Source of the DNA: Rhodopila globiformis
GTDB taxonomy: Bacteria; Pseudomonadota; Alphaproteobacteria; Acetobacterales; Acetobacteraceae
NCBI RefSeq assembly: GCF_002937115.1
Contig: NZ_NHRY01000267.1
Span: 1 to 37,985 of the forward strand
Direction of reading: 5' to 3'
Length of the DNA stretch: 37,985 bases
Program-made: the position numbers and the translations under genes
Part shown: positions 1-37,985 of the stretch, piece by piece
How positions within the stretch are numbered: the stretch's first letter is position 1
How the letters are laid out: each line of letters starts with the position of its first letter
The notes under the pieces: generated by a model
The model's input: only the letters and a program-made list of their open reading frames with translations
The model's database searches: none
What the model was told of the DNA's origin: nothing

Positions 1-141
1 GGTGCCGACCGCGACCGAGGGATGGATGCCGAACAGCAGCACCAGCAGCGGCGTCATCAGCGAGCCGCCGCCAACCCCGGTCAGCCCGACCAGCATGCCG
101 ATGCCAAAGCCGACCGATGGGTAGACCGCCCCCATCGTCAC
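1..141 (-). CDS. TauE/SafE-family permease, N-terminal fragment
   Basis: The reverse strand reads GAVYPSVGFGIGMLVGLTG, then GVGGGSLMTPLLVLLFGIHP. This is the first transmembrane hairpin of the TauE/SafE (sulfite exporter-like) family with its Gly-rich loop. The gene runs off the left edge, so only about 47 residues are visible. Members are inner-membrane exporters of sulfite or other small organic anions; the substrate cannot be told from this end. The start could be GTG at 141 or ATG at 135. GTG is favoured because it overlaps the stop of a short upstream ORF (GTGA), although no separate ribosome-binding site is seen. Confidence 0.8.
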   Translation of the reverse strand, partial: MTMGAVYPSVGFGIGMLVGLTGVGGGSLMTPLLVLLFGIHPSVAVGT

Positions 142-203
142 CGACTGACACAAGTCCCGCGTGACGCGGAAAGTGGCAGCAGCCCGGCGCTCGTTGGTGT
201 CAT
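138..203 (-). CDS. 21-codon leader ORF before the TauE/SafE gene
   Basis: ATG at 203 is preceded at six bases by a perfect AGGAGG (215-210). It opens a 21-residue frame ending GTCVSR. Its TGA stop overlaps the GTG start of the permease in a GTGA junction typical of translational coupling. The peptide has one cysteine near its end and no recognisable domain. It may be a regulatory leader or a coupling ORF. The alternative is a frameshift, with the AGGAGG/ATG being the true permease start; the clean stop/start overlap makes a leader somewhat more attractive. Confidence 0.45.
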   Translation of the reverse strand: MTPTSAGLLPLSASRGTCVSR

Positions 204-226
204 CCGATGCCTCCTGTCACCCCGGC

Positions 227-258
227 ATTGTCCATTTTCGTCTGACATCGTTATGACA
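227..258 (-). promoter_or_regulatory. Pho-box-like promoter
   Basis: On the minus strand TGTCAT (258-253) and TGTCAG (247-242) form a direct repeat with an 11-bp period. This is the spacing of PhoB boxes (consensus CTGTCAT-N4-CTGTCAC). Nine bases downstream is GACAAT (232-227), a fair -10, so the repeat sits where a -35 would be, as in PhoB-activated promoters. It lies upstream of the leader ORF and permease gene. Regulation by PhoB is inference; the match is good but not perfect. Confidence 0.4.
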
Positions 259-262
259 TCAG

Positions 263-1564
263 GCAACAAAGCTTCTCGCCCGGCCACCGGGCCCCTCGTT
301 CGCCCGACACAGACCGAACGGCATGGCCACGCTGCGATCGGCCGGATGCGCCAGAACCGTTCCGCCTGGAGGCACCCGCGCCAGGTATTTCGATCTCCCG
401 GCGCCTGGTGACGTGAGCAAGCGATTCCCTCATGGTCCGGATGCTTCAGCCTGGCGCAACGTTTGCGGCGTACAAACGACCGGCTGCCACCGCATTGGCG
501 CCAGGACAGGCTTCCAGCCGTGGACGAACCGCCTGCATCGTCACAGCAGCCCTTTACCCACCATGACGTTACGGCAACGCCCGTGCCGCCGCCCTGCCAG
601 TTTCAACGCCCATGCGTCTGCCAGCGACAGCGGCCGGCATCCAATGTCGTTACAATGATCACCTGCCGCGGCGCCGCCGGGGCAAGGCTGCCGTAGCCCC
701 CAGCAAAAGTCCGAAGTTGCACCGAAAGCCAACATGATCATTTCGTATCCTGGAAGCGGTGCGTCTGGCGGAAAATCCTGACGGCCACGCATCTGATTAC
801 ATGCCGCAATGTTTAGCCCCTTCCCGCTGCCGACGCAACCAGGGCAATCGCCTGAACAGCCAAGGCATGTCTCCCCGAACGCCGCGCTCTTGCACGCAAT
901 ACGGGAATTATCGGCGAAACATTCAGAAATTTAGCAATCATCATGCGAAATGGATGTTGTAGCAAACTTGAGAGTTCATGGGGCGCTCGATCCCCGCCAC
1001 GCTCCCAGTGACTGAAGAAGAGCCCCACCCGGCAGGACAGTGACATTGGTTGCGATTGATAGAGTATCGGCCACGGCCCATGACCCGCCTTGCGAATACG
1101 GCTCCGCACAGCGGCAGCGCTGGCCGGCTGCCGCGCCGAAGGCCGCGGACAAGGCGCCGCGCCGGCAACATCGTCCTCGTGCCCGGGCCAGCGCCAGCCC
1201 CAGCCGGTGACGGTCCCGGCGTCCGGGGCAGGCACCGTGGCGAGTATCCTTTCATGCGCTGCCGCCAAACCGGCGGCCCGTGCAAACCCGGAGCTCGTCA
1301 CGACAATTGCATGAAAGTCTGATGTCACCGCGATGTCCCATGAAAGGCTGAACGAGCCGCCGCACAGGACGGCGAACCGCGTCCTGCCAGCGGTCCACTC
1401 AGACTGGGAAATCTCCCACTTCCTCGGGACATCGCGCGGGACTCAAGACAGCACCCTGTTCCCTGCCTCGCCGGAGCGGACGCGCGTGCGGCCGCGGAAC
1501 GCGGCTTCCTGTCGCGGCGTCCGGGCATCTTGCCGGTGTCGGCGACCCGGCGCGCTTATGATCG
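263..1564. other. 1.3-kb stretch with no convincing gene
   Basis: Open frames exist on both strands (for example 813-1328 minus), but none has a recognisable domain, a good ribosome-binding site or a convincing protein composition. Around 885-975 the DNA is more AT-rich than its surroundings. It lies between the permease promoter and the 3' end of the glc operon. It may hold decayed genes; nothing specific could be identified. Confidence 0.5.
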
Positions 1565-2221
1565 TCAGGTGTCCTCGCCCAGGGCGTGCTTGCGGAGATC
1601 CCGCAGCTTTTCCTCGCCGCCGGGAGTCCTGGGATCGATCTCGAGCACCTTCTGCCAGGCAGCGTAGGCGCCTTTCCAGTCCTGCCGCGACGCGGCGATC
1701 TCGGACAGGGTGCGGAAGGCGGCGAAGTTGCGCGGCTCCAGCTTAATGGTTTCCTCCAGGTCGCGGATGGCGCCCGTCACGTCACCGGCATGGAAGCGGG
1801 CGATGGCACGCTGGTGCCAGGCCTCGGCGTCATCGGGCTGCAGGATGATGGCGTCCGAGAGCGAATCCACCGCCTCGTCCGTCTGGCCCGCCTGCAGCGA
1901 CCGCAGGCCGCGGCTGATCAGCAGGGTCACCGCCGGCGTGCCGGCGTGCAGCCAGATCTGCTGCACCTGCTCTTCCAGCATCATCGCCGCCTGCTCGTCC
2001 GGCGCCGTCTTCAGGGCGTCCAGCAGGCGGTTGACGGCGGCCCGCCGCCGCGCGGCCGGCGTGTCCGCCTGCGGCCCGCCTACCGGCGGCTTGTCCGCGG
2101 GGGACCTGACCGCGGGAGGATTATCGGCAGGAGGCTTGTCGGCAGGAAGCTGGGCCTGGGCGGCAAGGCAGGCAGCCAGCAGCCAGCCCGCCACCGCCAG
2201 CCAGGGCCGCCCGCGGGCCAT
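1565..2221 (-). CDS. TPR-repeat protein, last gene of the glc operon
   Basis: A 218-residue protein. It begins with a signal-like stretch, MARGRPWLAVAGWLLAACLA, which could be a signal peptide or lipoprotein signal (LLAAC). A Pro-rich repeat follows, with PADKPP/PADNPP variants at about residues 25-50. Tetratricopeptide repeats fill the C-terminal half (AWHQRAIARFHAGDVTGAI and the following EP/DP repeat ends). TPR domains mediate protein-protein contacts, probably in the periplasm here. The ATG overlaps the glcF stop (TGATG), so translation is probably coupled. Similar TPR genes sit at the end of other alphaproteobacterial operons; a role specific to glycolate oxidation is not evident. Confidence 0.8.
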   Translation of the reverse strand: MARGRPWLAVAGWLLAACLAAQAQLPADKPPADNPPAVRSPADKPPVGGPQADTPAARRRAAVNRLLDALKTAPDEQAAMMLEEQVQQIWLHAGTPAVTLLISRGLRSLQAGQTDEAVDSLSDAIILQPDDAEAWHQRAIARFHAGDVTGAIRDLEETIKLEPRNFAAFRTLSEIAASRQDWKGAYAAWQKVLEIDPRTPGGEEKLRDLRKHALGEDT

Positions 2222-3528
2222 CAGCCCGGTATCCCGGCCGGACGCGGCCCGCCGGCCATCCAGTCCAGCAGTTCCACCGTATGCACCACCGGCAGCGAAT
2301 CGCCCGCCAACTGGGTGATGCAGCCGATATTGCCGGCGGCGACCAGGTCCGGCTGCGTCGCCTTCAGGTTCTCCAGCTTGCGCGCGCGCAGCCGGTGCGA
2401 AATGGTCGGCTGCAACAGGTTGTAGGTGCCGGCGGAGCCGCAGCAGAGATGCGGCTCCTTCGGTTCCACCACGCGGAACCCGGCGCGCTTCAGCAGCGCC
2501 TTCGGTTCGCCGGTGATCTGCTGGCCGTGCTGCAGGCTGCACGCCGCATGATAGGCGACGGTCAGGTCCGGCGCCGGTCGTGCCGGCGCATAGCCGAAGC
2601 GGGTCAGGAACTCGGTGATATCCAGGGCCAGAGCAGCAACCTTTTCCGCCTTCTCCCGCCACGCATCGGGTTCCGAGCGGAACAGGAAGCCGTAGTCCTT
2701 GACCGTGGTGCCGCAGCCCGAGGCGTTGATGATCACCGCATCCAGCCCCTCCCCCGCCGCCTCGCGGCTCCAGGCGTCGATGTTGGCGCGCGCCAGGGCC
2801 ATGGCCGGGTCGTGCTGGCCCATGTGGTGGTTCAGCCCGCCGCAGCAGCCGGCACCCTGCGGCACCACGACCTCGACCCCCAGGCGGGTCAGCAGGCGGA
2901 TGGTCGCCTCGTTGATCGCCGGGTCCACCACCTGCTGGGCGCAGCCGGCCAGCAGCGCGACGCGGGCCTTGCGGGTGCCCTGGGCGCGATGCACGCCGGG
3001 CCGTTCCGTCGGGCTGGCGGCCGGCACCGTCGCCGGCGCCAGCCGGAGCATGGCGCGCAGCCGCTGCGCCAGCATGGAGTCGCCCGGGATCAGCCCGGCC
3101 AGCGGCCGCGCCGGCCGCGCGGCGGACAGCAAGGCGCGCAGCAGGCGCGGCCGCGGCAGCACCACGCCCAGCACCCGGCGCAGGAAGCGCTCGGCCGGCG
3201 GGCGGCGATAGGTCCGCTCGATATAGGCGCGGGCGTGATCGACCAGGTGCATGTAGTTCACGCCCGAGGGGCATGTCGTCATGCAGGACAGGCAGGACAG
3301 GCAGCGATCGATGTGGCGCACCACGTCCTCGGTGGCGGGGCGCCCGGCCTCCAGCATGTCCTTGATCAGGTAGATGCGCCCGCGCGGGCTGTCGAGCTCG
3401 TCGCCCAGCAGCACGAAGGTCGGGCACGTGGCGGTGCAGAAGCCGCAATGGACGCAGGTCCGCAGCACCGTGTTGGAGACGGCGGTGTCGGGGTCGCGCA
3501 ACTGTTCGGCGGTGAAACTGGTCTGCAT
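2221..3528 (-). CDS. glcF: glycolate oxidase iron-sulfur subunit
   Basis: The 435-residue GlcF subunit passes electrons from the flavin subunits of glycolate oxidase towards the respiratory chain. Two 4Fe-4S motifs are complete: CVHCGFCTATCP (Cys 25, 28, 31, 35) and CLSCLSCMTTCP (Cys 76, 79, 82, 86). Two cysteine-rich CCG-domain motifs follow, GAGCCGGLNHH and HLCCGSAGTYN. ATG 3528 (MQTSFT) is chosen over the TTG at 3543, because 3528 falls just downstream of the stop of the preceding small gene (3536) and gives the usual family N-terminus. The gene is the fourth of a glcD-glcE-membrane protein-glcF-TPR operon and overlaps the TPR gene by one base. Confidence 0.95.
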   Translation of the reverse strand: MQTSFTAEQLRDPDTAVSNTVLRTCVHCGFCTATCPTFVLLGDELDSPRGRIYLIKDMLEAGRPATEDVVRHIDRCLSCLSCMTTCPSGVNYMHLVDHARAYIERTYRRPPAERFLRRVLGVVLPRPRLLRALLSAARPARPLAGLIPGDSMLAQRLRAMLRLAPATVPAASPTERPGVHRAQGTRKARVALLAGCAQQVVDPAINEATIRLLTRLGVEVVVPQGAGCCGGLNHHMGQHDPAMALARANIDAWSREAAGEGLDAVIINASGCGTTVKDYGFLFRSEPDAWREKAEKVAALALDITEFLTRFGYAPARPAPDLTVAYHAACSLQHGQQITGEPKALLKRAGFRVVEPKEPHLCCGSAGTYNLLQPTISHRLRARKLENLKATQPDLVAAGNIGCITQLAGDSLPVVHTVELLDWMAGGPRPAGIPG

Positions 3529-3535
3529 GAATGCG

Positions 3536-3808
3536 CTACTCAAATGCTTGCGTGGGCGGCAGCATGCGGTGCTGGCGGATCATGACGCCCAGGCAGGTGA
3601 CGGCGGTGACGAGGAAGGCCAGCGACAGCCACGGGTTCACCCGGTTGTAGAATGCGACGATCACGATCATCGCCAGGCAGAAGGCCATCATCAGGAACTG
3701 GATATTGGTGACCGAGTTGGGCCGCCGCAACTGCACGTGCTGGTATCCCGACAGATAAATGGTGACCAGGAACAGGATGTTGGTGATCCAGGCAGGCATG
3801 AAGATCAT
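3536..3808 (-). CDS. small membrane protein inserted between glcE and glcF
   Basis: A 90-residue hydrophobic protein with three likely membrane helices: WITNILFLVTIYLSGYQHV, IQFLMMAFCLAMIVIVAFY and PWLSLAFLVTAVTCLGVMI. ATG 3808 lies two bases after the glcE stop (3811-3813), and its own stop lies seven bases before the glcF ATG, so it is embedded in the operon. It is not a known subunit of the E. coli GlcDEF enzyme and I do not recognise the family. By position it could anchor the GlcDEF complex to the membrane or help it reach quinones; that is inference. Confidence 0.8.
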   Translation of the reverse strand: MIFMPAWITNILFLVTIYLSGYQHVQLRRPNSVTNIQFLMMAFCLAMIVIVAFYNRVNPWLSLAFLVTAVTCLGVMIRQHRMLPPTQAFE

Positions 3809-3810
3809 CG

Positions 3811-5007
3811 TCAGGCTCCTGCGTAAAGCCGACCGGGATTGAGGATATTGGCGGGGTCGAGGGCGGCTTTCACCTGCCGGCTGATGCGGGCCAGCGCGGC
3901 CGGCTCATCAGGGATCACACGGACGGCGCCGCGCAGCGCGTCCGGCGCGCGCAACAGGGTCCAGGTGCCCTTCACCGCCTGCGCCGCCGCCTCCACCGCC
4001 AGGTGGGTCGCCGTATCGGCCGGACCGGCCAGCCAAACCAGGCCGCCGCCCCAGTCGAGGAAGCCGCCGACGCCATGCGGGCGCAGCGCTGCCAGCACCG
4101 ACGGCCCCGCGGACGGGCGCACCGAGACGCGCCAGACAGCGTCCTCCGGTCGCGCCGCCAGCGGCTGGGCGTCGCGGACATCGCGCCAGACCGTCCGCGA
4201 GGTTTCGGTATCCAGCGTCAGCGCGCCCGCCACCGCGAACTGGTCGCGCAGCCGGGCGATGCGGTAGGCGACCGAGGGCGCGAACTCCTCGATCCGGATC
4301 AGCGCCGCCGATTGCCGCAGTTCCGCCAGCGCGGGGATGGTAGCGACAGCCTCCGCCGGCAGCCAGGCGGCGCCGGAGACGCTGTAGGGCGAGCCGAGCG
4401 CATTCGACAGCGCGGCGACGGCCGCGACGGCATCCAGCCCCGGCAGCACCAGCGTGCCGGTTGCCTCCGGCGCGGGCAGCACCTTCAAGGTGATCTCGGT
4501 GATGATGCCCAGCGTGCCGTGGCTGCCGGTCAGCAGCTTGCACAGGTCGAGGCCGGTGACATTCTTGAGCACCCGCCCGCCGGAGCGGATGACCTCGGCG
4601 CGCCCGGTGACCGCGCGGATGCCCAGCACGTGGTCGCGCATCGCGCCCCAGGCGACGCGGCGCGGGCCGGACAGGTTGGTGGCGATGATCCCGCCCAAGG
4701 TCTGTGGTTTGCCGGTACTGCCGAGCAGCGCCGACAGGTCGGGGGGCTCGGCGATCATGTACTGGCCGGCCTCGGCCAGCGCCGCCTCGATCTCCGGCAG
4801 CGGCGTGCCGGCCCGGGCGGAGAGGATCAGTTCCTTCGGCGCATACAGCGTGATGCCGGACAGGGCGGCGGTGGAGATCGTCCGCGCCGCCTGCACCGGG
4901 CGCATCATGCCCGACTTGGTGCCGTTGCCCTGGACCAGGATCGGCTCGCGGGATTGGACCGCCTCGGCGACGGCGGCGACGATGCCGTCCTCAGTCGAGA
5001 TGGTCAC
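3811..5007 (-). CDS. glcE: glycolate oxidase FAD-binding subunit
   Basis: A 398-residue GlcE, the second flavin subunit of glycolate oxidase (glycolate to glyoxylate). The FAD-binding PCMH-type domain shows VQGNGTKSG near the N-terminus, GGIIATNLSGPRRVAWG and GRVLKNVTGLDLCKLLTGS. The C-terminus NILNPGRLY is characteristic. The start is GTG at 5007 (VTISTEDG), two bases after the glcD stop. A longer open frame upstream of this GTG overlaps glcD and shows only its shadow. The protein is somewhat longer than the 350 residues of E. coli GlcE. The short gap to glcD implies co-transcription and coupled translation. Confidence 0.93.
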   Translation of the reverse strand: MTISTEDGIVAAVAEAVQSREPILVQGNGTKSGMMRPVQAARTISTAALSGITLYAPKELILSARAGTPLPEIEAALAEAGQYMIAEPPDLSALLGSTGKPQTLGGIIATNLSGPRRVAWGAMRDHVLGIRAVTGRAEVIRSGGRVLKNVTGLDLCKLLTGSHGTLGIITEITLKVLPAPEATGTLVLPGLDAVAAVAALSNALGSPYSVSGAAWLPAEAVATIPALAELRQSAALIRIEEFAPSVAYRIARLRDQFAVAGALTLDTETSRTVWRDVRDAQPLAARPEDAVWRVSVRPSAGPSVLAALRPHGVGGFLDWGGGLVWLAGPADTATHLAVEAAAQAVKGTWTLLRAPDALRGAVRVIPDEPAALARISRQVKAALDPANILNPGRLYAGA

Positions 5008-5009
5008 GC

Positions 5010-6455
5010 TCAGGCCGCCTGCGCCGCGGCTTCGGGTTCGGTCAACGGGAACACCTTGCTGGGGTTCAGCAGCCAGTCCGGATCGAAGGCGGACTTGATG
5101 CGGCGCTGCTGGTCGAGTTCGTGCGCCTGGAACTGCACCGGCATCAGGTCGCGCTTTTCCACGCCGACGCCATGCTCGCCGGTCAGGCAGCCGCCGACTT
5201 CGACGCACAGCTTCAGGATGTCGGCGCCGAAGGTTTCCGCCGCGTGGAAGCTGGCCGGGTCGTTGGCGTCGAACATGATCAGCGGGTGCAGGTTGCCGTC
5301 GCCGGCGTGGAAGATGTTCGCCACCTTCAGGCCGTAGCTGTCGGACATCTCCTGGATCCGCCGCAGCACGTCGGGCAGGCGGCTGGTGGGGATGGTGCCG
5401 TCCATGCACAGGTAGTCGGGGCTGATGCGGCCGACGGCGCCGAACGCGCCCTTGCGGCCTTTCCAGATCGCCAGCGACTCTTCGGCCGACTGCGAGACCT
5501 TCAGGCTGATCGGGTCGAATTTGTTGCAGATTTCGGTGATCTGGCCCAGCAGGCGGTCCTGTTCCTCGACGCAGCCTTCCACCTCGATGATCAGCATCGC
5601 CTCGGCGTCCAGCGGGTAGCCGGCGTGGGCGAAGGCCTCGCAGGCGTGGATGGCGGGACGGTCCATGAATTCCAGCGCCACCGGGATGATGCCGGAGGAA
5701 ATGATGGCGTCGACGCAGGCGCCGGCGATTTCATTCGAGCGGAAGCCGACCAGCATGGCGCGGGCGCCTTCGGGGGAGCGGAGGATGCGGACGGTGACCT
5801 CGGTGATCACGGCAAGCTGGCCCTCGCTGCCGGTCAGCAGGCCGAGCCAGTCGTAGCCGGCGGCGTCGAGGTGATCGCCGCCGATGTCGATGACCTCGCC
5901 GTCGATGGTGACGATCTTCAGGCCGAGCAGGTTGTTGGTTGTGACGCCGTATTTCAAGCAGTGCGCGCCGCCGGAGTTCATGTTGACGTTGCCGCCGATC
6001 ATGCAGGCGAGTTGGGAAGACGGGTCGGGGGCGTAGAAGAAGCCGGCGCCGGCGACGGCATTGGTGATGCCGATGTTCGTCACCCCCGCTTGCACTACCG
6101 CCGTGCGGTCGCCGAAGTTGATGTCCAGGATCTGGTTCATCCGCATCATGCCGACGACCACCGCGTCCTGCATCGGCAGGGCGCCGCCGGACAGCGAGGT
6201 GCCGGCGCCGCGGGGCACGATGCGAACGCCGTTCTCGTGGCAGAAGCGAAGGATTGCGGCGACCTGTTCGGTGGTCTCCGGCAGCACCACGGCGAGCGGC
6301 GGCTGGCGGTAGGCGGACAGGCCGTCGGTTTCGTAGGGCTTGAGCCGGATGGGTTCGGCGATGACGCCGCTTTCGGGCAGCAGGGCGCGCAGGCCTGCGA
6401 CGATACTGTCGCGGCGGGCCATCACATCAGGCTTGGGCGGCGGCTGACGGATCAT
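5010..6455 (-). CDS. glcD: glycolate oxidase subunit GlcD (FAD-linked)
   Basis: A 481-residue catalytic subunit with an FAD-binding PCMH domain: VPRGAGTSLSGG at residues 80-91 and the GGNVNMNSGGAHCLKYG loop near 154-170. The C-terminal FAD-linked oxidase domain contains HAGDGNLHP (383-391) and GEHGVGVEKR (427-436). Length fits the family (about 480-500). ATG 6455 is chosen because AGGAAGGAA lies just upstream; an in-frame extension to 6638 has no family character. It is the first gene of the glc operon. A CAACA-N7-TGTTG dyad (6472-6488) just upstream of the ribosome-binding site could be an operator. D-lactate dehydrogenases share this fold, but the glcE-glcF context supports glycolate. Confidence 0.95.
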   Translation of the reverse strand: MIRQPPPKPDVMARRDSIVAGLRALLPESGVIAEPIRLKPYETDGLSAYRQPPLAVVLPETTEQVAAILRFCHENGVRIVPRGAGTSLSGGALPMQDAVVVGMMRMNQILDINFGDRTAVVQAGVTNIGITNAVAGAGFFYAPDPSSQLACMIGGNVNMNSGGAHCLKYGVTTNNLLGLKIVTIDGEVIDIGGDHLDAAGYDWLGLLTGSEGQLAVITEVTVRILRSPEGARAMLVGFRSNEIAGACVDAIISSGIIPVALEFMDRPAIHACEAFAHAGYPLDAEAMLIIEVEGCVEEQDRLLGQITEICNKFDPISLKVSQSAEESLAIWKGRKGAFGAVGRISPDYLCMDGTIPTSRLPDVLRRIQEMSDSYGLKVANIFHAGDGNLHPLIMFDANDPASFHAAETFGADILKLCVEVGGCLTGEHGVGVEKRDLMPVQFQAHELDQQRRIKSAFDPDWLLNPSKVFPLTEPEAAAQAA

Positions 6456-7374
6456 GGCGGGTTCCTTCCTGCAACAGTGGCGTTGTTGGAAGATAGCGCT
6501 TTTTTGGGGTGATGCCAGGGTGGGATTGCGAAGGGAAAGCGGTGGGGCAGACGTGCAGTCGGCAACCGTCCGTCCGGCAGGGCTGGCCCAGCTCATCGGA
6601 GACGCCCGGCCCCGGAATCCGCGCGAGCCTTCGGTCATGCCGATCGTAGCCGAGACAAGAGCGAATCATGTCGGCTGGGGGAGTGCCAACGGCGGCGGGC
6701 GTGCGGCAAGGTCGTCCAAAATGTAACCACAGAGGAAAGCGGAGGACCGCGGCGGGCCACGGAGAAAAGACCATGAGCGTCACGGCCAGCACTGCCGGGC
6801 CATGCGGCGCCAGGCATCGCCGCATGGCCGGATCGGTGAAACAGCCTGCCACGATGGCGCCATCCGCACCGGGCCGCGCGAGGTCGCCCTGATCCCCTGT
6901 AGCCCTCCATGCCCCTCGGCTTCTTCTCTGTGCGAACAGAAATACGCCATCATCCGCGCTGCCCCCGCCAGGGACGCACCACAGCAGACTGCAACCATGC
7001 CGGAACAAGAGGGCCCGCCTCTCACTCATCCACCAATGCATGCGGTGCCGGTTTCCAGCCGCACAGCAGGCGCTCCAGAATTCAAGGCTCGTTCAATCAA
7101 GCAAGCTCCAGGTCGAAACGCGTCCTTGCGATTCGTGCCTATTGGAATGTGCTTGCGCACGTCCACCTGGAAGCGTCACTTGGTCAAAGCCCCGAACGAT
7201 CGTTTGACCACTCGTATGACAGGACCCTTGGCACGTATGGCAGTCGAATAATTTGGCGGCAAGCGTCGTGTCCTGGCGTTCCATCTTCAGCCGCATGATT
7301 CTTCATGAAGCAATTCCGAGCGGTCTGCGATCCGGCACTGGAATGTCCAACACGATCGCCCTACGATAGCCGCC
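6456..7374. other. intergenic region with a MITE-like repeat copy
   Basis: No gene is supported here. The left edge is the glcD leader. From 6728 to about 6934 lies a repeat that begins CACAGAGGAAAGCGGAGG and ends with the near-inverse CTTCTTCTCTGTG. Its right half (6880-6971) resembles 15500-15593. Frames on the minus strand (6427-7041) are shadows of the glcD leader and repeat. The rest (6972-7374) holds nothing recognisable. Confidence 0.5.
6728..6934. repeat. MITE-like dispersed repeat with inverted ends
   Basis: The left end CACAGAGGAAAGCGGAG and right end CTTCTTCTCTGTG are imperfect inverted repeats about 205 bp apart. Inside is CACGGAGAAAAG, the core shared with repeats at 20798, 21010-21062 and 32163. 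The right half, with CCCTGATCC and CTCTGTGCGAAC, recurs at about 15500-15560. This looks like a small non-autonomous element or a degraded dispersed repeat; no transposase is present. Confidence 0.45.
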
Positions 7375-7572
7375 ATGAACGACACACCGTCCTCTGCGAA
7401 GCATCCGCCACCCGAATTGCTTGAGGTTCTTGCCGAAAGTGATGCTGACTTCGCGGCTGGCCGCGTTGTGCCGGGCGATGTCGCCATGCGCGACCTGCGT
7501 GATGGCCTCGCTCGGCTTGAAGCAAAAGCTTCCGCCGCGAAATGCGCGCGAAAGGATGCAGCCGGACGTTGA
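7375..7572 (+). CDS. probable antitoxin of a ParE/RelE module
   Basis: A 65-residue acidic protein containing LEVLAESDADFAAGRVVP and LRDGLARLEAK. This resembles the short antitoxins that precede ParE/RelE toxins in alphaproteobacteria; the family name is not certain. It would bind and neutralise the toxin and repress its own promoter. Its TGA (7570-7572) overlaps a TTG that starts the toxin frame (TTGA), the usual coupled layout. The toxin is frameshifted, so this antitoxin may now be a functional orphan. No strong ribosome-binding site is visible upstream. Confidence 0.6.
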   Translation: MNDTPSSAKHPPPELLEVLAESDADFAAGRVVPGDVAMRDLRDGLARLEAKASAAKCARKDAAGR

Positions 7573-7864
7573 TTGGCTTCACGGCGCGAGCGGCGCGACA
7601 ATTTCGGGAACTTCGTCAGCACTACGAAGACCGTGAGCGCCCGGAAGCGATCCGAGCATTGATCGGCGCCTTGGAACAGGCAAGCCGTATGATCGAAGCT
7701 GCCCCAGAGCTGCGTTCCCTGCCCCGAGACCATACCCCCAACTCGCCCGGCCGGGACGAGCGTGGGTAAAGTCCGGGCGGTATTGGATTGCCTACACCAC
7801 CACTCGTCCGCCTGTGATCGCGGCTGTGTTCTATGAAACGGCGAACATTCCTGGCCGCTTGTAG
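7569..7864 (+). pseudogene. ParE/RelE-family toxin, frameshifted
   Basis: The first frame reads LIGFTARAARQFRELRQHYE and continues to SRMIEAAPELRSLP. The second frame continues with RPYPQLARPGRAWVKSGRYW and then IAYTTTRPPVIAAVFYETAN, ending IPGRL at TAG 7862-7864. Together they make a complete ParE/RelE mRNA interferase or gyrase-poison fold with its RPYP, GRYWIAY and VFYETANIPGRL signatures. The break falls near the CCCC run at 7722-7725, where one extra C would restore the frame. The start could be TTG 7569 (overlapping the antitoxin stop) or ATG 7542. A sequencing or assembly error is possible, but the simplest reading is an inactivated toxin. Confidence 0.75.
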
Positions 7865-7900
7865 CCGCCGGGCCTGTTCGGGACAGGCTGATCAACCGCC

Positions 7901-7984
7901 TTAACCTGACCGGCAATCGAATACGGGCGGATCGAATCGGCCTTTTCTCGCCAATGTCGCCGAACTGTCGAGCACCAGACTCAC
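7901..7984 (-). pseudogene. vapC toxin remnant (N-terminus only)
   Basis: GTG at 7984 overlaps the Phd antitoxin stop (GTGA). It opens VSLVLDSSATLA, the canonical start of a PIN-domain VapC ribonuclease with its first catalytic Asp. After about 12 residues the sequence loses all resemblance (RKGRFDPPVFDCRSG) and stops at 7901-7903. The rest of the PIN domain is absent. DNA beyond the break runs into the tail of the ParE pseudogene on the opposite strand, so a deletion joining two modules is likely. Confidence 0.6.
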
Positions 7985-8232
7985 GGGCGCCCTTCATCCC
8001 GGTCGGCCTTCCATTCGGCCCACTCGAACGAGCCGAATTTACGCTGCTCGGCACGAGCCCGGATGCGCTGAACGGCAGCCCGCACCTCCTCCCGGTTGAT
8101 CGGCTGCCGGGCGGGCTCGATGCGAGCAACTTCCTTGCCGTGACGCGTGATCACGACTTCTTCGCCATGCTCGACGATATCAAGCAACTGGCCAAATCCA
8201 TTCGCCGCTTCGAGGGCACCGACGGCACGCAT
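7981..8232 (-). CDS. Phd/YefM-type antitoxin
   Basis: An 83-residue antitoxin with the prevent-host-death domain: MRAVGALEAANGFGQLLDIV, then GEEVVITRHGKEVARIEP. The C-terminal tail, with EEVRAAVQRIR and EWKADRDEGRP, is the toxin-binding segment of such proteins. Phd-type proteins bind DNA as dimers, neutralise the partner toxin and autoregulate. ATG 8232 is preferred over ATG 8244 because GGAG lies seven bases before it. The adjoining vapC is reduced to its first dozen codons, so this is an orphan antitoxin that could still act in trans on a related toxin. Confidence 0.85.
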   Translation of the reverse strand: MRAVGALEAANGFGQLLDIVEHGEEVVITRHGKEVARIEPARQPINREEVRAAVQRIRARAEQRKFGSFEWAEWKADRDEGRP

Positions 8233-8244
8233 AGGAGTCTCCAT

Positions 8245-8702
8245 ACGGGGCCAAGCACTCTAGCTTGGTATCGACAGCCGCGCCCATCTATAAAATGAGA
8301 CAGCGGCATCTAACATCTGGATGCGAAAGTGTCAGGCGATGATATCGTGATCTGGCCAGGACCACGAAAACTCACTCTTACTACGGTTCGTGCCGAATCG
8401 ATGACCGCCGCCCCTGCTATCGACATCGGGGATGGGAAGGCGCGCCAGGGCAAAAACCCGGAACCGCGTCATCAATAGTCGGGATGCCCGAGGGCGGCCG
8501 TGCCCCCCCTCTCGGCCGGCATTCGTCGGCAAGGCGCCATCCGGCGGTATGGAACGTAGCCGCACCTGGCTGATTGAATCTCAAGAACGACGACATCGGC
8601 CGGCCGCGCGGCGCTCGCTCAAATGCCGGCGAAGTGTCCTCGGTCACAGCCACCCGTGTCGTCCTGTGGGATCACATGCCCATCAAAAGGAGGAATGACC
8701 CC
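8245..8702. other. intergenic region without recognisable gene
   Basis: About 460 bp between the Phd promoter side and a small plus-strand gene. Open frames here (8332-8653 minus, 8432-8698 plus) have no family resemblance. The last bases hold a strong AGGAGG for the gene at 8703. Confidence 0.5.
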
Positions 8703-8924
8703 ATGCGTACCAGCAAAGAAACCCTGGCCCTCAGCGTCGTCATCCGCCGCACCCACGTCGGCGCCGCCCCGTTCAACTGGGAAGTGCACCGGTTCGGCGC
8801 GCCGGCCCCGGTGCAGGTGTCGGCCGAGCGGTTCCGCAGCATGGAGGCGGCCTATCAAGCCGGACAGGCATGCCTGGCCGCAATGATCTCGAAGCGGCCG
8901 CGGCCAACCGGGCCGGAGGCATAG
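8703..8924 (+). CDS. small protein of unknown function
   Basis: A 73-residue protein, MRTSKETLALSVVIRRTHVG, then AAPFNWEVHRFGAPAPVQVS and AERFRSMEAAYQAGQACLAA. An AGGAGG lies about eight bases upstream of ATG 8703, which decides the start over in-frame ATGs further up. The pattern of a short beta-rich half followed by an amphipathic helix (RSMEAAYQAGQACLA) and the strong ribosome-binding site argue for a real gene. I recognise no named domain. It stands alone between the decayed toxin-antitoxin region and the convergent sugar-transporter operon. No function is proposed. Confidence 0.65.
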   Translation: MRTSKETLALSVVIRRTHVGAAPFNWEVHRFGAPAPVQVSAERFRSMEAAYQAGQACLAAMISKRPRPTGPEA

Positions 8925-9022
8925 CGGCGGCCCGCGTCGCATCATGAGAGAGAACGGTCGCGGCCACCACGGCTTGCTCCGGACCCGCCTCGTCCCGATG
9001 CGCAGGGGAGCGCACTGGTTCG

Positions 9023-10036
9023 TCAGCCCGTCCCGCCTGCCGCGCCGCGGATCCGTTGCGCATAGACGTTGATGACCAATGCAACCAGCAGGATCAGCCC
9101 CCGGATCAGGATCTTGAGGAAACTGTCGATGTTGACGTGATCGAGGCCGTTGTTCAGCACGCCGAGAACGAACAGGCCGATGATCGTATTGCCGATCCCG
9201 CCCTGGCCACCGAACAGGCTGGTGCCGCCGACGACCACGGCCGAGATGCTGTCCAGCAGGTAGGTATCGAACTCGTTCTGCTGCGCGCTACCGAAATACG
9301 CCACGCCCAGCATGCCGGCGACGCCCGAGCAGACCGCCGATATGATCATCACCACCGACAGGATGGCCCGTACGTTGACGCCGGAATATTCCGCCGCCTC
9401 CCGGTTGCCGCCGGTCATGTAAACGTAGCGGCCGAAACGGGTATAGGTCAGCACGACATGCCCGGCCAGCAGGAACATCGCCGTTACGATCACGATCCAG
9501 GGCACCGGCCCGATCGAGCGCGATCCCAGCGTCGCGATCAGCGGCGGCACGGCATAGGCGATCTGTCCCCGCACCAGCAGCGCGCAGATCCCGGCTGCGA
9601 TCTGCAGCATCGCCAGGGTCATGATGAAGCTCGGGATGCCGATGCGCGTCAGCCCGAAGGCGTTGACCGCGCCCAGGGCGACGCACACCGCCAGCGCGAG
9701 GATGATCGCCGCCCAGCCGGGCAGAGGCACGTTGGCGATCGTTACGCTTGGGTCCTGCACGGTGAACCAGGCCACGACGATGCCGGTCGCGTTGGCGATG
9801 CTCGCCACCGACAGGTCGATCTCGGCGCACAGGATCACGAACGTCAGCCCGACGGCGATGATCCCGGTCACCGAGATCTGCGTCAGGATGTTCTGCAGGT
9901 TGCCGAAGCTCAGGAACGAGTCGCTGGCGATCGAGAAGAACGCCACCAGCAGAAGCAGCGTCAGGAACGGCGCGATGTTGCGCAACTGCCCCTGTAGCCG
10001 CATGGTTGCGCGGGATACGGCGATCTGTTCGCTCAT
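9023..10036 (-). CDS. sugar ABC transporter permease (RbsC/XylH type)
   Basis: A 337-residue inner-membrane permease of the branched-chain amino-acid/ribose type (BPD_transp_2). It has about ten hydrophobic segments. Family motifs include FVILCAEIDLSVASIANATG and FGRYVYMTGGNREAAEYSGV, with AVVVGGTSLFGGQGGIGNTI in the C-terminal half. It forms the channel of a high-affinity sugar or polyol importer with the ATPase and binding protein encoded just upstream. ATG 10036 overlaps the ATPase stop by four bases, implying coupled translation. It is the last gene of the operon. Confidence 0.92.
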   Translation of the reverse strand: MSEQIAVSRATMRLQGQLRNIAPFLTLLLLVAFFSIASDSFLSFGNLQNILTQISVTGIIAVGLTFVILCAEIDLSVASIANATGIVVAWFTVQDPSVTIANVPLPGWAAIILALAVCVALGAVNAFGLTRIGIPSFIMTLAMLQIAAGICALLVRGQIAYAVPPLIATLGSRSIGPVPWIVIVTAMFLLAGHVVLTYTRFGRYVYMTGGNREAAEYSGVNVRAILSVVMIISAVCSGVAGMLGVAYFGSAQQNEFDTYLLDSISAVVVGGTSLFGGQGGIGNTIIGLFVLGVLNNGLDHVNIDSFLKILIRGLILLVALVINVYAQRIRGAAGGTG

Positions 10037-11538
10037 GACGCTTCCAAAAGCCGATCCTTGCTGACCCGCTCATCGGCAAATTCGCGCACGATCCTTCCTT
10101 TCTTCATCACCAGAATCCGATCCGCCAGCGACAGGATGGTTTCCGGTTCGGCTGAAACGACAATCACCGCGATGTCCTGCCGCACCAGGCCGCGGACGAT
10201 CTTGGTCACGTCGTCCTTGGCGCCGACATCCATGCCGCGCGTCGGCTCGCTGAGGACCAGCACGCGCGGCAGGTGCGTCAGCCACTTGGCCAGCGCCACC
10301 TTCTGCTGGTTGCCGCCGGACAACGTGCGCAGCGCACGCTGCACGTCCGGCGGCCGGATGCGCAGCCTCGCCGCATGATCGGCAGCGATTTTGCGTTCCA
10401 CCCGCGGGCGCAGCCACACGCGGCCGATGCGGTCCAGGATCGAGATCGTTACATTCTTGAACACGGGCTCCGACCCGAACAGCATCATGCGCCGGCTCTC
10501 CGGCAGGAAGGCGATGCCGGCCCGCCGCGCCTGCGTCGTGGACGCCAGCCGCACCGGTTTCCCATCCAGCGCGATGCGTCCGCGCGAGGCGCGCAGGCGG
10601 CCGAACAGGGTATGGGCAAGCTCCAGTTGCCCGGAGCCGAGAAAGCCGTAGATGCCCAGCACCTCGCCCGCCCGGGCACGCAGCGAGACATCCTGGTAGG
10701 TGCCCGGGCGGTCCAGGTGCTCGACCTGCAGCACGACCGGGGCGTCCGGCTTGCTGCGCAGCGTGATGCCGGTGAGGTAGGTTTCCTCCAGCGCCTCGTG
10801 CCCGGCGCCGATCATCCGGTCGATGATCCAGCGCTTGTTGATGCGCGGGCACGGCTCGGTGGCGATGGCGTGGCCGTTGCGGAACACCGTGACCCGGTCG
10901 CAGATCGCCAGCACGTCGTCGAGAAAATGCGAAATGAAGATGATGCTGCGCCCGGCGTCGCGCAGCCGCCGCAGCACGCTGAACAGTCGTTCCACCTCCG
11001 GCGGCGCCAGGGCGGAGGTTGGTTCGTCTAAAATAATGATCCTGGCGCCGGAGAACAGCACGCGGGCGATTTCCACCAGTTGCTGCAGGCCGAGCGGCAG
11101 GTCGCCCATCCGCGTGCGCGGATCGATGTCGATCCCCAGGTTTGCCAGATGCTCGGCGGCGCCGCGGCGCATGCCCGGCCAGTCCAGCAGGCCGCTCTTG
11201 CGCAGCGGCAGGGCGCCCATGTGGACGTTCTCCGCCACGCTCAGGTCGGGCATGATGGCGAGTTCCTGGTGCACCATGCCGATGCCGGCGGCGCGGGCGT
11301 CGCGTGGCGAGGCGAAATGAACCGGCTGCCGATCGATACGCATTTCGCCGAGGTAGCCGGTGTGCACCCCGGCGATGATCTTCATCAGCGTCGACTTGCC
11401 CGCGCCGTTTTCCCCCACCAGGCCGTGGATCTCGCCGGCGGCGAGCGAGAAGTCCACGCCGCGCAGCGCCGTCACGCCGCCGAAGCTCTTGGTAACGCCT
11501 GAAAGCGCGATCACCTCCGGCGCGATGGGATCCGGCAC
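10033..11538 (-). CDS. sugar ABC transporter ATPase (RbsA/XylG type)
   Basis: A 501-residue protein with two ATP-binding domains, as usual for RbsA, XylG and MglA. The first shows Walker A GENGAGKST, a degenerate signature LPLGLQQLVEIARVL and Walker B IIILDEPTSAL. The second has a non-canonical P-loop (GFLGSGQLELAHTLFG) with a good signature, LSGGNQQKVALAKWL, and VLVLSEPTRGMDVGAK, where Ser replaces the Walker B Asp. A degenerate second half is normal for the family. The start is GTG 11538, seven bases after the binding-protein stop; no strong ribosome-binding site is seen, and coupling to the upstream gene is likely. Confidence 0.92.
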   Translation of the reverse strand: MPDPIAPEVIALSGVTKSFGGVTALRGVDFSLAAGEIHGLVGENGAGKSTLMKIIAGVHTGYLGEMRIDRQPVHFASPRDARAAGIGMVHQELAIMPDLSVAENVHMGALPLRKSGLLDWPGMRRGAAEHLANLGIDIDPRTRMGDLPLGLQQLVEIARVLFSGARIIILDEPTSALAPPEVERLFSVLRRLRDAGRSIIFISHFLDDVLAICDRVTVFRNGHAIATEPCPRINKRWIIDRMIGAGHEALEETYLTGITLRSKPDAPVVLQVEHLDRPGTYQDVSLRARAGEVLGIYGFLGSGQLELAHTLFGRLRASRGRIALDGKPVRLASTTQARRAGIAFLPESRRMMLFGSEPVFKNVTISILDRIGRVWLRPRVERKIAADHAARLRIRPPDVQRALRTLSGGNQQKVALAKWLTHLPRVLVLSEPTRGMDVGAKDDVTKIVRGLVRQDIAVIVVSAEPETILSLADRILVMKKGRIVREFADERVSKDRLLEAS

Positions 11539-11545
11539 TGGTCGG

Positions 11546-12556
11546 TCAGATCAGGAAGTGGCGTTCCATCCACATCAGGCCAGGGGCGTTGGCCTTGGTG
11601 ACCACCGGACCATCGACGATGATGTTCTTTGGAATGCCCTCCGGCCCGGTCTTTTCTCCCGTAACGACCGCGGCGACGCCGGCGACGATCGCGCCGCCAT
11701 GGATGCGGCACGACGGATTGCGCACCGTGGCCAGCATCCGGCCGTCGCTGACCGCTTCGAGCGCCGGCGGCATCGCGTCGCAGCCGCCGATCTTGATCTC
11801 GGTGCGGTTGTGCGCCTTCATCACGTTGTAGGCGGCAAGAGCCATGTCGTCGTTATGGAAATAGGCGGCGCTGATCTTCGGATATTTGGTCAGCAGCGTC
11901 TCCCAGATGCGGGCGACCTTGGTGACGTCCCAGTCGGCCGGCTGGGTGTCCAGCACGTCGATCTTCGGATACTTCTTGACGACGGAACGGAATCCCCGCG
12001 CGCGGCCCTGTGCGCCGGTGTGGCCGAGGGCGCCCTGGGTCATGATCATGGTGCCCTCGCCGCCGATGGCGTCCACCAGCGCCTGGGTGACCGAGGCGCC
12101 CATGAACTCGTTGTCGGGCGCGAGGAAGCTGTGCACGTTGATGGTATTCAGCGGGGCGATCAGCGTGTCCATGTCGATGACCGGCGTGCCGGCGTCGATC
12201 AGCCTGTTGACCGGCGCCGTCAGCGTGCCGATGCCGAACGCCTGGATCGCCACGAAGTCCCATTTCTGCGAAGCGAGGTTGTCAACGGCCGCGCGCTGCT
12301 TCTGGGCGGCGAGTTCGCCGTCGAACCACGTCACGTCCACGTTGAACAGCTTTCCCCAGTATTCCGCCGCCTGCTTGCCCTGCGCGCACCAGGTTGCCTG
12401 AAGGCCGGCGTTGGAGAACGCGGCTTTCAGCGGCTTTTCCGATCGCCCGGCGACCTTGCCCATTTCCTGCGCCAGCGCCGGGTCGATGCCGAACGCCGCC
12501 AGTGCCATCCCGATACCGCCGAGCGAGCCCTGCAAAATGTCCCTGCGCCTGGCCAT
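11546..12556 (-). CDS. periplasmic sugar-binding protein of the ABC transporter
   Basis: A 336-residue substrate-binding protein of the ribose/xylose-binding (Peripla_BP_4) class. The N-terminus MARRRDILQGSLGGIGMALA with a following PALAQ cleavage-like site resembles a twin-arginine signal peptide. The mature part has the expected ATWCAQGKQAAEYWGK, the VAIQAFGIGTLTAPVNRLID hinge region and the AAYFHNDDMALAAYNVMKAH motif near the end. ATG 12556 follows AGGGGGAA and is preferred to an upstream in-frame extension. It is the first transporter gene, with the ATPase seven bases downstream. The ligand (ribose, xylose, polyol or similar) cannot be read from the sequence. Confidence 0.92.
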   Translation of the reverse strand: MARRRDILQGSLGGIGMALAAFGIDPALAQEMGKVAGRSEKPLKAAFSNAGLQATWCAQGKQAAEYWGKLFNVDVTWFDGELAAQKQRAAVDNLASQKWDFVAIQAFGIGTLTAPVNRLIDAGTPVIDMDTLIAPLNTINVHSFLAPDNEFMGASVTQALVDAIGGEGTMIMTQGALGHTGAQGRARGFRSVVKKYPKIDVLDTQPADWDVTKVARIWETLLTKYPKISAAYFHNDDMALAAYNVMKAHNRTEIKIGGCDAMPPALEAVSDGRMLATVRNPSCRIHGGAIVAGVAAVVTGEKTGPEGIPKNIIVDGPVVTKANAPGLMWMERHFLI

Positions 12557-12796
12557 TGCCGTTCCCCCTGTTCTTGTCCCGGACGATAATGCCGGGCCTT
12601 GTGCCCCGCAATCCGGTGGGCCGCCGTTAACGGCCGGAAAGGGTTCCGCCCCGGGCTTAGTGACGGCATCGTGATTTAAGGTGTGCTGCGGCCCGTTTGT
12701 TTGGTTCGCTTGGATAATTTCATTCCAATCTGTAACCATCCTGACAGGTGCCGGTTGCGGCAACGCCACGCCGTCCGGCTGTCCACGCATGGCGCC

Positions 12797-13615
12797 TCAG
12801 GGCATGAATGCCGTGCTGCCGCCGTCGACGATGATTTCGGTCGCGGTGATGAAGCGGGCCTCGTCGGACGCCAGGAACAGCACGGCGTGCGCGACGTCCC
12901 AGGCGTCACCCATGTGCCCCATCGGCACCGCCGCATTGCGCGCCTCGATCAGTTTCTGCGCGTCGTTGCCGCCGACGGTGCGGGCCAGGCGATATTCCAC
13001 CAGCGGCGTGTGCATCAGCCCCGGCACCACGGTGTTCACGCGGATGCCCTTCCTCGCATAGGTGCCGGCGACCGAGCGGGACAACTGGATCACCCCCGCC
13101 TTCGACGCGCTGTACCCCACATGCGATCGGCCGCTCAGATAATCGTTCCGCATCCCCGCCACCGAGGCGATGTTGACGATCGCCCCCCTGCCCTGCTCCA
13201 CCATCACCGGCAACACATACTTGCAGCCCAGGAAAGCGGTTTTCAGGTTGAAGCCGATCTGCCGGTCCCAGGTTTCCTCGTCCATGGCGACGGGATCGCC
13301 GGGGGCGGAACCGCCGACATTGTTCACCAGGACGTCGATGCGCCTGAAGCGGTCGATACAGGCCTGTACCATTTCCCGGACCTCGGCGGCGACCATCATG
13401 TCGCAGCGGTGGGTGGCGCAGGTGCCGCCTTCGCCGTCGATGATCGCCTTTGTCTCGGCCATCGCCGCGTCGTTGATGTCGAGCAGGAACACCGATGCGC
13501 CCTGTCGCGCGAGCAGGACCGCGGTCGCCTTGCCGTTGCCCCAGATCGTGCTGCCGGCGGGGCCGACCGATCCGGCGCCGGCGACGATGGCCACTTTTCC
13601 TGCCATGCTGAGCAT
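12797..13615 (-). CDS. short-chain dehydrogenase/reductase, possibly sugar/polyol
   Basis: A 272-residue SDR. The catalytic set is complete: Ser151 (IVNIASVAG), Tyr168 and Lys172 (VGYSASKAG), plus the NNVGG motif. The cofactor loop is unusual: instead of TGxxxGIG it reads GAGSVGPAGSTIWGNGKATA (residues 13-32), a longer loop that some SDR subfamilies carry. ATG 13615 follows GGAGGGAA. The gene is upstream of the sugar transporter in the same direction with a 240-base gap, so it may oxidise the imported sugar or polyol. The substrate is unknown. A second role in acyl or steroid metabolism cannot be excluded. Confidence 0.88.
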   Translation of the reverse strand: MLSMAGKVAIVAGAGSVGPAGSTIWGNGKATAVLLARQGASVFLLDINDAAMAETKAIIDGEGGTCATHRCDMMVAAEVREMVQACIDRFRRIDVLVNNVGGSAPGDPVAMDEETWDRQIGFNLKTAFLGCKYVLPVMVEQGRGAIVNIASVAGMRNDYLSGRSHVGYSASKAGVIQLSRSVAGTYARKGIRVNTVVPGLMHTPLVEYRLARTVGGNDAQKLIEARNAAVPMGHMGDAWDVAHAVLFLASDEARFITATEIIVDGGSTAFMP

Positions 13616-13881
13616 CTTCGTTCCCTCCTGCCGGTCCGAGAGTAACGCGGCCCGGCATCCGCGCAAGGCTCGGCCGGTGAACGGCGAGGCAGCTGGCGCG
13701 GCCAGCGGCAGGAAAGATTCGATATCGGAACACTACGACATCATATTGCGGGCGCGTTCCGAGCTTCACCGGTCAGGCTGAAAGAATATCCAGCAATTTG
13801 AATCCACCTCGGGCAACCGGAAGTCGGTCTCGTCTCCGCCTGTCAATGGTGGTTTGCTCCTATGAAAATTCGGTTTCGTAG

Positions 13882-13980
13882 GCGCCGGCGGTGCAGAAAC
13901 CGCTGGCCAGGATCGGCCTGACGCTGCATGACGTGGACCTGATGGAACTGAACGACTCCTTCGCCCGCCAGGCCGTCGCG
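13882..13980 (+). pseudogene. thiolase remnant
   Basis: Codons from 13882 read APAVQKPLARIGLTLHDVDL then MELNDSFARQAVAMARQ. This matches the thiolase C-terminal-domain segment with the pattern A..KAL..AGL...D.D..E.NEAFA. A stop (TAG) lies immediately upstream, the ATGs before it are unrelated, and the following bases (GHRRAGRARV) could be a damaged GHP.GA.GAR motif. About 35 codons remain of a roughly 390-residue acetyl-CoA acetyltransferase. The fragment ends just before lrgA and has no function of its own. Confidence 0.65.
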
Positions 13981-14033
13981 ATGGCGCGCCAGCCAGGGCA
14001 CCGCCGCGCCGGCCGGGCGCGCGTGAGGCCGCC

Positions 14034-14405
14034 ATGCTGCTCAGCCTCGGCCTGATCCTGCTGTGCCAACTGATCGGCGAGGCGATCGCCCGCGGCACCG
14101 GCATTCCCGTCCCCGGGCCGGTCATCGGCATGGCGCTGTGCGTGCTGCTGCTGTTGGCGCGCGATGCGCTGGTCCGCTGGATGCCAACCGAGCTACGCGA
14201 CGGCACGTTCGAGACGACCGGCCGCGGCATCCTGTCGCATCTGTCGCTGCTGTTCGTCCCCGCCGGCGTCGGCGTGATTCAGCGCCTGGACGTGCTGGGC
14301 AGCAACGCGCTGGCGCTCGCGGTGGCCGTGGTGGCGTCCACGGTGCTTGGCATGGCGGTCACCGCCTGGGTTTTCAGCGTCGTGGCACGGTGGACCGGTG
14401 AATAA
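14034..14405 (+). CDS. lrgA: CidA/LrgA-family membrane protein
   Basis: A 123-residue protein with about four hydrophobic helices and the family signature QLIGEAIARGTGIPVPGPVIG near the N-terminus, then LLFVPAGVGVIQ in the middle. CidA/LrgA proteins form holin-like oligomers linked to murein hydrolase control, programmed lysis or, in several bacteria and plants, export of small organic acids with LrgB. ATG 14034 has no strong ribosome-binding site. The stop overlaps the lrgB start by eight bases, the usual operon arrangement. Confidence 0.9.
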   Translation: MLLSLGLILLCQLIGEAIARGTGIPVPGPVIGMALCVLLLLARDALVRWMPTELRDGTFETTGRGILSHLSLLFVPAGVGVIQRLDVLGSNALALAVAVVASTVLGMAVTAWVFSVVARWTGE

Positions 14406-15105
14406 CGAAGTTTTCGCCCTGTGGGTGTATCTGGCGCGGACGCCGCTGCTGTGGCTGACGGTGACGATCCTGGCCTATTGCCTGTGCGTCCGGATCGCCG
14501 ATGCACTGCGCCGACCGCCGCTGGCCAATCCGGTGCTGATGTCGGTCTGCCTGGTGGGCCTGCTGGTGCGCGTCACCGGCACGCCGTATGCCACGTATTT
14601 CAACGGCGCGCAGTTCATCCACTTCCTGCTCGGGCCGGCGACCGTGGCGTTGGCCATTCCGCTGTACCAGAACCGCCGCCTGGTGCTGCGCGCGATCCTG
14701 CCGATGGCCTGCGCGCTGCTGGCGGGCTCGGTCACCGCGGCGCTGTCGGCGATTCTGGTCGCGCGGGCGCTGGGGGCGTCGCCGGTGATCGTCGCCTCGA
14801 TCGCGCCGAAATCGGTGACCGCGGCGGTGGCAATGGGCATTTCCGGCCGCCTCGGCGGCGACGTCGCGCTGACCGCGGTGCTGGTGATCCTGACCGGGAT
14901 CCTGGGCGCGATCATCGTCACGCCGCTGATGGACCTGCTGCGAATCCGCGACAAGCGGGCGCGCGGCTTTGCCGCCGGCCTCGCCGCGCACGGCATCGGC
15001 ACCGCGCGCGCCTTCCAGGTCGATCCGCTGGCCGGCACCTTCGCCGGGATTGCCATGGGCCTCAACGCGCTGCTGACCGCGGTCCTGGTGCCGCTGCTGC
15101 TGTAG
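14398..15105 (+). CDS. lrgB: LrgB-family membrane protein
   Basis: A 235-residue LrgB/CidB protein with six to eight hydrophobic segments. Conserved motifs include FIHFLLGPATVALAIPLYQN, SIAPKSVTAAVAMGIS and AHGIGTARAFQVDP, all close to the family pattern. It works with LrgA as an antiholin-like pair or as a glycolate/pyruvate exporter; plant PLGG1, related to LrgAB, transports glycolate and glycerate. That link is interesting because a glycolate oxidase operon lies in the same window, though 8 kb away. GTG 14398 is chosen: the region before it in frame overlaps lrgA and lacks family character. Confidence 0.9.
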   Translation: MNNEVFALWVYLARTPLLWLTVTILAYCLCVRIADALRRPPLANPVLMSVCLVGLLVRVTGTPYATYFNGAQFIHFLLGPATVALAIPLYQNRRLVLRAILPMACALLAGSVTAALSAILVARALGASPVIVASIAPKSVTAAVAMGISGRLGGDVALTAVLVILTGILGAIIVTPLMDLLRIRDKRARGFAAGLAAHGIGTARAFQVDPLAGTFAGIAMGLNALLTAVLVPLLL

Positions 15106-15619
15106 CGCGACGGCAGAGCCTGTCCGGACGGCTGCGCCCGCGTCCCGGCTGATCGAGAGCCACCGGAAACGGACGTGCGGCTATAGCGTCCAACGACGCA
15201 ACCACAGAGTTGGCAGTTGGCGCGCCGGCACCGCGATGGCGGAAAGCGCGCGCGGCCGGTGCTCCCCCACTGGATGCACACACTTTGGAAACAACCGCGA
15301 AATCAGGGACTTGCCCGGCGGCCCGGCGCGTTCCTCCATCATTATGGCGGCCGCAGGCCCACCATCCACGCCTTCTGCCAACAGCAGCACCGCACGGCGT
15401 GCATGGCGGCCGGCACCATTGCGCTCTCCGGCGCCAAACACCGCCGCCCCGCCGGACCGATCAATCGCCCTGCCACAACAGCAACAACCGCACGCCGCCG
15501 CGCAAAGTCCCCCTGATCCTCGGGGGCCCTCCGCAGTGCTCCGTTTTCCTCTGTGCGAACCGACAGCCCCATCACCCACCCCGCCGCCGCCGGCGAGGCA
15601 CCACCTCCCCCCCTTCCAG
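15106..15619. other. intergenic region with dispersed repeats
   Basis: No gene is supported. About 15340-15420 contains ATGGCGGCCGCAGGCCCACC ATCCACGCCTT-like text related to the hairpin repeat at 30564-30649. About 15500-15560 contains CCTCTGTGCGAACCGACAG, matching the right end of the repeat at 6728-6934. Plus-strand frames in this region are not convincing proteins. Confidence 0.45.
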
Positions 15620-17176
15620 TCACCAATCGATCAGCACCAAGGCCGGCGGCGCGGGCGCCGGCTCGGGCAGCGCGGCCTCCACAGGCAGTGGCGCCGGCTG
15701 CCAAGTGGCGAAGCCGTTCAGCAGCAGCACGAGTTCGCCCGTCGGCAGCGGCAGGCCGCGCAGGATCAACTCCTCCCCATCCGGACCGCGCTGCGGCAGG
15801 CCGGCCGCGTCCCCGGCGCACAGGATGGCGACGCGGTCCGCCGCCGCGGGATCGGCCCCGTCGCCGGCCAGCGGTTCCCGCACCAGCGCCTCAAGCGGCA
15901 TGTCCTCCCGCAACGCCAGGCCGAAAACGCGGGCAAAGGCCGTGTTCCACCGGGTCAGCCGCAAGCCGGAGTCGAACAGCGCGATCCCGTCCGAGGCATT
16001 GGCGACAACGGCGTCGATCCGGGCGGCATCGCGCTGGGCCCGGGCGCCGCTGCTGGCTTCATCCGCGCGCAGCCGTTCCAGCTCGATCTTGCTGCGCTCA
16101 TACAAGCGTTCGTGCCGGCGATAGCTGCGCAACGCCGCAAGGCCCCAGGACAGCGCCCCGGCAACCAGCAGGACCAGCTCGGTGGCGGCCCCGGCGACGC
16201 CACGCGCCGTGGCGGCAAGCGCGTTCGCCGGCGCCATCACCTCCGCCCAGCCGGCGGCGACGACGACCATCACCTGGCGGTCGCCGACACGATGGAACGC
16301 ATGCAGCCGGATCACGCCGTCCATGCCGGTCGGGCCAAGCCAGGTGCCGGCGGACGAACGGCTGATCGCGCCGTACATCGGGGTGTTCGAGATATCCTGG
16401 TCCGGCTGGCGCGCCGCCGGGCCGACGACGGCCTGCAGGGCGCCGCTGTGCGTGTCCACCAGGGCGGCGATGGCACTGAAGCCGAGCCCGGCCTGCGCGA
16501 ACAACCGGGTCAGCTCGACAGGACGGTACGACGCGCCCAGCAGCCAGCCCGCCGGATGGTCCAGTCCGCGGATGATATACATCAGGTAGCGCCGCGCCTC
16601 GATCGGCGATCCGCCCGACGCCTGCGCCGCCACGCTGTCCGCTTTCGCCGTGCCGTCGGGTTGCAGGGTTTCGAGCGTGCCGTCCGGAAGCGCCGTGTAG
16701 GCGCCGCGGACACTCTGACCGACGGCCTGCGGGATGATATCCTGGCGGATGACATGCCGCTCGTCGCTGATGAACACGTCAGCGGCGACCGCCGTCAGGG
16801 CCGGCAGCTTCTGCCGCCACTTGACCAGGTTCACCGGGGCGCTGTTCTGCGCCCAGGCATCCTGGATGATCGACAGGCTCTGGTCGATCATCATAAGCTC
16901 ATGCGACACGGTCTCGGCGATGATCGCCGCCTGGCCGGCCAGCACCTGCTCGGCGCGCTCGCGGACGTCGCGGTTCTGGTCCTGGATGGCGCGGCCGGTG
17001 ACAAGCCAGATCAGCGCCACCAGAGCCAGCGCGACGACGACGATGGCGCCACCGGTCACGAGATCACCGGCGCGGAGCCGGCTGCGCGCGGCCAGCGGTG
17101 CCGGAACAGGCTGGAATTGCTGGTAGCGCGTGGACCCTGTTCGCCGGTGCCGGCGGCGCTTGGCGCTGTAACTCAT
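15620..17176 (-). CDS. membrane-anchored extracytoplasmic sensor with PAS domain, no output
   Basis: A 518-residue protein. A basic N-terminus precedes one membrane helix (about residues 39-60), a periplasmic region of about 260 residues with a Cache-like pattern (ERAEQVLAGQAAIIAETVSH near 73-92), and a second helix (328-350). A short coiled coil (ERSKIELERLRADEA) leads into a PAS domain (DGIALFDSGLRLTRWNTAFA, about 396-415). It ends in a Pro/Ala-rich tail. No histidine kinase, GGDEF, EAL or methyl-accepting domain follows, although this architecture normally feeds one. It may act through a separate partner, or be a truncated receptor. ATG 17176 is well placed; the plus-strand frame across it is a shadow. 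Confidence 0.8.
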   Translation of the reverse strand: MSYSAKRRRHRRTGSTRYQQFQPVPAPLAARSRLRAGDLVTGGAIVVVALALVALIWLVTGRAIQDQNRDVRERAEQVLAGQAAIIAETVSHELMMIDQSLSIIQDAWAQNSAPVNLVKWRQKLPALTAVAADVFISDERHVIRQDIIPQAVGQSVRGAYTALPDGTLETLQPDGTAKADSVAAQASGGSPIEARRYLMYIIRGLDHPAGWLLGASYRPVELTRLFAQAGLGFSAIAALVDTHSGALQAVVGPAARQPDQDISNTPMYGAISRSSAGTWLGPTGMDGVIRLHAFHRVGDRQVMVVVAAGWAEVMAPANALAATARGVAGAATELVLLVAGALSWGLAALRSYRRHERLYERSKIELERLRADEASSGARAQRDAARIDAVVANASDGIALFDSGLRLTRWNTAFARVFGLALREDMPLEALVREPLAGDGADPAAADRVAILCAGDAAGLPQRGPDGEELILRGLPLPTGELVLLLNGFATWQPAPLPVEAALPEPAPAPPALVLIDW

Positions 17177-17534
17177 GCCGTTGATGAACCAGTTGGCTGA
17201 ATGGTCCGCCGTGCCGGGCGACGCCGCCGCGCGGCAATGTTTTGTAATTCTGATTATATCGGTATGGCAATATGAACGTGGCCCCGCCGCGACACGGATT
17301 CTTCGGCAGATCCCGCATCGGCGACCCTTGATCCGGTCCGCGGCATGACCATCTGGGGCAGACGAAGATGACCCGACCGGCCCCCGTGCGCCCCTGGACG
17401 GGCAAGACGTGCTGGTTCAACGGTCTATCCTTGACTTTTGGTCTTGTAGTCCCGATACCGCGCCCGTCGCGTGGGCGGATGCAGGCACGCCGCACTCGGG
17501 ACTCGCGTTTGACCAAAGCGCGCAATTTTGCGCC
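17177..17534. other. divergent intergenic region before the helicase gene
   Basis: About 360 bp between the divergent PAS protein and the RNA helicase. Apart from one weak promoter candidate (17431-17459) nothing specific is seen. The frame from 17409 that runs into the helicase has no ribosome-binding site and no family resemblance before residue MTAHTP. Confidence 0.4.
17431..17459 (+). promoter_or_regulatory. weak sigma-70-like promoter candidate for the helicase
   Basis: TTGACT (17431-17436) matches the -35 consensus at five of six positions. With a 17-bp spacer it is followed by GATACC (17454-17459), a poor -10. It lies about 75 bp before the helicase ATG. The match is suggestive only. 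Confidence 0.25.
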
Positions 17535-19448
17535 ATGACCGCACACACGCCATCGACTGGACCGGATTTGACCGAAGCAACCACCGCCTCACGGCACCCG
17601 ACCGACCTGGAAGCGATCGTCGCCGCGCCGGCCGGCTCCGAACCGGAAACCGCCATGCAGGACCAGACGGATGAGCCGGTGGGCGAAGTCGCCGAGGCGG
17701 GCACGCAGGACCGTTCCGGCGGCCGCGCGCCGGTGGAGAGCCGGAACGAGCCACAGGAAGCCAGCATGATCGGCACCGCGGATGAGCCGCACGAAGCCGG
17801 CATGATCGCCACCGCGGACGAGCCGCAGGAAGCCCGCGTGGTTGCCACCGCGGATGAGCCGCAGGACGCCAGCGGGGACGAGCCGCAGGACGCCGGGGCC
17901 ATTCCGATCGCCGAAGGCCCGCCGCCGGAGCCGGTGCGGACCCTGTTCTCCGATCTCGGCCTGTCGGATGAGGTGCTGCGGGCAATTGCCGACATGGGCT
18001 ACCGCCACCCGACGCCGATCCAGGAACAGGCGATTCCGTCCGTTCTGGCGGGCCGGGACGTGATGGGCATCGCCCAGACCGGTACCGGCAAGACCGCCGG
18101 CTTCACCCTGCCGATGCTGGACATCCTCGCCGGCTCGCGCGCCCGCGCCCGCATGCCGCGCAGCCTGATCCTGGAGCCGACGCGTGAGCTTGCGTTGCAG
18201 GTCGCCGAAAATTTTGTCCAGTACGGCAAGTACCTGAAACTGAACCACGCCCTGATCATCGGCGGCGAGAGCATGAGCGACCAGAAGGACCTGCTGATGA
18301 AGGGGGTCGACGTGCTGATCGCCACCCCCGGCCGCCTGCTGGACATGTTCGACCGCGGCTCGATCCTGCTGTCCGACACCCGCCTCCTGGTGATCGACGA
18401 AGCCGATCGGATGCTGGACATGGGCTTCATTCCGGACGTCGAGCGGATTGTTTCGCTGCTGCCGAAGACGCGACAGACGCTGTTCTTCTCCGCCACCATG
18501 GGGCCGGAGATCCGCCGCCTGGGCGATGCCTTCCTGACCAACCCGAAGGAGATCGCGGTTTCGCGCGCCGCCTCGGTGGCCACCACGATCACCGAGGGCC
18601 TGGCGCTGGTGGCGCAGCACGACAAGCGCGAGGCGCTGCGGCGGCTGGTTCGCTCACAAAACGTGCAGAACGCGCTGATCTTCTGCAACCGCAAGCGCGA
18701 CGTCGACATCTTGTACAAGTCGCTGACCAGGCATCATTTCGATGCCGGCGCGCTGCACGGCGACATGGCGCAGACGCTGCGGTTCCAGACGCTGGAGAAA
18801 TTCAAGGCCGGCGATCTGAGGCTGCTGGTGTGCAGCGACGTCGCCGCCCGCGGCATCGACATCGGCGGCCTGTCGCACGTGTTCAACTTCGACGTCCCGA
18901 TCCACGCCGAGGACTACGTCCACCGCATCGGCCGCACCGGCCGGGCGGGCCTGGAAGGGCGTGCCTTCACCATCGCCGAGCCGGAAGACCGCTACGCCGT
19001 GGAACAGATTGAGAAGCTCATCGGCCACGCCATCCCACCGGTGGTGGTGGAAGGCCTCGACCCGGTGGACTGGGCGGAAAAGGACGGGCGCAAGCGGCGC
19101 GGCCGCAAGGCAGCGGAGCCGAAGAAGCCGGCCAAGACGCGCGAGGCGAAGGAAAAGCCTGTCCGGACCCGGTCGCGTGCCGCGAAGCCGGTGCCCGAGG
19201 CGGTGCCGCAGGCCGAGCCTCCGGTGGCAACCGAGCGTGCCCCGGCCCGCGGCGACGCACGGCGCGAGCGCGAGCCACGCCGGGAGGAAGCACCGCGCAG
19301 CGACTACCGGCGCGACGAACCTCGCCGCTATCGGCGCGACGATGACCTGGGACCGGCGGTTGTCGGCTTCGGCGACGACATCCCGGCCTTCATGCTGGTG
19401 CGCGCCAGGCCAAGAACATCGTCCGAGAGCAGAGAGAGCGACGCATGA
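17535..19448 (+). CDS. DEAD-box RNA helicase (RhlE-like) with repeat N-terminus
   Basis: A 637-residue ATP-dependent RNA helicase. Residues 71-126 are an acidic repeat tract (DEPQEA units); the core starts near 135. Motifs are complete: Q motif [11 protein letters not shown], motif I AQTGTGKT (180-187), PTREL, TPGR, DEAD (288-291), SAT (319-321), then [10 protein letters not shown]. The C-terminus is a basic tail rich in Lys/Arg ([19 protein letters not shown] onward), typical of RhlE proteins that bind RNA or ribosomal particles. ATG 17535 gives a short polar N-terminus; an extension to 17409 lacks support. The stop overlaps the start of the acyl-CoA dehydrogenase gene (ATGA). Confidence 0.93.
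17745..17912 (+). repeat. in-frame acidic tandem repeat inside the helicase
   Basis: Five copies of a 36-bp (12-codon) unit, one shortened to 24 bp, encode [44 protein letters not shown] and [12 protein letters not shown]. The units precede the catalytic core. Such a tract is disordered and can vary in copy number between strains. Confidence 0.85.
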
Positions 19449-20650
19449 ATGATGCCCCTGTCCAACGCAAGAGCCATTTCACGCATTTTGCCTGGGATGA
19501 TCCGCTGCGGCTGGACAGTGCGCTTTCGGAAGACGAACGGGCGATCCGCGACGCCGCGCACGCCTTCTGCCAGGAGAAGCTGTTTCCCCGCGTGCTGATG
19601 GCCAACCGGCTGGAGACGTTCGACCGGGCGATCATGAACGAATTCGGCGAGATGGGCTTCCTCGGCGCGACGCTGGAGGGCTACGGCTGCGCCGGGGTCA
19701 ACTACGTCAGCTACGGCCTGATCGCGCGCGAGGTGGAGCGGGTCGATTCCGGCTACCGCTCGGCGTTTTCGGTGCAGTCCTCGCTGGTGATGTACCCGAT
19801 CTACGCCTTCGGGTCGGAGGACCAGCGGCAGAAATACCTGCCGGGACTGCGCAGCGGCGAGCTTGTCGGCTGCTTCGGCCTGACCGAGCCGGATGCGGGA
19901 TCCGACCCGGCGTCGATGCGCACGCGGGCAAAGAAGGTGGACGGCGGCTTCGTGCTGAACGGCTCGAAGACCTGGATCACCAATGCGCCGATTGCCGACG
20001 TGCTGGTGGTCTGGGCCAAGGACGACGCCGGGGACATCCGCGGCTTCATCCTGGAACGCGGCACGAAGGGCCTGGCGCAGCCGAAGATCGAAGGAAAATT
20101 CTCGCTGCGGGCCTCGGTGACCGGCATGATCATGATGCAGGACGTGTTCGTCCCGGCGGAGGCCATGCTGCCGGGGGTGAAGGGGCTGCGCGGCCCGTTC
20201 TCCTGCCTGAACAACGCCCGCTACGGCATCGCCTGGGGGGCGCTGGGGGCGGCGGAGTTCTGCTGGCACGCGGCGCGGGACTACACCATGCAGCGGATGA
20301 TGTTCGGCCGCCCGCTGGCGGCGACGCAGCTGATCCAGAAGAAGCTGGCCGACATGCAGACCGAGATCACGCTGGGCCTGCACGCGGTGCTGCGGCTGGG
20401 GCGGCTGATGGACGCGCACGACGCGGCGCCGGAGATGATCAGCCTGCTGAAGCGCAACAACTGCGGCAAGGCTCTGGAGATCGCCCGGGTGGCGCGCGAC
20501 ATGCACGGCGGCAACGGGATCGTCGACGAGTATCACGTCATCCGGCACGTGATGAACCTGGAGACGGTGAACACCTACGAAGGCACGCACGACGTGCATG
20601 CGCTGATCCTGGGCCGCGCGCAGACTGGGCTGTCTGCCTTCGGCGGCTGA
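19445..20650 (+). CDS. gcdH: glutaryl-CoA dehydrogenase
   Basis: A 401-residue acyl-CoA dehydrogenase. Features that place it with glutaryl-CoA dehydrogenase rather than ordinary acyl-CoA enzymes are the N-terminal [20 protein letters not shown], the [19 protein letters not shown] segment, and [20 protein letters not shown] near the C-terminus with the catalytic Glu379. [13 protein letters not shown]-type FAD contacts ([14 protein letters not shown]) are intact. It converts glutaryl-CoA to crotonyl-CoA and CO2 in lysine, hydroxylysine and tryptophan catabolism. ATG 19445 overlaps the helicase stop, so its expression probably depends on the helicase transcript. Confidence 0.93.
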
Positions 20651-20797
20651 CGCGCCGGCAGGGCGGACGGGCTTGGCGTATAAGCGGAACGAGCAGAACA
20701 CGCTGGCGACCTGGTGCTCCACGCTCTGTTTGGCGGAGCGCCCAACCGGGTTGCCGGCGGTGCGTAGCTTTCGCCGCCGGTGCTGCTTCGCCGGCTG

Positions 20798-21062
20798 ATT
20801 TTCAACACGGAGAAAGCGCGGAGGGCGGCGGTGGGCCTCGGAGGGCTTTCGCGGGACGGCGGCTGCGGGGTCCGGCTGGCAAGCGTCCGACTGGTAAGCG
20901 TCCGGCTGGCAAGCGTCCGACTGGCAAGCGTCCGACTGGCAAGCGTCGGCTGGCAAGCGTCGGCTGGCAAGCGACAGGAGCATCAGGCGCTTCGCGCGAA
21001 GCGCAGTATCCGCTTTTCTCCGTGGCCCTCCTCGCCCTCCGCGCTTTCTCCGTGTTGAAAAT
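20798..21062. repeat. 265-bp element with 30-bp perfect inverted ends
   Basis: Left arm 20798-20827 begins ATTTTCAACACGGAGAAAGC; right arm 21033-21062 is its exact reverse complement across 30 bases. Inside the right part (about 21010-21032) is a second CTCCGTGGCCCTCC copy of the dispersed CACGGAGAAAG repeat. The middle holds the 15-bp minisatellite. No clear target duplication flanks it. It resembles a miniature inverted-repeat element. Confidence 0.7.
20871..20973. repeat. 15-bp minisatellite, seven units
   Basis: Five 15-bp units of TCCGRCTGGYAAGCG (R and Y vary) are followed by two 14-bp units (TCGGCTGGCAAGCG). The array is intergenic and inside the inverted-repeat element at 20798-21062. 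The unit length change of one base shows it is not under coding constraint. Confidence 0.9.
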
Positions 21063-21376
21063 GCGCGGGCAAATCGGCCCCGGTCATAGCCCCATCGGCA
21101 CCGCCGCCCACAACCCCGTCCGGGCAGCCGTGACGGCCGGCGGGACGGGAATGCCAGATATTTCTCCGCCGTGGCCCTCGTGACGCCAATTGAAGCGGTT
21201 ATTTCGCGTCGGCTCCCTGTTGCGGTGCCGACGCCGGGAGCCGGCCAACTTTATGGGGCATGACCCGGCACGACCTCCGCCCGCCCGGCCAGAACGCTTC
21301 CGCATTACAATTGGACACCGCAATTTCATAGTTCCGCCACGAGCGCCGCTGTAAGCTGCTTCCCGCGACAAGAGCG

Positions 21377-21958
21377 GTGCCGGACGCACCGCCCACGAAA
21401 CAGCAGAAGGGCCGCCCTGTGCGCCCTCGAAGTCTTCGGCTCCGCGCCCCGCGGAGCTTGCGTGAATGGGCCCGCTACCACGACATCCGTAAGCGTTGCC
21501 TGTTTGAGAAGTATAACGGCAAAGGCACGCCGTACTACTTCGAATACGACCCCAACCACCCCGACGAGCGCGATCCCGCCAACCACCCGCTGGTGTTCCT
21601 GGCCGATGGGCAGGTCGTCGGCACCATCCGGATCGACCTCAAGCCCGACGGCCACGCCGTATTCCGCCTCGTCGCCATCGACGATCCATGGCAAGGGGAT
21701 GGCCTTGGCTCCGCCATGCTCGCCATGGCGGAAGCGTTCGCCGCGGATGCCGGCGCGGACATGATCTGCCTGAATGCCGTGCCCGATGCCTACCGCTTCT
21801 ACACCCGCCACGGCTTCGCGCCGCAGCGGTGGGTGGGCTGCACCGGCAATCCCACCGAGATCCCGGTGGTGAAGCCCATCGCCGAGGCCATGACGCCGCG
21901 CACCCCCATCCCGCCGGTGCCGGTTGCCGTCACGGCGATCGCGCAAGCGGCGGCGTGA
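21377..21958 (+). CDS. GNAT-family N-acetyltransferase
   Basis: A 193-residue acetyltransferase. The GNAT core runs from about residue 45 to 155: the beta strands around GQVVGTIRIDLKPDGHAVFR, the acetyl-CoA loop DPWQGDGLGSAMLAMAEAFA (a variant of Q/RxxGxG/A), and the last motif AYRFYTRHGFAP. It transfers an acetyl group from acetyl-CoA to an unknown amine. A basic N-terminus (RPVRPRSLRLRAPRSLREWA) and a Pro/Ala-rich tail lie outside the domain. The start is GTG 21377, with no strong ribosome-binding site; the true start could be slightly different. Neighbours give no clue to substrate. Confidence 0.75.
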   Translation: MPDAPPTKQQKGRPVRPRSLRLRAPRSLREWARYHDIRKRCLFEKYNGKGTPYYFEYDPNHPDERDPANHPLVFLADGQVVGTIRIDLKPDGHAVFRLVAIDDPWQGDGLGSAMLAMAEAFAADAGADMICLNAVPDAYRFYTRHGFAPQRWVGCTGNPTEIPVVKPIAEAMTPRTPIPPVPVAVTAIAQAAA

Positions 21959-22047
21959 CTCTGGCGGCGACTCTGGCGACGTGACCCCGGCGGCATGGCG
22001 CGGCTGCGCGCTTCGCCATGCCGCCGCCCGGTGCGGAGTGCGTCCGC

Positions 22048-22737
22048 TCATCCGTCCGGGCGCAACCGGGATCGCCCGCGCAATCCCGCCAGCGGAGCCG
22101 GATCGGGAAACAGCCGGCCGAGCGCCTCGCCCAGATAGCCGTAGCCGTCCAACAGGGTGTCGGGCGCATGCTGCACGGCCTCCCAGGCCTCGCCCGACAG
22201 CGCCTGCAGGTGCAAATGCGGATACCAGCCGCCGTTCTCGCGCGGCGCGCCGATGACGCCGATCGGCGTGCCGCGGATTATCCGGGCGCCGGCCTGCGGC
22301 AACGAGGCATGCGCCAGGTGTCCCAGCAGCACGTATGCCGCCCCGCCCTCGGGTGCATCGGCGCGCAGCACGAACCAGCCGCCCCAGCCGCCGCCGGACG
22401 CGCGGCACGGCACGGCGTGCATGACCTCGCCCGAAACCGGCGCCAGCACCGGGGTTCCCACCGGCACATTCAGGTCGATGCCCAGGTGGATGGTGCAGCC
22501 CTCCGGCAGGTAGTGTCCCCGCCACAGATGCGCGCGGTCCTCCAGCCATCCGCCCCAGCAATGATCAGCGCCGAGCCGGGCGGCTGCCTCGGCCACCCAG
22601 CGATCGCAGAACCAGGGATCGTTCAACGGGTTGACGCCGTCCGTTGCCGGGAAGGCGGCACGGGCCAGCGCATCCAGATCCGCCTCGATCCACCGCCGAT
22701 CGGCCAGTGTCGGGAATATCCAGGGCGCCTGCGGCAT
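22048..22737 (-). CDS. M23-family peptidase-like protein, no signal peptide
   Basis: A 229-residue protein with the lysostaphin-type M23 metallopeptidase core: HLGID (zinc ligands His and Asp) in HLGIDLNVPVGTPVLAPVSG, and the HLH pair in NGGWYPHLHLQ. The NGGW.PHLH.Q version and the absence of a signal peptide resemble the M23-like module of cytosolic bifunctional aminotransferase/phosphotransferase proteins, so it may not cut peptidoglycan; that is inference. ATG 22737 (MPQAPWIF) has GGAG upstream; the frame extends to 22824 but that part is basic and unlikely. It follows the unknown gene at 22811 by 73 bases in the same direction. Confidence 0.8.
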   Translation of the reverse strand: MPQAPWIFPTLADRRWIEADLDALARAAFPATDGVNPLNDPWFCDRWVAEAAARLGADHCWGGWLEDRAHLWRGHYLPEGCTIHLGIDLNVPVGTPVLAPVSGEVMHAVPCRASGGGWGGWFVLRADAPEGGAAYVLLGHLAHASLPQAGARIIRGTPIGVIGAPRENGGWYPHLHLQALSGEAWEAVQHAPDTLLDGYGYLGEALGRLFPDPAPLAGLRGRSRLRPDG

Positions 22738-22810
22738 GGTCGTGATGCTCCGGGAATGGGGCCCGGGGCGGACCCGCCGCCGCCTGAGTATCGTCTCACG
22801 GCGCCGCAGG

Positions 22811-23521
22811 CTACCGCCTTTCACCGGCGGCTGCCCGGGCAGCCAGGGCTCGCGCCCGGGTAACGGGAACGCCGTCCGCCGCCGCCGGATGCGTGGCGAG
22901 GCCGGGCGCGGCCTGCATCAGCAGGTCGCGGAACGCGCGCCACAGCGGCTCGATCCGGTCGTCCGGGACCAGATGGCGGCACAGCGCGCCGTGGCCGAAG
23001 TCGGGGTCGCTGTCCAGGTCGACGAGGCCGACCAGGAAATGCCGGAACGCCGCCAGCGAGGGCTCGTCCCAGTCACGCGCCCGCAGCACCGCGCTGAAGA
23101 TCCGCTCCAGCCCGCCGTCCTCGTAGCTTGGCAGGCTCCTGACACGGGTTTCGGCGCCGGTGCGGCGGATTTCCGCCAGATAGGCCGCGCCGAGCCGCTC
23201 GATCCGCCCCCGCGTCTCCCGGTCCAGGCTCGACAGCGCCAGGACGCGGCGCATGAACTCGCCGTGGTTCAGCTTCTCGCTCGGTTCGGCCACGCCGGGA
23301 TACGGGGACAGGTCATCGCTGTTGCAGCGCCCTTCCCGCAGTTCGGCCAGCAGATGATCGAACGGATGCAGCCGGCAGGCGATTTCCACCGTCTCGCAGA
23401 ACTGTACCGAGAAGTAGTAGCAGGCCTGGGACACCGCCAGCAGTTCGCTGCGGTCGATTTCGGACCACCGGAAATGACAGATCTCGTCGACGATCGTCTG
23501 GTAGCCGGGGTTGGTTGGCAT
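22811..23521 (-). CDS. predicted helical protein under an FNR box
   Basis: A 236-residue, mostly helical protein; I do not recognise a named family. Notable stretches are YYFSVQFCETVEIACRLHPF, NHGEFMRRVLALSS, SLPSYEDGGLERIF and AFRHFLVGLVDLDSDPDFGH followed by GALCRHL. The last combines His, two Asp and a second His, loosely like the metal-binding C-terminal helix of heme-oxygenase-like di-iron enzymes (TenA, CADD). That resemblance is weak inference. ATG 23521 is chosen because upstream frame to 23737 overlaps the regulatory region. A perfect FNR box is centred 64.5 nt before the ATG. An M23-like gene follows. Confidence 0.75.
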   Translation of the reverse strand: MPTNPGYQTIVDEICHFRWSEIDRSELLAVSQACYYFSVQFCETVEIACRLHPFDHLLAELREGRCNSDDLSPYPGVAEPSEKLNHGEFMRRVLALSSLDRETRGRIERLGAAYLAEIRRTGAETRVRSLPSYEDGGLERIFSAVLRARDWDEPSLAAFRHFLVGLVDLDSDPDFGHGALCRHLVPDDRIEPLWRAFRDLLMQAAPGLATHPAAADGVPVTRARALAARAAAGERR

Positions 23522-23578
23522 GGCTCGTCTCTGCGCTGGAGGCTGCGCACAGCCTGGACTCGACGGCGCGCCCGGGGT

Positions 23579-23592
23579 TTGATGCAGATCAA
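23579..23592. promoter_or_regulatory. FNR/Anr box A
   Basis: TTGATGCAGATCAA is a perfect TTGAT-N4-ATCAA palindrome. Its centre is 64.5 nt from the start of the minus-strand gene at 23521, compatible with activation at -41.5. The predicted -10 on that side is poor. The plus-strand gene at 23802 is about 215 nt away, too far for direct class II activation. Confidence 0.75.
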
Positions 23593-23801
23593 ATCGGTGT
23601 CGCAACAGACGCGCCGCCGGCGGGTTGCCGATCCGGGGCGGCGCCAGCAACAGACGGCCATCATCGGCAATCGCCCGCCGGGGTGGCCTCATCGCCTGGC
23701 GCATAAATCCAATGCGGAGATTCCCAGTAATGATCACGCCCGGGCAAGCCTATCTGAGTCGCGGAAGCCGGACATCCCGCCCGACTACTGGAGATTTTCC
23801 G

Positions 23802-24017
23802 ATGAAAACCATGATTCTTGCCGCGGCCGCCGCGCTGGCTCTTGGCGTGGGCACCGCCAGCGCGCAGGGCATCGGCGCCGGTATCCATGAGCCGATGTAT
23901 GGACAGAAGTGGGTCCAGCAGCAGCTCGCCGAGCGTCACAACACCAATACGGCGCATCCCGAGAAGTCCGCGCGCGAAGTGCCATTCTGGAACTTCTGGA
24001 GCAAGCGCGGCAGCTGA
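23802..24017 (+). CDS. small secreted protein, unknown function
   Basis: A 71-residue protein with a clear Sec signal peptide: MKTMILAAAAALALGVGTAS, then AQG with cleavage expected after ASA. The mature part of about 48 residues contains EPMYGQKWVQQQLAERHNTN and ends PFWNFWSKRGS. ATG 23802 is nine bases after GGAG. I know of no named family. It would act in the periplasm or outside the cell. It is divergent from the FNR-box gene at 22811, which might put it under related control, but the distance is long. Confidence 0.7.
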   Translation: MKTMILAAAAALALGVGTASAQGIGAGIHEPMYGQKWVQQQLAERHNTNTAHPEKSAREVPFWNFWSKRGS

Positions 24018-24430
24018 TCCACACCGCAGCCAGGACGCTGGAGGCCGCGCGCCGCGCGCCGCCTCTTCGTCATGGCGGCGACGCGGGACATGAGCCCGGG
24101 TACAGGCTCCGGGCCGCAATTCATGCTTTGTCTGGTTGGGCGCTGCAGAACGTGGATGCCGGGACTGCGTCTGGCATGACGACAGGGCAACGACCGCGCC
24201 ATCCATCAGGCTGGCACATGTGCAAATTGTCCTATTGGTTCCGTTTTAATAACTATTCCAGGAACATCAGGCAACCGAGACCCCAACCTGAACAGACCAA
24301 ACGCCGGCAGAATTGAAGCCGGCGGCGTGGCTATCCCTCGCTGGCCAACGCATCCGTGTGCCACCATACGCGCCGCGTTCCCAGGTATCACGCGGGCGCG
24401 GCAGCCGCCGCGTCGTCGATGGAGGCGAGG
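24018..24430. other. intergenic region with REP-like fragment
   Basis: No gene is supported. Around 24085-24190 lie segments resembling the intergenic hairpin family (GGGACATGAGCCCGGG, GTGGATGCCGGGACTGCG, GGCATGACGACAGGG). An AT-rich patch at about 24220-24265 is a likely promoter region for the downstream cupin gene. Confidence 0.4.
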
Positions 24431-25003
24431 ATGTGCAGCCAGACCAGTCCCAGTCCACCGCGGCTTGGCCAGTTCATCGCTGCCTTCACCCGCTTGCTCG
24501 ATACGGCGCCGGCCGAGGACGTGATCCTGCAGCGCGGCGGCGCCTTGCTGGCAACCCTGGTGGCGCAGGACGACTGGTTGCCCGAGCCCTTCGCCGCACC
24601 TGATCCGCTGCGCTACCGGCAATACCTGCTGCATTGCGACCGGCAGGAGCGGTTCTGCGTCGTCAGCTTCGTCTGGGGCCCGGGACAGCGGACGCCGGTG
24701 CACAATCACACCGTCTGGGGCCTTGTCGGCATGCTGCGCGGCAAGGAGATCGCCCAGGATTACACCCTGGCGCCCAATGGTCATTTGATCGCAGGCAAGC
24801 GGCACAGGCTGTCGCCGGGCCAGATCACCGCGGTCTCGCCCCGTATCGGCGACATTCACACGGTGGAGAACGCCCTGCCCGACAGCAGTTCGGTCTCGAT
24901 CCACGTCTATGGCGCGAATATCGGCACGCTGCCGCGCACGGCGTTCGACCTGGAGACCGGCGCGCCGAAGACGTTCATCTCGGGCTACGCCGAACCAGCG
25001 TGA
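24431..25003 (+). CDS. cysteine-dioxygenase-like cupin (thiol dioxygenase)
   Basis: A 190-residue cupin of the cysteine dioxygenase type I family. Metal ligands are visible: His91 and His93 in PVHNHTVWG and His143 in GDIHTVEN, the 3-His facial triad of this group. The substrate could be cysteine (to cysteine sulfinate) or 3-mercaptopropionate, and the sequence alone does not decide. ATG 24431 is chosen for the GGAGGCGAGG just before it; ATG 24419 is possible. It is non-overlapping and alone on the plus strand, convergent with the EEP gene whose stop lies 34 bases downstream. Confidence 0.85.
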   Translation: MCSQTSPSPPRLGQFIAAFTRLLDTAPAEDVILQRGGALLATLVAQDDWLPEPFAAPDPLRYRQYLLHCDRQERFCVVSFVWGPGQRTPVHNHTVWGLVGMLRGKEIAQDYTLAPNGHLIAGKRHRLSPGQITAVSPRIGDIHTVENALPDSSSVSIHVYGANIGTLPRTAFDLETGAPKTFISGYAEPA

Positions 25004-25037
25004 CCGCCGAAACGCTTGCGGCCGGGCCGGAAACGCC

Positions 25038-25679
25038 TCAGGCTACGCTGTCCAGCGCCATCGCCGGCTCCAACTGCATGTGCGGCGCAACTGCCAGGCG
25101 CACCACGATCGGCCGGTGATCCGACGTCTCCCGCAGCAGCGCCCGCGCCTCCAGGCAGGCCACGCCGCGGATCAGGCAGCGGTCGATCCGCAGCGGCACG
25201 ATGTCGCCGCAGACGTGCGTCGGCTCGCGCGGGCCGACGTCGTGGAAGCCGGGCAGCAGGGTGGGGCCAATCAGGTTGTAGTCGCCGACGACCGCGGCGC
25301 GGTTCGGCAATAGCCTGGCGATGCGCCGCAACTGCCGGCGATTGAGGATCTGGCCGTGCGACAGGTGAACGTTGGCAACGGCAAATGAACCGAGGTCGAC
25401 GATCTGGCAGATGCGGTTGAACATCGCCCCGGACTGCAGCGGCACCACCGCCGGCCAGGTGGGCAGCGGCGTCGGGCTCCAGACCGCCAGCCCGTGTACG
25501 CGGCCCGGCATCAGGTTGCGCTGGTACTGCCCGCCGACACGCCGGGTCAGCCCGTCCATTTCCTGCGTGACCTCCTGCATCAGCAGCAGGTCGGGATGCT
25601 CGCGCCGGATCAGCCGGACGACGTCATCGAGGGAGGCTCCGGTCAGGCGGAGCAGGTTCCAACTGATCAGCTTGGTCAT
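25038..25679 (-). CDS. endonuclease/exonuclease/phosphatase-family hydrolase
   Basis: A 213-residue EEP-domain protein, cytosolic. Catalytic residues are visible: Asn8 in LISWNLLR, Glu36 in LLLMQEV, His in NVHLSHGQ, Asp/Asn in VVGDYNLIGP and the terminal SDHRPI. It hydrolyses phosphodiester or phosphomonoester bonds; substrate unknown. It lies 100 bases downstream of a cardiolipin synthase gene in the same direction. E. coli keeps the comparable pair ybhP-clsB together, so a role linked to phospholipid metabolism is plausible by context. Confidence 0.88.
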   Translation of the reverse strand: MTKLISWNLLRLTGASLDDVVRLIRREHPDLLLMQEVTQEMDGLTRRVGGQYQRNLMPGRVHGLAVWSPTPLPTWPAVVPLQSGAMFNRICQIVDLGSFAVANVHLSHGQILNRRQLRRIARLLPNRAAVVGDYNLIGPTLLPGFHDVGPREPTHVCGDIVPLRIDRCLIRGVACLEARALLRETSDHRPIVVRLAVAPHMQLEPAMALDSVA

Positions 25680-25779
25680 TGCACAGCCCTAATGGCAGCG
25701 TTGGCCGGGCCAATGCAACAAAACTGTGCGCATGGCTGTGCCAAAATCCGCCGGGTCCATCGCTGCGGGCGCATCGTGC

Positions 25780-27201
25780 TCATAGGTACGGCAGCATCAG
25801 GCGCGCGCCGGCGTCGCGGATGCGGATGGCCAGCGGCCGGGCATCCAGGTCGGCCTGGGTCAGCGGCCGGCCGCTGGCCCGGCGCATCAGCGCGGTCAGC
25901 GTCGCCGCCAGGCCGCGATCGTACACCTCCAGGCAGAGTTCGAAATTCAGCCGGAACGAGCGGATATCCCAGTTGCAACTGCCGACCAGACACCATTCGT
26001 CATCCACCACCATCATCTTGGAATGGTGGAACGGCGGCGGGCTGCGCCAGATGCGCACGCCGTCGGCCAGCAGTGGCCCGATGTTGGCGCGCGTCGCCCA
26101 GTCCACCAGGGTATGATTGCTTTTCTCCGGCACCACCAGGTCCACCGCCACGCCGCGCATCGCGGCCAGGTCGAGCGCGGTGATAAGCCGCTCATCGGGG
26201 AGGAAATAAGGCGTCATGACGGCAATGCTGCGGCGCGCGCAGGCGACGGCCTGCAGCACGGCGAATTCGACCTTCTCGAGGTTTTCGTCCGGACCCGAAT
26301 CGATGATGCGGGCCAGCGGGCCGGGGCGCGGCGGGATGTCGGGGAACCAGGCGTCGCCGTCCAGGGCCTCCCCGGTCACGAACGCCCAGTCCTGGGCGAA
26401 CGCCTCGGTCAGTTGCGCGACGATCGGCCCTTCGACCCGCAGGTGCAGGTCCTGCACCGGCTTCCTCGGGCGGGTGGCGAGCACGTTCTCGTCGCCGATG
26501 TTCATGCCGCCGGTGAAGCCGACGGTGCCGTCCACCACCAGAATCTTCTTGTGCGAGCGCAGGTTGAGGAACGGCATCCGCCAGGGCAGCGGCGAGTGCA
26601 TGAAGCGGGCGGCCGGGACGCGGTTGCGCCGCAGGCGGCGATAGGCGGGCGACAGCAGCCAGTCGCCGCCGAACCCGTCGATCAGCACGCGCACGGCGAC
26701 GCCGCGATGCGCCGCGGCGATCAGCGCGTCGATGAAGCGTCCGCCCCAGACGTCGTCGCGGAACATGTAGGTGGTCAGGCCGATGCTGCGCCGCGCGGAT
26801 GCGATCGCCGCCAGCATCGGCGGATAGGCGTTGTCGCCGTTCTGGAAGGCGTGCGTCGCCGTGCCGGCCAGCAGCGGCCGCGCGGTGATCCGGCCGATGC
26901 CGCGGCCGAGCGCGCTCAGGGTATCGGCGCCGGGCAAGTGCTGCGCCGCCGGATCGTCTGCGCCATTGTCCCTGGCCCGCAGCAGGTGGGCACGCCGCCT
27001 CACCCGGTTGACGCCGAGCAGCAGGTAGCAGATCGCGCCGCTGATGGGCGCGAACCAGACCAGGCCGATCCAGCCGACGGCGGAGGTCACCTGCCGCTTG
27101 TTCAGCAGGATGTGCACCGTCGCCCCGACCGCCAACACAAAGCCGATCGGCAGGGCGGCATCGGCCCGGACGTGCAGCAGGCCCTGCCAGATGTCGTTCA
27201 T
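25780..27201 (-). CDS. cls: cardiolipin synthase (phospholipase D family)
   Basis: A 473-residue membrane enzyme that condenses phosphatidylglycerol (or PG and PE) into cardiolipin. Two N-terminal membrane helices (about residues 17-35 and 42-64) precede two HKD motifs: HKKILVVDGTVGFTGGMNIG and HSKMMVVDDEWCLVGSCNWD. Both have the conserved His, Lys and Asp. The N-terminal VTSAVGWIGLVWFAPISGAI matches bacterial ClsA. ATG 27201 has no strong ribosome-binding site but gives the family N-terminus. The EEP hydrolase lies just downstream. A subtype (ClsA versus ClsB/C) cannot be fixed, though two membrane helices favour ClsA. Confidence 0.93.
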   Translation of the reverse strand: MNDIWQGLLHVRADAALPIGFVLAVGATVHILLNKRQVTSAVGWIGLVWFAPISGAICYLLLGVNRVRRRAHLLRARDNGADDPAAQHLPGADTLSALGRGIGRITARPLLAGTATHAFQNGDNAYPPMLAAIASARRSIGLTTYMFRDDVWGGRFIDALIAAAHRGVAVRVLIDGFGGDWLLSPAYRRLRRNRVPAARFMHSPLPWRMPFLNLRSHKKILVVDGTVGFTGGMNIGDENVLATRPRKPVQDLHLRVEGPIVAQLTEAFAQDWAFVTGEALDGDAWFPDIPPRPGPLARIIDSGPDENLEKVEFAVLQAVACARRSIAVMTPYFLPDERLITALDLAAMRGVAVDLVVPEKSNHTLVDWATRANIGPLLADGVRIWRSPPPFHHSKMMVVDDEWCLVGSCNWDIRSFRLNFELCLEVYDRGLAATLTALMRRASGRPLTQADLDARPLAIRIRDAGARLMLPYL

Positions 27202-27561
27202 GGCGGAACCGCGCCGCTACCGCCCGGACTGCGGGCGATCAGGCTGCGGATTCCGGCGGCGGCGCATCGGCGGGTGGCAAATCATTCTGAAATAACGACA
27301 AACTATCTCTCCCTGCCCCTGTTTTAGCGCAGGAAGCGCGGCGGGATGAAATCATATTGTCGCATGTGTGTGGCGGCGGCGCAACGGCGGCCGGTGCGTT
27401 CCCGTCATGGCCGGGCAAGGTCGTCTCTCTCTATCGTCATCGTCATGGCCGGGCGTGTCCCGGCCATCTGCGCTTCAACGGTGGGGGGTGGATGGCCGGG
27501 ACATGCCCGGCCATGACGATGAGGTAATGAACCACGCCCGCCCATGCCCGCGAAAGAGCGC
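27202..27561. other. intergenic region with a REP-like hairpin
   Basis: No gene is supported. The sequence contains an AT-richer stretch at about 27280-27330, upstream of cls, and a strong hairpin repeat (27438-27521). Confidence 0.55.
27438..27521. repeat. REP-like hairpin, GTCATGGCCGGGC family
   Basis: The 31-base arms 27438-27468 and 27491-27521 are reverse complements with a single mismatch; each arm also holds an internal GGCCGGG...CCCGGCC palindrome. It sits between cls and the oxygenase gene and may act as a transcription terminator or mRNA stabiliser. The same core recurs at 30451-30520, 30564-30649 (variant), 32519-32560 and 32690-32715. Confidence 0.8.
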
Positions 27562-28221
27562 CTACGCCGGAACCGGCTGCTCCGGGAAGGCCAGTTCGTG
27601 GCGGGACCGCCATTCCGGCCTGACGTAGTTGACGATCAGCGACCGCCGCACCCCGGCAATCGGCCGGCGGCGGAAGCCGTGCCAGGTGTCGGCGCCGGGG
27701 ATGAAGATCAGCCCGCCGTTGCGGACATAGGGCGCCGAGGCGACAAACCCGTCCGGCCCGTCCAGGATGTCCGTGCCCCACGCCTCCGAGCCGGGCTCGC
27801 CGGACAGGTAGACGAGCATGGTATAGAGCTTGGCGCCGATGTCGGTGTGCGGCTCCAGCCAGAAGCCGTCGGTGTCGAGGCAGTACTCGATGCGCAGGAA
27901 ACTGCCGGCCAGCGCCGCGCCGCACAATGCCTCCAGCCGCCGCACGACGGCGTCGCCCTGCAGCGCCGTGGCCAGCGCGTCGCACACCGGATGGGCGGCG
28001 CGCTGCGGCACGCCGAAGAACAGCCGCGTGCTGTTGTTGGTCTCGCGCTTGCCCAGCGTGTCGCCGATGGGCGGAGGCTGCACCGGCAGGGCGTCGATCG
28101 CGGCGCATGCCTCGTCCGGCAGGATGCCGTCGAGCAGCCAGTGGCGATACGGCCAGGTTTCCGCCCGGCAGCGGTCGAGGCAGGCGAGGAACGTGGCGGC
28201 GATCGCGCCGGCGCCGGACAT
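27562..28221 (-). CDS. 2OG-Fe(II) oxygenase, second of a pair
   Basis: A 219-residue protein of the 2-oxoglutarate/Fe(II)-dependent dioxygenase fold. The iron triad is His125 and Asp127 (PHTDIG) and His181 (DTWHGFRRR), with Arg193 as probable 2-oxoglutarate ligand. The family hydroxylates proteins, amino acids or small molecules; the substrate here is unknown. It starts 11 bases after the stop of another oxygenase in the same direction, so they are probably co-transcribed from the FNR-box promoter at 28922. The two proteins are only distantly similar, so they are not a recent duplication. Confidence 0.85.
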   Translation of the reverse strand: MSGAGAIAATFLACLDRCRAETWPYRHWLLDGILPDEACAAIDALPVQPPPIGDTLGKRETNNSTRLFFGVPQRAAHPVCDALATALQGDAVVRRLEALCGAALAGSFLRIEYCLDTDGFWLEPHTDIGAKLYTMLVYLSGEPGSEAWGTDILDGPDGFVASAPYVRNGGLIFIPGADTWHGFRRRPIAGVRRSLIVNYVRPEWRSRHELAFPEQPVPA

Positions 28222-28232
28222 GCAGGCGGCCC

Positions 28233-28865
28233 CTACGCGGTGGCGGCCGGCGCGAGGACGCGCTTGGCGACGGCGGAGACCTTGTGCCGCAGCAGTTCCC
28301 GCCGCGCCGCGAACGTGCTGGCCATCCAGTTGATCATGACGTAGCGGCGTACGCCGACGAACGGCTCATGCCCATGGAACGATTTGCCGGAGCGGCGGAA
28401 GGCGATCAGCGTGCCGGAATCGGGCGGCACCTCGGCGATCATGTCCTGCAAATCGTCCGGCTTGCGCAGCAGCCGCAGCCGCCCGCCGGCGGCTTCCCAG
28501 GAATCGTTGAAATACAGCAGCGCGGTGACCAGCTTGCATTCGCTGTCGGTGTGGATGCGCCCGTCGCGTTCGTGGCAGCGCCCCCGCACGGTGATCATGG
28601 TCGGCCGGCCAACCAGGTCGAGGCCGAATTTTTCCGAGAAGGCCGCGGCCACGGCGTCGCTCTGCAGTTCCTCGATCAGGTCGCCGAAGCGCGGGCCGTA
28701 GTGCGTGGCCTCGACCGGCAGCAGCCCCGGATAGACGATGGCGGGGAAGTCCCGCCGGATCGCCGTGGCGGTTTCGGGTGGAACGAAATCCTTGACCACC
28801 GTGAAGGTGAACGGATCCGTCGTCACCGCCGCGCCGCGCAGCGCCTCGAGGTCGAGTAGCCCCAT
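28233..28865 (-). CDS. 2OG-Fe(II) oxygenase, first of a pair
   Basis: A 210-residue 2OG-Fe(II) dioxygenase-like protein. The iron triad is His105 and Asp107 (RIHTDSECK) and a distal His164 (KSFHGHEPF), followed by Arg173/174 (GVRRYVMINW), the probable 2-oxoglutarate ligand. The pattern around LLYFNDSWEAAGGRLRLL resembles prolyl-hydroxylase-like proteins. ATG 28865 is 63.5 nt from the centre of a perfect FNR box, so it is probably induced at low oxygen, although the enzyme needs oxygen. It may be a high-affinity oxygenase or regulated inversely. Divergent from hemN. Confidence 0.85.
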   Translation of the reverse strand: MGLLDLEALRGAAVTTDPFTFTVVKDFVPPETATAIRRDFPAIVYPGLLPVEATHYGPRFGDLIEELQSDAVAAAFSEKFGLDLVGRPTMITVRGRCHERDGRIHTDSECKLVTALLYFNDSWEAAGGRLRLLRKPDDLQDMIAEVPPDSGTLIAFRRSGKSFHGHEPFVGVRRYVMINWMASTFAARRELLRHKVSAVAKRVLAPAATA

Positions 28866-28921
28866 CGTCTGTCACCTGCTGCCGAAGCGTCGTCGCATAG
28901 TTGCAGACGTCGCTGCTGGAA

Positions 28922-28935
28922 TTGATCCGGATCAA
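28922..28935. promoter_or_regulatory. FNR/Anr box B between divergent genes
   Basis: TTGATCCGGATCAA is a perfect FNR palindrome. It lies 66.5 nt from the hemN ATG (28995) and 63.5 nt from the oxygenase ATG (28865). A -10-like CATCTA sits about 22 bases past the box toward hemN, and CAACTAT at about 19-25 bases toward the oxygenase. One box could therefore serve both directions. Confidence 0.85.
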
Positions 28936-28994
28936 GGACGCGGCGGGACAGGCTCGCCATCTAATGCCCGACGTCGGAAACAGAAGTGGCAGCC

Positions 28995-30344
28995 ATGACG
29001 GATAGCGCGATCAAGAAGTACCTGAACGAGCGGATTCCGCGCTACACCAGCTATCCCACCGCGCCGCATTTCTCGGCCGCCGTCGGGCCGCAGGCCTATG
29101 AAGGCTGGCTGCGGGCGGTGCCGGAGGACGCGCGGCTGTCGCTCTATCTGCACGTGCCATTCTGCGAGACGCTGTGCTGGTACTGCGGCTGCCACACCAG
29201 CATCACCCGCCACCGCGGGCCGATCGAGAAGTATGTCGGGCTGCTGCTGCGCGAGGTTGACCATGTCGCCGACGTCATCGGCGGCCACCGCGCGGCGCAT
29301 ATCCATTTCGGCGGCGGCACGCCCGCGATCGTCGGGCCCGAGCTGTTCGGCAGCATCATGACCCGCCTGCGGCAGCGCTTCGACTTCGAGCCGGACGCCG
29401 AGGTGGCGATCGAGATCGATCCCCGCCGGCTGACGCCGGAGATGGCGGACGCGCTCGGCCGCAACGGCGTGACCCGCGCCAGCCTGGGCGTGCAGACCTT
29501 CGATCCGGCGGTGCAGGAAGCCGTGGCGCGGGTGCAGAGCCTGGAAACGACGCAGGCCTGCGCAAAGCTGCTGCGCGGGGCCGGCATCAAGGACCTGAAC
29601 GTCGACCTGCTCTACGGCCTGATCCATGAGACGGTGGAGTCCTGCATGGACACCGTGGCCGGCGCGCTGTCGCTCAGCCCGGCCCGGCTGGCGGTGTTCG
29701 GCTACGCCCACGTGCCCGGCATGATGAAGCACCAGAAGGTGCTGGACGAGTCCGCCCTGCCGACGTCGGACGCGCGGCTGACGCAGGAGCGGGCGATTGG
29801 CGACGCCATGTTGCAGGCTGGCTACCAGCGCATCGGCCTGGATCACTACGCGCGGCCGGACGACCCGATGGCGGTGGCGCAGCGGACCGGTCAGTTGCGG
29901 CGCAACTTCCAGGGCTACACAGACGATCCGGCCGACGCGCTGATCGGCATGGGCGCCTCGTCGATCGGCCAGTTGCCGCAGGGCTACGTGCAGAACGCGC
30001 ACCACATCAAAGACTGGGGCGACCGGATCGAGGCCGGGCAACTGGCCACCGTCCGCGGCGTGGCGTTCACGCCCGAGGACGTGCTGCGCAGCGACATCAT
30101 CGAGCGGCTGATGTGCGACCTGAAGGTGGACGTGCCGGCAGCGATCCGGCAGCACGGCTTCAATCCGCACTGCCTGGACAACGAGATGGCCAACCTGCGG
30201 ACGCTGGTCGCCGACGGCCTGGCCGAGGTGGACGGCGGGGTGATCACGGTGCCCGAATCGACGCGCAACCTGGTGCGCCGGGTGGCCAGCGTGTTCGACG
30301 CCTACCTGGACCCGGCCGCCGGCCGGCACGCCGTCGCCGTCTGA
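28995..30344 (+). CDS. hemN: oxygen-independent coproporphyrinogen III dehydrogenase
   Basis: A 449-residue radical SAM enzyme that converts coproporphyrinogen III to protoporphyrinogen IX without oxygen in heme (and bacteriochlorophyll) synthesis. The 4Fe-4S motif is FCETLCWYCGC (Cys57, 61, 64), with SYLHVPFC context, the GGGTP element (HIHFGGGTPAI) and the HemN-type C-terminal winged-helix region. The N-terminal MTDSAIKKYLNERIPRYTSY, with YTSYPTA near residue 17-23, is typical of true HemN rather than HemW. ATG 28995 is chosen over GTG 28986. The FNR box upstream matches the usual anaerobic control of hemN. Confidence 0.96.
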   Translation: MTDSAIKKYLNERIPRYTSYPTAPHFSAAVGPQAYEGWLRAVPEDARLSLYLHVPFCETLCWYCGCHTSITRHRGPIEKYVGLLLREVDHVADVIGGHRAAHIHFGGGTPAIVGPELFGSIMTRLRQRFDFEPDAEVAIEIDPRRLTPEMADALGRNGVTRASLGVQTFDPAVQEAVARVQSLETTQACAKLLRGAGIKDLNVDLLYGLIHETVESCMDTVAGALSLSPARLAVFGYAHVPGMMKHQKVLDESALPTSDARLTQERAIGDAMLQAGYQRIGLDHYARPDDPMAVAQRTGQLRRNFQGYTDDPADALIGMGASSIGQLPQGYVQNAHHIKDWGDRIEAGQLATVRGVAFTPEDVLRSDIIERLMCDLKVDVPAAIRQHGFNPHCLDNEMANLRTLVADGLAEVDGGVITVPESTRNLVRRVASVFDAYLDPAAGRHAVAV

Positions 30345-30450
30345 GGCGTATCCGGGTCGTCTCTCTGTCGTCGTGTCCAGGCTTGTCCCCATGGGTATCA
30401 GGATAGGGCGGCGGTTGGAGAAGGATTTGGTGCCCGGTCCGTTGCCCCTC

Positions 30451-30520
30451 CGTCATGGCCGGGCGTGTCCCGGCCACCTACCCCTCACCGTCGAAGCGCG
30501 GATGGCCGGGACACGCCCCA
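30451..30520. repeat. REP-like hairpin
   Basis: CGTCATGGCCGGGCGTGTCC on the left is answered by GGATGGCCGGGACACGCCCC on the right (with CACCTACC...AGCGC between). It is another copy of the family seen at 27438-27521 with a more divergent right arm. Confidence 0.65.
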
Positions 30521-30563
30521 TACGCGCTAACTTAGGCGGCCAGTGGCACGGCCGTTGCCACCC

Positions 30564-30649
30564 CGTCATGGTGGGAAGGCCCACCATCCACGCCTTCCGC
30601 TGATATCGGCACCGCAAGGCGTGGATGGCGGCCCTGCGGCCGCCATGAC
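30564..30649. repeat. REP-like hairpin, CACCATCCACGCCTT variant
   Basis: Left arm GTCATGGTGGGAAGGCCCAC followed by CATCCACGCCTT pairs with AAGGCGTGGATG and GGCCGCCATGAC on the right. Loop bases lie around 30598-30615. A related copy occurs near 15345-15420. Confidence 0.6.
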
Positions 30650-30865
30650 GACGGGACGGTGCCCCGCACCCGGCTGGTTAAGTTAGTGCCTATGCGGACG
30701 AGCCGGGCCATGACGAAGGGTAAACGGCACGCGCAGCCAAACCTTTCTCCAGTCACCAGCTTATCCTGACGCATATGGGGCTCGTCCCCATGCGCAACAG
30801 GTTTATTTCGTCTCCGTCATGGCCATGACGACAGCGAGACGGCCCGAGCCTCCGGTCAACCGGAC

Positions 30866-31288
30866 CTACATGATCTCCCAGAAGCCGGTTTCCTCGTCGA
30901 GCCGGGCCACTTCCAGCCCCTGGAAGTCATAGCGGGAAATGATCCCGACGATCCGGCCGTCATCGACCACCGGCAGGTGGCGGTAGCCGCCGTCCTGCAT
31001 CATGCGCAGGGCGTCGATCGCGTGGCCATTCGGCCGCAGCGTGTCGGGCCGCGGCGTCATGACACTGCCAAGCAACGTCGTGGCCGGGTCCAGCGCCTCG
31101 GCGGCGACGCGGCAGACGGCGTCGCGGCCGGTGAACAGGCCGATCAGGGTGCCCTCCGGCCCGGTGACGAGGATCGCGCCGATGCGCTTGTCGCGCATCA
31201 GGCGACAGGCGGCCTGCACCGTCGCGGTGTCCGGCAGCGTGACCGGATGCTGACGCTTAACGATCTCGCCCAGGCTTCTGTTGGTCAT
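30866..31288 (-). CDS. CBS-domain pair protein, second of two
   Basis: A 140-residue protein that is essentially two CBS domains. They bind adenosyl nucleotides and sense energy or regulate partners. First CBS: TVQAACRLMRDKRIGAILVT to LFTGRD; second: DTLRPNGHAIDALRMMQDGG to VGIISRYDF. ATG 31288 (MTNRSLGEIV) follows a perfect AGGAGG, so it is preferred over the in-frame ATG at 31405. It follows the other CBS gene by 49 bases in the same direction and probably shares its FNR-box promoter. Small stand-alone CBS proteins are common in oxygen-responsive loci; the partner is unknown. Confidence 0.88.
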   Translation of the reverse strand: MTNRSLGEIVKRQHPVTLPDTATVQAACRLMRDKRIGAILVTGPEGTLIGLFTGRDAVCRVAAEALDPATTLLGSVMTPRPDTLRPNGHAIDALRMMQDGGYRHLPVVDDGRIVGIISRYDFQGLEVARLDEETGFWEIM

Positions 31289-31337
31289 AACAAAGCCTCC
31301 TGGCCCGCTTGGGCCGCACGGGGTTGGGCCCCGGCTG

Positions 31338-31808
31338 CTACACCAGCATGCCGGGTGCCTTGGAAATGGCAGCCACCACGTCGCCGCGGCTGACGATGCC
31401 GACAACCTTGCCGTCCTGCAACACGGGAACCCGCTTGACGCCGTGCTTGACCATCAGCTCCGCGATGTCCGGCAGAGCCGTGCCGGGCTCCACGCTGATG
31501 ACGTGGCGCACCATGACGTCGGCGGCAGTGCGGGTGTCCTGGCGGATGTACTCCAGGAAATCATGCGGCAGTTGCTCGCCTTCCGCGAACACGCCCAGCC
31601 ACCAGTCACGGCGCGCCCGGGCCGATTCACGGAACGGTTTCAGGATGTCGCCTTCGCTGACAAGCCCGGCGAGCGTGCTGTCGGCCTGGCAGACCGGAAC
31701 GGCGCTGATATGCTTGCTGGCGAGCAACGCGGCGATTTCAGCCATGCTCGTCTGCGGTGACACGGCGACGACCGGCGAAGTCATGATATCAGCCGCGGTG
31801 ATGGACAT
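31338..31808 (-). CDS. CBS-domain pair protein with FNR box
   Basis: A 156-residue protein with two CBS domains: MSITAADIMTSPVVAVSPQT to LVSEGDIL, and VMVRHVISVEPGTALPDIAE to VGIVSRGDVVAA. Between them is a charged linker (RARRDWWLGVFAEGEQLPHD). AGGAGG precedes ATG 31808. A perfect FNR box is centred 61.5 nt upstream and a CAAGAT-type -10 lies about 23 bases past it, so oxygen-limited induction is likely. CBS pairs like this are often linked to fermentative or microaerobic metabolism; no enzymatic domain is present. Confidence 0.9.
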   Translation of the reverse strand: MSITAADIMTSPVVAVSPQTSMAEIAALLASKHISAVPVCQADSTLAGLVSEGDILKPFRESARARRDWWLGVFAEGEQLPHDFLEYIRQDTRTAADVMVRHVISVEPGTALPDIAELMVKHGVKRVPVLQDGKVVGIVSRGDVVAAISKAPGMLV

Positions 31809-31862
31809 TGCGGGAACCTCCTAGTAGCGCGTGCATCTTGCGAATGCCGGTTCCGATGGTCA

Positions 31863-31876
31863 TTGATTAGAATCAA
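31863..31876. promoter_or_regulatory. FNR/Anr box C before the CBS genes
   Basis: TTGATTAGAATCAA is a perfect FNR palindrome. Its centre is 61.5 nt upstream of the CBS gene start at 31808, and the stretch after it contains GCAAGATGC, a possible -10 at the expected spacing. It is the only obvious promoter for the pair of CBS genes. Confidence 0.85.
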
Positions 31877-32162
31877 GCGGACGTGACGGCGGGCGGCCGT
31901 CACTTTCGGTGGGCGAGACCGCCGCCGGGCGTCATGACCCGAGGTAGATTGGCCATCTCCGGCACGTTCTTATACCGTCATGGTCCGGCTTGTCCGCATA
32001 GGCGCTAGTACCGGCCGCCGGAAATGGCCGCCCCCGCCGGACGGGGCAGAAGGCCCGCCGCATTTGGCCCCTGCCACCATCGGCGAGGGATGGGGGGCTG
32101 AAGCCGGGGCGGGCGGTGGCAGTGCCTCCCCTGGAATCGTTCGTGCCCGCACGTTCTTCCTT

Positions 32163-32215
32163 TATTTTCAACACGGAGAAAGCGGAGGACCACAAAGCGC
32201 CACGGAGACCGGACC
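32163..32215. repeat. dispersed CACGGAGAAAG repeat
   Basis: TTTTCAACACGGAGAAAGCG then GAGGACCACAAAGCGCCACG. The first 20 bases equal the arm of the inverted-repeat element at 20798. The GCGGAGGACC part matches 6737-6750. It is a single arm with no obvious inverted partner here. Confidence 0.6.
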
Positions 32216-32349
32216 TTGCGGGCGACGCGGGACCGGACGAACCGCATCATTGGGCTGGTGATCAAAGCGCGCATCGCAGCATTGCCGGGCCTGGTCGCAG
32301 CGGTTCATGCCTTGGGCCAGTTGCAGAATAGTCGCTCCCATTGTCGCAC

Positions 32350-32499
32350 TGGTAATAGAGGGCAAAACCCCGGGCGAATTTGGTGATTGCCCATATCGTT
32401 CCGCAGTTGGATGCCAAAAAACGGCGGAATTCCGTGCCTGTCGTCCCAGTTTCGAGCGTATGCTGCACATGCGTGCCCGGGGTTTTGCCCCTATTACGA
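32350..32499. mobile_element. 150-bp MITE-like element with 8-bp target duplication
   Basis: The ends are inverted repeats of about 25 bp. GGGCAAAACCCCGGGC (32360-32375) and its exact reverse complement (32475-32490) form the core; the outer parts GTAATAG and CTATTAC extend it to the tips with one mismatch and one indel. TGTCGCAC flanks it on both sides (32342-32349 and 32500-32507), a direct repeat of the kind left by transposition. It has no coding capacity, so it would need a transposase elsewhere. Confidence 0.75.
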
Positions 32500-32743
32500 T
32501 GTCGCACGGGCGGTCCAACTGTCATGGCCGGTAGCCGGGACAAGCCCGGGCACAGGTTCCGGCCGGCCATCCACGCCTGTGCTGTGATCAGCGAGACGTG
32601 GATGGTGGCCCTGCCCGGCCTCACCATGATGAAGGCCGGGCCATACCAGCCGCGGTTCCGGACAGGCCGCCGCCGGTGACGCCGCAGCGCACATGGCCGG
32701 GACATGCCCAGCCATGACGGAAGGGCAACGGCGGCACCGGGTA

Positions 32744-33463
32744 TCAGACCAGCGTGCCGCCGCCGTCCACCACGACCACCTGGCCGGTGCCGTAGGTCTG
32801 CCGTATGAGGTACAGATACGTCTCCGCCACCTCCTCGGCCGAGCCGACATGGCCGAGCGGCAGTTTCTGCCCGAGTTGCTCGAACAGCGCGTCCCGGGCC
32901 GGCGGCGGCATGGCGCCCCACAGTGGCGTCGCCACCACGCCGGGGCTGACGATGTTCACCCGGATCGGCGCCAGTTCCACCGCCAGGGCCCGCGTCAGCC
33001 CCTCCATCGCCGCGCAGACGCTGGCCGCGAGCGTCCATCCCGCCTGCGACCGCCGCCCGGCGGTGCCGGATGTGAACACGATCGAGCCCCCTGCCCTGAT
33101 CCCGCCGGCGCCGTGCTTCGCCGCCAGGAACGCGCCCCAGTAGCGCAGCTCGAAGACCTGGCGTGCGGCCGCCAGGTCGGTGGCGGCCAGCGGGCCCAGC
33201 CGCAGCGCGTCGCCGGCGGTGAACACCATGTGATCATAGGCGCCAAGATCCTGGAACAGCGCCCGCACCGCCGCCTCGTCGGCCAGGTCCGCCGCCCGGC
33301 CCTCGGTCCCCGCCGGCAGCGTCGCCAGCGCCGCGTCGATCCGCGCCTGCCGGCTGGAGACGATCACCGCCGCCGCCCCCTCTCGCGACGCCGCCTGCGC
33401 GACGGCAAGCCCGATGCCGGAACTGCCGCCCAGTATCACAATCCGTTTGCCGCCCAGTGTCAT
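32744..33463 (-). CDS. SDR-fold protein lacking the catalytic Tyr and Lys
   Basis: A 239-residue short-chain dehydrogenase-like protein. The cofactor-binding GGSSGIG (residues 12-18), the Ser132 region (IVFTSGTAG) and the VNIVSPGVVATPLW segment are normal. The position of YxxxK, however, reads GWTLAASVCAAMEG (142-155): Trp or Leu replaces Tyr and Val replaces Lys. It may be a catalytically altered or non-catalytic member. ATG 33463 is followed by TTLGGKRIVILGG-type sequence after a GGAGG; the longer frame to 33529 is not needed. It is divergent from a LysR regulator, which probably controls it. Confidence 0.85.
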   Translation of the reverse strand: MTLGGKRIVILGGSSGIGLAVAQAASREGAAAVIVSSRQARIDAALATLPAGTEGRAADLADEAAVRALFQDLGAYDHMVFTAGDALRLGPLAATDLAAARQVFELRYWGAFLAAKHGAGGIRAGGSIVFTSGTAGRRSQAGWTLAASVCAAMEGLTRALAVELAPIRVNIVSPGVVATPLWGAMPPPARDALFEQLGQKLPLGHVGSAEEVAETYLYLIRQTYGTGQVVVVDGGGTLV

Positions 33464-33483
33464 TGGGATCCTCCATGGCGTGT

Positions 33484-33496
33484 TGCCGTTGTGGCA
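33484..33496. promoter_or_regulatory. LysR-type T-N11-A motif in the divergent region
   Basis: TGCC-GTTGT-GGCA fits the T-N11-A rule for LysR regulators with a dyad core. It lies 21 bp from the SDR start and 66 bp from the LysR start in the 98-bp gap. It is a candidate operator only. Confidence 0.35.
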
Positions 33497-33561
33497 TTCC
33501 GGCCGATGGCGCGTTCGATGGCAATCCATTCGCCTCCATTCTGCACGGACCGGAGATCATC

Positions 33562-34518
33562 ATGGCGTTCGACGGCAGGTTGCTGGCCGGCCTCGGCGTG
33601 CTGGTCGCGGTGGTCGAGAGCGGCAGTTTCGCCGGCGCCGGCGAGGCGCTGGGCCTGACGCCGTCCGGGGTCAGCCGGGCGGTGGCGCGGCTGGAGGCGC
33701 GGATCGGTGCGCGCCTGTTCGACCGCACGCCGCGGGCGGTAGCGCTGACCGACGAAGGCCGGCGCTTCCACGCCCGGGTGATGCCGCTGCTGGCGGACCT
33801 GGAGGACGCCGCCGACGCGGGCGAGGCAGCCGTCCCGGTGCGTGGCCGGCTGCGCATCGCCCTCGATCCCTGGTTCGCCCGGCTGGTGCTGCCGCCGAAC
33901 CTGCCGGCGTTCCTGGCCGCGCATCCCGACGTCGCGCTGGAGCTGTCCGTGCGCCATCGGCTGGGCGAACCGGCTGCCGAGGGCTTCGACGCCGCGGTGC
34001 GCTTCGGCGGGCCGGAGCCGTCCGGGCTGACCGCGCGCAAGCTGCTGGAAACCCTGGTCCTGACCTGCGCCGCCCCGTCCTACCTGGCCACGCACGGCAC
34101 GCCGCGGCTCCCGCAGGACCTGGAGCAGCACGAATGCCTGATGGCCCGCGATCCGGTGACCGGCCGTCCCTCTCCGTGGACGTTCCGGCGCCGCGGCGAA
34201 GGCATCGTGGTGGAGGCGAGCGGCCGCCTGATGCTGGACGACCCGGCGACGCGGCTGGCGGCCTGCGTGGCCGGCGCCGGGATTGCGCAGATTTTCGCAC
34301 TCGGGACGGAACGGCTGCTGGCCAGCGGCGACCTGGTGCAGATCCTGCCGGCGTGGGCGGAGGAACGGCTCCCGCTCTACGCCTACTATCCGTCCCGGCC
34401 TCTGCCGCCGGCGACGGTGCGGGCATTCCTGGATTTCGTCACCGGCGGGGGGAGGCAGCCGGCGCGGTTGATCACTCACGACCGCCCCGCGGCTTGCCCG
34501 GACGGCCAGGACGGGTGA
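33562..34518 (+). CDS. LysR-family transcriptional regulator
   Basis: A 318-residue LysR-type protein. The N-terminal helix-turn-helix is clear (SGSFAGAGEALGLTPSGVSR, then AVARLEARIGARLFDRTPRA), with a C-terminal effector domain of the substrate-binding fold from about residue 90. It would activate or repress the divergent SDR gene, and possibly the hydantoinase operon downstream, in response to an unknown small molecule. ATG 33562 has GGAG just upstream. A longer plus-strand frame from 33457 runs into it, but lacks character. Confidence 0.92.
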   Translation: MAFDGRLLAGLGVLVAVVESGSFAGAGEALGLTPSGVSRAVARLEARIGARLFDRTPRAVALTDEGRRFHARVMPLLADLEDAADAGEAAVPVRGRLRIALDPWFARLVLPPNLPAFLAAHPDVALELSVRHRLGEPAAEGFDAAVRFGGPEPSGLTARKLLETLVLTCAAPSYLATHGTPRLPQDLEQHECLMARDPVTGRPSPWTFRRRGEGIVVEASGRLMLDDPATRLAACVAGAGIAQIFALGTERLLASGDLVQILPAWAEERLPLYAYYPSRPLPPATVRAFLDFVTGGGRQPARLITHDRPAACPDGQDG

Positions 34519-34552
34519 CGATGCCGGCAACAACAAACAGGGGGAGGCAGCC

Positions 34553-35980
34553 ATGATCGATCTGGTGATCCGCGGCGATACGGTGGTGACGCCCCAGGGC
34601 GTCGGCGCGCACGACATCCTGATCGCCGACGGCGTCATCGCCGCGGTGGCGGACCCCGGCCGCATTCCGGTGCCCGAGGGCGCGCGGGTGATCGACGCGC
34701 GCGGCAAGATCGTGATGCCCGGCGGCATCGATCCGCATGTGCACTGCAAGTGGCACCTGCCCGCCCCGGACGGCGGCGCCACCCTGACCGCGCCGCCCGA
34801 CGTCGTCAGCAAGGCGGCGGTGCACGGCGGCACCACGACGATCATCGACTTCACCCGCGCCGCGCAGGGCCGCAGCGTGCAGGACGCGATCGAGCAGCGG
34901 GAAAAGGACTGGGCCGGCCACTGCGCCTGCGACTACGCGCAGCACCTGATGGTGGAAGGCGCGCTGCCGGTCGACCTGCCGCCGCAGGTGGGCGAGGCGA
35001 TCCAGGCGGGGTTCGCGACGGTGAAGATCTTCACCACCGACATCACCCCCAGCCGCAAGGGCCGGATGGTCGATTTCGGCGACATCTGGGAGATCTTCCA
35101 GGTGCTGGCGGCGAACCGGGGGCTGGGCGTGATCCACTCCGAGGACAACGACATTGTCATGCACATGTATGGCAAGCTGATCCGCGAGGGCCGCACCGGC
35201 TTCGAGAACATGGCCGAGGTGCACAACACCTTGTCCGAGGACGTTTCTTTCCGCCGCATCATCCGCCTGGCGGAGAAGGTGCCCGGCACGGCGCTCTACA
35301 TGATGCACGTCTCGGCCGCCACCGGCGTGTCGGCGATCCGCGAGGCGCGGCAGCGCGGCACGCCGATCTATGGCGAGTCGCTGCACCAGTACATGCTGTA
35401 TACCAAGGAAGACTACAAACGCCCCAACGGCCAGATCTACCACACCTATCCCTCGCTGAAGGGGGCGGAGGACCACGCGGCGCTGTGGCAGGGGACGGTG
35501 GACGGCTCGATCAACTGCGTCGCCACGGATGAGATCTGCTGCACGCTGAAGCAGAAGCTGCAAGGCGTGCGGATCGACGACACCACCGGCGGCAACGCCG
35601 GCGTCGAGCCCCGCGTCGCCCTGATGTACACCGAAATGGTCGGCAGACGGGGGTATGCGTTGCCGCGTTATGTTGACTTGGTTTCCAGCAACGCGGCGAA
35701 GATCATGGGGCTGTATCCGCGCAAGGGCGCGCTGGCGCCGGGGTCGGATGCGGATATCTGCGTGCTCGACCCGGCGGACCAGCGGGTGATCCGCGCCGAA
35801 GACCTGCACGAGGCGGACTACACGCCGTGGGAGGGCCGCAAAATGGACGCGTGGCCGTGCCTGACGGTGCTGCGCGGCAAGGTCGTGGTGGAGAACGGCA
35901 CGTTCAAGGGCAGCTTGGCCGACGGCAAGTGGCAGCACCGCAAGATCGCCGAGCCGATCCTGGCCGCGCCGTGCCTGTAG
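34553..35980 (+). CDS. dihydropyrimidinase / D-hydantoinase
   Basis: A 475-residue cyclic amidohydrolase of the hydantoinase/dihydropyrimidinase type. The binuclear metal ligands are complete: HVH (His62, His64), carboxylated Lys158 (ATVKIF), His195 (GVIHSEDND), His252 (MMHVSAAT) and Asp326 (VATDE). It opens cyclic ureides such as dihydropyrimidines or hydantoins to carbamoyl amino acids, in pyrimidine breakdown. GGGGGAGGC precedes ATG 34553. The gene follows the LysR gene by 34 bases and is followed after three bases by a small gene. The substrate is not fixed by sequence. Confidence 0.92.
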   Translation: MIDLVIRGDTVVTPQGVGAHDILIADGVIAAVADPGRIPVPEGARVIDARGKIVMPGGIDPHVHCKWHLPAPDGGATLTAPPDVVSKAAVHGGTTTIIDFTRAAQGRSVQDAIEQREKDWAGHCACDYAQHLMVEGALPVDLPPQVGEAIQAGFATVKIFTTDITPSRKGRMVDFGDIWEIFQVLAANRGLGVIHSEDNDIVMHMYGKLIREGRTGFENMAEVHNTLSEDVSFRRIIRLAEKVPGTALYMMHVSAATGVSAIREARQRGTPIYGESLHQYMLYTKEDYKRPNGQIYHTYPSLKGAEDHAALWQGTVDGSINCVATDEICCTLKQKLQGVRIDDTTGGNAGVEPRVALMYTEMVGRRGYALPRYVDLVSSNAAKIMGLYPRKGALAPGSDADICVLDPADQRVIRAEDLHEADYTPWEGRKMDAWPCLTVLRGKVVVENGTFKGSLADGKWQHRKIAEPILAAPCL

Positions 35981-35983
35981 CCG

Positions 35984-36277
35984 ATGACGGACGCACAGCT
36001 TCGCGGGCTGCTGCTGGACTGCCTCAAGCTGTGGGCGGTGAGGGGCACGGTCGCCGTCCGTGACGATGGCCTGGTGATCGAAACCGTGGACGGCGCCTTC
36101 ATCATCACCCGGGCTCCGGCGGATCTGCGGCCGGTCCGCTGGTTCTACCAGACGCCGGAGCGGGCGGCGGCGGGGCGGACCGCGCGGGCGGCCCCGTCGA
36201 TCGTGGCATTGCTGTCGGCGCTGCGGAATGCCATGGCAGGCGCGGGTGGGGACCGGTTGCGGGTTGGCGGCGGGTAG
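35984..36277 (+). CDS. small protein after the hydantoinase gene
   Basis: A 97-residue protein, MTDAQLRGLLLDCLKLWAVR, then GTVAVRDDGLVIETVDGAFI and PADLRPVRWFYQTPERAAAG. ATG 35984 is three bases after the hydantoinase stop, so the genes are almost certainly coupled. A helical N-terminus is followed by a beta-rich part. I recognise no family. It may be an accessory or stability factor for the hydantoinase; that is only positional inference. Confidence 0.7.
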   Translation: MTDAQLRGLLLDCLKLWAVRGTVAVRDDGLVIETVDGAFIITRAPADLRPVRWFYQTPERAAAGRTARAAPSIVALLSALRNAMAGAGGDRLRVGGG

Positions 36278-36592
36278 TGCAGCGCTCCCTTGAAGTCCAG
36301 CCTTTCAGGGCGAGAATGCGCCCATCCCGGCCATTCAGCCGCGTTGGCGGGCGGCTCCAAAGCGGACGCACTCCGGCGGCTGTCGGATAGCGGGCGTGGG
36401 CGGGAACCCAACGGTCAGCCATGGTGCCGGGATGCACGACACTCGGCCACATACGCCGGTTGATGGCGCTTCCCAAGGTGACGTGATCCGGGACGAATAT
36501 CTGACCGGTGCGGCCAAACCGCAGGCACTGGGGAGGCGCCGACGCGACAAACGGGAATGTCACGCCGGCCGCTCCGGCCAAGCCCGTTATCG
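36278..36592. other. intergenic region with one copy of a flanking repeat
   Basis: No gene is supported. The segment 36315-36425 is similar in the same orientation to 37697-37817, so the nuclease gene between them is bracketed by diverged direct repeats. Confidence 0.6.
36315..36425. repeat. direct repeat, left copy
   Basis: Contains TGCGCCCATCCCGGCCATTC and CCAAAGCGGACGCACTCCGG. The counterpart at 37697-37817 reads TGCGCCCATCGCGGTCATCC and CCGAAGCGGACACTCCCCGA. Both end in a CAGCC...ATGGT segment. Divergence is visible throughout. Confidence 0.65.
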
Positions 36593-37552
36593 CTACGCCA
36601 GAACGTCGTCGAGGCTTTCAGCCTCAAGCAGGCGTAGGCCCCATTGCTCCAGCGCCGTAGTGTCGGCGGCGGCGATGCGGTCCCGGGCCCAGTCCGGCAA
36701 AGCACCGAAGCGACGCTCCAGCAGGCGGAGCAGCAATGCCGCCTCGCCCTCTAGCCGGCCCTCCAGCCGACCCTCCTGCCGGCCCTCCTGCAACCACTGC
36801 CGCTTCCATGTCTCAGCCCGTGTCGCCAACATGTTCCTGATCTCCAACAACGCTTCCGGCACCCGAACCCCCGGCGCCAGCGGCGCCAGCAGCGCACCCA
36901 GCAACCCGGCGAAAACCGACCGCGTCGCCTCAAGCCCCGGATGACGCCGGAACCAGGCCAGCACAGCATCAACCAGGGCGACAATCTGCGCCGGGTCGGG
37001 CGAATTCTCCAGCCGGAACAACAGCGCCACCAGAGCCTCGCGCCGCGCCAGATCATCGTCGCCGAACGCGCCCTCGTCCACGATCTGATAGCGCATCGCC
37101 GGCTGCCATGGCCACAACGGCGAGGTCTCCGGCAGCCCGACGAGATCGTGCAGCGCCAACGGTGCCGCCCAGCGCCGGTCACCGTTATACAGCACCACCG
37201 GCAGGATCGGCGGCAGCCTTCCGTCGGGCGGCAGGCGCTTCTCGGTCAGCAGGTGCTGCCACAGCAGGCCGGCATAAATCAGCATGCGCAGCGCCATCCA
37301 TTGATCGGATGTGGACTGGAACTCCAGCAGCAGCACGAGATAGGTGTCGCCGCCGTCACGCCGCGGGATGCGCCAGATCATGTCGCTCTCGCGCCGCTCG
37401 CCCGTCTCGGCATGCAAGGTGGCGTTCTCGCGCGTCATGCCGTCGAGGTCGAGGTCGTCGAGCCAGGGGCCGGCGACGAACTCCCGCAGCAGTTCCGCCA
37501 CCATCCGGGGGTGGCCGAACAGACGGTGGTACAGGCTGTCGTGGTCGCGCAT
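36593..37552 (-). CDS. Rpn-family recombination-promoting nuclease / putative transposase
   Basis: A 319-residue protein of the Rpn/YhgA-like PD-(D/E)XK group. The nuclease core is at the N-terminus: MRDHDSLYHRLFGHPRMVAE, Asp57 in RRESDMIW and Glu77-x-Gln79 in LLLEFQST. A middle domain is less conserved. Near residues 255-270 is a charged repeat, QEGRQEGRLEGRLEGEA, followed by a C-terminal domain (RFGALPDWARDRIAAAD) like DUF4351. E. coli Rpn proteins are DNA nucleases that promote recombination and are proposed phage-defence proteins. The gene is flanked by diverged direct repeats. ATG 37552 has no strong ribosome-binding site. Confidence 0.9.
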   Translation of the reverse strand: MRDHDSLYHRLFGHPRMVAELLREFVAGPWLDDLDLDGMTRENATLHAETGERRESDMIWRIPRRDGGDTYLVLLLEFQSTSDQWMALRMLIYAGLLWQHLLTEKRLPPDGRLPPILPVVLYNGDRRWAAPLALHDLVGLPETSPLWPWQPAMRYQIVDEGAFGDDDLARREALVALLFRLENSPDPAQIVALVDAVLAWFRRHPGLEATRSVFAGLLGALLAPLAPGVRVPEALLEIRNMLATRAETWKRQWLQEGRQEGRLEGRLEGEAALLLRLLERRFGALPDWARDRIAAADTTALEQWGLRLLEAESLDDVLA

Positions 37553-37957
37553 GCTTGCTGTCTAGCACGGCGTTTCCAGGAAACCGAGCATTTCCAGGGG
37601 TTTCCCGGGCGTTGAGGGCTACTTCCGACGCAAGTGGGCTGCTTGACCATCGGGCCGGTGATCCCGCACGCAGTCACTCACCGGGGCCAAAGGCGGCAGT
37701 GCGCCCATCGCGGTCATCCAGCCACCCGGGCCGGCACCTCCGAAGCGGACACTCCCCGACGGTCGTGGGATGAGGGAGTGGGCCAACAGTGGACCTCCCG
37801 GAGTCAGCCGCGATGGTTCGTGCAAGGCCGGCAGCGGCGACCAAATAGTGAACCCGCCTTATTCGTCGCTACACGAAAATTTCACTTGTACTTTCCGAAA
37901 TATCCTTCCGAATCAGCGTGTTGTCATCATTACCGCGCTGCGAAGGAGCCGCACCCA
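37553..37957. other. intergenic region with right flanking repeat and AT-rich promoter
   Basis: No gene is supported. 37697-37817 is the right copy of the direct repeat. After it the DNA turns AT-rich (37845-37925: AATAGTGAACCCG, ACACGAAAATTTCACTTGTA, TTTCCGAAATATCCTT), a likely promoter for a rightward gene. Confidence 0.5.
37697..37817. repeat. direct repeat, right copy
   Basis: See the left copy at 36315-36425: the two copies share TGCGCCCAT, AAGCGGAC, GTGGGC and the terminal ATGGT with similar spacing. They bracket the Rpn gene about 1.3 kb apart. Confidence 0.65.
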
Positions 37958-37985
37958 ATGGGTGAAGCGTCGCCGATGTTCATTC
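37958..37985 (+). CDS. possible start of a gene running off the right edge
   Basis: AAGGAG lies nine bases before ATG 37958, which opens MGEASPMFI before the sequence ends. The AT-rich DNA upstream looks like a promoter. Nothing can be said about the product. Confidence 0.4.

Follow-up and report, generated by a model that had tools for sequence, protein, structure and literature searches.

A FixK/FNR-Type Box Shared by hemN and a Pair of 2OG-Fe(II) Oxygenase Genes in Rhodopila globiformis: A Probable Bidirectional Low-Oxygen Promoter

The hemN–ox1–ox2 Locus

The window analysed here is a stretch of 37,985 nucleotides from Rhodopila globiformis (Acetobacteraceae, Alphaproteobacteria; contig NZ_NHRY01000267.1). 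It contains hemN and, divergently oriented, two oxygenase genes in tandem, here called ox1 and ox2, with a palindromic box in the intergenic region (Table 1). The product of hemN can be assigned as HemN by an equivalog model whose cut-off it exceeds; an in-frame GTG at 28986 lies ahead of the ATG of the gene. The genome has three HemN matches, of which only this one is over the cut-off, and one copy of HemF.

Table 1. Coordinates of the genes and predicted promoter elements of the locus.
Feature	Position	Strand	Evidence or remark
hemN, oxygen-independent coproporphyrinogen III oxidase	28995..30344	+	TIGR00538, 415.5 bits (cut-off 324.95)
-10-like hexamer of hemN, TCTAAT	28960..28965	+	34 nt from box centre; 5/6 matches to TATAAT
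FixK/FNR-type box TTGATCCGGATCAA (14-mer)	28922-28935, centre 28928.5	none	shared centre of the predicted divergent promoters
-10-like position of ox1-ox2, TATGCG	28894..28899	-	32 nt from box centre; 3/6 matches in the window
ox1, 2OG-Fe(II) oxygenase, PHD/P4H-like fold	28233..28865	-	PF13640, E 7.5e-10
ox2, second 2OG-Fe(II) oxygenase	27562..28221	-	fold matches of the predicted model, and alignment

The initial annotation read the genes starting at 28865 and 28221 as two tandem 2OG-Fe(II) oxygenases. This was right, since ox1 matches PF13640 and the predicted model of ox2 matches 2OG oxygenases, despite the zero family matches of ox2 in Pfam and NCBIfam searches at 1e-3. The iron triads are invariant in the alignments (H105, D107, and H164 of ox1 across 36 rows; H125, D127, and H181 of ox2 across 38 rows), and the predicted models have pLDDT values of 90.7 and 90.0, respectively. 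The best fold matches of the ox1 model are, from the top down, PasI, PolD, and then PHD2; those of the ox2 model are Tpa1, PolD, PasI, OGFOD1, and PHD2. In a sequence-profile search, the solved chains closest to ox1 are PolD (E 2.4e-15), PasI (E 5e-13), and a Pseudomonas P4H, while the best sequence match of ox2 among solved chains is PolD (E 6.1e-5). On these models and alignments, both proteins belong to the 2OG-Fe(II) oxygenase superfamily, characterized by a double-stranded beta-helix and an HxD...H motif. On the models, they would be two paralogous PHD/Ofd1-fold hydroxylases whose likeness to prolyl hydroxylases is one of fold only; the catalytic activity and the substrate ascribed to the pair below are putative.

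PHD2/EGLN1, Tpa1/OGFOD1, and the Pseudomonas P4H of EF-Tu have the fold and the iron triad in common with ox1 and ox2, with 12-21% identity in the fold alignments among the matches listed. Unlike these, ox1 and ox2 are two separate proteins, each with an intact triad. The nearest solved relatives of ox1, both by sequence and by fold, are PolD from Streptomyces cacaoi and PasI from Photorhabdus asymbiotica. PolD is an enzyme of the polyoxin pathway. PasI is also a small-molecule-pathway enzyme, to judge from the ligand in the title of entry 9ei7, and the genomic setting of both is unlike that of ox1-ox2.

The pair is widespread, and ox2 is not universal. At E <= 0.001, 129 of 200 family genomes have relatives of ox1, many of them being a paralogue without ox2. 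For ox2, the family count is 124 of 397 genomes at E <= 1e-20, and a draw of 385 genomes from the class gave 39 with relatives at E <= 1e-15; among the matches listed, 3 of 13 genomes of the same genus, that of the window included, have none.

The Box and Its Probable Regulator

The centre of the box lies 66.5 nt from the ATG of hemN and 63.5 nt from that of ox1, and rechecking of the coordinates bore out the perfect TTGATCCGGATCAA that had been reported at these spacings. Sites with up to two mismatches number 16 in the window, three of them perfect, against 4.42 (sd 2.19) in shuffled sequences. Genome-wide (7,248,147 bases, about 7.25 Mb), there are 17 perfect TTGAT-N4-ATCAA sites and none of a reversed control pattern. 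The palindrome is above chance, as an FNR/FixK class II promoter requires. Of the two other perfect boxes of the window, one lies 64.5 nt before the gene at 22811-23521, which has no relative in a PDB search, and the other 61.5 nt ahead of a gene with a CBS domain. Elsewhere in the genome, perfect boxes are located 61.5 nt before nirK, 67.5 nt before ubiT-ubiU, and ahead of a Rid/FkbO-Hyg5-like gene heading a second oxygenase pair. Perfect boxes with no obvious target at such a distance also exist (e.g., L002 and L009).

The element had been named an FNR box. The type of box, TTGAT-N4-ATCAA, stands; as the acting factor, FixK is more likely than FNR. The genome has fixL, fixJ, and fixK, and none of the CRP/FNR-family proteins inspected showed the canonical four cysteines of FNR, for which reason the box is called here FixK/FNR-type. 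The three fix genes are adjacent on one contig, each representing the best family of its protein. FixJ is over its cut-off (NF006900, 303.6 versus 255), and FixL (NF041777, 629 versus 850) and FixK (NF050806, 237 versus 300) are below theirs, the latter being the best FixK-like protein, encoded beside fixJ and fixL. A FixLJ-FixK cascade is thus predicted in this genome. A canonical N-terminal four-cysteine FNR was not seen by eye among the 10 CRP/FNR proteins over the cut-off of PF13545, a search that can miss proteins outside it. A GoxR-like FNR query gave five matches, all of them on contigs already covered and none with the canonical cluster. One protein (L085) has SCQTC, a CxxC motif, near its start, and matches Fnr weakly, at 61.7 bits against a cut-off of 228.

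Conservation of the Box

A scan of contigs for relatives of ox2 gave 549; the 80 top-ranking ones make up the named loci. A box was counted when it had at most one mismatch and lay within 300 nt upstream of the first gene. These loci include 38 with ox1-ox2, of which two (L129 and L183) were left out, their upstream regions being too short. In this set (best 80 of 549), 31 of the 36 assessable ox1-ox2 units have the box upstream, the five exceptions being L137, L146, L147, L149, and L195. In 17 of the boxed loci there is no hemN within 3.5 kb, for instance in Acidocella and Beijerinckiaceae. In the same best 80 of 549, all 16 loci in which hemN adjoins the pair or ox2 have the box, 10 of them divergent and six co-directional. 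The initial annotation had suggested looking for the divergent oxygenase-hemN arrangement in other Acetobacteraceae; among the named loci it recurs, and each of these 10 divergent loci has a box with at most one mismatch (10/10). Four Rhodopila relatives (L118-L121) keep the identical 14-mer TTGATCCGGATCAA. In L188, L189, and L193, hemN, ox1, and ox2 follow one another in the same direction behind a single box. Where the box directly precedes ox1, its centre is 61.5-79.5 nt from the start of the ox1 match in 25 of 27 loci.

The background is low: a box is found in 57 of 3200 random 300-nt windows and upstream of 4 of 299 other long high-GC3 ORFs. It precedes none of 14 ox1-like genes without ox2, of which 13 are clean controls, since L032 has hemN before ox1. 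Loci with ox2 alone have it in 2 of 17 cases (best 80 of 549). It is important to note that many of these loci are related. A rapidly built tree of 92 aligned ox2 sequences requires at least eight changes of box state and at least seven of hemN state; a paired sign test for the co-occurrence of hemN and box on this tree had too few independent pairs and was uninformative.

Five family genomes (L104-L108) carry hemN and ox2 together without ox1, and no box with at most one mismatch lies closer than 300 nt to hemN. Going upstream, the first box is reached after about 0.9-1.7 kb in four of these genomes and after about 2.9 kb in L107. L104 has an OmpW gene separating the box from hemN, and also encodes a GoxR-like FNR, containing a CX2CX7C stretch, whose gene is oriented away from the boxes.

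Geometry of the Two Promoters

In a class II FNR/FixK promoter, the box is centred near -41.5, about 32 nt from the -10 element. The mean number of matches to TATAAT was calculated for each of 42 offsets, measured between the centres of box and hexamer. For ox1, the 26 related sequences (the window and 25 of 27 loci; L190 and L194, with boxes 135.5 and 119.5 nt off, were left out) give a best offset of 32 nt with a mean of 2.65/6, followed by 2.46 at 30 nt, against an average over all offsets of 1.23 (sd 0.53). On the hemN side, the 15 related sequences (10 divergent loci, four of the six co-directional ones, and the window) give a best offset of 33 nt with 2.27/6, against an average of 1.09 (sd 0.45). 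Since the sequences are related, the sd is only a guide, and the spacing in the relatives is less regular on the hemN side than on the ox1 side. The 25 sequences of a sister clade described below have their best -10 offset at 33 nt, some of the boxes there being further from the start. The spacing on both sides fits class II activation. The initial annotation had noted -10-like hexamers on the two sides; their position is conserved in the relatives. The hexamers it chose, CATCTA and CAACTAT, overlap TCTAAT, the better reading on the hemN side, and TATGCG, which the conserved offset gives on the ox1 side and which is a weak match in the window itself.

The same geometry bears on the possibility that the box works as a see-saw, activating hemN and repressing ox1-ox2 at low oxygen. 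Such opposite control is improbable: the box centre and the -10 position on the ox1 side are those of an activating class II promoter as outlined above, and it would be hard to achieve in the three co-directional hemN-ox1-ox2 units behind one box. On its side, the see-saw would make the paradox of oxygen-consuming enzymes activated at low oxygen vanish, and FnrL represses some targets in Rhodobacter, the cox genes, according to the available part of PMC2908626.

The Sister Clade and Other Genomic Settings

A second clade of pairs, ox1'-ox2', was compared in the same manner. In five loci, ox1' is 31-35% and ox2' 41-49% identical to ox1 and ox2 of the window. The sample comprises 26 loci, 25 forming a hand-picked subset of the 41-49% matches and one on a plasmid; L241, at a contig end, was left out, and L232 was not counted, being apparently the same plasmid as L246 (both have 54,248 bases). 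All 25 assessable family loci of this hand-picked set have the box, and L271, outside the family, has none. The clade adjoins a gene for a Rid/FkbO-Hyg5-like protein, and 5 of the 25 loci have ubi genes within the stretch around the pair. In L102, L235, and L251, a single box lies between ox1'-ox2' and an oppositely oriented ubiT-ubiU-ubiV. In its layout, this arrangement is the same design as that of hemN and ox1-ox2 around their box. In L133, an ox2 of the first clade precedes ubiT-ubiU-ubiV. A search of plasmid proteins gave three matching records, of which two were examined: pACMV3 of Acidiphilium multivorum carries the pair together with Rid and U32 genes, and pACRY03 of A. cryptum carries Rid and the pair.

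These data allow weighing the idea that the box serves hemN only and that ox1-ox2 are incidental neighbours read from another promoter. The weak -10 match on the ox1 side of the window would agree with it, and hemN is a known FnrN/FixK target in the available part of PMC4999443. It is nevertheless very unlikely, as the 17 loci mentioned above have ox1 preceded by the box in the absence of an adjoining hemN, and the sister clade is boxed in every assessable family locus. From this comparison of loci, the box is seen to belong to the oxygenases themselves and not to be borrowed from hemN.

Outside the family the picture is mixed. L263 has a box followed by ox1, ox2, hemN, and then a CRP/FNR-family gene, and L265 and L266 have box-ox1-ox2, while L276 has ox1-ox2 with no upstream box. 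Loci with the order ox2-ox1, mostly from Azospirillum, have the box in 1 of 25 cases, the one with hemN downstream, and in 0 of the 24 without hemN; in Azospirillum, the pair is flanked by an ELM1 gene and by one for a thioredoxin-reductase-like protein (trxB). Small genomes of low GC (1.2-1.6 Mb, GC about 0.3), which resemble SAR11 in size and GC alone, also carry a relative of ox2, which in L258 and L259 adjoins, by eye, an ELM1-like gene. Three of four low-GC loci are boxless over the 300 nt; in the fourth, L261, a site with one mismatch lies about 190 nt ahead of the gene and may be due to chance, its DNA being so AT-rich.

The view of the pair as enzymes of hypoxia only was rejected on these grounds: Azospirillum and relatives have ox2-ox1 in the ELM1-trxB row without a box, so its chemistry is not inherently tied to hypoxia, and the low-GC genomes are likewise mostly boxless. 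Low-oxygen control of the pair looks like a lineage-specific addition or loss.

The Probable Bidirectional Low-Oxygen Promoter and Its Rivals

The box, its spacing, the recurrent -10 position, the conservation, the intact iron triads, and the presence of fixLJK are read from sequence. They are probably best explained by a bidirectional low-oxygen promoter, in which one FixK/FNR-type box activates both hemN and ox1-ox2 and a higher dose of hydroxylase offsets the scarcity of oxygen. A dimer of a FixK/FNR-type protein at 28922-28935 would occupy a class II position in both directions, at about -41.5 to -43.5. At low oxygen, the cascade FixL-FixJ-FixK, the most likely one, would activate hemN rightward and ox1-ox2 leftward. 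HemN would then sustain heme synthesis without oxygen, and the dose of ox1 and ox2 would rise as their co-substrate falls, so that an ordinary hydroxylation, of a protein or of a small molecule, could continue under microoxic conditions. We infer that the box activates instead of repressing, that FixK is the acting factor, and that dose compensation is the reason; the last is a rationale, and Azospirillum manages without it. The initial proposal of one box driving both directions has good comparative support: a box kept with and without hemN, its spacing, and the -10 position.

The activation of oxygen-consuming enzymes at low oxygen, which the initial annotation deemed unexpected, is less odd than it seemed. 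The paradox is mild because low-oxygen regulons include oxygen-using enzymes. One precedent is SMc03253, the L-proline 3-hydroxylase of Sinorhizobium meliloti, a 2OG enzyme. It has a FixJ site, and its regulation is said to have been shown experimentally (PMC4999443, available part). The other is ccoNOQP of Rhodobacter, a target activated by FnrL as given in the available part of PMC2908626.

Two further readings concern what the pair does. The possibility that it produces or alters a small molecule required at low oxygen, such as a quinone or tetrapyrrole derivative, is a minority one that deserves consideration. It agrees with PolD and PasI as the closest solved relatives of ox1, and with the Rid/FkbO-Hyg5-like protein of the sister clade and its ubi genes in 5/25 loci. 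Against it, an oxygen-requiring step within an oxygen-independent route would be odd, and the neighbour varies by lineage (hemN, ubiTUV, ELM1/trxB, or ompW), so no single pathway is indicated. Modification of tetrapyrroles, one of the roles first put forward, is not favoured, since the pair persists without an adjoining hemN and changes partners, lying beside ubiquinone genes in the sister clade.

HemN and UbiU/UbiV are oxygen-labile Fe-S enzymes, and mammalian PHD2 is itself induced by hypoxia. On the second reading, ox1 and ox2 might sense oxygen as PHD/Ofd1-type protein hydroxylases that are induced in hypoxia and that, on the return of oxygen, would modify and switch off or protect HemN, UbiU/UbiV, or their regulator. 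The best fold matches include PHD2 and Tpa1/OGFOD1; the pairs stand with hemN or ubiTUV, both of them oxygen-independent routes, across or behind one box; and the row of L263 adds a CRP/FNR-family gene to ox1-ox2-hemN. The best sequence matches of ox1 are, on the contrary, PolD and PasI, the second of which binds a small-molecule ligand (9ei7), and Azospirillum and some small low-GC genomes have relatives of ox2 by ELM1/trxB, mostly boxless. We regard this reading as unlikely. Slightly less likely still is its stricter form, a bacterial counterpart of PHD/Ofd1, in which the pair, co-induced via one box with oxygen-labile HemN or UbiU/UbiV, would act as a post-translational reset or guard when oxygen returns. 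The mirrored arrangements of hemN and of ubiTUV around a box in two clades, the second also on plasmids, have the look that would be expected of such a sensing-hydroxylase module.

Relation to Known Systems and Significance

The closest known systems to the bidirectional promoter are the hemN genes controlled by FnrL or FixK in Alphaproteobacteria, which have the same TTGAT-N4-ATCAA box and whose regulators also target ompW and cco genes (PMC2908626 and PMC4999443, available parts). They differ from the present locus, where two 2OG oxygenase genes opposite hemN have the box in common with it; the main texts of both papers contain zero words starting with "oxygenase", a count outside which "dioxygenase" falls. 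SMc03253 is, by its description, like ox1-ox2 a hydroxylase under a low-oxygen regulator, and its site is one for FixJ, with no mention of hemN or a shared box in the available part of PMC4999443. No literature linking such oxygenases to FNR/FixK and hemN was found in a search outside which subscription papers mostly fell.

As judged by the comparison of loci, the arrangement is real, conserved, and broader than first thought; it would be a known form of FixK/FNR control that is new in its oxygenase pair. It would tie an uncharacterised 2OG oxygenase pair of many Alphaproteobacteria to the low-oxygen programme, with the same wiring appearing twice, at oxygen-independent heme synthesis and, in the sister clade, at oxygen-independent ubiquinone synthesis. 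This may open a route to asking which hydroxylations bacteria protect when oxygen is short, and whether PHD-like sensors exist within the FNR/FixK regulon.

The sister pair and the ubiquinone genes

The sister-clade pair ox1'-ox2', related to the two tandem 2OG-Fe(II) oxygenase genes (ox1-ox2) of the window, lies, at four of its loci (L093, on contig C232 of R. globiformis itself, and L102, L235 and L251), near a Rid/FkbO-Hyg5-like gene and ubiT-ubiU-ubiV, the genes of O2-independent ubiquinone synthesis. At L102, L235 and L251, a single FixK/FNR-type box lies between ox1'-ox2' and the ubi genes, and the two sets face each other. The Acidiphilium plasmids pACMV3 (L232) and pACRY03 (L233) both carry ox1'-ox2' and the Rid gene, accompanied in pACMV3 by U32 (UbiU/UbiV-like) genes and pdxST. 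The remaining one of three plasmid records comes from Acidithiobacillus ferrooxidans and also encodes a relative of ox2.

Other settings of the pair and of ox2

Locus L265 contains, in a row, ompW, a CRP/FNR-family gene, a box and ox1-ox2, followed by proteins that by eye resemble cbb3 oxidase subunits and CcoG. An ELM1-like gene, ox2 and a thioredoxin-reductase-like gene share one neighbourhood in L161 (5840-9545), L258 and L259, in which carB (all three loci) and greA (L161 and L259) were recognized by eye; in Azospirillum, this neighbourhood holds ox1 besides ox2. In L261 (5010 and 5205), from a genome of 30% GC, a one-mismatch box lies ~190 nt upstream of an ox2 relative.

Further boxes in the window

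Features of the window other than hemN and ox1-ox2
Feature	Position	Remark
Perfect box TTGATGCAGATCAA	23579-23592	64.5 nt upstream of gene 22811-23521
Gene	22811-23521	236-aa product
Cysteine-dioxygenase-type gene	24356-25003	PF05995, 25.6 bits (cut-off 23)
Perfect box	31863-31876	61.5 nt upstream of CBS-domain gene
First CBS-domain gene	31338-31808	
Second CBS-domain gene	30866-31405	

The CBS-domain genes cbsB-cbsA also adjoin hemN in L118, L120 and L125-L127, where cbsB is preceded by a one-mismatch box. The cysteine-dioxygenase-type protein is one more O2-using enzyme encoded close to the boxes of the window; no perfect box is found immediately upstream of its gene. The product of gene 22811-23521 has no match in Pfam, NCBIfam or PDB; on inspection by eye, it could belong to the helical, heme-oxygenase-like proteins.
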